From the IMG/VR virus record IMGVR_UViG_3300043777_000088, positions 1-41,638 of that record: a stretch of 41,638 bases of DNA; one strand, written 5' to 3'. The position numbers and the translations under genes are program-made. Within the stretch, counting starts at the first letter, position 1. Each line of letters opens with the position of its first letter. The notes beneath the pieces are model-generated. The model searched no databases and was not told where the DNA came from. It saw only the letters and a program-made list of their open reading frames with translations. This DNA comes from a virus. Shown here one piece after another: positions 1 to 41,638 of the stretch.

Positions 1-208
1 AGACGATGGCCAGATTCGCGTGACCTGGTCCCGCTGGGATCTCGTGCTGTGCTATGGGATGCTCGAACTCGCCAGGACCGACATCACGGACCATGCAAAG
101 GCCTTGCAGCCGCGGATCGCGTCGCCGACGCCAGCCGATGTGCTGCAGCTCCGATCGCGAAACGGGACGTAACCGCCCATGATTCTCGGGCTCGCCGGAC
201 AAACAGCC
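1..208. repeat. Terminal direct repeat, left copy (contig overlap)
   Basis: Identical to 41431-41638 except base 81 (A here, C at 41511). This is the signature of a circular or circularly permuted, terminally redundant genome assembled slightly past its own start. It fits headful packaging as in P22-like phages. It does not locate the physical ends of the virion DNA. Confidence 0.95.
2..172 (+). CDS. Small late protein, 3' part (5' end lies at the far end of the window)
   Basis: This is the C-terminal 56 residues of the 66-residue protein that is complete at 41402-41602; the window cuts it. The TAA stop is at 170-172. The only difference from the complete copy is codon 80-82, GAC (Asp) here against GCC (Ala) there. 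No family is recognised. It sits directly before the gp4-like adaptor gene, so it probably belongs to the tail/connector part of the late operon. Confidence 0.7.
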   Translation, partial: DDGQIRVTWSRWDLVLCYGMLELARTDITDHAKALQPRIASPTPADVLQLRSRNGT

Positions 209-1216
209 GCGGCGGAACTGGTCAACGCCAGCACGGGCGGTCCCTTCTCGGGCACCGTGACGGTCTACGTGACCATCAACGGCCTTCAGGCGCTCGGCGG
301 CGTGGGTGGCGGACTGGCCACCGCGATCGGCAATGGCCTCTACGAATATTATCCGGCGGCCGGCGAAACGGCGGCGCCGCTGGTGCTCTTTACCTTCACG
401 GGCCCGGGCGCGATTCCGGTCACGGTGCAGTATGCGACCGTCACCGCCGCGCAGCAGGCGGCGCTCGTGGCTGCGGGATCGATTGGGGCGATTGTCGTCT
501 CGCAGCTCATCACCGGCGCGCTCTTCGAGATCAAAGTCGCGCGGGCCGGCGATCAAGTCGCGCCGGAGACGCTGCAATACGGCTTGCAACTCTTCAACGA
601 ACTCCTCGACGGCTGGAACGGGATCCCTGACCATCGGGCGATTTATGCCGTTGACATCTCGACCTTCACGCTGGTGCCGAGCCTCGTGCCGCACACGATC
701 GGGCCGACGGGCACGTTTGTCACCGCGAGTCGCCCCGTGAATATTGCCTTCGCGCAAGTGGACCTCGGGGGCGGGCCGCCTGATGTCTATCGCCCCATCT
801 GGCTGCGCGACAAGCGCTGGTATGCGAATCAATCGGTGCCGGCGCTGACGAGTACCTTTCCAACGGATCTGTATTACGCGCCGGACTGGCCGAACGGGTC
901 GCTCTATTTCTGGCCCGTGCCGACGACGGCCTACACGGTGCGCCTCTGGCTCCAAGCGCTCTTGCTCACGGCGAACCTGTCGACGACGGTGTCCTTTCCG
1001 CCGGGCTATCAGCTCGCGCTGCGGTTGACGCTCGCGGAACGGCTCGCGCGTGGCATGGGGCAACCGCTGTCGGCCGATCTGAAGCAGGATGCGCGGGACG
1101 CGCGCGCGGCGATTTTCGCAAACAACGAGGAGATGCCGGCGCTGCACACGGCCGATAGCGGCCTCGGGACGGCGGCGCCGTCGACGTTCAACTGGATGGA
1201 TCGAAGTTCACGCTGA
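179..1216 (+). CDS. P22 gp4-like head-tail adaptor with an added N-terminal beta domain
   Basis: 345 residues. From about residue 115 onward the sequence follows the gp4-like (tail accessory/adaptor) pattern: a helix starting GDQVAPETLQ, then LFNELLDGWN, a beta segment around TFTLVPSLVPHTIGP and TASRPVNI. In P22, gp4 binds the portal after packaging and is the platform for gp10. P22 gp4 is only about 166 residues; here roughly 110 extra N-terminal residues form a Gly/Val/Thr-rich beta-like domain resembling a domain found in other phage virion proteins (GNGLYEYYPA, then LFTFTGPGAIPVTV). The start ATG lies 7 bases after the previous stop and the TGA overlaps the next ATG by one base. Family assignment is by pattern, not alignment. 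Confidence 0.75.
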   Translation: MILGLAGQTAAAELVNASTGGPFSGTVTVYVTINGLQALGGVGGGLATAIGNGLYEYYPAAGETAAPLVLFTFTGPGAIPVTVQYATVTAAQQAALVAAGSIGAIVVSQLITGALFEIKVARAGDQVAPETLQYGLQLFNELLDGWNGIPDHRAIYAVDISTFTLVPSLVPHTIGPTGTFVTASRPVNIAFAQVDLGGGPPDVYRPIWLRDKRWYANQSVPALTSTFPTDLYYAPDWPNGSLYFWPVPTTAYTVRLWLQALLLTANLSTTVSFPPGYQLALRLTLAERLARGMGQPLSADLKQDARDARAAIFANNEEMPALHTADSGLGTAAPSTFNWMDRSSR

Positions 1217-2676
1217 TGCCCCGCTTCGCGGCGATGATCGGCGGCTCTGGCATTGTCCAGTCGATGCTCGTCGACTCCGAGCGCACCGTGAACTGGTATG
1301 TGGAAACCTCGCAGTCGCCGACCGCAACCAGTCCGCGCGCGCTCTATCCGACGCCGGGCTTTCAGCCGTGGAGTCAACCGCTGACCGACACGATTGGGCG
1401 CGCCTCCTGCAACGCCGGCGGCCGCATCTTCTTCATCCTCGGCTCGACGCTGTTCGAGCTGAATGGCGATGGCTCGTGGAGCCTACGCGGCACGGTGCTG
1501 CGCGACCAGAATCCGGCGCAACTCCTCTACAACGGGATGATCGGCGGCCAGATCGGCATTGCGAGCGGCGGGAACTTCTACTGCTACGTGCTCGCCACGA
1601 ATACGTTAACGCTGGAACTGCCGGGACTCTGCACGATGGCCGCGTATGCTGACGGCTTCTTTCTTGCGCTCAACAGCGCGACCGGGCTGGTCTTGCTCTC
1701 GGCCTTGAACGATGGCACGACCTGGAATCTCGGCGGGGCGTTCGAGGCCTTTTTCCAGCGCGAACTTTTTCCGGATCCGTGGCAAACGCTCTTTGCGGAT
1801 AGCAACAATCTGATTTGGCTCCTCGGCACCGAGACCTTTGAAGTCTGGTACAACACCGGCGTCGGCCTTCAGCCGTGGGCGCCGCTCAGTGGCCTGAATG
1901 GCCTCTACGGCATCATCTCGCCGTGGGCGTTTGTCGTCACCGCGCTGGGGAACTTCTGGTTGAGCGCCAATCGGCAAGGCGCGGGGCAGTTTGTCGGCAC
2001 GAGCGGCTCCATCCCGCAGCCGATCCTGAGTTATGCCTTCGATACCGCCGTCGGCACGTATTTCCATGCGGGCCAGGTCGTGAACGCCGAGTGCATGGCC
2101 TATCAGCAGCTCGGGCATACGTTCGTGCTCATTCACTTTCCGAGCGTGCCGGCGACCTGGTGCTACGACGTGACCGAGCAGTCCTGGGCGGAACGCGGGC
2201 AGTGGAACCCGACGACGGGGCTCTTCGGCCTCTGGACGCCGCGCGTCTATCAACGCGCGTTCGGCAAGGATCTCGTCGCGGGCTGGACCGGCAACATGCT
2301 CTGCGACATGAACACGGCCTATACGACCGAATTCGATGGCGCGACGGGCATCGTGCGCGAGCGCACCACGCCGGGCCTCGTCGATGAGCACAAGCGCCGG
2401 CCGATCACGCAGATGGAACTGCTCATGGATGTCGGGATGACGCCGCTCCAGACCGGCCTCGGCAGTAATCCGCTCGTGACGCTGCGCACGTCGGTCGATG
2501 GCGGTCGCACCTTCGGGAACGAGCGGCAGGCGAGCCTGGGGAAGATTGGCGCCTATCGCACGCGCGTCTATTGGCAGCAGCTCGGCGCGCCGGCCGATGC
2601 CGTCTTCCGCGTACGCTCGAGCGATCCGGCGCCGAGTCGCATCGTCGATGCGTTCATCAACAACCTGGAAGCCTGA
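1216..2676 (+). CDS. Packaged-DNA stabilisation protein, P22 gp10-like
   Basis: 486 residues, close to the length of P22 gp10 (about 470). The opening (residues 1-30) with VDSERTVNWYVE is the usual start of this family; LYPTPGF, LFADSNNLIWLLGTETFEVWYNTG, TWCYDVTEQSW and HKRRPITQMELLMDVGM also fit it. gp10 forms the hexameric ring under gp4 that plugs the packaged head and carries the needle and tailspikes. The gene follows gp4 as in P22 and overlaps it by one base. No tail-needle (gp26) homologue is recognisable next to it. Confidence 0.85.
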   Translation: MPRFAAMIGGSGIVQSMLVDSERTVNWYVETSQSPTATSPRALYPTPGFQPWSQPLTDTIGRASCNAGGRIFFILGSTLFELNGDGSWSLRGTVLRDQNPAQLLYNGMIGGQIGIASGGNFYCYVLATNTLTLELPGLCTMAAYADGFFLALNSATGLVLLSALNDGTTWNLGGAFEAFFQRELFPDPWQTLFADSNNLIWLLGTETFEVWYNTGVGLQPWAPLSGLNGLYGIISPWAFVVTALGNFWLSANRQGAGQFVGTSGSIPQPILSYAFDTAVGTYFHAGQVVNAECMAYQQLGHTFVLIHFPSVPATWCYDVTEQSWAERGQWNPTTGLFGLWTPRVYQRAFGKDLVAGWTGNMLCDMNTAYTTEFDGATGIVRERTTPGLVDEHKRRPITQMELLMDVGMTPLQTGLGSNPLVTLRTSVDGGRTFGNERQASLGKIGAYRTRVYWQQLGAPADAVFRVRSSDPAPSRIVDAFINNLEA

Positions 2677-3137
2677 TGCCGCTGCCCCCGCAACCCATTC
2701 CGGCCGGCGTGGCGCTCGTGGACCTCAAAACCGGGGCGCCCACGGTCTATTTCCGCCTCTTCTTGCAGCAACTGCTGAACGCGATTGTGACCGACCTCGC
2801 GAGCCTCTCGTTCGCTGGCCAGACGGCCTCGATTGCCGTGACGACGGCGTTCGTGCCCGCCACGGCGGGGCTCTACCGGATCAGCTACTACCTGGCGAAA
2901 ACGGTCGCGGACGGGGTGTCGAGCTCGCTGACCTTTGAATACGGCTGGACGGACCACGGCGCGGCGCGCACGGAGAGTGAGGCCGCGCTGACGACGGATA
3001 CCGTGGGCGCGGAGCAGAGCGGGAGTAAAGTGGTGTATAGCGATGCGAACGCGCCACTGCAATACGCGGTCACCTATGCCTCGCACACGGCGGCGAAGAT
3101 GACCTATAACGTCTGGGTCACGGTGGAGGCCTTCTGA
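2676..3137 (+). CDS. Hypothetical virion protein
   Basis: 153 residues, not recognised. The start ATG overlaps the TGA of the gp10-like gene, so translation is probably coupled. It has a short proline-rich head (MPLPPQPIPAG), an amphipathic helix (YFRLFLQQLLNAI), then alternating beta-type sequence with Thr/Ala to the end (TYNVWVTVEAF). No membrane segment or signal peptide. Its position between the gp10-like protein and the ejection proteins suggests a minor tail component; a needle-like role is possible but nothing in the sequence shows the long coiled coil of gp26. Confidence 0.65.
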   Translation: MPLPPQPIPAGVALVDLKTGAPTVYFRLFLQQLLNAIVTDLASLSFAGQTASIAVTTAFVPATAGLYRISYYLAKTVADGVSSSLTFEYGWTDHGAARTESEAALTTDTVGAEQSGSKVVYSDANAPLQYAVTYASHTAAKMTYNVWVTVEAF

Positions 3138-3619
3138 TGAGCCTGGTGGCGGTTCGGTCCACGACGATCACGCAGGAACCGATCGCGGACGTGGTTGAGG
3201 CGATTCAGCCCTTGCTGCGCGCGCACTGGGAAGAAATCGCGTCATATCCCGATATTCCGTTGGAGGTGAACCTCGCGTTCTATCGGCAGTTGGAACGCGA
3301 AGGACGCCTGGTCATCATGACGGCGCGGGATCCGGAGGCGCACCTCGTCGGCTATGCCATCTTTTTTCTGAATCAGCATCCGCACTATGCGACCTCCCGG
3401 CAAGCCGTGTTGGATGTGTTTTTCGTGGAATCGACGCGCCGAGGGGCAATGCTCGGGGTCCGCCTCCTCGCGGCGGCGGAAGCGCGGTTGCGGGATCTCG
3501 ACTGTCAAGCCGTCTATCAGCACGTGAAGCTCGCGCATCCCGCGCTCGGATCGCTCTTGCGGCATCGGGGCTATACCGCGCTCGAAACCATCTACGGCAA
3601 ACGCTTGGACCGGGAGTAA
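3137..3619 (+). CDS. GNAT-family acyltransferase-like protein
   Basis: 160 residues with the GNAT order: N-terminal helices, a beta strand with LVGYAIFFLNQHPHY, then AVLDVFFVESTRRGAMLGVRLL, which corresponds to the acetyl-CoA pyrophosphate-binding motif A (usual form R/Q-x-x-G-x-G/A), and a C-terminal RHRGYTALETIYGK strand. Such proteins occur beside structural genes in many podovirus-like genomes; target unknown. The RRGAML turn is not the best form of the motif, so CoA binding is likely but not proven. Start overlaps the previous stop (TGATG). Confidence 0.75.
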   Translation: MSLVAVRSTTITQEPIADVVEAIQPLLRAHWEEIASYPDIPLEVNLAFYRQLEREGRLVIMTARDPEAHLVGYAIFFLNQHPHYATSRQAVLDVFFVESTRRGAMLGVRLLAAAEARLRDLDCQAVYQHVKLAHPALGSLLRHRGYTALETIYGKRLDRE

Positions 3620-3622
3620 CGC

Positions 3623-4456
3623 ATGCCGATTAGTACCGGGCTCGGCATTGTCATCGCGGGGGGCCTGACGGCTGGCGCGGGTATCTACGCCGCCACGGAA
3701 CAGTCGGGGGCGGCGGATACTGCGGCGAATGATCAAGCCACCGCGGCGGCCAATACGCTGGCCTTTCAAAAACAGCAGGCGCAACTGCTGGCGGAGCAAC
3801 AGAACACGACGGCGCAGGCGAACTATGACCAGTGGGCCGCTGGAGTGCAGCAAATGAACGGAGTCCGATCCGCGCTCGGGCTCCCAACCGAAACGGTGCC
3901 GGCGTTTGTCCCACAGCCGCAGCCGAATTTCACGGGGGCGCCATCGAGCGCCACGCCGAGTCCGACGCCGAGCCCGAGTCCGACCCCCGGTGCGACCCCC
4001 GCGCCGACACCAGGATCGACGGGCGCCCCGCCAGCGCCGTCCTCCACCGTTGGGGCAGGCGCGACGCCGACGGATGCGCAGGCGCTTTCCTACGCGCAGA
4101 CCCTGCTCAATCAGGGCATGTCGCCGCAACAGGTCGCCACGACCGTCGCGCAGCTCTACCCGACGGCGGGCGCGGTGTTCTATGCGAACCCGTCGGCGCC
4201 TGGCGGCGGCACGGTGAACATGGCGGGCGGGTATCTCACGCAGAACCCGCAAACCCAACAGTGGGGGCCGGTCGCCAAAGCCGTCACCTCGGGCACGGGC
4301 ACGACGCCGCAGTCGGTCAGTAGCTATCTGCAAGCGCCGATGCCGATGACGACGCCGCAGCAGGTCGCCCCGACCACGCCCTACACGCCGCAGCCCTACT
4401 ATTCGCCGCAATCGGTCGATCAGTATCTCCAGAATCCGTTTGGAGGCGCGGCCTAA
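3623..4456 (+). CDS. Probable ejection (internal virion) protein with N-terminal hydrophobic segment
   Basis: 277 residues. Residues 5-25 (GLGIVIAGGLTAGAGIYAA) form one Gly/Ala-rich hydrophobic helix; residues 35-65 are Gln/Ala-rich and helical; residues 95-145 are a low-complexity Pro/Ser/Thr linker; the C-terminus is Gln/Pro/Tyr-rich with repeats of the SVSSYLQAP / SVDQYLQNP type. The position after the gp10-like gene is where P22 carries genes 14, 7, 20 and 16, whose products are packed in the head and form the DNA ejection conduit. Function is inferred from position and the hydrophobic helix only. Confidence 0.6.
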   Translation: MPISTGLGIVIAGGLTAGAGIYAATEQSGAADTAANDQATAAANTLAFQKQQAQLLAEQQNTTAQANYDQWAAGVQQMNGVRSALGLPTETVPAFVPQPQPNFTGAPSSATPSPTPSPSPTPGATPAPTPGSTGAPPAPSSTVGAGATPTDAQALSYAQTLLNQGMSPQQVATTVAQLYPTAGAVFYANPSAPGGGTVNMAGGYLTQNPQTQQWGPVAKAVTSGTGTTPQSVSSYLQAPMPMTTPQQVAPTTPYTPQPYYSPQSVDQYLQNPFGGAA

Positions 4457-5284
4457 ATGCCGACCTCATATCTCGGTCCCGGCGGCCAGCCGCTCACGCT
4501 GCCTCCCGATTGGGGCGGCTGGAATTCCGGCCAGCAACAGAGCTGGCTGTATCAAAACGGCGGCTATCCGGCGGGCGGCACGCCGCCAGCGGCGCCGACC
4601 GTGCCGACGCCGCTCGATGCGAACGGCAACCCGATCAGTTATCCCGGGGGCACGAGCGTTACGGGGCAATCGGTCACGCCGGCGGGGGTGGCCCCGCCGC
4701 CTGGCGCGACCCCCCCAGCGGCGACCCCGCCGCCGGCCTCCAGCGGCGATGGCGGGGGCGGCGGGGGTGGCGGCTCGAACATTCCACCGCTCGGCCCTCC
4801 GAGCCCCTTCGGCGCCCCGTTCCCGACGCTGCCATCGACGCCCGTCTTCACGCCGCCGTCCTACACGCCGCCGCCCGCGTTCCAGGCGCCGAGCGTCGCG
4901 CAGGCGATGGCGGCTCCCGGCTACCAGTTTCAGGAACAGCAAGGCCTGACGGACTTGCAGAACTGGGCTGCGGCCAAGGGCACGCTGAACGATTCCGACA
5001 CCGGGCAAGCCCTCGAACAATTCGGGCAGCAGTCGGCGCAGAGCGATTACGCGAACGTCTACAATCAGGCGCTCCAGGGCTATAACACGAACTATCAGAC
5101 GCAATACACGGACCCCTATGCGATTGCGTTCCAGGGGGCCACGGCGGCGTTTGCGCCGCAGATGACGGGCTATACGACGCAAGCCAATCAGGGGCAGGCG
5201 AGTTGGCAGGACGCCTACTCGCTGTGGTTGGCGCAAAATCAGCTCACGCAAGGCACGCAGGGCCTTGCGATTCAGGCCGGCTAA
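4457..5284 (+). CDS. Probable ejection-associated virion protein, Gly/Pro-rich
   Basis: 275 residues, starting directly at the base after the previous stop. The first 150 residues are low complexity (Pro/Thr stretches and a run of eight glycines near residue 100). The folded part begins near residue 150: APGYQFQEQQGLTDLQNWAA followed by AKGTLNDSDTGQALEQFGQQ, a pattern I know from phage proteins encoded beside DNA-transfer proteins (usual form PGYQFRL...GLKAL..SAAARG). The C-terminus is Gln/Tyr-rich helical. A role in the internal core or ejection conduit is inferred. Confidence 0.6.
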   Translation: MPTSYLGPGGQPLTLPPDWGGWNSGQQQSWLYQNGGYPAGGTPPAAPTVPTPLDANGNPISYPGGTSVTGQSVTPAGVAPPPGATPPAATPPPASSGDGGGGGGGGSNIPPLGPPSPFGAPFPTLPSTPVFTPPSYTPPPAFQAPSVAQAMAAPGYQFQEQQGLTDLQNWAAAKGTLNDSDTGQALEQFGQQSAQSDYANVYNQALQGYNTNYQTQYTDPYAIAFQGATAAFAPQMTGYTTQANQGQASWQDAYSLWLAQNQLTQGTQGLAIQAG

Positions 5285-5287
5285 CCG

Positions 5288-7009
5288 ATGGCCCTGACGC
5301 CCTCGCCCTACGTCTACCCGCAGCCGCAGCCGTCGCCTTACGCGATGAGCATCAGCGAGCTCATGGAGAAGCAGGGCGACATTGCCGCGCAGCGCGCCAT
5401 CTCGCTCGGGAACATCAACGCGCAGGCGGTGCAGGGCGTGGCGGGGGCCGTGGGCGGCGCGATCCAGCAGGCCACCGATCCGACCCGGCAACTGAATCAG
5501 CAGAAGGTGGCGGCGAACGCGCGCCTTGTGAAGATGCAGCAATCGCTCGCCACGCTGCGTCAACAGGCGACGAATCCGGACGGCACGCCGAACGATGAGA
5601 TCTATGGCGAGCTGATCAAGAAAGGCGGCTTTCCGCCGGACATCGAAGCGCAAGCGCTCGGCGACCTCGGCTCGATTCAGGACTACACGCGGAAGGGCCA
5701 AGCGGCGTCGGCGGAAGGGCTGGCCAGTGTCGGCGCGGCGCTGTTCCATACCGTGGGCGCACTTCCGCCTGGGGATGCGCGCGATGCCGCGGTCGTCACG
5801 GCCGCGCATCTTGCCTCGCAGATTCCGGGCGTGCCGCCTGACAAGGTGCAGCAGGTCATGGCGCAGATTGCGAACGGCGCGGATCCCTCGCAAGTCGGTC
5901 TCGCGTTGATGGGCATGTCGCCCTCAAAGCGCTATGAGGACGAGCTGAAGCCGTTCACGACGGCACGCGGCGCGGTAACGACGACACCCGCGCGCGCAGC
6001 CGCCGGAATGCCACCGCTCGCCGAAGGGCAGCCCGTGCCCCCGCCGCAACCAACGAAAGCGGGATTGGCGGCTGCGGCACATCCTGGCGATCCGGAAGCC
6101 GCCCTCGCCGCGATGGCGCCGCCGAAAACCGATCCGCTGGATGAGGTCGTCACGCTCAAGACGGTCGTTGACGGCAAAAACGTAGAACTGCCGGTCACGC
6201 GCCGGGACATGCTTGCACACGGTCCCTATCCCTCGCAGCCCAATGCCACGACCGGCAACGCCGACATGGAGCAGGAAAACGCGAAAACGGTCGCCGCCGG
6301 CATCATCGCTGGGGATACCGCGCCATCGATTCTCGAAGGCACGCGCGGCACGTCACAGGGCATGGCGCTGCTCGCCGAAATCAAACGGCAGGGCGGCGAC
6401 TCCGACAAGATTCTGCGCGACTGGACCGCGACGAAAACCGCCATCCGCTCGCTCGATTCCCCGCAACAGCTCCGCCTCGCCGAAGTCATCAACAAGGCCT
6501 CCGCGTCGACCGACCAGCTCGAGACGCTCAACCAGCAATGGCAAGACGTCGGCGCGCGGTTCGGCGTCAAAGCCTTCAATCGTGCCTCCCTGATCGCCGC
6601 GCAGAATGGGTTCTATGGCCCGCAGGCGCAGAGTGTCGCGCAGCGGCTCGATGCGCAGATCGCCGACGTGACCAGCGAACTCGGCCAAGGCATCATGGGC
6701 GGCGCGTCGCCGACCGATCACGCGCTCAGCCTCGCGTCGAAGAACCTCTCAAGCGATTGGACGGCCGCGACGCTGAGCGATTCGATCAAGCAGGTCCGCT
6801 ACAACCTGAACCTCGCGCAGAACGCGCGGAATGATCTCTTGGGGCAGATGGGCGTCACCAGCACGCAGGTGCAGACGCCACCGCCGAACGCCGCCGCGCC
6901 GCCAGGCGGCAACGGGCCACCGCAACCCACAGCCGCGGTAAAGGGCGAACAACGGCGTTTCCCTGATGGCGTGAAAACCTGGGACGGCACGAAGTGGGTC
7001 AAGTCCTAA
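5288..7009 (+). CDS. Large putative internal virion / ejection protein
   Basis: 573 residues, mostly Ala/Gln/Lys helical sequence. Residues 20-190 are amphipathic helices (for example MSISELMEKQGDIAAQRAI), residues 225-300 a Pro/Ala linker, residues 330-530 again helical with LIAAQNGFYGPQAQS, and the protein ends in a short basic tail WDGTKWVKS. The third of three consecutive virion proteins after gp10-like, like P22 gp7/gp20/gp16. No enzyme motif is seen. The TAA stop overlaps the ATG of the deoxyhypusine-synthase-like gene (TAATG). Confidence 0.6.
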   Translation: MALTPSPYVYPQPQPSPYAMSISELMEKQGDIAAQRAISLGNINAQAVQGVAGAVGGAIQQATDPTRQLNQQKVAANARLVKMQQSLATLRQQATNPDGTPNDEIYGELIKKGGFPPDIEAQALGDLGSIQDYTRKGQAASAEGLASVGAALFHTVGALPPGDARDAAVVTAAHLASQIPGVPPDKVQQVMAQIANGADPSQVGLALMGMSPSKRYEDELKPFTTARGAVTTTPARAAAGMPPLAEGQPVPPPQPTKAGLAAAAHPGDPEAALAAMAPPKTDPLDEVVTLKTVVDGKNVELPVTRRDMLAHGPYPSQPNATTGNADMEQENAKTVAAGIIAGDTAPSILEGTRGTSQGMALLAEIKRQGGDSDKILRDWTATKTAIRSLDSPQQLRLAEVINKASASTDQLETLNQQWQDVGARFGVKAFNRASLIAAQNGFYGPQAQSVAQRLDAQIADVTSELGQGIMGGASPTDHALSLASKNLSSDWTAATLSDSIKQVRYNLNLAQNARNDLLGQMGVTSTQVQTPPPNAAAPPGGNGPPQPTAAVKGEQRRFPDGVKTWDGTKWVKS

Positions 7010-8055
7010 TGCTGCCGCGCGAAACGAACCGCGGGCGCGATGGGGCCATCTTGCCGAGCACGCGTGACCGACCTGTGCAGGCTGGCGCGATCTCTGATTT
7101 TGTTTCCCATCAGTTTCGACATTTTACAGCCGGCGCCTTGCGCGATGCCGCTGAAGCTTATGTGACGTTTATTAACGGCGGCGGCCAGATGATGCTCGCT
7201 ATGGCTGGCGCAATGTCCACAGGAGAAGTTGGAATTACAATTTCTGAATTGATTCGAGCCAAAAAGATTCACGCGATCAGTTGCACAGGCGCAAACTTAG
7301 AGGAGTCGCTATTCTTGCTGACGGCTGGTAATGAATATATATCCATTCCAGACTATCGCGATAAGACGCCTGCCGATGATCAAAGACTTGGTGAGCAAGG
7401 CTTAAATCGGGTCACGGACGTAGCGATTCCGTCTGAAGGTGGGATGTCAATTGTCGAAGACGCAGTAACCGCATTGTGGAAGGCTGCTGATGCCAAAGGA
7501 GAATCCCATCCGCCACACGAATACCTATACGATGTAATTCGATCCGGACACCTCAAATCACACTATGTGTCCGACGAACGCGACTGCTGGTTAGTCGCCG
7601 CAGCTGAGGCAAACTTGCCGCTCTATGTGCCAGGCTGGGAAGACAGCACGCTCGGTAATGTATATGCCGCGTTGCTCCTCAAGAACGAATTACAACACGT
7701 CGATACTGTAAGTGGTGGGATCGCCTACATGCTCGACCTTGCGCGATGGTACACAAAAACATCTGCTGACGGTCACGCAATGGGGTTTACTCAGATCGGC
7801 GGGGGCATTGCCGGCGACTTTGCGATTTGCGTCGTACCCATGCTCAAGCTTGATTACGGACGCAAAACAACACGCTTGTGGGAGTATCTCTGTTGCATTT
7901 CGGATGGGTTCGAGAGCTGGGGCGGTTACTCCGCGGCCTCGCTCAGCGAGAAAGCCTCCTGGATCAAGCGAAAGGCCGACTCTCCAGCCTTCATGCTGCA
8001 ATCCGACGCGACTGTGATTTTTCCTCTGTTAGCGGCCTTCGTACTCGGCTGGTAA
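7009..8055 (+). CDS. Deoxyhypusine synthase family protein (deoxyhypusine or homospermidine synthase-like)
   Basis: 348 residues, normal for the family (about 320-370). The enzyme uses NAD+ to split spermidine and moves the aminobutyl group to an acceptor: a lysine of eIF5A in eukaryotes/archaea, or putrescine giving homospermidine in bacterial relatives. Visible family blocks: MLAMAGAMSTGEVG, AISCTGANLEES, IPDYRDKTP, LNRVTDVAIP, LPLYVPGWEDSTLGN, ARWYTKTS, GFTQIGGGIAGDFAICVVPM and QSDATVIFPLL. Lys320 in SWIK aligns with the catalytic lysine of human DHS (SWGK), so the enzyme may be active. I chose the ATG overlapping the upstream TAA; an in-frame GTG 15 bases earlier exists. Base composition is clearly more A+T-rich than the flanking structural genes, a sign of separate acquisition. 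Confidence 0.92.
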   Translation: MLPRETNRGRDGAILPSTRDRPVQAGAISDFVSHQFRHFTAGALRDAAEAYVTFINGGGQMMLAMAGAMSTGEVGITISELIRAKKIHAISCTGANLEESLFLLTAGNEYISIPDYRDKTPADDQRLGEQGLNRVTDVAIPSEGGMSIVEDAVTALWKAADAKGESHPPHEYLYDVIRSGHLKSHYVSDERDCWLVAAAEANLPLYVPGWEDSTLGNVYAALLLKNELQHVDTVSGGIAYMLDLARWYTKTSADGHAMGFTQIGGGIAGDFAICVVPMLKLDYGRKTTRLWEYLCCISDGFESWGGYSAASLSEKASWIKRKADSPAFMLQSDATVIFPLLAAFVLGW

Positions 8056-8062
8056 TGATACG

Positions 8063-8689
8063 ATGGCGCATATGGGAAGACGATTATTGCTGGAACCGGG
8101 AACAGTCTTTGGGCGTTGGACGGTCCTGCAAAATGTCGGGGTCGACAAACATCACAAGTCCCTCGTATCTGTACGGTGCGAGTGTGGGCGTGTCGAAGTA
8201 AAAGAACGCGCGTCGTTAACAACTGGCCTTAGCGCTGGTTGTATGCGATGCCACGCCGAAAAGACCATGACAAAACATGGTCACTGCATTGAGGGCAAAT
8301 CATCAAAACTTTACAACATTTGGCACGGTATCAAACAACGCTGCGAGAATCCTCGAAACCGTCACTATCAAAAATACTATGGCGGCGCAGGTATTCACTT
8401 TCAAGCCAATTGGAGCGCGGACTTTGCGACCTTTGAACGTGAGATTCTCGCATTGCTCGGGCCACTGCCTACCCAAGCTCACGAATTAGATCGTTGGCCA
8501 GATGCTCACGGTAGCTATGAAGCGGGCAATGTTCGATGGGCGACGCGCACGCAACAGCAAAACAATCGGCGTGACAATAAACTCAGAACATTGGACGGCG
8601 AACGCATTGGCTGGACTGCGGCGGCATGGTACTTAGCGATGCCGCGCGGTGCACTGCATTATAGATTCCGCGTGGCCGGAGTGCTCTAG
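8063..8689 (+). CDS. HNH/AP2-type homing-endonuclease-like protein
   Basis: 208 residues. An N-terminal zinc-type module (VRCECGRV ... GCMRCH, residues 37-64) is followed by LYNIWHGIKQRCENP with YYGGAGIHFQANW, then the GSYEAGNVRWATRTQQQNNR block typical of mobile phage endonucleases. Such proteins cut DNA at a specific site and promote their own spread. It lies 7 bases after the deoxyhypusine-synthase-like gene and shares its A+T-richer composition, so the two may have arrived together. An in-frame ATG at 8072 is an alternative start. Classical HNH histidines are not obvious, as is common in this subfamily. Confidence 0.82.
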   Translation: MAHMGRRLLLEPGTVFGRWTVLQNVGVDKHHKSLVSVRCECGRVEVKERASLTTGLSAGCMRCHAEKTMTKHGHCIEGKSSKLYNIWHGIKQRCENPRNRHYQKYYGGAGIHFQANWSADFATFEREILALLGPLPTQAHELDRWPDAHGSYEAGNVRWATRTQQQNNRRDNKLRTLDGERIGWTAAAWYLAMPRGALHYRFRVAGVL

Positions 8690-8691
8690 CC

Positions 8692-9570
8692 ATGCCGCAA
8701 GATCCTGAAACCGATCCCTACGCGGGCACGCCGATCACTGAGGAGACTGACCCGTATGCGGGCACGCCGATCGCACCGAGCTACCCCTGGCGCCGCGCGC
8801 CGCTCGACCTCGCCATCGGCGCCGTGAAAGGCGCGGCGCACACGGCGATTGATGCCGGCTCCCTCATCCAAGCGATTCCCGGCGTCTCCACCGCCGTCGA
8901 TGCGCTCTACGGCACGCCAGGTCTGTCAAAGAACGCCTTCCCCGCCGCACGCGAGGCCACCGCCTATAGCAATCCGGTGCAAATGGCCGGCGGTGCGGCA
9001 GAGACGTTGGGAGAGATGGCCGTGCCAGTTGGCGCAGCGGCTGACGCGCTCCCGAGCGCCGCGCGTGCGGGCCAGAAGTTTGAATCCGTTATGGCCGCCG
9101 CGAAGGATGTGCCCATCGATGTAGAGGCGCCGGGGCAAGTTGCCCTCCGCATCAAGCAGCTCGCCGACCGCGGCGGCTCCATGCCAATGGTCGTCCGCAA
9201 GTTCCTGAATCGGATCACGGACCCCGACATGGGCGCGATGACCTATCAGGAAGGGCGGGACTTTGCAAGCAATGTGAGTCGGTTATCGGCCGACGAATAC
9301 GGGCGGCTCACGCCCGTAGTCGGACGAGAAGTCACTAATCTGCGGATGACATTGAATAAAGCCGTGGGCGTCGCCGCCGCCAAGGCAGGCAAAATGGAAG
9401 AATATCAAGCGGCGATGAAGGAATATGCAAACGCCGCGCGACTCAATGAAGCGTGGAACAACATCTGGACCGGCGTGAAACGGGCCGCCCCCTATGCGAC
9501 AGGTTCAGCTGTTGGGACAGCGGCCGCTACATGGGGCATGGCGAAAATAAAAGCGCTCTTCGGCGAGTAG
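8692..9570 (+). CDS. Putative virion/ejection protein with DPYAGTPI repeats
   Basis: 292 residues, G+C-rich like the structural genes. The N-terminus contains two copies of DPYAGTPI (residues 8-15 and 20-27), a motif I associate with phage internal virion proteins. Residues 40-75 are a hydrophobic Ala/Gly helix region (LDLAIGAVKGAAHTAIDAG), residues 140-250 charged helices (MVVRKFLNRITD, NLRMTLNKAVG), and the C-terminus another small hydrophobic segment (YATGSAVGTAAATWGMAKI). It probably belonged to the ejection-protein set before the 7009-8689 insert separated it from the others. Confidence 0.6.
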   Translation: MPQDPETDPYAGTPITEETDPYAGTPIAPSYPWRRAPLDLAIGAVKGAAHTAIDAGSLIQAIPGVSTAVDALYGTPGLSKNAFPAAREATAYSNPVQMAGGAAETLGEMAVPVGAAADALPSAARAGQKFESVMAAAKDVPIDVEAPGQVALRIKQLADRGGSMPMVVRKFLNRITDPDMGAMTYQEGRDFASNVSRLSADEYGRLTPVVGREVTNLRMTLNKAVGVAAAKAGKMEEYQAAMKEYANAARLNEAWNNIWTGVKRAAPYATGSAVGTAAATWGMAKIKALFGE

Positions 9571-9711
9571 TCACCAGCGGCGCTGTTCATTTCGCCATTT
9601 GCGATACTCGCGTGCGAGCGGATCGCCCCGTTCAAGGAACCGAAGCATCATGCTGCTGATGAACCATAACCCGAGTATCCCAATGAGCAGGCCGAACATA
9701 AGCGTGACCAT
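9571..9711 (-). CDS. Small single-span membrane protein on the opposite strand
   Basis: 46 residues (MVTLMFGLLIGILGLWFISS then a charged tail rich in Arg/Glu ending NEQRRW). Residues 3-22 are one clear transmembrane helix and the tail is basic, predicting a cytoplasmic C-terminus. Reading leftward, GGAGG lies 5 bases before the ATG, a strong ribosome-binding site. It is the only leftward gene within the rightward late region and fills the gap between 9570 and 9710; its start overlaps the next rightward ATG head to head. Function unknown; a lysis regulator or superinfection-exclusion protein would fit the topology. Confidence 0.6.
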   Translation of the reverse strand: MVTLMFGLLIGILGLWFISSMMLRFLERGDPLAREYRKWRNEQRRW

Positions 9712-10852
9712 GGCGTCCTCCACCGCAGAGCTTACGCCGCCGCGGCGCCGGCCGGTGCGCAGTTTGGCACTGATTCTGGGCCTCTGCCTGCTCGGCGCCC
9801 TGCGCCCTCACGCACAAGGCTACACCCTATCTCCGGCGCCCGTGCTCGAAGTCACCGACACGACCGGCGCCATCGTGCCGCTCGGCTGCATCTGGACCTA
9901 TACCAGCGGGACCACGACGCCCGCCACGACCTATAGCGACACGCTGGGCACCGCGAACACGAATCCGATCATCGCGGGCGCCGATGGCACCTTCAAGGTC
10001 TATCTGCCGCTCGGCGTGACGCTCAAATACGTCGAGGAGAACGTGCCGTGCTCGTCGGCCTCGCACGGGCCGGTGCTGCGGACCATCGACCCGGTCGCGG
10101 CGGTGCCCGCCTACACCTATACGCCGTGGACGGTCGGCCAGCCGACCGATGCCGGAGTCGTCAATAACTGGGTGCCGAATTCCGGGGCCATCAGTGGGAG
10201 CACCGAACTCTTTATCAACACGACCGGCCTCACGATTACCGGGTTTGCCGGTGGGAAGGTGGCCGGGCAACAGATCCTGTTGCAGAACATCGGCACGGGC
10301 ATTGTCTCGCTGGTGCATCAATCCTCCTCGTCCAGTGCCGGCAATAAGATCAACAACTTGGTCGCCTCGGGGCCGACGTCGCTCGCGCCGGGCGGCGTGG
10401 CGCTCTACACCTATGACGGCACGACCTATTGGCGTTTGGTGAGCTATGACCAGGGCGCGTGGATTAGCCTGCCGTTCGGGGCCTTGGCCTATACGGGCGA
10501 TGCCGGGGGCCTCATGACCTGGACCGTGACGGCGGGGGAGGTGATGACGCAAGCCTACAAACTGCGCGGGACCGATGTCACGGTGACCTGGGATATTCAA
10601 GGCTCGACCACCAGTGGCACCGCGGCGAATTATGTGCAAATCTCGAACCGCGCCTGGGGGGGGTTCGTGCCCGCCTTTACGAAGGTGGATGCCGTCGCGT
10701 ATCTCAATGACTCCACGACGTTGAGCAGTGGCTATGCCGCGGTCGCGGCGAGCAGCACGGCCTTCTCCATCTACCGCGTCTCAGGGGCGAATTATGCGCT
10801 CGTCTCGGGTGGCTTCTACACCTACGGCACCGTGACGATTCCCGTGCAATGA
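9710..10852 (+). CDS. Exported repetitive beta-type protein, unknown function
   Basis: 380 residues. The N-terminus has a signal-peptide shape: Arg-rich n-region (PPRRRPVR), hydrophobic core (SLALILGLCLLGAL), then RPHAQG. The rest is Thr/Gly/Ser-rich beta sequence with an early motif VTDTTGAIVPLGCIWTYTSG seen in phage tail-fibre-like proteins, and a C-terminal half similar in texture to receptor-binding proteins. The ATG at 9710 has no clear ribosome-binding site; earlier in-frame starts (9650, 9662) only add a non-protein-like stretch that overlaps the leftward gene. Either a tail protein with a hydrophobic leader or a secreted protein. Confidence 0.6.
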   Translation: MASSTAELTPPRRRPVRSLALILGLCLLGALRPHAQGYTLSPAPVLEVTDTTGAIVPLGCIWTYTSGTTTPATTYSDTLGTANTNPIIAGADGTFKVYLPLGVTLKYVEENVPCSSASHGPVLRTIDPVAAVPAYTYTPWTVGQPTDAGVVNNWVPNSGAISGSTELFINTTGLTITGFAGGKVAGQQILLQNIGTGIVSLVHQSSSSSAGNKINNLVASGPTSLAPGGVALYTYDGTTYWRLVSYDQGAWISLPFGALAYTGDAGGLMTWTVTAGEVMTQAYKLRGTDVTVTWDIQGSTTSGTAANYVQISNRAWGGFVPAFTKVDAVAYLNDSTTLSSGYAAVAASSTAFSIYRVSGANYALVSGGFYTYGTVTIPVQ

Positions 10853-10855
10853 TCC

Positions 10856-11110
10856 ATGCTGCAACTCAACTGGCCCCTCCTCATTCCGCTGATCTTCGTC
10901 GGGATCGGGCAGCTGATCACGACCACGTTCACCGCCTATGGCACCTATCGGAATGGGAAAAAGGCCGACGAGATTCACGTCCTCGTGAACAGCAACATGA
11001 CCCAGGTAAAAAGCGATTTGGTCGCCGCCAACCTGCGCATCGAAGCGTTGGAGGCCATGATCACGAAACTCGTGCACGAGGCGCACGTGCCCGAGCTCCC
11101 TGCGCCATGA
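10856..11110 (+). CDS. Small membrane protein of the lysis cassette (holin or spanin candidate)
   Basis: 84 residues: one transmembrane helix at residues 5-28 (WPLLIPLIFVGIGQLITTTF), then NGKKADEIHVLVNSNM and a short amphipathic/coiled helix (VKSDLVAANLRIEALEAMI). An N-terminal anchor followed by a coil is the layout of i-spanins, but single-span holins also look like this. It lies upstream of the lysozyme, separated by one small gene. Its stop overlaps the next start (ATGA). Confidence 0.65.
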   Translation: MLQLNWPLLIPLIFVGIGQLITTTFTAYGTYRNGKKADEIHVLVNSNMTQVKSDLVAANLRIEALEAMITKLVHEAHVPELPAP

Positions 11111-11313
11111 CGCCCGGCGGGATCTCCGACCACGCGGCCGTGATGGGGGATGACGTGGCGCTGGCGCACGCGCGCCGCTGCCTCGGCGCCTACACCCCGA
11201 TCGAGACCCTGGATCGGCTCAAGACGCTCTTGCAGCAGGTCTACGCGCAAGGGGTCAGCGCCGGGTATTCGATTGCCAAGCGGCCCAGTGCACGCAAGAA
11301 AGAGACGCCCTGA
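11107..11313 (+). CDS. Hypothetical protein in the lysis cassette
   Basis: 68 residues, coupled to the membrane-protein gene by an ATGA overlap. Mixed helical composition (VALAHARRCLGAYTPIETLD, RLKTLLQQVYAQGVSAGYSI) ending in a basic tail (KRPSARKKETP). No signal peptide, lipobox or membrane helix, so it is not an evident o-spanin. Not recognised. Confidence 0.6.
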   Translation: MTPGGISDHAAVMGDDVALAHARRCLGAYTPIETLDRLKTLLQQVYAQGVSAGYSIAKRPSARKKETP

Positions 11314-11356
11314 TGTGGGCCACTGGGATGACGCTATGCGGCGCGGAGTGCTCCCG

Positions 11357-11779
11357 ATGACGCCTGCCGATTTCGCGCTCACGCTCGCGTCCATCAAGGA
11401 GCACGAGGGCTTCTCGCCGAAGCCGGTGCCCGATACCGATGATACGCTGCAAGTAGGGTACGGCTTGAACCTGACCACCGATGGCCTCACCGAACCGGAG
11501 GCCAACTGGCTCGCTCAGAGCAAGATGACCGAGCGGATCGCGCAGCTCACCGCCGCATGGCCGACGTTTGCGACATGCGACGGGCCGCGGCAGCGATTTG
11601 TCCTGGAGTTAGCCTACCAGTGTGGGACGGCGGGGGCGCTCGGCTTCAAAGACACCCTCCACGCCATTGCCGTGAGGAATTATCCAGCGGCGATCACGGC
11701 GCTGCTCGACTCCGACGTGGCGCGGAAGGATCCGGCCCGGACAAAGGATTACATCGCCTTGCTACAGGAGCCTGCATGA
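11357..11779 (+). CDS. Endolysin, GH24-like (T4-type) lysozyme
   Basis: 140 residues. The IKEHEG ... PDTDDTLQVGYGLNLT segment matches the catalytic region of phage lysozymes that cleave the glycan strands of peptidoglycan. Spacing matches T4 lysozyme Glu11/Asp20/Thr26: Glu17 and Asp26 are in place, but the Thr position is Gln32. RQRFVLELAYQCG and GFKDTLHAIAVRNYPAAITA complete the helical lobe. No signal peptide, so a holin is needed. GGAG lies 8 bases before the ATG at 11357; an in-frame ATG at 11336 would add 7 residues. Confidence 0.82.
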   Translation: MTPADFALTLASIKEHEGFSPKPVPDTDDTLQVGYGLNLTTDGLTEPEANWLAQSKMTERIAQLTAAWPTFATCDGPRQRFVLELAYQCGTAGALGFKDTLHAIAVRNYPAAITALLDSDVARKDPARTKDYIALLQEPA

Positions 11780-13071
11780 CCCGCTGGCTGCTCGCGCTCG
11801 CCCTGCTGGTCTCGGGCTGCACGAGTCCCGCCACGCCCGTGCTCCCGGTGCCCCCGGTCCTTCCCATGACCACGGTTGGCGTCTCGGTGTGGGATGCCCC
11901 GGGTGTCCCCGCGCTCGCCGCCACGGGTGTCCTAGTGCCGTGGGATGGCACCGCCGATCTCCAGGGGGTCAACGTGGCGGGGCGCTTCACGTTCCGGACG
12001 ACGTCGACGGGCGGCTCGACGCTCCTTTTCAGCCAGGCCGGGTATCAGACCTCCTCGACGCCGTTCACCATCGCGGCCACGGGACCGGACATCACGCTGA
12101 CGCCGGCCTTTCCCGCCTTTCCAACGCGTGCCCAGATGCTCGCGTCCCATGAGTCCTTCCAGGGGTCCGTCCTCCAGACGACCCAGTTCGGCCCGCTCAA
12201 CTGGTGGCCCGCCGCCTGGGTCTCGCTCTCCCCCGCCGACCAAGCTGCCAGCTACGCCCAGATCAAAGCCTGGGGCGACACGGACATCACGGTCTCCGTG
12301 CTCTGGGACTACGGGGAAGCCGGACAACCCTACGGAACCGGCCAACAGGTGCCGGCCGCCGACTTTCGGACGCGGCTTCCTGCCTACCGCGCCCTCGTGG
12401 AACAGGTGGTGCAGCATGGGTTCATTCCCGTGTTCTTCCTCGACTGCGATGACGGCTATGCGATGTGCCTGGCCGAGATTCCCTCGGTCGTCCAAGCGCT
12501 GCAACCGCAGCCGACCGATCCGGTCGACCTGACGCAGTACGGCAAGTTTCGGATCTGCTACGACTCATGCATTCCCGGCTGGCAACCACCGAGCGAGATC
12601 GACGGTGTGCTGCTCGCGCTGCGCCAGAACTGCCCCCTCTGCGTGATCGGGATGGAGTTCTCGACCGGCTACCCCTTCTGGGGCGGTGACGGCGGGGGCA
12701 CGGCGGACTTCCTCTCCCCAGCGGGCCAAGCGCTCGACGAACTGCTCTTCGAGGGCAACGCCTGGCCCCCGCCTGCCGCGACCCCCAGCGGTGGCGACCA
12801 ATATTGGCAGGTGATCGACCGCTGGCTCGGGCCGTGCTGGGTGCGTCCACCGGACATGCCCGCCACCGATGACACGACCCCGCCCTGGTATCTTGGCGCC
12901 GGCACGCCGCGCGGCGTCTACGGCGTGCACGCCTTCGAGAACCTGACGTATCAGTGGGTCCGTGGCCAACTGCCGGCGTCGGTCGTGCCGCTCGACCTCG
13001 CGCTGTTCCGGTCCTTCTACGCGCCGGCCTCGTCGACGTGTCCGATCTATGCCGTGGACCTTCCCCAATGA
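11776..13071 (+). CDS. Exported lipoprotein with Ig-like and TIM-barrel-like regions
   Basis: 431 residues. MTRWLLALALLVSGC is a textbook lipoprotein signal with lipobox LVSGC, so Cys15 would be lipidated. Residues 30-110 look like a carboxypeptidase-regulatory or Ig-type beta sandwich (GRFTFRTTS, STLLFSQAGYQTSS). Residues 110-425 alternate helix and strand with DITVSVLWDYGEAG, FIPVFFLDCDD, LCVIGMEFSTGY and VYGVHAFENL, suggestive of a glycosidase-like alpha/beta barrel. AGGAG lies 5 bases before the ATG, which overlaps the lysozyme stop. Could be a cell-envelope protein of infected cells or a virion protein that keeps a host-derived leader. No family is assigned. Confidence 0.65.
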   Translation: MTRWLLALALLVSGCTSPATPVLPVPPVLPMTTVGVSVWDAPGVPALAATGVLVPWDGTADLQGVNVAGRFTFRTTSTGGSTLLFSQAGYQTSSTPFTIAATGPDITLTPAFPAFPTRAQMLASHESFQGSVLQTTQFGPLNWWPAAWVSLSPADQAASYAQIKAWGDTDITVSVLWDYGEAGQPYGTGQQVPAADFRTRLPAYRALVEQVVQHGFIPVFFLDCDDGYAMCLAEIPSVVQALQPQPTDPVDLTQYGKFRICYDSCIPGWQPPSEIDGVLLALRQNCPLCVIGMEFSTGYPFWGGDGGGTADFLSPAGQALDELLFEGNAWPPPAATPSGGDQYWQVIDRWLGPCWVRPPDMPATDDTTPPWYLGAGTPRGVYGVHAFENLTYQWVRGQLPASVVPLDLALFRSFYAPASSTCPIYAVDLPQ

Positions 13072-13775
13072 CGAAACTGCTCGCCCTCTTGCTCGGCGGA
13101 GCGGCCCTGCTCCTGGCGCTGTCCCTCCTGGCCCAATCGCAAGCGCCCCCCGCGCGTCCACCCATCGTGACCCTCGTGCAGCACACGGTCGATCTCCCCC
13201 AGCTCCCCGGCTCGGCCGTCGGCTTCGTGCTCCCGACGCTCCCGGTGCCCGGCGATCTCCTGCTCGCGTTCACTAGCTACTCGCATTTCGGGGCCGCTCG
13301 CGAGCTGACCGCCCCCGGTCCCGGCTGGGTCAAAGTCGCGGATCTGACGCGGCAGTTCGACGCCCTCGCGGTCTGGTGGCACCGCGTCGTGGCCGGGGAT
13401 GGCGCCCAGTGGAGTTTCCCGGTGATCGGTCCGCCGGAATGGCACTCAGGGGTGCTCCTCGAACTTCGGGGCGCCTCGCCGACGATGCCGATCGCCACGT
13501 CGAGCATCCTCGGGGCGAGCACGGTCACGGCCGGCACGCCCATCTCGGCGCTCGGCCTCGGGTGTTTGCCCCTGAGCGGTGTCACGCTCGATCAAGCCTC
13601 GACCGTGGCGAGTCTCGGAATGGGCTGGACGCTCACGGCACTCGCGCAGCCGGCGTATCATCAGACGTTCGTGGCGACCCATGCGCCGACGACCACGTTG
13701 GCCCCGCTGAGCGATGGCTGGTCGTTTACGGGTGGGGGCGTCGGGGTTGATGCGCTGGTCCTGGTGTGCCCGTGA
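13068..13775 (+). CDS. Exported or membrane-anchored beta-rich protein
   Basis: 235 residues. The N-terminus (KLLALLLGGAALLLALSLLA followed by QSQAPPARPP) is a strong signal sequence or anchor. The rest is a single beta domain (VPGDLLLAFTSYSHFG, VKVADLTRQFDALAVWWHRV, SFTGGGVGVDALVLVC) resembling virion carbohydrate-binding domains in texture. Coupled to the lipoprotein gene by ATGA and to the next gene by GTGA, so the three form one translational unit. Not recognised. Confidence 0.6.
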   Translation: MTKLLALLLGGAALLLALSLLAQSQAPPARPPIVTLVQHTVDLPQLPGSAVGFVLPTLPVPGDLLLAFTSYSHFGAARELTAPGPGWVKVADLTRQFDALAVWWHRVVAGDGAQWSFPVIGPPEWHSGVLLELRGASPTMPIATSSILGASTVTAGTPISALGLGCLPLSGVTLDQASTVASLGMGWTLTALAQPAYHQTFVATHAPTTTLAPLSDGWSFTGGGVGVDALVLVCP

Positions 13776-13963
13776 GCATCTGGCTTGCCGTGGCATTTTG
13801 TGGTGGTGGTCTCGCCGGCTGGATTGGCGGGTACTGTTACGGCTGGCTCATGGGCACCAAAGACACTGAACGGCGATGGTCCGACGCCGTGACGCGCAAA
13901 GAACACGACGATGCCTATGCGGAGGCGCAGCGAGCCTTGCTGCACCGCGTCATGAGGGGGTGA
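13772..13963 (+). CDS. Small membrane protein, paralogue of the leftward gene at 17955-18095
   Basis: 63 residues starting at GTG (GTGA overlap with the previous stop). One transmembrane helix with FCGGGLAGWIGGYCYGWLMG, then GTKDTERRWSDAV and a charged tail. The leftward protein at 17955-18095 shares FC-GGL-GWIGGYC-GWL-GTKDTERRW-DAV-R, so the two genes are copies of one family in opposite orientations. The DNA is also conserved: 19 identical bases (13820-13838 against 18029-18047 inverted). Function unknown; the Gly-rich helix would suit oligomerisation in the membrane. Confidence 0.7.
   Translation: MSIWLAVAFCGGGLAGWIGGYCYGWLMGTKDTERRWSDAVTRKEHDDAYAEAQRALLHRVMRG
13820..13838. repeat. 19-bp inverted repeat, copy 1
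   Basis: Reads TGGATTGGCGGGTACTGTT; its exact reverse complement is at 18029-18047. It lies in the coding region of the small membrane protein and reflects the paralogy of the two genes. Confidence 0.9.
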
Positions 13964-14304
13964 TGCCCTTTGCCTGCAGCGATACCGTTGTGGAATCAGC
14001 AATGAAGGGGGCTGATGCGCGCGGGGTGTCAGCCCCCTTCAAGCGTCTCTCCGGCATCTGGCGGACCTCGCGTCGCGGCATCCCCAACCGCCCGCCGCTG
14101 ACGCCGCAGCAGGTCCGCGAGATCCGCCACGCTGGCCGCGTCGCCCAGGAGCAGCACTTCCCCTGGCGCAAAGCCCGCGAAGTGCATCGCCTGCTGAACG
14201 CCTCGTGTTCCGTGGCGGTCATCCATCACGTGCTCGCGGGGCACACCTTCCGGGGGGTGCCGCTGTCTCGTCCCCGGCAGCAGGGGCGGTTCTGCAAGCC
14301 GTGA
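13963..14304 (+). CDS. Small putative DNA-binding (HTH-like) protein, copy 1
   Basis: 113 residues from the ATG overlapping the previous TGA. The core PPLTPQQVREIRHAG ... WRKAREVHRLLNASCSVAVIHHVLAGHTFRGV has the usual form of short phage helix-turn-helix proteins (LTP-QVREIR, a helix with AREV, then an I-x-x-V/I-x-x-G-x-x-W/F-x-x-V end). The first 20-odd residues overlap a 12-bp hairpin (14004-14040), so translation may really start at the ATG 14002 or GTG 14026. The next gene encodes a second copy of the same domain. Confidence 0.55.
   Translation: MPFACSDTVVESAMKGADARGVSAPFKRLSGIWRTSRRGIPNRPPLTPQQVREIRHAGRVAQEQHFPWRKAREVHRLLNASCSVAVIHHVLAGHTFRGVPLSRPRQQGRFCKP
14004..14040. promoter_or_regulatory. 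Perfect 12-bp hairpin, terminator-like but without a T tract
   Basis: GAAGGGGGCTGA (14004-14015) pairs perfectly with TCAGCCCCCTTC (14029-14040) around a 13-base loop. The stem is strong enough to be an intrinsic terminator or RNase III site between the lysis/exported block and the HTH genes, but no T run follows. As a DNA palindrome it could also be an operator. Confidence 0.7.
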
Positions 14305-14528
14305 CGCGCCCCTATTGCCCGCCCTTGTCCGGTCAGTGGCACCGCCGCATCCAGACCGTGCGCTCCCTCACGCCCTCCCAGGTCCGCGAAATCCGCCGCC
14401 AAGCCTGTCTCTACGTGGGCCTGAAGCCGTTCGCCGTCGCGCGCCTGGTCAAGACGCAGCTCCACCTCCGCGCCTCCATGCGGGCGATTTACGACGTGAT
14501 TCGCCGCGATTCGTATGTCGAACTCTGA
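14301..14528 (+). CDS. Small putative DNA-binding (HTH-like) protein, copy 2
   Basis: 75 residues from a GTG that overlaps the TGA of copy 1. RSLTPSQVREIRRQA ... VARLVKTQLHLRASMRAIYDVIRRDSYVEL follows the same plan as the neighbouring protein: LTP-QVREIR helix, then a short helix, then a recognition-type helix. The recurrence of the motif in tandem genes supports a real family. Targets unknown; possible regulators of the late or lysis genes. Confidence 0.6.
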   Translation: MTRPYCPPLSGQWHRRIQTVRSLTPSQVREIRRQACLYVGLKPFAVARLVKTQLHLRASMRAIYDVIRRDSYVEL

Positions 14529-14548
14529 AGGGGAGTAGACTGGAGCCG

Positions 14549-14845
14549 ATGGACGCCCCGACGCTCGCCCAGATCGCCCAGGGGCAAGCCGGTCTCCCGG
14601 TCACGCCAGCCCCGCCCGCGCCGGTCCCGTCCACCATCCTCGTCTGCACGCGCACGCCGACCGGCTGGTCCACGACGTACATCAACTTCAACCCGCGTTT
14701 CCAAACCGGGGCCTCGCTCTACGTCATGACCATCGCGCTGCCCGCCGCGAGTCTGCCCGTGGGCCTCAGTGCCGAGCTGCTGGCGGGGCTCGAGGTGGGG
14801 CACACCAAAGTCGTCGTCCGCCACGAAGGCGATGCGCCCACATGA
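14549..14845 (+). CDS. Hypothetical protein
   Basis: 98 residues, not recognised. A Pro/Ala-rich linker (GLPVTPAPPAPVPST) precedes a beta-type half with TPTGWSTTYINFNPRFQTG and VMTIALPAASLPVGLSAE. GGGGAG lies upstream of the ATG. The intervening 14529-14548 holds only this ribosome-binding region. Confidence 0.5.
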   Translation: MDAPTLAQIAQGQAGLPVTPAPPAPVPSTILVCTRTPTGWSTTYINFNPRFQTGASLYVMTIALPAASLPVGLSAELLAGLEVGHTKVVVRHEGDAPT

Positions 14846-14931
14846 TCGGCCGCCGCTCATGCACCGCATGGACCACGGCCTGTCGCCGCCGGTCCCTCGC
14901 GCCGATCCCCCCGAAAGGAGACCGCCTGTGA
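14842..14931 (+). CDS. Possible 29-residue coupled peptide
   Basis: ATG overlaps the TGA of the gene before it (ATGA) and its own TGA overlaps the GTG of the gene after it (GTGA). The peptide is basic and Cys-containing (MIGRRSCTAWTTACRRRS). The double coupling is suggestive, but the G+C-rich sequence and lack of any recognisable pattern leave it doubtful; the stretch also carries the ribosome-binding site of the next gene. Confidence 0.3.
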   Translation: MIGRRSCTAWTTACRRRSLAPIPPKGDRL

Positions 14932-15080
14932 ATGCCCCCTATCACCTGATTCTCCTGGTCCTGGCCCTGGTCTGCTTCGGCTTGTCCATCTGGACGGCGG
15001 CGCCGGCGCCGGATCCGTGGTGGCGCCGGCTCATCTCCATCGGCCTCTTTGCGGCCACTCTCGCGTTTATCGTGCCGTAA
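14928..15080 (+). CDS. Small two-span membrane protein
   Basis: 50 residues beginning at GTG with a strong AAGGAG 7 bases upstream (14915-14920). Two hydrophobic helices (YHLILLVLALVCFGLSIWTA and LISIGLFAATLAFIV) separated by a Pro/Asp/Trp/Arg loop (PAPDPWWRR). Holin-like size and topology, though it lies 3.1 kb downstream of the lysozyme. No family recognised. Confidence 0.65.
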   Translation: MNAPYHLILLVLALVCFGLSIWTAAPAPDPWWRRLISIGLFAATLAFIVP

Positions 15081-15083
15081 GCC

Positions 15084-15233
15084 GTGGATCCGCTCCTGCT
15101 CATCATCATCGTGCTGGTCCTCTTCTGGGGCCTTGGCCTCGGCTACGGCGTGGGCGGGAGCGCCATCCATCTCCTGCTCGTCGTCTGCGTCATCGTGATT
15201 CTCGTGCGGCTCCTGCGCGGCCAATCCGTCTAG
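15084..15233 (+). CDS. Lmo0937-family small membrane protein
   Basis: 49 residues from GTG, three bases after the previous stop. DPLLLIIIVLVLFWGLGLGY, then GVGGSAIHLLLVVCVIVILVRLLRG: two hydrophobic helices joined by a Gly-rich turn, the layout of the bacterial Lmo0937/DUF5670 family (LLL-WLLG ... GG-IH-LLVI---LI-R). The family's role is unknown; the gene was probably taken from a bacterial genome. Confidence 0.75.
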   Translation: MDPLLLIIIVLVLFWGLGLGYGVGGSAIHLLLVVCVIVILVRLLRGQSV

Positions 15234-15297
15234 CGCATGGCGTATAAGGATCTTGTGCGAACTGCCATCGGGTACGGACTTACATGCGTCGATTGAA

Positions 15298-15777
15298 ATG
15301 AGATTCCTCTGCCCTCTGGAATTGGAATACATGGATGGGCGCAACTGGAAGATCGCTGCGCCTTTTGACTATGCAGTAGGGGCGCCCAATGGAGCCACCA
15401 TCGTGCATGTCCCGGTGGGTTTCGTAACGGATTTTGCCTCGATTCCACGGCTTTTTTGGAATATTCTGCCGCCAACTGGATGGTACGGCGCCGCCGCTGT
15501 CGTTCACGATTACTGTTACCGTTACGGGCGCATTGGCGCGCTGGTCATCGATCGCCTCTATGCCGATGACGTGCTGAACGAAGCGATGTGCGTGCTGCGC
15601 GCCGCCTGGGTGCTCGAGCACGGCCTCAGCAAGGCCGGCTATCCCGAGATTCCGCACGGCGAATTCCACAGCCTGCTGGAGCGCGAAATCATCTTTCTCG
15701 GGGTCCGTGCGGGCGGGTTCGTCGCCTGGAACGCCTATCGGAACGCTGAGAAGGGTGCTACACTCCCCGCACCATGA
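15298..15777 (+). CDS. DUF1353 family phage protein
   Basis: 159 residues. VPVGFVTDFASIPRLFWNIL, then GWYGAAAVVHDYCYRYG and DRLYADDVLNEAM are the defining blocks of DUF1353; the VHD and ADD residues suggest metal-dependent catalysis, but no activity is established. The C-terminus FLGVRAGGFVAWNAYRN also fits. Start taken at 15298; TTG 15253 would add 15 residues. No clear ribosome-binding site. Stop overlaps the next ATG (ATGA). Confidence 0.82.
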   Translation: MRFLCPLELEYMDGRNWKIAAPFDYAVGAPNGATIVHVPVGFVTDFASIPRLFWNILPPTGWYGAAAVVHDYCYRYGRIGALVIDRLYADDVLNEAMCVLRAAWVLEHGLSKAGYPEIPHGEFHSLLEREIIFLGVRAGGFVAWNAYRNAEKGATLPAP

Positions 15778-16118
15778 ACCTGACTCAATTCTTCACCGAC
15801 ATCGAAGCGCTCGGCCCGGTGCTCTTGACCGCGATCAATCCCGGCCTCGGGCTGATTGCCTCGGGCGTCGTCGGCCTCGTCAAGGCGGCCGAAGTCACCG
15901 GCGCCGATGGCCCGACGAAACTCGCCAGCGTAGAAGCCGCCGCGCCGGCGCTCATCACGGACATCAACACGGGGGCGGGGAAGACGGTCGTCGACCCGAC
16001 GCTTGTGACGATCATCCCGAGCGCGGTGAGCCAAGTGATTCAGGCGATCAAGCTGATTCGGACGCCGGGGGCGCTGCCGGCCGTGACGGCCGCGTTGGCG
16101 ACGCCCGCGACGTCCTGA
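15774..16118 (+). CDS. Hypothetical protein, last gene of the rightward late block
   Basis: 114 residues, Ala/Val/Ile/Thr-rich. Residues 12-40 (ALGPVLLTAINPGLGLIASGVVGLVKAAE) are moderately hydrophobic with Gly/Pro breaks and could associate with membrane. The remainder is amphipathic (LITDINTGAGKTVVDPTLVT). It ends 6 bases before the stop of the convergent leftward operon, with no terminator hairpin visible in between. Confidence 0.6.
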   Translation: MNLTQFFTDIEALGPVLLTAINPGLGLIASGVVGLVKAAEVTGADGPTKLASVEAAAPALITDINTGAGKTVVDPTLVTIIPSAVSQVIQAIKLIRTPGALPAVTAALATPATS

Positions 16119-16123
16119 AGCAG

Positions 16124-16408
16124 TTACGGCTGGGCCTCCGGGGCGTCGGCGGCGGCCGGCTGCTTCTTGATGTCATCGAGGGTCGGCCCTTGGAGCACTT
16201 CCACGACGGCTTCCAGCGCCCTCACGGCTTGCGCAATCGCCGCGCTGCGTGTCGCCCCCACGCCGATACACAGCCCATCAAAGTCGCTCGCTTCGGTGTT
16301 CAACCAGACATTCCAGTCGCCGTCGAAGAAGACGTGCAACCGGTGCCCGAACACGTCAACAGCCGGATAGTTCTCGCTCGCCAAGTCGTTCGCGTCACAG
16401 ATGTTCAT
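16124..16408 (-). CDS. Hypothetical protein, last gene of the leftward operon
   Basis: 94 residues. The ATG at 16408 lies within the end of the RNA-ligase gene (14-base overlap). FGHRLHVFFDGDWNVWLNTE and GLCIGVGATRSAAIAQAVRALE suggest a small alpha/beta domain. The C-terminal tail AAADAPEAQP is nearly the same as the tail of the ligase (AAADAPEAPNEHL) because both are encoded by an exact 26-bp repeat. Confidence 0.65.
   Translation of the reverse strand: MNICDANDLASENYPAVDVFGHRLHVFFDGDWNVWLNTEASDFDGLCIGVGATRSAAIAQAVRALEAVVEVLQGPTLDDIKKQPAAADAPEAQP
16132..16157. repeat. 26-bp direct repeat, copy 1
   Basis: Exact copy of 16412-16437; encodes the AAADAPEA tail of the leftward hypothetical protein. 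Confidence 0.95.
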
Positions 16409-17021
16409 TTGGGGCCTCCGGGGCGTCGGCGGCGGCCACCAGCGTCGGTTTCGCGTCGACAATAGGCCATGCCAAACCGAAATCCCGGCGCTTGATCTTG
16501 GCCATTCGTCCATCAGGATGGTGAAACACGACACCTTCGATGGGGTGGGCTTCCAAGAAATTGCGTAGGCCGACAAACGTCCGTTCCAAATCCTCCGCAG
16601 CTTCGTCAGGGATGATCACGCGACGGCTCGGGGGCACGACGCGAACAAGTGTATGGGCCGCATGTTGCTGTGGGTTCCCCTGAATCTTTGGGCCAACAAG
16701 TTCGTAGATACCATCGTCAGGAGGCTCAATTAGGGGGCCTACGTGGGTCGTACTGCCCGCGTCAAATGCTTCCCACGCCCATCGGTCAGACGGCTCGTCT
16801 CGATTGCAGGGGATATATGCGGCATCGTCATAGTCGCGCTCTTTTGGCTTCTGGCGCTTCAAGAGTTGTCCATGCTCGACTTTCACGTTGGTCCCATCAA
16901 GTTTCACCGTGGCGATGCCTTCGCCGTCGAGCACCCACTGACACTCTGGCTTAATCGCATCCATCACCGGATGGCCCTTGCGTGACTCATCACGTGCGAA
17001 CATTGTCTGAATCTTCTGCAT
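16395..17021 (-). CDS. RNA ligase family protein (DUF5565-like)
   Basis: 208 residues. Covalent nucleotidyltransferase motifs are visible in order: motif I VKLDGT with nucleophile Lys40, motif III-like YELVGPKIQGN, motif IV IEGVVFHH and motif V AKIKRRDF. This family resembles Rnl1-type RNA ligases, which activate a 5' phosphate with AMP and seal RNA ends. It is shorter than T4 Rnl1 (374 residues), so the core domain only. GGAG stands 8 bases before the ATG despite a 58-base overlap with the upstream gene. No polynucleotide kinase/phosphatase partner is visible. A role in repairing host or phage tRNA cut by defence nucleases is possible. Confidence 0.85.
   Translation of the reverse strand: MQKIQTMFARDESRKGHPVMDAIKPECQWVLDGEGIATVKLDGTNVKVEHGQLLKRQKPKERDYDDAAYIPCNRDEPSDRWAWEAFDAGSTTHVGPLIEPPDDGIYELVGPKIQGNPQQHAAHTLVRVVPPSRRVIIPDEAAEDLERTFVGLRNFLEAHPIEGVVFHHPDGRMAKIKRRDFGLAWPIVDAKPTLVAAADAPEAPNEHL
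16412..16437. repeat. 26-bp direct repeat, copy 2
   Basis: Exact copy of 16132-16157; encodes the AAADAPEAP tail of the RNA ligase. Shorter versions of the same sequence stand at 17042-17056 and 17311-17322. Confidence 0.95.
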
Positions 17022-17296
17022 TTATGTGTCTCCTCATTGGTGGCGTCGGCGGCGGCAAGGGCCGCTCGCAGCTCACGAATGATTTCAGGATGCATCACGA
17101 TGGTGTCGTTATTCAGTCGATAGCCGCCTTTCATCGGGACTTGCGGCACGACCGTTCGCGTCCTTTGTAGGGGCCTCCACGGGCGTGAGAACCAGCGCTC
17201 TTTCCACGAGCGACGAATCTGATAGGGCTCGCCCGCTTCGGTCAGCCAGACGCTCTCGATCACGCGCAGACCAGCGAACGTGCTCAACGGATTCAT
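16964..17296 (-). CDS. Conserved phage hypothetical protein
   Basis: 110 residues. MNPLSTFAGLRVIESVWLTE, GEPYQIRRSWKERWFSRPWR and RTVVPQVPMKGGYRLNNDTI follow a pattern I know from small proteins in many phages and prophages (MNPLS-FAGLRVIES ... RSW-ERL-SRPWRP). Function unknown. The tail contains LAAADATNEE encoded by the shortened repeat at 17042-17056. ATG overlaps the TGA of the coiled-coil gene. Confidence 0.75.
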   Translation of the reverse strand: MNPLSTFAGLRVIESVWLTEAGEPYQIRRSWKERWFSRPWRPLQRTRTVVPQVPMKGGYRLNNDTIVMHPEIIRELRAALAAADATNEETHKCRRFRQCSHVMSHARAIR

Positions 17297-17958
17297 GTTC
17301 CGGCCTCATCGTCGGCGGCGGCGAGGGCCTCCACATAGACCTTCACCGCGATCAAGAGTTCGTCGCGCTGGCGCCAATCACCCAGATCAGCACGGTTCAC
17401 CCATTTGTTCCATGCCCTGATGAGGACTGCACAGCGTTCTTGTAGGGTCGCCTGCGCCTGGCGGGCGGCCGCGAGTTGCGACACGAGTTCGCGGATGTGG
17501 TTCGGCACGTCCTCGAAGAAGGCGCCCCCTGGCCGTTGAAGTGCCACGGTTACGGCGGCGCGCCAGTCTTCCAGTTGTTCGAGTGAGCCCCCCGCGTGGC
17601 TGGCTTTTTCGTGCTCAGGCGCGTGCTCGGGTATTGTTTCTCTTCTGGGCTCACGCAACGCTTGTAACTCATGGCGGGCGGCCGAGAGCGCCGCTTCGTA
17701 TTTCCCACAGGTATTGTGCAGGACGACGAGCTCCTGGGTCGCTTCGTCGAGTTCCTTCAGGGCACGGTCGCGCTCGGCTTCGGCCGCCGCGAGCTGCGCC
17801 TTCAATTCAGTCACGTCCGCCCCAACCAGAAGGGGAATGGCATCCGCCCAGAATTGCGGTTCGTCGTGCTGCTCGTCGTACCCGCGATGGTTGCCTGGAT
17901 GGTGTCGTTCTCGATCGCAGCGCAGCTCGTCACGCACAGCGCCGCATGTTTCTCTCAT
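17293..17958 (-). CDS. Coiled-coil protein with N-terminal Cys/His motif
   Basis: 221 residues. The head C-x(8)-C ... HHPGNHRGYDEQHDE (residues 5-33) is a Cys/His cluster of the kind that binds zinc in small phage and actinobacterial proteins. Residues 48-100 are a long Ala/Glu/Leu coiled coil (TELKAQLAAAEAERDRALKE), followed by FFEDVPNHIRELVSQLAAAR and a C-terminal EALAAADDEAGT. Unknown role; probably oligomeric. Confidence 0.65.
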   Translation of the reverse strand: MRETCGAVRDELRCDRERHHPGNHRGYDEQHDEPQFWADAIPLLVGADVTELKAQLAAAEAERDRALKELDEATQELVVLHNTCGKYEAALSAARHELQALREPRRETIPEHAPEHEKASHAGGSLEQLEDWRAAVTVALQRPGGAFFEDVPNHIRELVSQLAAARQAQATLQERCAVLIRAWNKWVNRADLGDWRQRDELLIAVKVYVEALAAADDEAGT

Positions 17959-18095
17959 TGATGGCCTGCCCTTCCCACAGCATCAGCCCATCGGCGCTCC
18001 GTGTCCTTCGTGCCGCTCAACCAGCCGAAACAGTACCCGCCAATCCATCCGACGAGGCCGCCCACGCAAAACGTGACTGTTTCCCACATGATCAT
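17955..18095 (-). CDS. Small membrane protein, paralogue of 13772-13963
   Basis: 46 residues: MIMWETVTFCVGGLVGWIGG continuing with YCFGWLSGTKDTERRWADAV. I chose this start because it aligns with the start of the rightward paralogue and AAGGA stands 4 bases upstream; an in-frame GTG at 18158 would add 21 residues. The tail is shorter than in the paralogue. TGA overlaps the next ATG. Confidence 0.7.
   Translation of the reverse strand: MIMWETVTFCVGGLVGWIGGYCFGWLSGTKDTERRWADAVGRAGHQ
18029..18047. repeat. 19-bp inverted repeat, copy 2
   Basis: Reverse complement of 13820-13838. Recombination between the two copies would invert the 4.2-kb segment between them, including the convergent operon ends. 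Confidence 0.9.
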
Positions 18096-18154
18096 TCCGT
18101 CCTTTCGGCGTAGACTCACGATCAGTTGCTCGGCACTCTGGTCGATGGCTTTCC

Positions 18155-18370
18155 TCACAGATGCTCCTCAACGAAGTCCTCGTCAAAGTCGTCCGTGCCT
18201 TCGTTCCACCAGCCGCCCCCCACCGCGTCCGCGGTGCCGAAGTGGCACGGGCCACAGAGGCCAGTCATCGGCACGGTAGGTGAACTGCCGCAGTTCTCAC
18301 ACGTCCCACGATGGTCGGGCGTGAACTTCGCGCGCGTGCGCTGGATGGTCATCGGGGTAGGCTTTTTCAT
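18155..18370 (-). CDS. Small zinc-ribbon protein
   Basis: 71 residues with CENCGSS ... GLCGPCHFG (two C-x2-C knuckles about 15 residues apart) and a strongly acidic tail (DDFDEDFVEEHL). The basic N-terminus (KKPTPMTIQRTRAKF) and acidic tail are unusual together. AGAGGA lies 4 bases before the ATG; the 18-bp start region matches that of the next gene with one mismatch, hinting at duplication of the start signal. Confidence 0.7.
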   Translation of the reverse strand: MKKPTPMTIQRTRAKFTPDHRGTCENCGSSPTVPMTGLCGPCHFGTADAVGGGWWNEGTDDFDEDFVEEHL

Positions 18371-18403
18371 TCCGTCCTCTCGGCATCGTGGACGATCGCT
18401 TCG

Positions 18404-18604
18404 TTATCGCTCTGCGGCGGATCGTCGCCCGAAGCGTCTCGATTGTCCACGCGCGCTTGATCCTTTTCGTTGATTGTCTTCTTGTCGGGGCGCCTGCCAC
18501 GTCGCCGTGGGACAGACGAGCCGCCATTCGCCGTCGATGTTCTGCATCATGCGGTGTTCCGCCTTCAGGTGGCCGCAGCGGGCGCAGCGGGGATCGGCAC
18601 TCAT
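18404..18604 (-). CDS. Small Cys/His protein
   Basis: 66 residues. PRCARCGHLKAEHRM is a C-x2-C plus C/H pattern known from short phage proteins (C-x-C-G-H-x-x-x-x-H), followed by RLVCPTATW and a basic, Arg/Ser-rich tail. ATGA overlap with the gene before it. The basic tail suggests nucleic-acid contact. A degenerate copy of its start is found at 19106-19130. Confidence 0.6.
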   Translation of the reverse strand: MSADPRCARCGHLKAEHRMMQNIDGEWRLVCPTATWQAPRQEDNQRKGSSARGQSRRFGRRSAAER

Positions 18605-19089
18605 TCGGCGTCCACCACGTCGGCCGGCATCAATTGCCGCTCGGGCGGCATCCGCCCGCTTTCGTAAATCTTGTCAATCGTGGGGCCGATGTACTGGGCC
18701 ACGGTCTGTTGATTCGGAAGCAGCACATGGGCCAGAAACTCATCCTCAAACGTGGCGATGTTGCTCTCGACCGCTTCGAGCTTGGCTTTGATGACGAGCA
18801 GCAACGCCCGCCAGCGCGTCCGCTCCTCTTGCTGCACCACCTTCTCGATGCCGCTCGCCGTCCGCTGGAGATAGCTATTCTTGATGCGCTTGTATTTCGG
18901 GTCCGCTGGATCGGGCAAGGCGATCTCGAATTTCACGATGCGCCGATGGGCCTGAAACTGCACCGTGGCCCGGTGCGCGTCGTGATCGACCCCCGCCATG
19001 AACTTGCTGCACTTGTGGCGTGAGAGCAAGCGCTCAATTTCCGCTCGGCTCTTTTCGACGGGGACGGACGTGTTTTCAGCGAAGGCCAT
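18601..19089 (-). CDS. Conserved phage hypothetical protein
   Basis: 162 residues of a widespread phage/prophage type: MAFAENTSVPVEKSRAEIER, FQAHRRIVKFEIALPDP, WRALLLVIKAKLEAVESNIA and FEDEFLAHVLLPNQQTV. The family has no established function; it is commonly found near early/replication genes. GGAG stands 7 bases before the ATG. Length and both ends agree with the family as I remember it. Confidence 0.85.
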   Translation of the reverse strand: MAFAENTSVPVEKSRAEIERLLSRHKCSKFMAGVDHDAHRATVQFQAHRRIVKFEIALPDPADPKYKRIKNSYLQRTASGIEKVVQQEERTRWRALLLVIKAKLEAVESNIATFEDEFLAHVLLPNQQTVAQYIGPTIDKIYESGRMPPERQLMPADVVDAE

Positions 19090-19125
19090 TGTTATGCTCC
19101 AGCGGGCGGGCGCAGCGGGGATCGG

Positions 19126-19299
19126 TCATGCGTCGCGCTCGCGCGCCTCGCGCGCCTCGCGCGCGAAATAGTGCATTCGGCCGACGGCGATGATCCGCGC
19201 CTTCGCGGCGTCGTAGGCTGTCCAGTTCACGCGATCGGCCGTCGTCAGCGCGTTGAACAGCGCCGCGAGTTCCTCGTCCGTGAAATGCACGATCGGCAT
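19126..19299 (-). CDS. Small hypothetical protein, first gene of the leftward operon
   Basis: 57 residues: MPIVHFTDEELAALFNALTT ... DAAKARIIAVGRMHYF then AREAREARERDA. The tail is encoded by a 9-bp tandem repeat (around 19139-19164). The ATG lies about one base after the predicted start of transcription of the leftward promoter, so the message would be leaderless. Being first from the divergent promoter, it is probably expressed immediately after infection. Confidence 0.7.
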   Translation of the reverse strand: MPIVHFTDEELAALFNALTTADRVNWTAYDAAKARIIAVGRMHYFAREAREARERDA

Positions 19300-19303
19300 G
19301 CGC

Positions 19304-19332
19304 TAGACAATACACGAGCCTTCGCTTAGAAT
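19304..19332 (+). promoter_or_regulatory. Rightward early sigma70-type promoter
   Basis: TAGACA (19304-19309), 17 bases, TAGAAT (19327-19332): 5 of 6 matches in each box at ideal spacing. Predicted start near 19339, so the first ATG (19343) follows within a few bases and the message is nearly leaderless. Overlaps the leftward promoter on both boxes. Confidence 0.75.
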
Positions 19333-19335
19333 CAA
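19307..19335 (-). promoter_or_regulatory. Leftward early sigma70-type promoter
   Basis: On the minus strand TTGATT (19335-19330), 17 bases, TATTGT (19312-19307). Predicted start near 19300, next to the ATG at 19299. Its -10 shares bases with the rightward -35, and its -35 with the rightward -10, so RNA polymerase cannot occupy both at once. Confidence 0.65.
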
Positions 19336-19342
19336 GGCGCTG

Positions 19343-19492
19343 ATGAAGAAGAACGCGCAGGCGCAAGCCGCCGGGCGGTTGGGCGGCCAAGCGAAAAGCG
19401 CCAAGAAAACGGCAGCAAATCGCAAGAAAGCCGAGACGACCTCGCGTCTGTGGAAGGCCATGAAAACAGTGCTTGCAAAACCTCACGCTTAG
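19343..19492 (+). CDS. Small Lys/Ala-rich basic protein, first gene of the rightward operon
   Basis: 49 residues: MKKNAQAQAAGRLGGQAKSA then KKTAANRKKAETTSRLWKAM. Very basic, helical, with a GRLGGQAKS start seen in small nucleic-acid-binding proteins of phages and soil bacteria. It stands immediately after the rightward promoter with no ribosome-binding site, as expected for a leaderless start. Confidence 0.65.
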   Translation: MKKNAQAQAAGRLGGQAKSAKKTAANRKKAETTSRLWKAMKTVLAKPHA

Positions 19493-19507
19493 GACTAAGC
19501 TTCGTTC

Positions 19508-19717
19508 ATGAGCAACCACACCACGCGCCTGCACCGCATGTCAGCTAGCCAGCTTTTGCGTCAGGGCATCGGCACCGTGCCGACTATCGTCGACGTCGTG
19601 CGTCTTCGCGTCACGCTTCGCTGCAACGAGTGTGGCCATACCTGGCGCGTGTCGCCGAACGCCAGCGACCCGCAGTGCGCCCGCTGCAACTCGGTGGATT
19701 GGGAGGTGAAGGCATGA
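19508..19717 (+). CDS. Small zinc-ribbon protein
   Basis: 69 residues. The C-terminal half carries VTLRCNECGHTWRVSPNASD then PQCARCNSVDWEV, two C-x2-C knuckles 18 residues apart, a rubredoxin-like zinc ribbon. The N-terminus is basic. Overlaps the next gene by ATGA. Probably binds nucleic acid or protein; no specific role visible. Confidence 0.75.
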   Translation: MSNHTTRLHRMSASQLLRQGIGTVPTIVDVVRLRVTLRCNECGHTWRVSPNASDPQCARCNSVDWEVKA

Positions 19718-21561
19718 CCACCCACTACCTGCCGGCGTATACCGTTCACAAGCACCGGCTCCAGCAAGCGGCGTGCGGCCTCTTCATTTCGTCGGCGCAG
19801 CATTCCACCACGCCGACTTGCGACGCCTGCGCGGCGTGGCTCAAAGCGCTCGACGAGGACGACGAAGCGACCGCCGTCGCGCTCGAAGCCGAGTTCAGCG
19901 AATTCCGCGGGAAGCAGTCGCACGCGATGAGCGTCAACCTGCTGCTCATCGACCTCTCCAGCATCGCGCATCCGCTCTTCCATGTTAGCGCGAGCGACCC
20001 GGATCCCAATGCCACGAGCATCAAGACGGTCGAGCGCGTGCGCGCCCTTGCCAGCGGGCAGCCGCATGTCGCCATCGCGTGCGACTGCGGGCGCAGCTTT
20101 CGCAAAGACCTCAGTCCCGACTACAAAGCCAATCGCCCTGAGCATGACGCCACGCTCCAGCATCAGATCAACCTCGCCATCGACACGCTCAAAGCCGACG
20201 GCTTTCCGGTATGGGAAGCGAAAGGGTATGAGGCCGATGACATCATCGGCACGGCGGTGCGTATTGCCACCACGCCTATCGGCAATGACCAGATTCCGCT
20301 CGCCGATAGCGTGACCGTGGCGACGCAGGACAAGGATTTGATGCAGCTGATCGGGCCACACGTCACCGTCCATGCGCTCACGACCGGCACGCACTATGAT
20401 GCCGACGCCGTCACCGCGAAATACGGCGTCACGCCGAATCAGATTGTGGATTTTCTCACGTTGACGGGCGACACGAGCGATAACGTCAAGGGCGCGAAAG
20501 GCATTGGCCCGAAGATCGCCGCGGGCCTGTTGCAGAAGTATGGCAACCTCGATGACCTCTACGATGCGGTCATCAACCACGGCACGCAGTTCACGCCCGC
20601 GCTGGCGACCAGTTTGCGCGAGTTCAAGGCCCGCATGGAGCTGACGCGCGAGCTGATTCGCCTGAAGACCGACGCGCCGATTCCGTTCGACGACATCTGG
20701 AAGCCGCGCGTGCCGGCCGATACCGAAGCGTTCGGCGATGACATCGACTTCGCGATGCAGAGCCTTGACGTTGGCGTGCCTGCCAGCTCGCCCCTTGCAG
20801 TCGGCGCGGGACAAACAGGCCAGACGATTACGATCACGACAACGCCAGAGCTCGACGCTCCTTCGGCGCCGCTCTCTCAACCTGGAGCCCCTCCGTCACC
20901 ACGCACTGAGCCGAAAGGTGAGCACGGAGCGGTTGACGGGGCTCAGTCGGCGCCCATTCCACCGACAGGTAGCTCACCGGTAGAGCGCCACGTTGAAGCC
21001 GTGGGCGCAGCAGGTTCGACTCCTGCCCTGTCGGCCATTTCTCCTCCAGTCGACCTAGCGCCCGTGTCCTATGAGCGCCAACTGGAGCCGACCTCCCTGC
21101 GCGAGTGCGCCACCTTGGCGAGCGAGATGTTCAAGTCGCGTCTGTTCTCCGCCTACGGGACGCCCCAGGGAGTGCTCTCGACGATTCTCGCAGGGCGAGA
21201 GATGGGGCTGAGTGCGATGGCGTCGCTCAGAGGGTTTTTCATCGTGGAGGGTAAGCCGACACTGAGCGCGGATTTGATTCGCGCGCTGGTCATTCGCAGC
21301 GGAAAGGCGAAGTTCTTTCGTCCCGTCGAGCGCACAGCGGAACGCGCGACGTGGGAAACGCAGCGTGGCGATGATCCACCGTTCACGCTGAGCTACACGA
21401 TCGAAGAGGCGCGGATCGCCGGCCTCATCAAGAAGGGGAGCGGCTGGGAAAAGTCGCCAGCCGACATGTTGACGGCGAGAGCCTCCGCGAAACTCGCACG
21501 CCTCATTTACAGTGACATCGTGTTCAACCTCTACGACCCGACAGAGGTAGAGAACTCGTGA
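19714..21561 (+). CDS. Fusion: zinc-type head, FEN 5'-3' exonuclease, RecT-like annealing domain
   Basis: 615 residues. Residues 1-71: a short Cys motif (TPTCDACAAWL) of a separate small phage protein type. Residues 72-350: complete FEN/T5-type exonuclease with LLLIDLSS, YKANRP, GYEADDIIG, TQDKDLMQLI and GDTSDNVKGAKGIGPKIAAG. Residues 353-449: Pro/Ser/Ala linker whose DNA holds a hairpin and a complete tRNA (20963-21037). Residues 450-615: SSAP-type domain (ILAGREMGLSAMASLRGFFI, LSADLIRALVIRSGKAKFF, FTLSYTIEEARIAGLIKKGS). Exonuclease plus annealing protein is the logic of lambda Exo/Beta, here in one chain. Internal starts are possible at ATG 19927 (exonuclease) and GTG 21064 (annealing part), neither with a good ribosome-binding site. 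All three reading-frame parts are open without stops. Confidence 0.85.
   Translation: MTTHYLPAYTVHKHRLQQAACGLFISSAQHSTTPTCDACAAWLKALDEDDEATAVALEAEFSEFRGKQSHAMSVNLLLIDLSSIAHPLFHVSASDPDPNATSIKTVERVRALASGQPHVAIACDCGRSFRKDLSPDYKANRPEHDATLQHQINLAIDTLKADGFPVWEAKGYEADDIIGTAVRIATTPIGNDQIPLADSVTVATQDKDLMQLIGPHVTVHALTTGTHYDADAVTAKYGVTPNQIVDFLTLTGDTSDNVKGAKGIGPKIAAGLLQKYGNLDDLYDAVINHGTQFTPALATSLREFKARMELTRELIRLKTDAPIPFDDIWKPRVPADTEAFGDDIDFAMQSLDVGVPASSPLAVGAGQTGQTITITTTPELDAPSAPLSQPGAPPSPRTEPKGEHGAVDGAQSAPIPPTGSSPVERHVEAVGAAGSTPALSAISPPVDLAPVSYERQLEPTSLRECATLASEMFKSRLFSAYGTPQGVLSTILAGREMGLSAMASLRGFFIVEGKPTLSADLIRALVIRSGKAKFFRPVERTAERATWETQRGDDPPFTLSYTIEEARIAGLIKKGSGWEKSPADMLTARASAKLARLIYSDIVFNLYDPTEVENS
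20885..20944 (+). other. Hairpin just upstream of the nested tRNA
   Basis: GAGCCCC (20885-20891) pairs with GGGGCTC (20938-20944); inside it TCCGT and CACC pair with ACGGA and GGTG across a 3-base bulge. Ends 18 bases before the tRNA. May assist tRNA processing or terminate the exonuclease message. Confidence 0.55.
20963..21037 (+). tRNA. tRNA-Phe (GAA)-like, nested in the exonuclease-RecT reading frame, CCA encoded
   Basis: Complete cloverleaf with no mismatches: acceptor CGACAGG/CCTGTCG (20963-20969, 21027-21033), T8 A9, D stem GCTC/GAGC with loop ACCGGTA (GG conserved), anticodon stem CCACG/CGTGG, loop TTGAAGC with anticodon GAA at 20995-20997, 5-base variable loop, T stem GCAGG/CCTGC with loop TTCGACT, discriminator G and genomic CCA (21035-21037). 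Unusual for tRNA-Phe are G37 and discriminator G instead of A, so charging identity is uncertain. It lies on the same strand as the gene that contains it and is read through in frame as protein linker. Confidence 0.9.
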
Positions 21562-22064
21562 ATCCTACTGCTCGACGCGAACGCACAATTATTCACTTCT
21601 GGAAACAGGTGCGATTCGCCGGCATTGATCAGTGCTGGCCGTGGACCGGGACCATTCGTGACCCGTTCGGCTACGGCGGGTTTCACATGAACGGGCGCAT
21701 GCAGGCATCGCATCGCGTGTCCTGGCAGCTTGCCAAGGGGCCTATACCAGATGGCCTCTGTGTGCTGCACCGCTGCGACAATCCGCCGTGTGTAAATCCT
21801 CTGCATCTATTTCTCGGAACCAAGTCCGACAACTCATTGGACCGACACAGGAAAGGCCGGACGTCGGTTGGCCATACCGTTCCGCCGGAACGCCGTCAAC
21901 GGGGCGAGCGTAACGTGAATGCGATGTTGACCATTGCTGATGTGAAAGCTGTTCGTTTCGCGCATCAGCACGGCTGGTATCTTGGCGTGCTGGCGGAAAT
22001 GTATGGCGTAAACCGCTCAACTATTGGGCGCGCTGTCCGCGGACAAACATGGGCGCACATATGA
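21558..22064 (+). CDS. HNH endonuclease with C-terminal HTH
   Basis: 168 residues from a GTG overlapping the previous TGA. Residues 20-100 contain the HNH_3-type core: CWPWTG, GYGGFHMNGRMQASHRVSW, LHRCDNPPCVNPLHLFLGT. Residues 120-168 form a helix-turn-helix (NAMLTIADVKAVRFAH, YGVNRSTIGRAVRGQTWAHI) that would direct binding. A free-standing homing-type nuclease, less G+C-rich than its neighbours, inserted between replication genes and coupled to them by GTGA/ATGA overlaps. Confidence 0.88.
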   Translation: MNPTARRERTIIHFWKQVRFAGIDQCWPWTGTIRDPFGYGGFHMNGRMQASHRVSWQLAKGPIPDGLCVLHRCDNPPCVNPLHLFLGTKSDNSLDRHRKGRTSVGHTVPPERRQRGERNVNAMLTIADVKAVRFAHQHGWYLGVLAEMYGVNRSTIGRAVRGQTWAHI

Positions 22065-22558
22065 TTGACGAGCGGGCGGTGCTGGCGATTCTGCGCGGTG
22101 CGCTGGCGGCGATCGAGCAACTGGCGGCCGCGCACCCAAACGGAGGCCCCATGAAGCCCGCGACGAGCGTCGTGAACGGCCTCCCCATCGATGACCGCGA
22201 CCTCGATGGTCCCTATGGCAATCCGGTCATCAAGGCCGCAGACCCGCGCGACTGGATTGGCCCGAGCATGAAAGGGAAGACCCTGAGCGAATGCTCGCCC
22301 GAATACCTCTTCCTCCTAGCCTCGCGCCATGATTACTTCGCGGCGAAGGCCGAAGCGGAGGGCGCGGTGACGTCGAGCGGGAAGCCGAAGGCGCCCTATG
22401 AGCGGCGGGAGGCCGCGCGGTGCCGCGGCTGGGCGCAGCGGAAGCTGAACGGCTGGCGGCCGCCGGCGCCGGAGCCGAGCGCGCTGGATGACCGCATGCC
22501 GCCGCACGACGAGGTGTTCGGCACCGTCTTCGGGGACACGGACGGAGACCCGTTCTGA
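22061..22558 (+). CDS. Conserved phage protein of the replication/recombination block
   Basis: 165 residues from the ATG overlapping the HNH stop (an ATG 12 bases earlier is less likely). DPRDWIGPSMKGKTLSECSP, EYLFLLASRHDYFAAKAEAE and YERREAARCRGWAQRKLNGW match a protein type often found beside phage single-strand annealing proteins, with the KGK-LSEC and EAARCRGWA blocks as signature. Activity unknown. Confidence 0.75.
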   Translation: MIDERAVLAILRGALAAIEQLAAAHPNGGPMKPATSVVNGLPIDDRDLDGPYGNPVIKAADPRDWIGPSMKGKTLSECSPEYLFLLASRHDYFAAKAEAEGAVTSSGKPKAPYERREAARCRGWAQRKLNGWRPPAPEPSALDDRMPPHDEVFGTVFGDTDGDPF

Positions 22559-22839
22559 TGGGCTCAATGATGGATATCGACGATCCGGCTACGCAGGACG
22601 CTATTCTCACGGCGACCGACGCGATATACCGTGTCGTGTCTGCGCAAATACGAATGGCATCGATCCCCGTAGCACTGGTGGCGCTGGCGCGGGTTGTAGC
22701 TACGCTTCTTGCGTCAGCCCCTCGGCATTTACGAGACGAAGTGAATAGAAAGTTTGATGAAGGGTTTGCTGTAGAGCGCCATGACCAAGCGATCAAGTGC
22801 GATCGGTTACGAGTAGATCCCAAAATTAATTCGAACTGA
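22558..22839 (+). CDS. Hypothetical protein
   Basis: 93 residues, start overlapping the previous stop (TGATG). Helical, with a hydrophobic middle (IPVALVALARVVATLLASAP, residues 35-54) and charged ends. Less G+C-rich than the flanking genes. Not recognised. The 37 bases after it (22840-22876) are A+T-rich with no convincing promoter. Confidence 0.6.
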   Translation: MGSMMDIDDPATQDAILTATDAIYRVVSAQIRMASIPVALVALARVVATLLASAPRHLRDEVNRKFDEGFAVERHDQAIKCDRLRVDPKINSN

Positions 22840-22876
22840 CGCAGCGTCTGATAAGTGTTCTTCTGTAAATTTAAAA

Positions 22877-23098
22877 ATGGTGAAACTTGGCGCCACTGGA
22901 AAGTTTCCGCGCGGGAAACTCAACGAACACGATGACGGTGGGTTGAACATCGCGTTTGTTACCGATCAGCGGAATGGTATCGTGCGAATCGAGTTCGGCA
23001 AGTCGATTACATGGCTCGGCTTGCCGGCGAAGGAGGCGCGACAAATGGCCTCATTGCTCGTGGAAATCGCCGACGAACTCGACAAGCTCCGCTCGTGA
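22877..23098 (+). CDS. Conserved small phage protein
   Basis: 73 residues. VKLGATGKFPRGKLNEHDDG, GLNIAFVTDQRNGIVRIEFG and ITWLGLPAKEARQMASLLVE form a pattern common in phage early regions (GATGKFP-GKLNE-DEG-L-IA ... HFG-PV-WL-MP). A small alpha/beta protein of unknown role. GTGA overlap with the next gene. Confidence 0.8.
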   Translation: MVKLGATGKFPRGKLNEHDDGGLNIAFVTDQRNGIVRIEFGKSITWLGLPAKEARQMASLLVEIADELDKLRS

Positions 23099-23337
23099 CG
23101 CGCATCCACCTCGTCGACCAACAGCAGAAGACGCGCACGCTAGTGGCGAACGCCGCGCGCGCCCACCGCATCGATCAGCTCGCGCCCGACCACCGCGAGG
23201 CTGTGCTCGCCGCCGAGCGCTACCTCCGCGACGCCTCCGCCTACGGCACCGCCGCCGACGCCGTGCTCGCGCGCTGGCGCCGCGGCGCGCCGGGGCTCGC
23301 CTGGATGTCCTGGCAATGGATCAAGAGCCTCAAGTGA
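23095..23337 (+). CDS. Hypothetical protein
   Basis: 80 residues from GTG in the previous stop. Helical: RIHLVDQQQKTRTLVANAAR, LAPDHREAVLAAERYLRDAS, ARWRRGAPGLAWMSWQWIKS. Basic and Trp-rich at the end. Not recognised; position within a tightly overlapped series (GTGA on both sides) argues it is real. Confidence 0.6.
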   Translation: MTRIHLVDQQQKTRTLVANAARAHRIDQLAPDHREAVLAAERYLRDASAYGTAADAVLARWRRGAPGLAWMSWQWIKSLK

Positions 23338-23552
23338 ACACCGCGCTCGTGGAATTAAAGGGGGGGCTCATCGTGCGCGCAGACGCGCTCATCCTGGCGC
23401 TCGACCTGGAGCGACACGGGCATGCGCTCTCCGCGCGCGAGGGGCAGCTCACTGTCTCGCACGCGACATCCCTGGCGGAGGCGGACCGCGAGCAGATTCG
23501 CACGCACCGGCTGTGCCTTCTCGCCATCGCAGCGTATAACGCGCCGCAATGA
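23334..23552 (+). CDS. Small protein with TubC-like helical pattern
   Basis: 72 residues from GTG. VRADALILALDLERHGHALS, then LTVSHATSLAEADREQIRTH and LCLLAIAAYN: the L-x-x-L-E-x-x-G-x-x-L ... L-T-V ... D-R-E-x-I-R-x-H-x-x-x-L-L order resembles the small TubC/NRPS docking-like domain that recurs in phage early regions. Function unknown there. Confidence 0.6.
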   Translation: MNTALVELKGGLIVRADALILALDLERHGHALSAREGQLTVSHATSLAEADREQIRTHRLCLLAIAAYNAPQ

Positions 23553-23830
23553 ACACCGCACATAAGGGACGCCGTGCCGAACATCGCGCGCGGGCCTTGC
23601 TCGAGGCCGCTGGCTTTCAGGTCTGTCGCTCGGCCGGATCGAAAGGCCCCGCTGATCTCATCGCGTGGAATACTACGTCTATTCGCTTCGTGAGCGTGAA
23701 GAGCGGCACGACCTACGCGAGCGCGCTCGAACGCGAAACGCTGGAACTCCTGCCGCGGCCCGCGAACGCCTCCGTGGAAATTTGGCGCTACCCTGATCGC
23801 GCCACGCAGCCGATTATCGAACGACTCTGA
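23549..23830 (+). CDS. PD-(D/E)xK nuclease, Holliday-junction-resolvase-like
   Basis: 93 residues. KGRRAEHRARALLEAAGFQV, then SAGSKGPADLIAW and IRFVSVKSG follow the resolvase/VRR-type core: N-terminal Glu, the Asp of ADLIAW, and Lys of VSVKSG. The acidic or Gln residue that usually stands two before this Lys is Ser, so activity may be reduced. It would act on branched recombination intermediates made by the upstream exonuclease/annealing protein. ATGA overlap with the gene before. Confidence 0.75.
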   Translation: MNTAHKGRRAEHRARALLEAAGFQVCRSAGSKGPADLIAWNTTSIRFVSVKSGTTYASALERETLELLPRPANASVEIWRYPDRATQPIIERL

Positions 23831-23836
23831 TATACT
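23828..23836 (+). promoter_or_regulatory. Extended -10 promoter element
   Basis: TGATATACT: TG, one base, then TATACT (5 of 6). No good -35 is seen at 16-18 bases. Predicted start about 23842-23844, at the first base pairs of the structured RNA, immediately after the nuclease stop (23828-23830). Confidence 0.55.
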
Positions 23837-23840
23837 GCCC

Positions 23841-23909
23841 ACGCCGGGCGGGGCTTTGGCCGGCCCCCGTTCGACGCGCCCGCTGCTTTTCCAGCGAGCG
23901 GCCCGGCGT
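23841..23909 (+). ncRNA. Predicted three-way-junction leader RNA
   Basis: P1: ACGCCGGGC (23841-23849) with GCCCGGCGT (23901-23909), 9 perfect pairs. P2: GGGGC/GCCCC (23850-23854, 23863-23867). P3: 23877-23885 with 23892-23900, 8 pairs and one C-A mismatch, loop CTTTTC. P1-P2 and P3-P1 join without linkers; P2-P3 has 9 bases (23868-23876). The element fills a gap otherwise without genes, begins at the predicted transcription start and lies upstream of a hairpin covering the next ribosome-binding site. Not a tRNA. Could be a cis-regulatory RNA or small RNA. Confidence 0.55.
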
Positions 23910-23919
23910 TCTTTCTCTT

Positions 23920-23935
23920 CACCTGAAAAGAGGTG
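23920..23935 (+). promoter_or_regulatory. Hairpin over the ribosome-binding site of the 38-residue peptide
   Basis: CACCT (23920-23924) pairs with AGGTG (23931-23935), loop GAAAAG, hiding the AGAGGTG ribosome-binding site 5 bases before the ATG at 23941. A competing stem CTCTT (23915-23919) with AAGAG (23928-23932) also exists, so the site could switch between two folds. Confidence 0.5.
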
Positions 23936-23940
23936 TAGAC

Positions 23941-24057
23941 ATGCCCGCCCGTTTCAAACGTGTGATTGTCGCTTTCTTGTGTCGGTTGCCGCAGCGCGTG
24001 TCTGCGCCGCTGGCCCGCGGCATCGTGCGCGTCTGGCCCGGCTTCACATCGGCGTAA
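23941..24057 (+). CDS. Small basic hydrophobic peptide before the primase
   Basis: 38 residues: MPARFKRVIVAFLCRLPQRV then SAPLARGIVRVWPGFTSA. Basic, amphipathic, with one short hydrophobic stretch (VIVAFL). The AGAGGTG ribosome-binding site is among the best in the window. It ends 3 bases before the GTG of the primase-helicase, so it may act as a leader peptide that couples translation to it, under control of the upstream RNA structure. Not recognised. Confidence 0.6.
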   Translation: MPARFKRVIVAFLCRLPQRVSAPLARGIVRVWPGFTSA

Positions 24058-24060
24058 GTC

Positions 24061-25842
24061 GTGCTCACCTTCGCGGAGATTCTGTCGCATTTCGATCCAG
24101 CTAAAAAAACGGGCCGCAATTATCGGACGCGCTGCCCCGCGCATCCAGACGCGACCCCGTCGCTGGACATTGCCGAGGGCAGTGACGTGCCGCTCTTCAT
24201 CTGCCGGAGTGCGGGCTGCACCACCGCCGACATCCTCCGGACGGCGGGCCTCACCTGGAACGACGTGTTGCCGCCACGGACAAATGGCACGCCGCTCGAG
24301 CAGGTCTATGACTACCGCGACGCCACGGGCGTGCTCCGGTACCAAGTCGTGCGCACGCTGTCGCCGAAAGGCTTTCGTCAACGCCAACCAGACGGCGCCG
24401 GGGGCTATTTGTGGAAGATGACCGGCGTCGAGCGCTTGCCCTATCGTCTGCCGGAGCTCGCTGGCCATGCCCGCGTGTTCCTCTGCGAGGGCGAAAAGGA
24501 TGCCGATCGGCTCTGGACCCTCGGCCTGCCGGCGACGTGTAATACCGGCGGGGCGAAGAAATGGGGGGGGAGCGAATCGCTCGCCCTGAAGGCGCTTGGC
24601 GTGCAACGGGTGATTTTACTGCAAGATTTCGATGCCGACGGTGCCGCGCACGTCGCCGTGGCGGCGCAGCACTTAGCGGGCGCGGGCATCACCTCACTCA
24701 CGCTCCCGCCGTTCCCGGGCCCTCCCAAAAGCGATATCAGTGATTGGCTGGATGCCGGGCATACGGTCGAGGAGCTCGACGCGCTCATCCTCGCCGTCCC
24801 GCGGCCCGTGCCAGTCGATGCGCTCGACCCGGCGTTTTTAGCGGACGGCCCGGTCGTCGCGCAGGAGGGGCAACGCATCGCGGCGGAAGGCGTGCGCTAT
24901 GTCGTGGACGGCATGATTCCGGCCTACGGCACGCTCGGCCTCTTGGTCGCTTACGCCAAGGTCGGCAAAACCACTTTCGCGCAAGGGCTCGCAGCCGCCG
25001 TCGCGATGGGCCAGCCGTTCCTTGAGCGAGACACGGTCGCCGCGCGCGTCTTGCTCATTGCCGCTGAAGATCCCCCCGAATATACGGCCTACCTCGCGCG
25101 CACGCTCGTCCTCGACCCAGACCGCTTGACCTTTTACCGCGCGCCCATCCAGCTCGACGCCGACGGTCTGCGTCGTATTGTCGGGACCGTCACGGCGGGC
25201 CACTACGGGCTGGTTCTGATTGCCTCCTGGCAAGCCGTAGTGTCCACGCTCGTGAAGGACGAAAACGACAACGCCGGTGCGGTGCGCGTCGTGGAGCAGG
25301 TCAAAGCGGCAACGCGCGTCACCGGCGTCCCGTGGCTGGCGGATGCGCACGCCGGCAAAAACGAGGACCAGGCAGACGGCGCGGACCCCTCGCGGGCCAT
25401 GCGAGGTGCCTCCGCGTTGGCGGCAGCTGCTGATTACGCGCTGTGGCTGCGCTATGCCAAAGGCGCGTTTGCCTCAACCCGTAAGCTGAGCGGCAAAGGG
25501 CGATTCGTGGACTTTACCGAACTGACGGTGGACTACGACCGCACGTCTGGCGCGCTCACGGTCGTCGGGGACACGCAGTCGCTCGCTGCGGAGAGCAATT
25601 GGAAGTTGATTTGTGAGACCGGCGCGCTATCCAGCACGCCGCGCAGCGCGTCGGCCATTGCCTATGCGGCGGGGCTCGTCCCGGCCGGGACAAAAGCGAC
25701 GAATACGCATCGCCGGCTCGTGCGGCAGGCCTTGCGCGGCCGACCGTCCGTGGGCCAACACGATGCGGTCATCAAAGGCTGGAAAACCGTGTGTTATGTG
25801 CGCCTTGAGTCTGCCGAGGATTCGTCTAGTGAGGACCGCTAG
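24061..25842 (+). CDS. Primase-helicase (zinc, TOPRIM, RepA/RecA-type ATPase)
   Basis: 593 residues from GTG. Zinc motif CPAH ... CRSAGC (residues 25-53); TOPRIM with FLCEGEKDADRL (about 139-150) and LLQDFDADG (about 186-194) plus SDISDWLDAG; ATPase with Walker A AYAKVGKTTFAQ (about 296-307), ADAHAGK and RGASALAAAADYALWLR typical of AAA_25/RepA-like helicases. The usual Walker B Asp is not evident (GLVLIASWQAV). Makes primers and unwinds DNA at the replication fork; with no phage DNA polymerase in the window it would recruit the host replisome. C-terminal 80 residues resemble a winged-helix tail. Ends at TAG 25840-25842 within a hairpin. Confidence 0.88.
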   Translation: MLTFAEILSHFDPAKKTGRNYRTRCPAHPDATPSLDIAEGSDVPLFICRSAGCTTADILRTAGLTWNDVLPPRTNGTPLEQVYDYRDATGVLRYQVVRTLSPKGFRQRQPDGAGGYLWKMTGVERLPYRLPELAGHARVFLCEGEKDADRLWTLGLPATCNTGGAKKWGGSESLALKALGVQRVILLQDFDADGAAHVAVAAQHLAGAGITSLTLPPFPGPPKSDISDWLDAGHTVEELDALILAVPRPVPVDALDPAFLADGPVVAQEGQRIAAEGVRYVVDGMIPAYGTLGLLVAYAKVGKTTFAQGLAAAVAMGQPFLERDTVAARVLLIAAEDPPEYTAYLARTLVLDPDRLTFYRAPIQLDADGLRRIVGTVTAGHYGLVLIASWQAVVSTLVKDENDNAGAVRVVEQVKAATRVTGVPWLADAHAGKNEDQADGADPSRAMRGASALAAAADYALWLRYAKGAFASTRKLSGKGRFVDFTELTVDYDRTSGALTVVGDTQSLAAESNWKLICETGALSSTPRSASAIAYAAGLVPAGTKATNTHRRLVRQALRGRPSVGQHDAVIKGWKTVCYVRLESAEDSSSEDR

Positions 25843-25865
25843 TGACAGTTAGCATCTCTGTCACT
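25841..25865. terminator. Hairpin at the end of the primase-helicase gene
   Basis: AGTGACAG (25841-25848) with CTGTCACT (25858-25865), 9-base loop; 8 perfect pairs overlapping the stop codon. No T tract. The right arm is also half of a tandem repeat. Confidence 0.5.
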
Positions 25866-25877
25866 ATCTGTAACTAT
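25858..25877. repeat. Tandem 10-bp repeat
   Basis: CTGTCACTAT followed by CTGTAACTAT, one difference. In the A+T-rich non-coding gap 25843-26044 it could be an iteron-like binding site. Confidence 0.6.
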
Positions 25878-25903
25878 GACTGCGACTGGCCAAACTGGGT
25901 GTC

Positions 25904-25953
25904 GTGCCTATATCGCGGGGGGGAAGGTTACAGACCTTCCCCTATATAGGCAC
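25904..25953. promoter_or_regulatory. Long two-part hairpin in the early/late junction
   Basis: Outer stem GTGCCTATAT (25904-25913) with ATATAGGCAC (25944-25953); inner stem GGGGAAGGT (25920-25928) with ACCTTCCCC (25934-25942), loop TACAG. 19 perfect pairs interrupted by an unequal internal loop. Lies in the only long non-coding gap (25843-26044) between replication and packaging genes; candidate terminator/attenuator or origin structure. No T tract follows. Confidence 0.7.
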
Positions 25954-26008
25954 CATTGGCACGTTAGAATCATCGATATTCCCTTATGTCATATTTACTA
26001 TTTTCAAA

Positions 26009-26017
26009 TGTTATAGC
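26009..26017 (+). promoter_or_regulatory. Possible late extended -10 promoter
   Basis: TGTTATAGC, extended -10 form (TG, one base, TATAGC) 28 bases before the ATG at 26045, in A+T-rich sequence. No recognisable -35. A nearby TTAGAATCA (25964-25972) repeats the -10 region of the rightward early promoter. Confidence 0.35.
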
Positions 26018-26044
26018 CTCATCCCTGTACCTGTGGAACCATCC

Positions 26045-26233
26045 ATGAAACGACCCATGCTACGTTCGGTACCCCTCGACTCCGTGCTCCCCCTCAAGCC
26101 TGGCACGCTGACGATCACAATGTCCGTCGGTCAATGGGATACGCTGCTCGCGATCGCATATGACACTGGGGTGGTGCTGCTCGAGCTCGACGGGGAGGAG
26201 CAACCCGTCGCCGCCTATCAGCGAGAATCCTAG
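26045..26233 (+). CDS. Hypothetical protein, first gene of the packaging/head block
   Basis: 62 residues from ATG 26045 (in-frame upstream extension to 25904 would run through the hairpin and looks unlike protein). SVPLDSVLPLKPGTLTITMS then VGQWDTLLAIAYDTGVVLLE: a compact beta/alpha pattern with acidic end. Not recognised. Confidence 0.6.
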   Translation: MKRPMLRSVPLDSVLPLKPGTLTITMSVGQWDTLLAIAYDTGVVLLELDGEEQPVAAYQRES

Positions 26234-26254
26234 CTGTTGCGCCTATACTTAGCT

Positions 26255-26677
26255 GTGTCGGTCCCGAAAGGTCAGCGTTACGGCGGCAAGCCCAAAGGCT
26301 ATAAACATCAGAAAACGCTGGAAAAAGAGGCCGCGCGCGAGCTGACGCGCCAGATCATCACCGCGCATCTGGAGCCGATGACCCTTGCGCAAATCGCGCA
26401 CGCGAAGGGGATCGCCTACATCGTCCTCCGCAATCCGGACGGCACCTTTACGCGCGCGACAAACGAGGCGCAGGTCGATGCGGCGTGCGCGGCCGGCGCC
26501 GAGGCATTCAAAATCTTCACGCAGGCGCCAAACACGCAGGCCTATACGGACCTCATGAACCGCGCGCTCGACAAACCGGCGGAACAGCTCCAGGTCAAGA
26601 TGAGCGGCGCGCTCGAGCTCCAGATGGGGGATCGCTTGCGGGCGGCGCGCGCGCGCCTGGCAAAAGCGAAAGCGTGA
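26255..26677 (+). CDS. Terminase small subunit (probable)
   Basis: 140 residues from GTG 26255, giving a VSVPKGQRYGGKPKGYKHQK start; TTG 26237 would add 6 residues. A basic N-terminal DNA-binding head of the GGKPKG type, a helix (LEKEAARELTRQIITAHLEP), a beta pair (YIVLRNPDGTFTRAT) and C-terminal helices used for ring assembly. It directly precedes TerL with a GTGA overlap. It would recognise the pac site, often located in or near its own gene. No ribosome-binding site is evident. Confidence 0.75.
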   Translation: MSVPKGQRYGGKPKGYKHQKTLEKEAARELTRQIITAHLEPMTLAQIAHAKGIAYIVLRNPDGTFTRATNEAQVDAACAAGAEAFKIFTQAPNTQAYTDLMNRALDKPAEQLQVKMSGALELQMGDRLRAARARLAKAKA

Positions 26678-28197
26678 ACAATTTCGGTGCAGCCTGGCGC
26701 GTGACCGATGGGCGGGCCGCGCCCCCGTCGGCGGCGATTGATGCCGAGCTCGAAGACTTCGTCGCGCAGTTCATTGACGACCCGCTCGGCTTCGTCTTGG
26801 CGTGTTATCCCTGGGGGGAACCGGGCACGCCGCTCGAGCATGAGTCCGGCCCCGACGACAACCAGCGCGCCTTTCTCACCGACCTCGGCGCCGAAGTCCG
26901 CAGGCGCGCGTTCGACGGCCATACGCCGGTCCTGCCGATTCAGATGGCGGAAACGAGTGGCCACGACACCGGCAAGAGCGCGCAAGGTGCCTGGATCGCC
27001 GACTGGATTCTGAGCACACGGCCCGACAGCATCGGCACCGTCACTGCCGGCACCGCGACGCAGCTCGAGGTGCGCACCTGGGCGGCGATTGTCTGGTGGA
27101 CGAACCTCTGCATCACCGCCCACTGGTTTGTCATTCAGTCGCGGCTCATCTACGCGAAAGCCTCGCCGAAGTCGTGGAAGGTGGTCGCGCAGACGGCCGA
27201 CGCCGACAACGCGCATAGCTTCGCCGGCCAGCACGCGCGCACGTCGACGAGTTGGTATCTCTTCGATGAGGCGAGCGGCGTGCCGGACAAAATCTGGGAA
27301 GAAGCGTCAGGCGGCCTCATGGACGGCGAGCCGATGTGGTTCGCCTGGGGCCAGATGATTCGCAACACCGGGATGTTCTATCGCGTCTGCTTCGGGAACG
27401 AGGCGCCGCGGTGGAACCATCGGCGCATCGACTCGCGCACGTCGCGCTTCCCGAACAAGGCGCTGATTGCCCAGCATATCGCCGACTACGGCATTGACAG
27501 CGATTACGTGAAGGTGCGCATCCTCGGGTATCCGCCGAGCGCGAGCGAACTCCAATACATTGACAAGGCGCGGATTGATGCCGCGCGCAAGCGGAAGGCG
27601 CTGCCGATCGCGCGGGAGCCGCTGATTGCCGGCTTCGATGTCTCCGGCGGCGGCAAGGCGTGGAACGTCATTCGCTTCCGCCGCGGCCTGGACGGGAACG
27701 CGCTGCCGGCCATTCGAATTCCGGGCGAACGCGACCCGGAGCGGTCCGAGCGCGTCGGCATCTGTGCCGAACTCCTGGCCGACCGGCGCGAGGGGCATGA
27801 GCTCGCCGCGCTCTTCATCGACGCCGCGTTTGGCGCCGCGATTGCCGTGCGGCTGAAGGCGCTCGGCTATACGCACGTCTACGAGGTCAACTTCGGGGCC
27901 GGGTCGCCGGACGCGCACATGCTGAACATGCGCGCGTTCATGTATGCCAAGGCGAAGGACTGGCTCCTGTTGGGCGCGCTGCCCGATGAGGACACGATCT
28001 GCGACCAGGCGGCGCTGGCCGGCTACCACCTGAACCAGTCGGGCAAGCTCGTCATCGAGTCCAAGGCCGACATCGCCACGCGGGGGGAGGCGAGCCCGGA
28101 CGACTGGGACGCCTTCTGCCTGACGTTCGCGCAGCCCGTGGCGCCGCCGCCGGTGGTCGCGGAGCCGGTCTATCGGCCGGCGAGCACGTGGGGCTAG
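26674..28197 (+). CDS. Terminase large subunit
   Basis: 507 residues from the GTG overlapping the TerS stop. ATPase: Walker A-type SGHDTGKSAQG (Lys101), Walker B WYLFDEASGVPD (Asp198, Glu199). C-terminal RNase H-like nuclease: GFDVSGGG (Asp322), LFIDAAFGAA (Asp383) and DDWDAF (Asp479), the three metal-binding acids. The motor pumps DNA into the procapsid through the portal and cuts it when full. The genome's terminal redundancy fits headful cutting. Confidence 0.93.
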   Translation: MNNFGAAWRVTDGRAAPPSAAIDAELEDFVAQFIDDPLGFVLACYPWGEPGTPLEHESGPDDNQRAFLTDLGAEVRRRAFDGHTPVLPIQMAETSGHDTGKSAQGAWIADWILSTRPDSIGTVTAGTATQLEVRTWAAIVWWTNLCITAHWFVIQSRLIYAKASPKSWKVVAQTADADNAHSFAGQHARTSTSWYLFDEASGVPDKIWEEASGGLMDGEPMWFAWGQMIRNTGMFYRVCFGNEAPRWNHRRIDSRTSRFPNKALIAQHIADYGIDSDYVKVRILGYPPSASELQYIDKARIDAARKRKALPIAREPLIAGFDVSGGGKAWNVIRFRRGLDGNALPAIRIPGERDPERSERVGICAELLADRREGHELAALFIDAAFGAAIAVRLKALGYTHVYEVNFGAGSPDAHMLNMRAFMYAKAKDWLLLGALPDEDTICDQAALAGYHLNQSGKLVIESKADIATRGEASPDDWDAFCLTFAQPVAPPPVVAEPVYRPASTWG

Positions 28198-28211
28198 GGA
28201 GGGCCTCACGA

Positions 28212-28247
28212 GGGCCTCAGAATCGAATCCTCGGCGGTTCTGAGCCC
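28212..28247. promoter_or_regulatory. Bulged hairpin after the terminase gene
   Basis: GGGC(c)TCAGAA with TTCTGAGCCC, 10 pairs around a one-base bulge and 15-base loop, in the 71-base gap between TerL and the next gene. No T tract; could be an attenuator or processing site. Confidence 0.5.
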
Positions 28248-28268
28248 TATCGGGTGTAAGGTTACGAC

Positions 28269-28550
28269 ATGCCCAAACAGCATCCGGACGATCGGCCGTT
28301 CTACCGGACGCCGCAGCATCGCAAGATTTCGTCGTTTATTCGCCCGATCTACGTCACGAAGGACCTGACGACGCTCGACCCGCCGTGCGCCGTCTGCGGG
28401 CAGGCGAGCGGGCGCGGGCGGTATGACTGGGGCCTGAAGGCGTGGCTGTGCGCGCCGTGTGGCAAGCAGCTGACCCTCGCGGTCGGCGACGTGGTGGTGA
28501 CCCATGCCGAGCAAGTCGAAAGCGCAACAACGCCTGATGGCCGCCGCTGA
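28269..28550 (+). CDS. Small zinc-ribbon protein
   Basis: 93 residues. PPCAVCGQASGRGRYDWGLK then AWLCAPCGKQ: two C-x2-C knuckles. Basic N-terminus (KQHPDDRPFYRTPQHRKISS). Located between TerL and the portal gene. Its last 47 bases overlap the next start. Confidence 0.65.
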   Translation: MPKQHPDDRPFYRTPQHRKISSFIRPIYVTKDLTTLDPPCAVCGQASGRGRYDWGLKAWLCAPCGKQLTLAVGDVVVTHAEQVESATTPDGRR

Positions 28551-28761
28551 GCACGGGGCGACGTTCCCGATGGCCAAGAAGCTCCGCGGGTCGATGACGC
28601 ACGCGCAGCTGCATGACTTCGCGGTCGGGTCGCTGGCGAAGAAGCCGGCGCATGTCAAGGCGGCGAAACCGGGGTCGCTGCTCGCGGCGTCGCAACGCGG
28701 CTTCTCGGCGTCCCATCCCAGCCGGAATCTGGGCAAGTTCCTGCACCCGAAGCGCGCATGA
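28504..28761 (+). CDS. Small conserved phage protein (DUF3008-like pattern)
   Basis: 85 residues. MPSKSKAQQRLMAAAEHGAT, FPMAKKLRGSMTHAQLHDFA follow the SK-QQRLM-AA-HG pattern of short basic phage proteins, with a Lys-rich tail (LAKKPAHVKAAKPG). Role unknown; the family is common near portal genes. Confidence 0.7.
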   Translation: MPSKSKAQQRLMAAAEHGATFPMAKKLRGSMTHAQLHDFAVGSLAKKPAHVKAAKPGSLLAASQRGFSASHPSRNLGKFLHPKRA

Positions 28762-29042
28762 CCGGGTCTGGCGCGCACCGCCCGCTGCAGACCTCGCCGC
28801 TGGCGACGGGCCTGCCGACGCTACTCAAAGCCGAACACGTCCTCACGCGCGCGACCTTCAAGAAGTTCTTCCGGCTGGCGGGCTGGTGCAAAGAGCAGGG
28901 GATGACCGCGTTCTGCCGCTGTGGCCTGTGCCACGACGAAGTCCAGATGCTGGCAACGCCGAGCGTGCAGCTGACCGACGGGGCCTCATCTGCGCCAGCG
29001 CTGCGCCTGGAGTGCGCGTGTAGTCGGTGGATCATCCGATGA
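28758..29042 (+). CDS. Hypothetical Cys-rich protein
   Basis: 94 residues, ATGA overlaps on both sides. FCRCGLCHDEV ... LRLECACSRWIIR contains four or more Cys and one His likely to bind zinc; FKKFFRLAGWCKEQGMTAF precedes it. Not recognised. Confidence 0.6.
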   Translation: MTGSGAHRPLQTSPLATGLPTLLKAEHVLTRATFKKFFRLAGWCKEQGMTAFCRCGLCHDEVQMLATPSVQLTDGASSAPALRLECACSRWIIR

Positions 29043-29140
29043 GTCCGCTCAATCTCGGCCGGGCGCAGCCGCCGTTGACGCATGCGTGGTGCGTGTGGCT
29101 GTGGGCGTGTTGGCTCACTCATGAGAGTGGCTGGACCTAG
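29039..29140 (+). CDS. Possible 33-residue Trp-rich peptide
   Basis: ATG overlaps the previous stop and the TAG ends one base before the portal ATG, filling the gap exactly. LTHAWCVWLWACWLTHESGW is unusually rich in Trp/Cys and could enter a membrane. May only serve to couple portal translation. Confidence 0.35.
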   Translation: MSPLNLGRAQPPLTHAWCVWLWACWLTHESGWT

Positions 29141-31390
29141 ATGGCATCGGATGCCGCGCTCCTCGAGGAGATTCGCGACCGCCATGTCATCGCCGCGCGC
29201 GAGTGGGCCGCGATTCTCGACGAGGCGCGCACCGATCGCCTCTGCGTCGCTGGCGATCCCTGGCAAGCCCTCGACCCGCATGGCAAGAAGCAGCGCACCA
29301 GCGCGAAACGGCCGTGTCTCGCCTCCGACGAACTCAACCAATACATCAACCAGGCGGTGAACGGCGTGCGGGCGAACCCGCGCGCCATTCACTTCGCGCC
29401 GACCGGCAACGGCGCGAACGATAAAGGCGCCGAGTTCTACGAGAACCACACGCGCGAAATCGAGTATCGCTCGCACGCGCAGATGGCCTATTGCACGGCG
29501 TTCGCCGATGCCGTGACGAGCTCGATTGGCTGGCTCGTGGTGCGCGCCAAGCGGGAGCACCCGCGCACGTTCAATCAGAACCTCTGGATTGAGCCGGTGG
29601 TCAATCCCGATCAAGTGCTCCCGGGGCCGAATGGCGTGTGGCCCGATGGGCGCGACCTGAAGTATCTGTTCTACCTGAATCCGTTCACGCTGGCGGAATT
29701 CAATCGCCAGTTTCCCAAGGCGACGCGGAAGAGTTTCGGCGCGGAGGCGCGCGGCCTGGCCCCCGGCTGGATTGCCCGTGATACCGGCCTGGGGCGCGAT
29801 CTCATCTATGTCGCCGAATACTGGACCTTGCGCGCCGACACGCGGAAACTCATTGCCTTTCGGCCGACCGGGATGCGCGATGACGCGGCGCTCATGGCGC
29901 TCGAGGATGAATTGCCGGACGGGAAGCTGCCGGAGGGGATGGAGAACATCCGCGAAGAGGACGTGGACGATGAGCGCGTGGAGGCCTGCCTCACGAACGG
30001 CTTTGAGATTCTCGATGAGATTCCGTGGCAGGGCCGGCATCTGCCGTTCGTGTCGTGCCGCGGCAAGGCGCTCTATGTCGATGACGGCGGCGCGGGGTCG
30101 AGCCTGCGCCTCTTGAGCCTCACGCGGCTCGCGCGCGACCCCTACATGCTCTACTGCTACATGGTCTCGAGCGTGGCGGAAGCGATTGGCGGCGTCACGC
30201 GCTCGAGCTATATCGCCTATGAGGGCCAGATCGTGCATCCGGACCTGTGGGCGAAGGCGGCGCACGAGCCGGTGCCGGTGCTGACCGTGCGCGAACGCAC
30301 GGAGATCACGCCCCCGACGGTCACGCTGCCGCTGCCGCAAAAGCAATCCTGGGATCCGCCGCTTGAAAACGTCGAAGCCGCGAAAGAAGGCGCGCGGCGG
30401 GCGATCCAAGCCGCGATGGGCATCTTGCCGCAGGCGACACCGATGCAGGAGCAACAAGACCAGCGCTCCGGCGTCGCGCATCAGCAGATTGAGTCGGGCT
30501 CGCAGCGTGGCGCGTTTCACTTCGTCGATAACTACGACCTGATGATCGAGCGCGTCGGCATCATCCTCGAAGAGCAAATCGAGCTGCGGCTCGATACGAA
30601 GCGCAAAGTGCCAGTGCGCGAAGCGGTGCAGGGGAAAGGCTCCGACGTCACCATCAACGATCCGAGCGACCCGGACGGCATCTTCACGAAGGGCGATTAC
30701 CGCGTGACCGTGAGCACGGGGCCCGCGACCGAAAGCCAGCGGGTCGAGGCCGCCGAGTTCGTGGATGGCATGGTGGGCGCGCTGTCGATGATTGCCCAGA
30801 TCGCCGGCGCGCCCGATGCCAAGAAGCTGCTGGCGAAATCGATCAAGCTGAAGAACCTCGGGCCGATTGGCGAGGAGATTGTCGACTTGCTGGATCCGCC
30901 GCCGCCGCCCGGGCCGAACGGGAAGCCGCTGCCGCCGGAAATGCAAGCGCTGATGGGCAAGCTGCAGCAGGCGCAACAGCAGATTCAGCAGTTGACGCAG
31001 CAGCAGCAGACCGAGAGCCTGAAATATCAGAGCGCCGAGAAGATCAAGACGATGGATTTGACCTTCCAGCGCGAAAAGCTCGAGCGCGACTCCGAGACGA
31101 AACTCGCGGTGGCCGAGCTGTCGGCGAAAGTCGACCGGATTGCGCTGTTCCTCGAAGAGCGCGACCGGATGGGCCTGCGGGTCCAGGGCGTGCAAGACAA
31201 GATTCACGAGGCGCGGGAAGCGGTCAAGGACCGGCTGCACGAGGTCGTGCTCGCGTCGGGCGCGCATCACAGCGACATGATCCAGCAGACGCAGGCGCAC
31301 CAGCACGGCCTCGAAGCGGGCGCGGTGGCGCATCAGCAAGCGCTCGAGGCCCAACCGCCGGACGCGGGCGTGAACGGGAATGGCACGTAA
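29141..31390 (+). CDS. Portal protein, P22 gp1-like
   Basis: 749 residues, near P22 portal (725). Helical N-terminus, LNQYINQAVNGVRANPRAIH, a central wing (LIYVAEYWTLRADTRKLIAF), SYIAYEGQIVHPDLWAKAAH, then QDQRSGVAHQQIESGSQRGA FHF, and a stem followed by a C-terminal Gln/Glu-rich coiled coil (about residues 600-720: QQAQQQIQQLTQQQQTESLK), equivalent to the P22 barrel. Dodecameric gateway at one capsid vertex, binding TerL during packaging and gp4 afterwards. Start set by the stop of the small gene before; good order TerL-portal-scaffold-coat. Confidence 0.92.
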   Translation: MASDAALLEEIRDRHVIAAREWAAILDEARTDRLCVAGDPWQALDPHGKKQRTSAKRPCLASDELNQYINQAVNGVRANPRAIHFAPTGNGANDKGAEFYENHTREIEYRSHAQMAYCTAFADAVTSSIGWLVVRAKREHPRTFNQNLWIEPVVNPDQVLPGPNGVWPDGRDLKYLFYLNPFTLAEFNRQFPKATRKSFGAEARGLAPGWIARDTGLGRDLIYVAEYWTLRADTRKLIAFRPTGMRDDAALMALEDELPDGKLPEGMENIREEDVDDERVEACLTNGFEILDEIPWQGRHLPFVSCRGKALYVDDGGAGSSLRLLSLTRLARDPYMLYCYMVSSVAEAIGGVTRSSYIAYEGQIVHPDLWAKAAHEPVPVLTVRERTEITPPTVTLPLPQKQSWDPPLENVEAAKEGARRAIQAAMGILPQATPMQEQQDQRSGVAHQQIESGSQRGAFHFVDNYDLMIERVGIILEEQIELRLDTKRKVPVREAVQGKGSDVTINDPSDPDGIFTKGDYRVTVSTGPATESQRVEAAEFVDGMVGALSMIAQIAGAPDAKKLLAKSIKLKNLGPIGEEIVDLLDPPPPPGPNGKPLPPEMQALMGKLQQAQQQIQQLTQQQQTESLKYQSAEKIKTMDLTFQREKLERDSETKLAVAELSAKVDRIALFLEERDRMGLRVQGVQDKIHEAREAVKDRLHEVVLASGAHHSDMIQQTQAHQHGLEAGAVAHQQALEAQPPDAGVNGNGT

Positions 31391-31511
31391 GCTGCCCCCG
31401 GTCGTCTGTCCGCACTGCGGCGGCCCGCTGCATCAGCTGGGGTCGTCGAACCTCTGGGGGTGCGCGAATGGGCATGAAATCAAGATTTCCGTCGTGGCGC
31501 CGACAAAATGA
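31380..31511 (+). CDS. Small zinc-ribbon protein
   Basis: 43 residues overlapping the portal end by 11 bases. VVCPHCGGPLHQLG ... LWGCANGHEIKI shows C-x2-C and C-x3-H, a one-ribbon protein. Too small for an enzyme. The following 31512-31719 (208 bases) contains no gene I can support; a possible GTG reading frame at 31541-31723 has a protein-unlike sequence. Confidence 0.6.
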   Translation: MARKLPPVVCPHCGGPLHQLGSSNLWGCANGHEIKISVVAPTK

Positions 31512-31719
31512 AGTAAGGTAAACGCCAACGCTTTGCGCGTGTGCTAGGGTCGCTCCCGAAACCTGCCGTTGTCCAGCAGTGCACTCGCCGACAAGGACCG
31601 CACGACGGACGGCGTGATGCTCACCTCGCAGTGGATGGCGGGGGTCGAGCCACGCCGTTTGTCGTTGTGGTGCTCACTGAGGGACACGTCGCGCGAGGGA
31701 CAGCGTGCGCGGAGCTGGC

Positions 31720-31908
31720 ATGACGACGCAGCCGCAGGCGCACCCGCATCCGCATCCGCATCCGCAGACGCCGCCCTCGTCGGCGCCGGCGCCGTCCGTC
31801 GATCCCGCCGGCAAAGTGCCGCCGGCCCCTGCGCCTCCCCCTGACCCGGCCCCCACGCCGGCGACGGAATCGCCCATTCAGAAGACGCACCACCCGCACG
31901 GCCAATGA
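31720..31908 (+). CDS. His/Pro-repeat protein
   Basis: 62 residues of low complexity: QAHPHPHPHPQTPP, then Pro/Ala-rich linker, ending KTHHPHGQ. GGAG lies 5 bases before the ATG, and the stop overlaps the scaffold start. His repeats can bind metal ions. No folded domain visible; possibly a scaffold or portal accessory peptide. Confidence 0.6.
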   Translation: MTTQPQAHPHPHPHPQTPPSSAPAPSVDPAGKVPPAPAPPPDPAPTPATESPIQKTHHPHGQ

Positions 31909-33044
31909 GCGAGCCTGCTGCGGCCGTCGCGACGCCCCCGGCCCCTGCGCCGGCTGCGGTGAGTCCCGAGACGATTCCCGCCAGCACGGCGGCCATCCTC
32001 TCGCACGACACGGCCAGTTACCGGGAAGCGCGCCGCTTTGAGAAGCTGGGCAAGCCGCTCGCCGCGGTGCCTGCGCCGGTCGAGAAAGCGGAGAAAACGC
32101 CTACCGAGACACCGCCCGCCGCCGACAGCGCCACGCCCGCTGCCCGTCAGGTCTCCCGTCGCCAGCAAGCCCTCAACGACGCCGCCCAGAAAGCCGCGGA
32201 CAGCGCGACCGCCGCGCTCCGCGAAGAGAACGCCCGCCTCAAAGCGCAGCTCGAATCGCGTCCGGCCCCGCCGGCACCCGCGCCAGCCCCCGAGACGCCC
32301 ACGCCCGCGGCACCCGCGCCGCCCGATTGGAAAGCCGACGCCAAACGCTATGCGGCGATGCCCGACTACCCGAAGATCGCCGACTTCGACACGCTCGAAG
32401 AGCACGCGGCCGCCGTGCAGCTCTTCATGGGCGAGCAGCGGGCGACAGAGCAGCGCCAGCGTGGCGCGCTCGACGCCACGCGCGCCGCCCGCGGCCAGCA
32501 ACTGAAAGGCTTTGTCGACCAGCTGACGGCGGCCAAAGCGGCTGACCCGACGTTTCTCGACAGCCTCGACCCCGTCGTCAAAACGCAGTTGAAACCCTTC
32601 GATGCCTTGAAGCGGCACGCGGACGGCACCTACGCCGAACCCGCGGGGCCGATCAACGTCATCGGCGAACTCGTCTACCTCTCGCCGCAAGCGCCGAAGA
32701 TGCTCCAGTATTTCTCGACGCACATGGATGACCTGACGCGCCTGTGTACGTTGCCGGCGCATCTGGCGACCCTGCCGGACACGCCCGTGCGCACCAACGC
32801 GCATATCACGTGGATGACGCAGGAATACGGGAAGCTCGAAGCGAAAGTCGAAGGGGCGACCGCGGCACCCGCGCCGCCGCCCGCCGTGCCGAAAACCCTG
32901 ACTTCTGCCCCCGCGCCGCCCAAGACGCTCGGATCGCGTCCGACGGAAGCCGCGGACCCGAAAGCGGCAGCCATTCGCAACCACGATACCAGCGCCTACC
33001 GCGCGATCCGCTTGGCGGAAAAACGCGCGCAGATGGGCCGTTAG
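31905..33044 (+). CDS. Scaffolding protein (P22 gp8-like position)
   Basis: 379 residues between portal and coat, where P22 encodes its scaffold. Ala/Pro/Glu-rich disordered N-terminal third, coiled coil near residues 80-120 (NDAAQKAADSATAALREENA), helical middle, Pro linker and basic C-terminal helix-turn (AYRAIRLAEKRAQMGR), as P22 scaffold binds coat with a basic C-terminal helix-turn-helix. An echo of the C-terminal motif occurs at residues 34-51 (HDTASYREARRFEKLGKP). Confidence 0.78.
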   Translation: MSEPAAAVATPPAPAPAAVSPETIPASTAAILSHDTASYREARRFEKLGKPLAAVPAPVEKAEKTPTETPPAADSATPAARQVSRRQQALNDAAQKAADSATAALREENARLKAQLESRPAPPAPAPAPETPTPAAPAPPDWKADAKRYAAMPDYPKIADFDTLEEHAAAVQLFMGEQRATEQRQRGALDATRAARGQQLKGFVDQLTAAKAADPTFLDSLDPVVKTQLKPFDALKRHADGTYAEPAGPINVIGELVYLSPQAPKMLQYFSTHMDDLTRLCTLPAHLATLPDTPVRTNAHITWMTQEYGKLEAKVEGATAAPAPPPAVPKTLTSAPAPPKTLGSRPTEAADPKAAAIRNHDTSAYRAIRLAEKRAQMGR

Positions 33045-33054
33045 CAGGTTCCCT

Positions 33055-34413
33055 ATGTTCCACTTCAAACAGCGACCGACCTGGCGCCTGGGGATTTCTG
33101 CCCTGGCCGCCGTGCTGTCGGCGCTGGTCGTGCGGCACTTTGCGGCGGCCGAGACCGCGGTGTTCTGCGCCGTCAACAGCTTCGAAATCGTCGATTGGAT
33201 GATGCAGGAATCGCTCGACCTGCTCATCAACAAGCTCGCCGTCGCGGCGATCATGAACACCGAAGTCCAGAAGGAATTCGAGCATGACTTCGCCCCCGGC
33301 GAAACCGTGCGCGTCAAATTCCCGCAGGAATACCTGATTCGGGATGGGTTGGCCTACACCGAGCAGGGCATCAACCGCCGCAACACGACCGTCAGCTGTA
33401 ACCAGATTTTCGGCGTGGATTTCGGCTGGGACTCCTTCGAAAAAGCCGTGAAGATGGAACGCGGCGAAGCGCTCCTCCGACGGGAATATCTGGAGCCGGC
33501 GGTCGCGCAGATGGCGCAGGAAATCGAGAGCCGCGCCTGCAATTTCATGCGGCTCAATACCAGCAACGTGGTCGGCATTCTCGGCACGAATCCGGCGACG
33601 TTCGATGTCGCCTCCGCGGCCGCGCGCGAGCGGCTCATCGAGCTCGGCATGCCCGCGGGCAAAGACCGCGCGATGTTTGTGCCGCCGGCCGTCATGCGGG
33701 CCTTGAAGGCGTCGGCGATTTCCTACTTCAACCCGGTCACGGACATCAGCAAGCAGTTCCGCGAGGGCATTGTCGGATCGGGCGATGGGTTCGATTGGTA
33801 TGAGTCGGTCTCGCTCTACCAGCACACCGCGGGCACCTGGGCAGCGGCCGTGACGGTCGCCACGAGCTCGAATCAAGGCGACACCACGCTGGCGGTGACC
33901 TGCACGACCGGCGACACGTTCAACCAAGGCGACAAATTCTCGATTGCGGCCGTGAATCCGACCAACCCGCGCACGCGGCGAAAGGTCGGGCCGAACAATC
34001 GGCAATTCGTCGTCTTGCAGGCGACCGTGGGCGCGGCGGGGGCGGCGACGCTCTCGATTTCGCCCGCGCTCTATGGGCCGGGGTCGCAGTATCAGAACGT
34101 GGACGCGCTCCCGCTTGCAGGCGCGGCGCTCACGCTCTTCCCGGGCACCACGTCGCCAAACGGGCTCATCGGCACGGTCGGACTCGCCGCGCATACCGAT
34201 GCGTTTGCCTTGGTCGGGGTCGAGTTCGAGAATCCCAAGAAGGGGTCGGTCGAAATCTCCGAGCAGCTCAAGGATGACGAAACGGGCATCCCGCTCGCGT
34301 TCGTGCGGGCCTTTGACCCGATCGGGCGCCGGTGGATCAATCGGTGGGACACCTGCATCGGCTTCGGGTCGCTCTGGAGCGACAACCTGGCCGTTGCGGT
34401 GCTGAGTTCCTAA
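33055..34413 (+). CDS. Major coat protein, P22-like, with unusual hydrophobic N-terminal extension
   Basis: 452 residues. From NSFEIVDWMMQESLDLLINK on, the sequence follows P22-type coats: PGETVRVKFPQEYLIRDGL, FGVDFGWDSFEKAVKMERGE, YLEPAVAQMAQEIESRAC, KDRAMFVPPAVMRALKASA, REGIVGSGDGFDWYESVSL; residues 260-345 form an inserted beta domain. Related coats usually start right at that motif; here about 40 residues precede it, with a signal-like stretch (RLGISALAAVLSALVVRHFA). The true start may be the GTG in front of FCAVNSF or ATG 33198; no ribosome-binding site decides it. Confidence 0.85.
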   Translation: MFHFKQRPTWRLGISALAAVLSALVVRHFAAAETAVFCAVNSFEIVDWMMQESLDLLINKLAVAAIMNTEVQKEFEHDFAPGETVRVKFPQEYLIRDGLAYTEQGINRRNTTVSCNQIFGVDFGWDSFEKAVKMERGEALLRREYLEPAVAQMAQEIESRACNFMRLNTSNVVGILGTNPATFDVASAAARERLIELGMPAGKDRAMFVPPAVMRALKASAISYFNPVTDISKQFREGIVGSGDGFDWYESVSLYQHTAGTWAAAVTVATSSNQGDTTLAVTCTTGDTFNQGDKFSIAAVNPTNPRTRRKVGPNNRQFVVLQATVGAAGAATLSISPALYGPGSQYQNVDALPLAGAALTLFPGTTSPNGLIGTVGLAAHTDAFALVGVEFENPKKGSVEISEQLKDDETGIPLAFVRAFDPIGRRWINRWDTCIGFGSLWSDNLAVAVLSS

Positions 34414-34415
34414 CC

Positions 34416-35168
34416 ATGCGACGCACCCTTCGCCTCATGCTCCTGAGCCTCCTGGCGATGACGGTCAGCGCCAGGGCGCAAACGACGCTGTCGTCCACGA
34501 CGCTGGCGGCCGCCCTGGGCGACACGTCGAGCACGAATATCACGCTGACGGCGACGACCGGCTTCACGGCCACCACCACCGCGCAGCAGACGTATGTGCT
34601 CATCGATCGCGAGATTCTGACCCTGCGCACGGTGAATACCACGACGAAAGTGGCCGCCGTCAGTCGAGGGCAGCAAGCGAGTCGGGCGGCGTCGCATATC
34701 TCCGGCGCGACGGTGTGGTTTGCCCCGCAGGGCGCCTTCTTCACCTACATCCCGTCTGGGCAATGCACGCGCACGACGCTGGCCTATGTGCCGACGATCG
34801 TGGGTGGCCTGATTGGCCTCGCGGGCTCCGATGTCGGGGGCCTCTGGGATTGTCTCGGCGTCGGCACGTCGGGGCAGTGGACGCAAACGGCGCCGTCCGT
34901 GGGCGTGCAAACGATCGGCAGCGTCGTCGCGTCGGCGACCTCGATTACGCCGACCGGCACCTATTTCCAGGTCAGCGGCACGACGGCGGTCAACACGATT
35001 GTCGTGCCGGCTGGGTGGTTGTCGGGCAATTGCTTGGCGCTCGAACCGACGGGGGTGTTCACGACGGGCACGAGCGGCAACATCAATGTCGCGTCGACGG
35101 CCGTCGTCGGAAAAATCCTCTATGAATGCTGGAATGGCGTGTCCGGCAAATGGAATGGGTCGTACTGA
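34416..35168 (+). CDS. Exported or virion beta protein with signal peptide
   Basis: 250 residues. MRRTLRLMLLSLLAMTVSARA is a textbook signal peptide with cleavage before QTT. Residues 22-110 carry the phage surface-domain pattern TYVLIDREILTLRTV ... VSRGQQASRAASHISGATVW also found in the next gene; the rest is Thr/Gly-rich beta sequence. A head-decoration or fibre protein would not normally be exported, so the leader is odd. Confidence 0.65.
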   Translation: MRRTLRLMLLSLLAMTVSARAQTTLSSTTLAAALGDTSSTNITLTATTGFTATTTAQQTYVLIDREILTLRTVNTTTKVAAVSRGQQASRAASHISGATVWFAPQGAFFTYIPSGQCTRTTLAYVPTIVGGLIGLAGSDVGGLWDCLGVGTSGQWTQTAPSVGVQTIGSVVASATSITPTGTYFQVSGTTAVNTIVVPAGWLSGNCLALEPTGVFTTGTSGNINVASTAVVGKILYECWNGVSGKWNGSY

Positions 35169-35638
35169 TGCCGTCCATCATCCCGAACAAAACGAGCCTG
35201 ACGAGCGGGGTCGCCACGAGTGATACGTTCATTTACCTCGCCAGCGTGGCCAACATCAACATCGGCGATCTCCTCCTGATTGACCAGGAAGTGCTGCCGA
35301 CGCGCGCCTACCCCAAGGTCTCGATCCTCACGGGGAATCTGCCGGGCGTGTTCGTGACGCGCACCGGGCGTGCGGCGACGCACGGCGTCGGGGCGACCGT
35401 CTATACGGGGCCGTCCTCGTTCTTTCAGACCGTGGATCCGGTCGGCGTACCGCCGCCGGGCTCGCAGCCGTATTGGATCAACGTCAAAACCGGCGTCATT
35501 TGGGTCGCGCAGGGCGACGAGGCGGGGCCGGGTGCGTTGAATCGCTGGTGGCAACCGCAATCGAACATTTGGGCGCCGACATCGGCCGTGAGCCGCGACG
35601 ATCTCAGCCAGCGCGCGCCAATCATCACGCCGGTGTAA
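35168..35638 (+). CDS. Virion protein, paralogue of the preceding N-terminal domain
   Basis: 156 residues from the ATG overlapping the previous TGA. NKTSLTSGVATSDTFIYLAS, GDLLLIDQEVLPTR and VFVTRTGRAATHGVGATVYT repeat the plan TSL-S ... LLID-E ... V-RG-AATH--GATV of the preceding protein, without its signal peptide. The pattern is frequent in tail-fibre and decoration proteins. Confidence 0.65.
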   Translation: MPSIIPNKTSLTSGVATSDTFIYLASVANINIGDLLLIDQEVLPTRAYPKVSILTGNLPGVFVTRTGRAATHGVGATVYTGPSSFFQTVDPVGVPPPGSQPYWINVKTGVIWVAQGDEAGPGALNRWWQPQSNIWAPTSAVSRDDLSQRAPIITPV

Positions 35639-35664
35639 CGCAGTTTTTGTGAGGAGTTGGATCC

Positions 35665-36390
35665 ATGTCTGTCAATCGCATCATTCCCTCGGCGCCGATT
35701 GCGGCCGATGGCACGCAGGCGGTGCTCCCCTCGCGCACCGGGATGTATGGGGAAGCCGCGACCTACGGCTTCGGCGCCGACAACGCCGCGTTCGCGGATG
35801 AAGGCTCCGGCTATGTGGTGATGAACGCCACGACCGGCACGGGCCTCACCGGCAATGCGGCGCCGATCGGGGCCACCTCGCTCTTGCCGTTCCTGCACGT
35901 GTTCAACAACGGCAGCTTGACGATCATTCCGCGGTTCGCGTGGGTGCGCGTGGCGACGGCGCCGAGCGCGGGCGCGACCACCACCGAATTCCTCTGCTGG
36001 TCCGACCAGGGCAGCGGCGCGAGCACCTGGACCAGCGGCGGCACGGCGATCACGCAGGTCAATACCAATGGCGGCGTCTCGGGGATCGGCGGCGGCATCT
36101 GGCATGCGGGCGCGCTCGTCATCACGGGCGTGTTGCCGCGCAAGCTCTGGCATGTGCAGGCGCGGTCGGTCATCAGCGTGGTACAGGACAGCTACTTCAT
36201 CACGTTCGGCGGCACGGTGCCGGGACTCCCGGCGGGCGTGGCGACGAGCGGCACGACCATCATGGCGGGGCATATCGCGATGCCGGCGATGGCGTGCCCC
36301 TCGAAAACGAACTGGTCGCTCTCGATCGATGGGCTCGCGCAGTCCGGCGCGGGTGCCTACGAGTTCTCGCTGTTCTACACCGAACGGTAG
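35665..36390 (+). CDS. Hypothetical virion protein
   Basis: 241 residues with a strong GAGGAG 8 bases before the ATG, suggesting high expression. Almost entirely beta/Gly/Thr sequence (GEAATYGFGADNAAFADEGS, SLLPFLHVFNNGSLTIIPRF, HIAMPAMACPSKTNWSLSID). Position after the coat and strong start suggest a decoration or abundant head protein. Confidence 0.65.
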   Translation: MSVNRIIPSAPIAADGTQAVLPSRTGMYGEAATYGFGADNAAFADEGSGYVVMNATTGTGLTGNAAPIGATSLLPFLHVFNNGSLTIIPRFAWVRVATAPSAGATTTEFLCWSDQGSGASTWTSGGTAITQVNTNGGVSGIGGGIWHAGALVITGVLPRKLWHVQARSVISVVQDSYFITFGGTVPGLPAGVATSGTTIMAGHIAMPAMACPSKTNWSLSIDGLAQSGAGAYEFSLFYTER

Positions 36391-36404
36391 GCGTTTTCAA
36401 AGAC

Positions 36405-36686
36405 GTGACGCAGGCCGAGTGGATCGCCGTGGTCCTCTCGGCCACGCCGCAGGAGTCGTTGATGGCGAGATTTCGGGAATCGCAGCCGGCGCCTGAGCAG
36501 AAAGCCGGCTATCACACGACCGAAGCGCCGCCGACTGCGCCCGCTGAGCCGGTGCCGTATCCGCATCAGCTCCCGCGGTTGCTGCACAAGCCGGGCGTGC
36601 CGCAGAAGCGCGTCGATACGCCGGAGCAATGTGAGGCGGCCTTCGCGGACGGCTGGACGCTGCTGCCGCCCAAGACCCCGGCATAA
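36405..36686 (+). CDS. Hypothetical protein
   Basis: 93 residues from GTG 36405 (weak ribosome-binding site). TQAEWIAVVLSATPQESLMA, a Pro-rich middle (PYPHQLPRLLHKPGVP) and a C-terminal DTPEQCEAAFADGWTLLPPK, which resembles a short conserved end in phage head-gene proteins. Function unknown. TAATG overlap with the next gene. Confidence 0.55.
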   Translation: MTQAEWIAVVLSATPQESLMARFRESQPAPEQKAGYHTTEAPPTAPAEPVPYPHQLPRLLHKPGVPQKRVDTPEQCEAAFADGWTLLPPKTPA

Positions 36687-36961
36687 TGGCCACCGAGATC
36701 GTGCCCTTCGTGGCGGTGCCGGTGGGCTGGATGCCCTGCGTGGCGTGTCGCGACTTCAAGGCGCAGCCCGGGCGCATGTGGCTCGGCTACTCGCGCGGCG
36801 GAGACGATTTGACCATCGAGTGTCCCGTCTGTCAGGGCACCGCGCAGGTCGAACGCTTCCGCCATTTCGATGTGCGCACCGGGCAGGAAATTGACTACGA
36901 AAACCCCGCGCACCACTTTGTCTATTTGGGGCGCCGCACACAGGCCACACAAGGAGTCTAG
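36686..36961 (+). CDS. Small zinc-ribbon protein
   Basis: 91 residues: WMPCVACRDFKAQPG ... LTIECPVCQGTAQVERF contains two C-x2-C knuckles with beta strands between, like a DnaJ-type or rubredoxin ribbon. The fifth small zinc-ribbon-like gene in this genome. Role unknown. Confidence 0.65.
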   Translation: MATEIVPFVAVPVGWMPCVACRDFKAQPGRMWLGYSRGGDDLTIECPVCQGTAQVERFRHFDVRTGQEIDYENPAHHFVYLGRRTQATQGV

Positions 36962-36963
36962 CG

Positions 36964-37467
36964 ATGGCGCGTGAATATTCGGTGAATGCGCAGTCGATTA
37001 CCGTCACCTCGGGCGCCACGGCGCAACTCGTCTTCTTGAATCCGTCGGCGGGCGGCGCGGGCGTGCCGGGCTTCGAAATCCTGCGCTGCTGGGTCAGTCA
37101 AAACGCGAACGCCACCTCGGCGCAGCAAGGCGTGCGGCTGGGCACGAAGGTCACCGCGTTTCCGACGCTCACCTCGAACACGCCGTCGAAGCTCAAGTTG
37201 GGGGATCCGACCGCGAACCTCGCCGGGAATACCACCGGGGCGGCGGGCACGTGTGGCATCAACAGTTCGGCGTCGGGGGCGGGTACCGAAATCGGCATCT
37301 ATCCGGACAACTTCAACGTGTTGAACGGCTGGTTGTGGGTCGCCACGCCGCCGGAAACCATCGTGTTCATGCCGGGGGGCACGTCCGGCTTCTTCCATCA
37401 ATTCGTCGGCGCCCCGGGCACCCTGACCGGCTGGGCGTTCGGCGTCATCTACCGCGAGATCGGCTAA
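36964..37467 (+). CDS. Hypothetical virion protein (decoration-like)
   Basis: 167 residues, AAGGAG 7 bases before the ATG. Beta-rich: NAQSITVTSGATAQLVFLNP, FEILRCWVSQNANATSAQQG, GTLTGWAFGVIYREIG. The layout (strand-rich, about 160 residues, ends in GV-YREI) suits a capsid-surface protein. Not recognised by name. Confidence 0.65.
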   Translation: MAREYSVNAQSITVTSGATAQLVFLNPSAGGAGVPGFEILRCWVSQNANATSAQQGVRLGTKVTAFPTLTSNTPSKLKLGDPTANLAGNTTGAAGTCGINSSASGAGTEIGIYPDNFNVLNGWLWVATPPETIVFMPGGTSGFFHQFVGAPGTLTGWAFGVIYREIG

Positions 37468-37481
37468 GGGGGTCGAGGGCG

Positions 37482-38762
37482 GTGCCCTCTACCTACTATC
37501 TGCGTCGGCCGGTGTCGCCCCCCCTGCCGGTGGCGGTCGCGCCCGTGCTGCTGCCGGGATCGGTGACGGTGGAGGTCGGATCGCCGTTGCAGACGATCCA
37601 GGGCTGGGGCGCGGCGGATGTGTTCCTCTCCGCGATTCCCTCGGCCTATCTGGATCTGTTCTTCAGCCCCACGCTCGGCATCGGGCTCACCTTCCTGCGG
37701 ACGGGCATCGCGCCGGATGGGACCGTCTACGGCAACTACGCGAACTCGGTGGGGGCGGCGGCACGGGGGGCGCAAATCTGGGCGGCGCCCTGGACCGCCC
37801 CCGCCTCCTACAAAAGCAACGACAGTTACACCAACGGGGGGAGCCTGCTCGTCGCGGACTACAGTGCGTGGGCGAGCACCATGGCGGGGTTTGCCTCGGC
37901 GTTTCCGGGGAACACGGGCGGCCTGAATCTCTACGCGGTGTCGGTCCAGAACGAGCCAGATCAGTCCCCTGGCTACGTGTCGATGACCTATACGGCGGCG
38001 CAGATGACCGCGTTCATCGATGTGTTGGGGCCGGCGCTTGCGGCGGTCTCACCCACGCCCCTCCTGATGATGCCCGAGATGTCCGCGTGGGGTGGGGTCT
38101 CGGCCTACACCGCCGCGGTCGCGGCTGACAGCACGGCGAAGTCCTATACGGCGATCGTGGCCGCGCACCAGTACAGCGGCTACGCGGCCCCGGACGGGAA
38201 CCTCCCTTCCCTGCCGATCTGGCAGACCGAGATGTCATACTTCTCGGGGTTCGACGCCTCGATGAACGTCGCGATCACGATGGCGGAGGACATCTACAAC
38301 GCGCTCGTGACCGGGGGCGTCTCCGCGTGGCACTACTGGTGGCTGGTGGGCGTCAACAACGACAACGAGGGGCTCATCGGGTACAGCGGCGATCCGAACG
38401 GCAACGATCCGATCACGGCCCCCACGATCACCAAGCGCCTCTATGCGCTGGGCAATTACTCAAAGTTTGTTCGTCCCGGCTATCTGCTGCTCACGATCAC
38501 GGGATCCGTGAGCGGGTGTTATCCGACCGCCTTCAAAGCGGCCGCTGGGAATGCCTTTGCCATCGTCGTAATCAACACGAACAATGCGCTGGAGAGTTTC
38601 TATATTGCGATTCCTGGGATGGCCGGGACCGCTGTCGTCCCGTGGATCACGGACCCGAGTAACAACCTCGTCGCGCAGGCATCCGTGCCGATCGTGAGTG
38701 GACGCTTTCTGGCCTCGCTCACCGCCATGAGTGTGACGACCTTCGTCGGGACGGGCCTCTAA
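37482..38762 (+). CDS. GH30-family glycoside hydrolase (glucuronoxylanase-like), probable virion depolymerase
   Basis: 426 residues from GTG. Complete GH30 layout: LQTIQGWGAADVFLS, IWAAPWTAPASYKSND, LNLYAVSVQNEPDQSPGY (acid/base Glu158), LPIWQTEMSYFSG (nucleophile Glu250), SAWHYWWLVGVNNDNEGL, then the side beta domain YALGNYSKFVRPGYLLLTIT ... LASLTAMSVTTFVGTG. GH30 enzymes cleave glucuronoxylan or beta-glucans with retention of configuration. No signal peptide, in the tail gene block, so it may degrade host capsule/exopolysaccharide. GAGG precedes the start closely. Substrate not predictable from here. Confidence 0.88.
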   Translation: MPSTYYLRRPVSPPLPVAVAPVLLPGSVTVEVGSPLQTIQGWGAADVFLSAIPSAYLDLFFSPTLGIGLTFLRTGIAPDGTVYGNYANSVGAAARGAQIWAAPWTAPASYKSNDSYTNGGSLLVADYSAWASTMAGFASAFPGNTGGLNLYAVSVQNEPDQSPGYVSMTYTAAQMTAFIDVLGPALAAVSPTPLLMMPEMSAWGGVSAYTAAVAADSTAKSYTAIVAAHQYSGYAAPDGNLPSLPIWQTEMSYFSGFDASMNVAITMAEDIYNALVTGGVSAWHYWWLVGVNNDNEGLIGYSGDPNGNDPITAPTITKRLYALGNYSKFVRPGYLLLTITGSVSGCYPTAFKAAAGNAFAIVVINTNNALESFYIAIPGMAGTAVVPWITDPSNNLVAQASVPIVSGRFLASLTAMSVTTFVGTGL

Positions 38763-38763
38763 G

Positions 38764-39963
38764 ATGGCCACCGTCACCTTTTGCGAACCGGGGACGGACG
38801 CGACGCAGGATACGTCCTTCTGGACGAGTAACACAGGCGCTCAGAACGAAGGCACCATCGCCTCGGACACGACGCATGCGCATACGGGGCTCCGCTCGAT
38901 CAAGTCCACGGTCACCGCCGCCGATGGGAATGAGGAAGCCTATGTCGCTTCGCCGGACGGCGTCTGCGCCGATGCGGGCACCCGGATCTCCCTCTGGGTC
39001 TATCTCAGTGCGATTCCCGCCGCGACCTCCTTCATCTTCGGGATCGAAACGGCTGGGGACGGCTCCGCCATTGCGGGGGTCGGCGTCAATAGCACCGGCA
39101 CCCTCTCGCTGGGCAACGGCGTGGGGTCGCCGGTCAATGGGTCCACCGTCTTGTCCTCCGGGCAGTGGTATCGCCTGACCTACTCCTACGTGATCACCAC
39201 CGCGAACAGTTACACCTTCAAACTGTTCATCAACGGCGTGCTGGAAGCCACGATGACGGGCGCCAATGGAGGCACGAACTCCGGCACGCTGGCCCATACC
39301 GGATCGAGCGATCTGTTCATCGGCCTGATCGTGTCGATCTTTGCCACGAACGGCGCAATCCTCACGGTCTGGTACGACGACATCTATGTGGACAACGGCT
39401 CGACGTTGGATGATCCGGGCAACATCAGCGTCACGGCCAAGCGGGCGTTCGCGAATGGCACGACGAACGGCTTCTCGACCAACGGTTCGGCCTCCGGCTA
39501 TGGCAGCGGCAACGCCCAGTATGTGAATGGAAACTATCCGCTCGGGACTGACACGACCACCTACAACTCGGTCGTGGTGGTCGCGTCCGCCATCACGGAG
39601 GAATACACCATCGAGGGCCTGTCGGTCGGAGACGTGAACCTGACGGGTGCAACGATCAAAGGGGTCCAAGGCTGGATCTACGCGTCCTCGACCTTGACCG
39701 AGTCGGACAAGATCGTCGTGGACGGGACGCAAACGACCATCTCGGTCACATCGACCAAGAGCCTGTTCACACAGAACTCCGCAACACCGACGACCTACCC
39801 GGCTGGCAGTGGCACTGACATCGGGATGGTCACGAACGCCACCGCGGCGACCGCGAAGCTCTTTGGGGCCGGCGTCCTCGTCGCCTACATCCCCGCCGTG
39901 GTCGCGTCCACACAGGTGCCCTATCAACCGCAATATTTCATGGGACCGGCGCAGGGCTACTAG
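38764..39963 (+). CDS. Virion protein with concanavalin/LamG-like domain
   Basis: 399 residues. Residues 1-215: GLRSIKSTVTAADGNEEAYV, RISLWVYLSAIPAATSFIFG, GQWYRLTYSYVITTANSYTF, KLFINGV and VWYDDIYVDNGST give the usual jelly-roll order of LamG-like sugar-binding domains. Residues 225-399 a second beta domain. Likely receptor- or glycan-binding, next to the GH30 enzyme. Confidence 0.7.
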   Translation: MATVTFCEPGTDATQDTSFWTSNTGAQNEGTIASDTTHAHTGLRSIKSTVTAADGNEEAYVASPDGVCADAGTRISLWVYLSAIPAATSFIFGIETAGDGSAIAGVGVNSTGTLSLGNGVGSPVNGSTVLSSGQWYRLTYSYVITTANSYTFKLFINGVLEATMTGANGGTNSGTLAHTGSSDLFIGLIVSIFATNGAILTVWYDDIYVDNGSTLDDPGNISVTAKRAFANGTTNGFSTNGSASGYGSGNAQYVNGNYPLGTDTTTYNSVVVVASAITEEYTIEGLSVGDVNLTGATIKGVQGWIYASSTLTESDKIVVDGTQTTISVTSTKSLFTQNSATPTTYPAGSGTDIGMVTNATAATAKLFGAGVLVAYIPAVVASTQVPYQPQYFMGPAQGY

Positions 39964-41391
39964 ATGAGTCTGTTCCAGACCCCGCCGCCGCCCCAGCCGA
40001 CGCAAGGCGCGTTCAGCAGCACGCCGCCGTGGCCCCCGGCGCCCATTGGCACGCAAGGGACGGCGCCTCCGCTCCGACAAGTCGGGGGCGTCCTGGCCAT
40101 GTGTGCGGTGCTCGCGTCGTGGCCGGCCGATCTCGAGCCCGTCCTCCAGCGCCCAAACAATACGCATCAGCAGATCGCGCCCCTGACGCTCCCCTCGGGC
40201 AGCCAGCCGCGCCCCGTGGCGTTCGTGTCCGCGCCGAATCTCTCGACCATTGTGGCGGCGTGGCCGCTGGACTATCCGCCGCGGCAAGCCTCCCCGCTGT
40301 CGGCCGTCACGATTCCGCCGCCGCCCATCCCGATTATTCAGCCGTATAACCCCTTCCGGTATGACGTGCTCGCGTCGACGCTCGACACCTATGAGGTCGA
40401 GGTCGTGCCGACGGCCGTCGTGGCGCAATCGAGCACGGGCCAGCCGCCCGGCCAGAATCCCTTCGGCGCGGTGACGCTGGGAATCGTGCTGCAAGCGTGG
40501 ACGCCGGACGCGCCGCTGATCTGGCGGGTGGCCTCGAATGCCGTAGCGAGCGTGCCGGGCGCCAGCGCGCCGGCGCCTTCGTCCTTCCTCTCGGCCTCGA
40601 TGCTGGGGCAGATCGTCGCGGCCTGGGGCGCTGAGGTTGGACCCCTGGAACCCGGCCCGGCGCTGCTCGCGCCGCACGTCGCGCCGCTCACGCTGACCTA
40701 TGGCTCGGGTCCGCCGCTCCGGGCCTTCCTGGCCCCGGCGCTGCTGACGCAAATCGTCAGTGCGTGGCCGGCCGACACCGGGCCGCTCGCGCCGTGGCCG
40801 CTGGACACGACGCCCCACATTGCGCCGCAGACCTTGCCCACCGGGACGCCGCCCCCGACGGCTGCGTTCCTCTCGCCGACGCAGCTGCGGCAGATCGTCG
40901 AGACCTGGCAGGTGGACTGGGCGGCGCAAGCGGCGCCCCGGAATGCCTGGATCAATGCGGCGCCGAACCTGACCGTCATTCCCTACGCGCCGCTCCCGAA
41001 GCATCTCTGGACGGCCCAGGAGCCGCCCTGGCAGGCGCCGCCGCGGCCCGTCATGGAGGCGCCGCTGACGCTGTCCTACGGCATGCCGCCCGTGTCGCGC
41101 GCGGCGCTGGCGGTGACGACGCTGACGCAGATTGTGTCCGCGTGGTCGGTCGATTGGCCTGCGCAGACCTTCGCGAAGAATGCGGCCGTCAATCCGCCGC
41201 CCAGCTTCGTGGTGATACCCTATAGGCGGCTGCACCCGGCCATTCTGCTGGCCAATGAAGTCGTGTGGTGGGCGCCGCCCCGCCCCGTGACGGTCTATGC
41301 CGCGACCCTCAAGCGCTTGTTTCAGCCGCAATGGGCGCTCGGCAGTAACGTCATTGCGGGCCCGATTGCCCCGCAACCGGAAACGCATTGA
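39964..41391 (+). CDS. Repeat protein with about seven Pro/Trp units
   Basis: 475 residues starting one base after the previous stop. About seven copies of a unit ending L-x-x-I-V-x-A-W-x-x-D-x-x-P, e.g. NLSTIVAAWPLDYPPR, LGQIVAAWGAEVGP, LLTQIVSAWPADTGP, LRQIVETWQVDWAAQ and LTQIVSAWSVDWPAQ, separated by Pro/Thr-rich linkers with P-L-T-L-x-x-G-x-x-P. Degenerate first and third copies. No known family. Such regular units suggest an elongated tail fibre or adhesive protein. Confidence 0.65.
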   Translation: MSLFQTPPPPQPTQGAFSSTPPWPPAPIGTQGTAPPLRQVGGVLAMCAVLASWPADLEPVLQRPNNTHQQIAPLTLPSGSQPRPVAFVSAPNLSTIVAAWPLDYPPRQASPLSAVTIPPPPIPIIQPYNPFRYDVLASTLDTYEVEVVPTAVVAQSSTGQPPGQNPFGAVTLGIVLQAWTPDAPLIWRVASNAVASVPGASAPAPSSFLSASMLGQIVAAWGAEVGPLEPGPALLAPHVAPLTLTYGSGPPLRAFLAPALLTQIVSAWPADTGPLAPWPLDTTPHIAPQTLPTGTPPPTAAFLSPTQLRQIVETWQVDWAAQAAPRNAWINAAPNLTVIPYAPLPKHLWTAQEPPWQAPPRPVMEAPLTLSYGMPPVSRAALAVTTLTQIVSAWSVDWPAQTFAKNAAVNPPPSFVVIPYRRLHPAILLANEVVWWAPPRPVTVYAATLKRLFQPQWALGSNVIAGPIAPQPETH

Positions 41392-41401
41392 GGCCCGCCC
41401 C

Positions 41402-41602
41402 ATGTTTGCCAAACTCGAAGTGATTCTCGAAGACGATGGCCAGATTCGCGTGACCTGGTCCCGCTGGGATCTCGTGCTGTGCTATGGGATGCTCGAACTC
41501 GCCAGGACCGCCATCACGGACCATGCAAAGGCCTTGCAGCCGCGGATCGCGTCGCCGACGCCAGCCGATGTGCTGCAGCTCCGATCGCGAAACGGGACGT
41601 AA
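41402..41602 (+). CDS. Small late protein, complete copy
   Basis: 66 residues: MFAKLEVILEDDGQIRVTWS ... YGMLELARTAITDHAKALQP. Start at ATG 41402; longer upstream starts (41297) run through the previous gene and are unlikely. Same gene as the truncated 2-172 with one residue difference (Ala here, Asp there). Confidence 0.7.
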   Translation: MFAKLEVILEDDGQIRVTWSRWDLVLCYGMLELARTAITDHAKALQPRIASPTPADVLQLRSRNGT

Positions 41603-41638
41603 CCGCCCATGATTCTCGGGCTCGCCGGACAAACAGCC
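41431..41638. repeat. Terminal direct repeat, right copy (contig overlap)
   Basis: Second copy of 1-208, 207 of 208 bases identical. Confidence 0.95.
41609..41638 (+). CDS. gp4-like adaptor gene, first 10 codons (truncated by window end)
   Basis: Codes for MILGLAGQTA, the same start as the full gene at 179-1216; it is the redundant end of the contig, not a second gene. Confidence 0.9.
   Translation, partial: MILGLAGQTA

Follow-up and report, generated by a model that had tools for sequence, protein, structure and literature searches.

A leader RNA that opens the DNA-replication operon of a soil phage was found to belong to an apparently undescribed family whose defining feature is a kissing pair that covaries and joins the loop of a junction arm to that of the hairpin carrying the Shine-Dalgarno (SD) sequence. 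The phage is represented by a virus record of 41,638 bases, all of which was analyzed and is referred to here as the window, and covariance models expanded the family to at least 31 distinct leader sequences from uncultured IMG/VR phages. That the leader is a genuine structured RNA can be regarded as virtually certain, and it probably acts in cis as a brake on the translation of the first open reading frame (ORF) of the operon.

Anatomy of the leader

The members share a common plan consisting of a -10 element, stem P1, a P2 hairpin with a GGCC loop, usually a 3-bp mini-hairpin, the P3 hairpin, a short linker, and the SD hairpin. In the window, the leader spans 23828-23943, and its parts and the genes that follow are arranged as listed below.

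23828-23836 (+), extended -10 element TGATATACT, read as TG-A-TATACT, with the TG at 23828-23829 and the hexamer at 23831-23836 (sequence)
23841-23909 (+), 69-nt junction (sequence and MFE fold)
23841-23849 (+), P1 5' strand ACGCCGGGC (MFE fold and compensatory pairs)
23850-23867 (+), P2 hairpin, loop UUGGCC with the conserved GGCC (fold; GGCC in the P2 region of 29 of 31 members)
23868-23876 (+), mini-hairpin CGU-UCG-ACG in the interval between P2 and P3 (MFE of the window and of several members; weak alone)
23877-23900 (+), P3 hairpin, 3 + 5 bp with one mismatch (fold and covariation)
23886-23891 (+), P3 loop CUUUUC, kissing partner of the SD-hairpin loop
23901-23909 (+), P1 3' strand GCCCGGCGU, running straight on from P3 (fold and compensatory pairs)
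23910-23919 (+), pyrimidine-rich linker, 10 nt in the window and 4 to 13 nt in relatives
23920-23935 (+), SD hairpin CACCU-GAAAAG-AGGUG, with the SD sequence GAGGUG at the loop edge and in the 3' arm
23925-23930 (+), SD-hairpin loop GAAAAG, complementary to the P3 loop
23941-24057 (+), 38-codon ORF, the first of the operon, with a peptide at the same position in L001, L003, and L232
24061-25842 (+), primase-helicase (Toprim/zinc ribbon plus AAA_25), starting 3 nt past the stop of the 38-codon ORF

P1 of the window comprises 9 bp, P2 comprises 5 to 6 bp, and P3 comprises 5 + 3 bp, the P3 mismatch being a single C·A. The joints to P1 are direct on both sides, and the MFE junction contains no unpaired joints. 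The MFE of positions 23828 to 23940 was -51.8 kcal/mol, compared with -41.0 ± 3.5 kcal/mol for dinucleotide shuffles (z = -3.1).

An earlier, sequence-only reading of this DNA had proposed an extended -10 element, a 69-nt junction, the SD site AGAGGTG, and a 38-codon ORF, and all four were located in the sequence where that reading had placed them. Its three-way junction stood with respect to the stems and the direct joints but not with respect to the count, because the mini-hairpin makes the MFE junction four-way while contributing just 0.3 kcal/mol; most family members have this mini-hairpin, and some are without it. The same reading had described two mutually exclusive small stems acting as a switch. 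The second of these stems is present in the window (TCTTT paired with AAAGA), but only 10 of the 31 members have a counterpart of 4 bp or more, and the idea of a conserved switch was therefore abandoned. What the relatives conserve instead is the loop-loop kissing pair, the most significant and defining feature of the leader, which the earlier reading had overlooked.

Members of the leader family

No Rfam family matched the leader at the gathering threshold, the sole match in the window being a tRNA elsewhere; relaxed settings returned only sub-threshold matches, and the leaders of the relatives that were scanned gave no Rfam match either. The RNA family is absent from Rfam release 15, in agreement with the earlier proposal of a regulatory leader of no known class. 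A BLASTN search of the leader region against phage records found nothing.

A search with the primase-helicase led to five loci, L001 to L004 and L082, all of which had the same leader anatomy in a different sequence, placed before the first gene of an operon; L082 carried the same leader as L003. In the five-sequence alignment, A3, changes on both sides were seen at 16 of 29 pairs, and 77% of cells paired, compared with 40 to 55% when the partners were slid by 1 to 3 positions; the covariation score of A3 was reached by 0 of 500 shuffles. Compensatory change in P1 and P3 had been set beforehand as the check by which the structure could be refuted, and such change was found in the homologues: P1 and P3 covary, and G-U pairs preserve the stems in many members.

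Further phages (80 loci) were recruited through an alignment of the 5'-3' exonuclease that these phages encode. Covariance model R1, which was built with the stems and without the kissing pair, and a second model, R2, detected leaders in phages that do not have this primase at all; R2, combined with a search that used their VapE-like gene, brought the total to 31 distinct leaders. The closest isolates, as judged by VapE, showed an identity of only 36%. Covariance-model matches in L113 and L304 (E values of 1.9 to 3.5) and in L354 and L338 were judged to be due to chance. Six bacterial genomes gave no match, a result that says little with 150 candidates scored per genome.

Pairing between the P3 loop and the SD-hairpin loop

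In the window, the P3 loop is the exact complement of the SD-hairpin loop. This complementarity was first spotted when five leaders were read side by side, among them L001, in which the loops are CUUUCC and GGAAAG. The first independent match of R1, L232 (E value of 4.8e-5), has the loops CCUUCA and UGAAGG, which would pair perfectly over 6 bp; going by sequence, this is the outcome predicted, with the reservation that R1 does carry loop sequence preferences. In a blind test, the loops of 26 members were taken from separate MFE folds of the leader halves, and at least 5 Watson-Crick bp were obtained for 16 of 26 own pairs versus 23 of 650 swapped pairs; none of 200,000 permutations reached the observed sum of 132, the highest being 91. 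When both halves were parsed jointly, kissing pairs of 5 bp or more were present in 29 of 31 own combinations versus 148 of 930 swapped ones. All four Watson-Crick pairs occurred at each of the six kissing positions among 28 nonredundant members, in whose alignment the pairing percentages, unlike the pair types, arise partly by construction.

A strict structural descriptor was run over 7.45 Mb on both strands, overlapping loci included. It returned 22 distinct sites, every one of them a leader, and none in shuffled DNA, and it recovered L462 and L466, which the covariance models had overlooked; a relaxed descriptor added L459, with the loops CCGUCA and UGACGG. A loose descriptor tried at the outset had been dropped after giving hundreds of chance matches. 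The weak members are L483, which shows no clear kissing pair, and L002, with a 5-bp pair that includes one wobble. Most members have a kissing helix with no interruption, and in the members parsed the SD bases are located in the loop and the 3' arm of the SD hairpin. The helix of the window is rich in A/U pairs and, taken as a plain duplex, is weak (-3.1 kcal/mol).

Promoter and downstream genes

A -10-like hexamer ends 4 to 12 nt before P1 in 28 of the 31 members, whereas at random positions of these loci the frequency is 2.8%. Such a spacing puts the predicted transcript start among the initial bases of P1, at about 23841 to 23844 in the window. Sequence comparison supports both the SD-covering hairpin and the promoter at the foot of the leader that the earlier reading had put forward. 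In L002, the leader promoter is directly preceded by a strong hairpin and T run resembling an intrinsic terminator (2820-2873), which would insulate the operon.

The gene that follows the leader varies, encoding a Toprim/AAA_25 primase-helicase, an AAA_25 helicase, or a VapE-like protein, and the leader precedes replication operons irrespective of the type of helicase encoded. Some leaders are followed first by a short ORF of about 9 to 150 codons, and in some relatives a first ORF of 9 to 10 codons overlaps the next start. Between leader and primase, a conserved basic peptide of 37 to 39 codons ending in W-P/S-G-F/Y is encoded at 23941-24057 in the window, at 2881-2994 in L001, at 2885-2995 in L003, and from 2878 in L232; a Pfam search gave no match for the 38-codon peptide.

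Two phages have a second leader copy, located at 4525-4622 (-) in L337 and at 71-168 (+) in L475, and the two leaders within each phage have different loop pairs. The second leader of L337 precedes a 90-codon ORF and then a PAPS-reductase-like gene, identified by eye. The terminase relatives L222 to L227 were set aside, having other replication modules and no leader; in L222, L223, and L227, the terminase is 65 to 69% identical, yet the replication module is different and the leader is missing, a pattern that points to module swapping. The window also contains a strong tRNA-Phe (GAA) gene at 20963-21037, on the same strand and inside the long ORF 19630-21561, where it falls between the 5'-3' exonuclease domain and the conserved C-terminal part; ARAGORN found no tRNA in the related loci scanned except a tRNA-Ser elsewhere in L335.

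A probable cis-acting translational brake

Comparison of the member sequences establishes the helices and the kissing pair, the placement of the promoter, and the association with replication operons; from these we infer occlusion of the SD sequence, its regulation, and a signal that would open it. The leader probably acts in cis to restrain translation of the ORF that heads the replication operon. Transcription would start at the foot of P1, and the junction would fold first, exposing the P3 loop, with which the loop of the emerging SD hairpin would then pair fully, over 6 to 7 bp. The SD sequence would lie partly in the kissing helix and partly in the 3' arm of the SD stem and should therefore be inaccessible, so that ribosomes would be kept off, and the ORFs coupled to the first one (38 codons here and 9 to 10 codons in some relatives) would likewise be repressed. 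For release, a ribosome, a protein, or another trans factor would have to open the kissing pair, perhaps by acting on the conserved part formed by P1 and the GGCC loop. The uninterrupted helix of most members suggests that the loops dock by default and that the regulatory factor would open the contact, not close it.

Rough helix geometry suggests that a linker of 4 to 13 nt is too short for a P3 loop stacked end to end on P1. Kissing in cis would require P3 to be folded back beside P1, an arrangement that the leader could adopt, as four-way junctions permit it, and the similar lengths of P1 (7 to 11 bp) and P3 (mostly 8 to 10 bp) across the family fit such a placement. The short linker may also leave room for intermolecular pairing.

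Alternative explanations

Pairing between leader RNAs, through the complementary loops together with the GGCC loop, which is self-complementary, would offer control of copy number or co-infection like that exerted by plasmid antisense RNAs, with loop identity as the specificity; the linkers are short for cis kissing, and loop bases do set incompatibility in IncK plasmids (PMC10724649). Divergence within the family bears on this. Among closely related pairs, differing sites amounted to 3% in P1, 4% in the SD stem, 17% in P3, 18% in other parts, and 32% in the two loops, so that P1 and the SD stem are nearly frozen, and the leaders of L365 and L370 differ by three matched bases in each loop, six in all, plus three bases before the start codon. 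The different loop pairs within L337 and within L475 also fit a code of this kind. However, fourfold-degenerate sites of the downstream genes differ by 18 to 52% in comparable pairs; the loops therefore appear to drift at about the neutral rate with their complementarity kept, and the 32% divergence is not clearly above neutral. Diversifying selection on the loops is possible; positive selection is not claimed, the divergence being close to that at fourfold sites. In addition, the partners lie on one RNA, 33 nt apart, which favors pairing in cis, and the only candidate antisense promoter in the window is one weak minus-strand match (23841-23813). Matched loops that serve as a specificity code, with same-loop leaders acting in trans by dimerization or loop exchange, are thus unlikely. 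If this were true, it would amount to plasmid-like RNA incompatibility or copy-number sensing of replication, with loop pairs that diversify in concert on an otherwise constant leader.

A metabolite riboswitch, in which the junction would be an aptamer and a ligand would make or break the kissing pair, seems quite unlikely. It would share its logic with the cobalamin riboswitch (env8, btuB; RF00174), in which occlusion of the ribosome-binding site comes from kissing between the loop of its hairpin and a junction arm (PMC10907184). This expression platform is the nearest known arrangement to the phage leader, where the corresponding contact of at least 5 bp is present in 29 of 31 members, and the conserved GGCC loop of P2 could belong to an aptamer. 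However, ligand dependence of the cobalamin riboswitch comes from a bulge of one or two bases in the helix between the loops (PMC10907184), whereas the kissing helix of the leader is mostly uninterrupted. The leader has neither a cobalamin core nor an Rfam match, its junction domain measures about 70 nt, and it precedes replication genes rather than metabolic ones. The junction and its J-strands show no conserved unpaired core; by inspection, the only recurring elements are the P2 GGCC loop and GGGC/GCCC in P1, although a core could be small.

A stem at the 5' end is the usual arrangement for protection of mRNA 5' ends, and in nearly all members the expected 5' end is where P1 starts. The kissing fold might then favor expression, through such protection or by presenting the SD sequence after a threshold event. 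This is decidedly improbable, as the folded state covers the SD sequence and 29 of 31 members retain the kissing pair, which a stem serving only for protection could do without. A DNA-level feature that merely resembles RNA, such as an operator or a replication origin, is hardly credible and was rejected, for although P2 is a near-perfect palindrome in some members and the site precedes replication genes, the stems are maintained through G-U pairs in many members, the loop complementarity overlaps the SD sequence, and the element lies on the coding strand directly before the start codon.

Comparison with other leader RNAs

The translational operator of T4 gene 32 is a pseudoknotted leader on the gene of a phage replication protein and is bound by gp32 itself. 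Its fold differs from that of the phage leader, and we know of no SD-hairpin kissing pair in it. The phage-associated structured RNA int-alpA (RF02996) had no match in the window or in the members scanned against Rfam. It was seen in two distant primase relatives, L009 (1643-1711) and L153 (1550-1616), where it is followed by an SD-containing hairpin that is apparently complementary to the upstream structure; a similar loop contact may exist in these two loci.

In the guanidine-II riboswitch (mini-ykkC), as outlined in PMC9300104, a kissing loop-loop contact joins two leader hairpins. The contact of the phage leader differs in having 6 to 7 bp of freely varying sequence and in running from a junction arm to the SD hairpin, and the guanidine-II Rfam model gave no match to the leader. 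In the rep leader and RNAI of I-complex plasmids (IncI/IncK/IncB), kissing loop bases set specificity (PMC10724649). As in the phage leader, these RNA loops lie upstream of a replication gene; the plasmids use a separate antisense RNA in trans, whereas the phage leader carries the complementary loop in the same RNA and is not known to have an antisense partner.

Significance

The leader family is carried by a wide group of uncultured phages, and the leader persists before the replication genes when the replicase is swapped among the Toprim primase-helicase, AAA_25 helicase, and VapE-like types. It resembles a natural lock on a ribosome-binding site, one that would work through kissing loops, be programmable by sequence, and come with more than 20 ready-made loop pairs. 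Control of the dosage of phage replication proteins thereby becomes testable by simple reporter swaps in laboratory strains, and the family may supply orthogonal translational switches.
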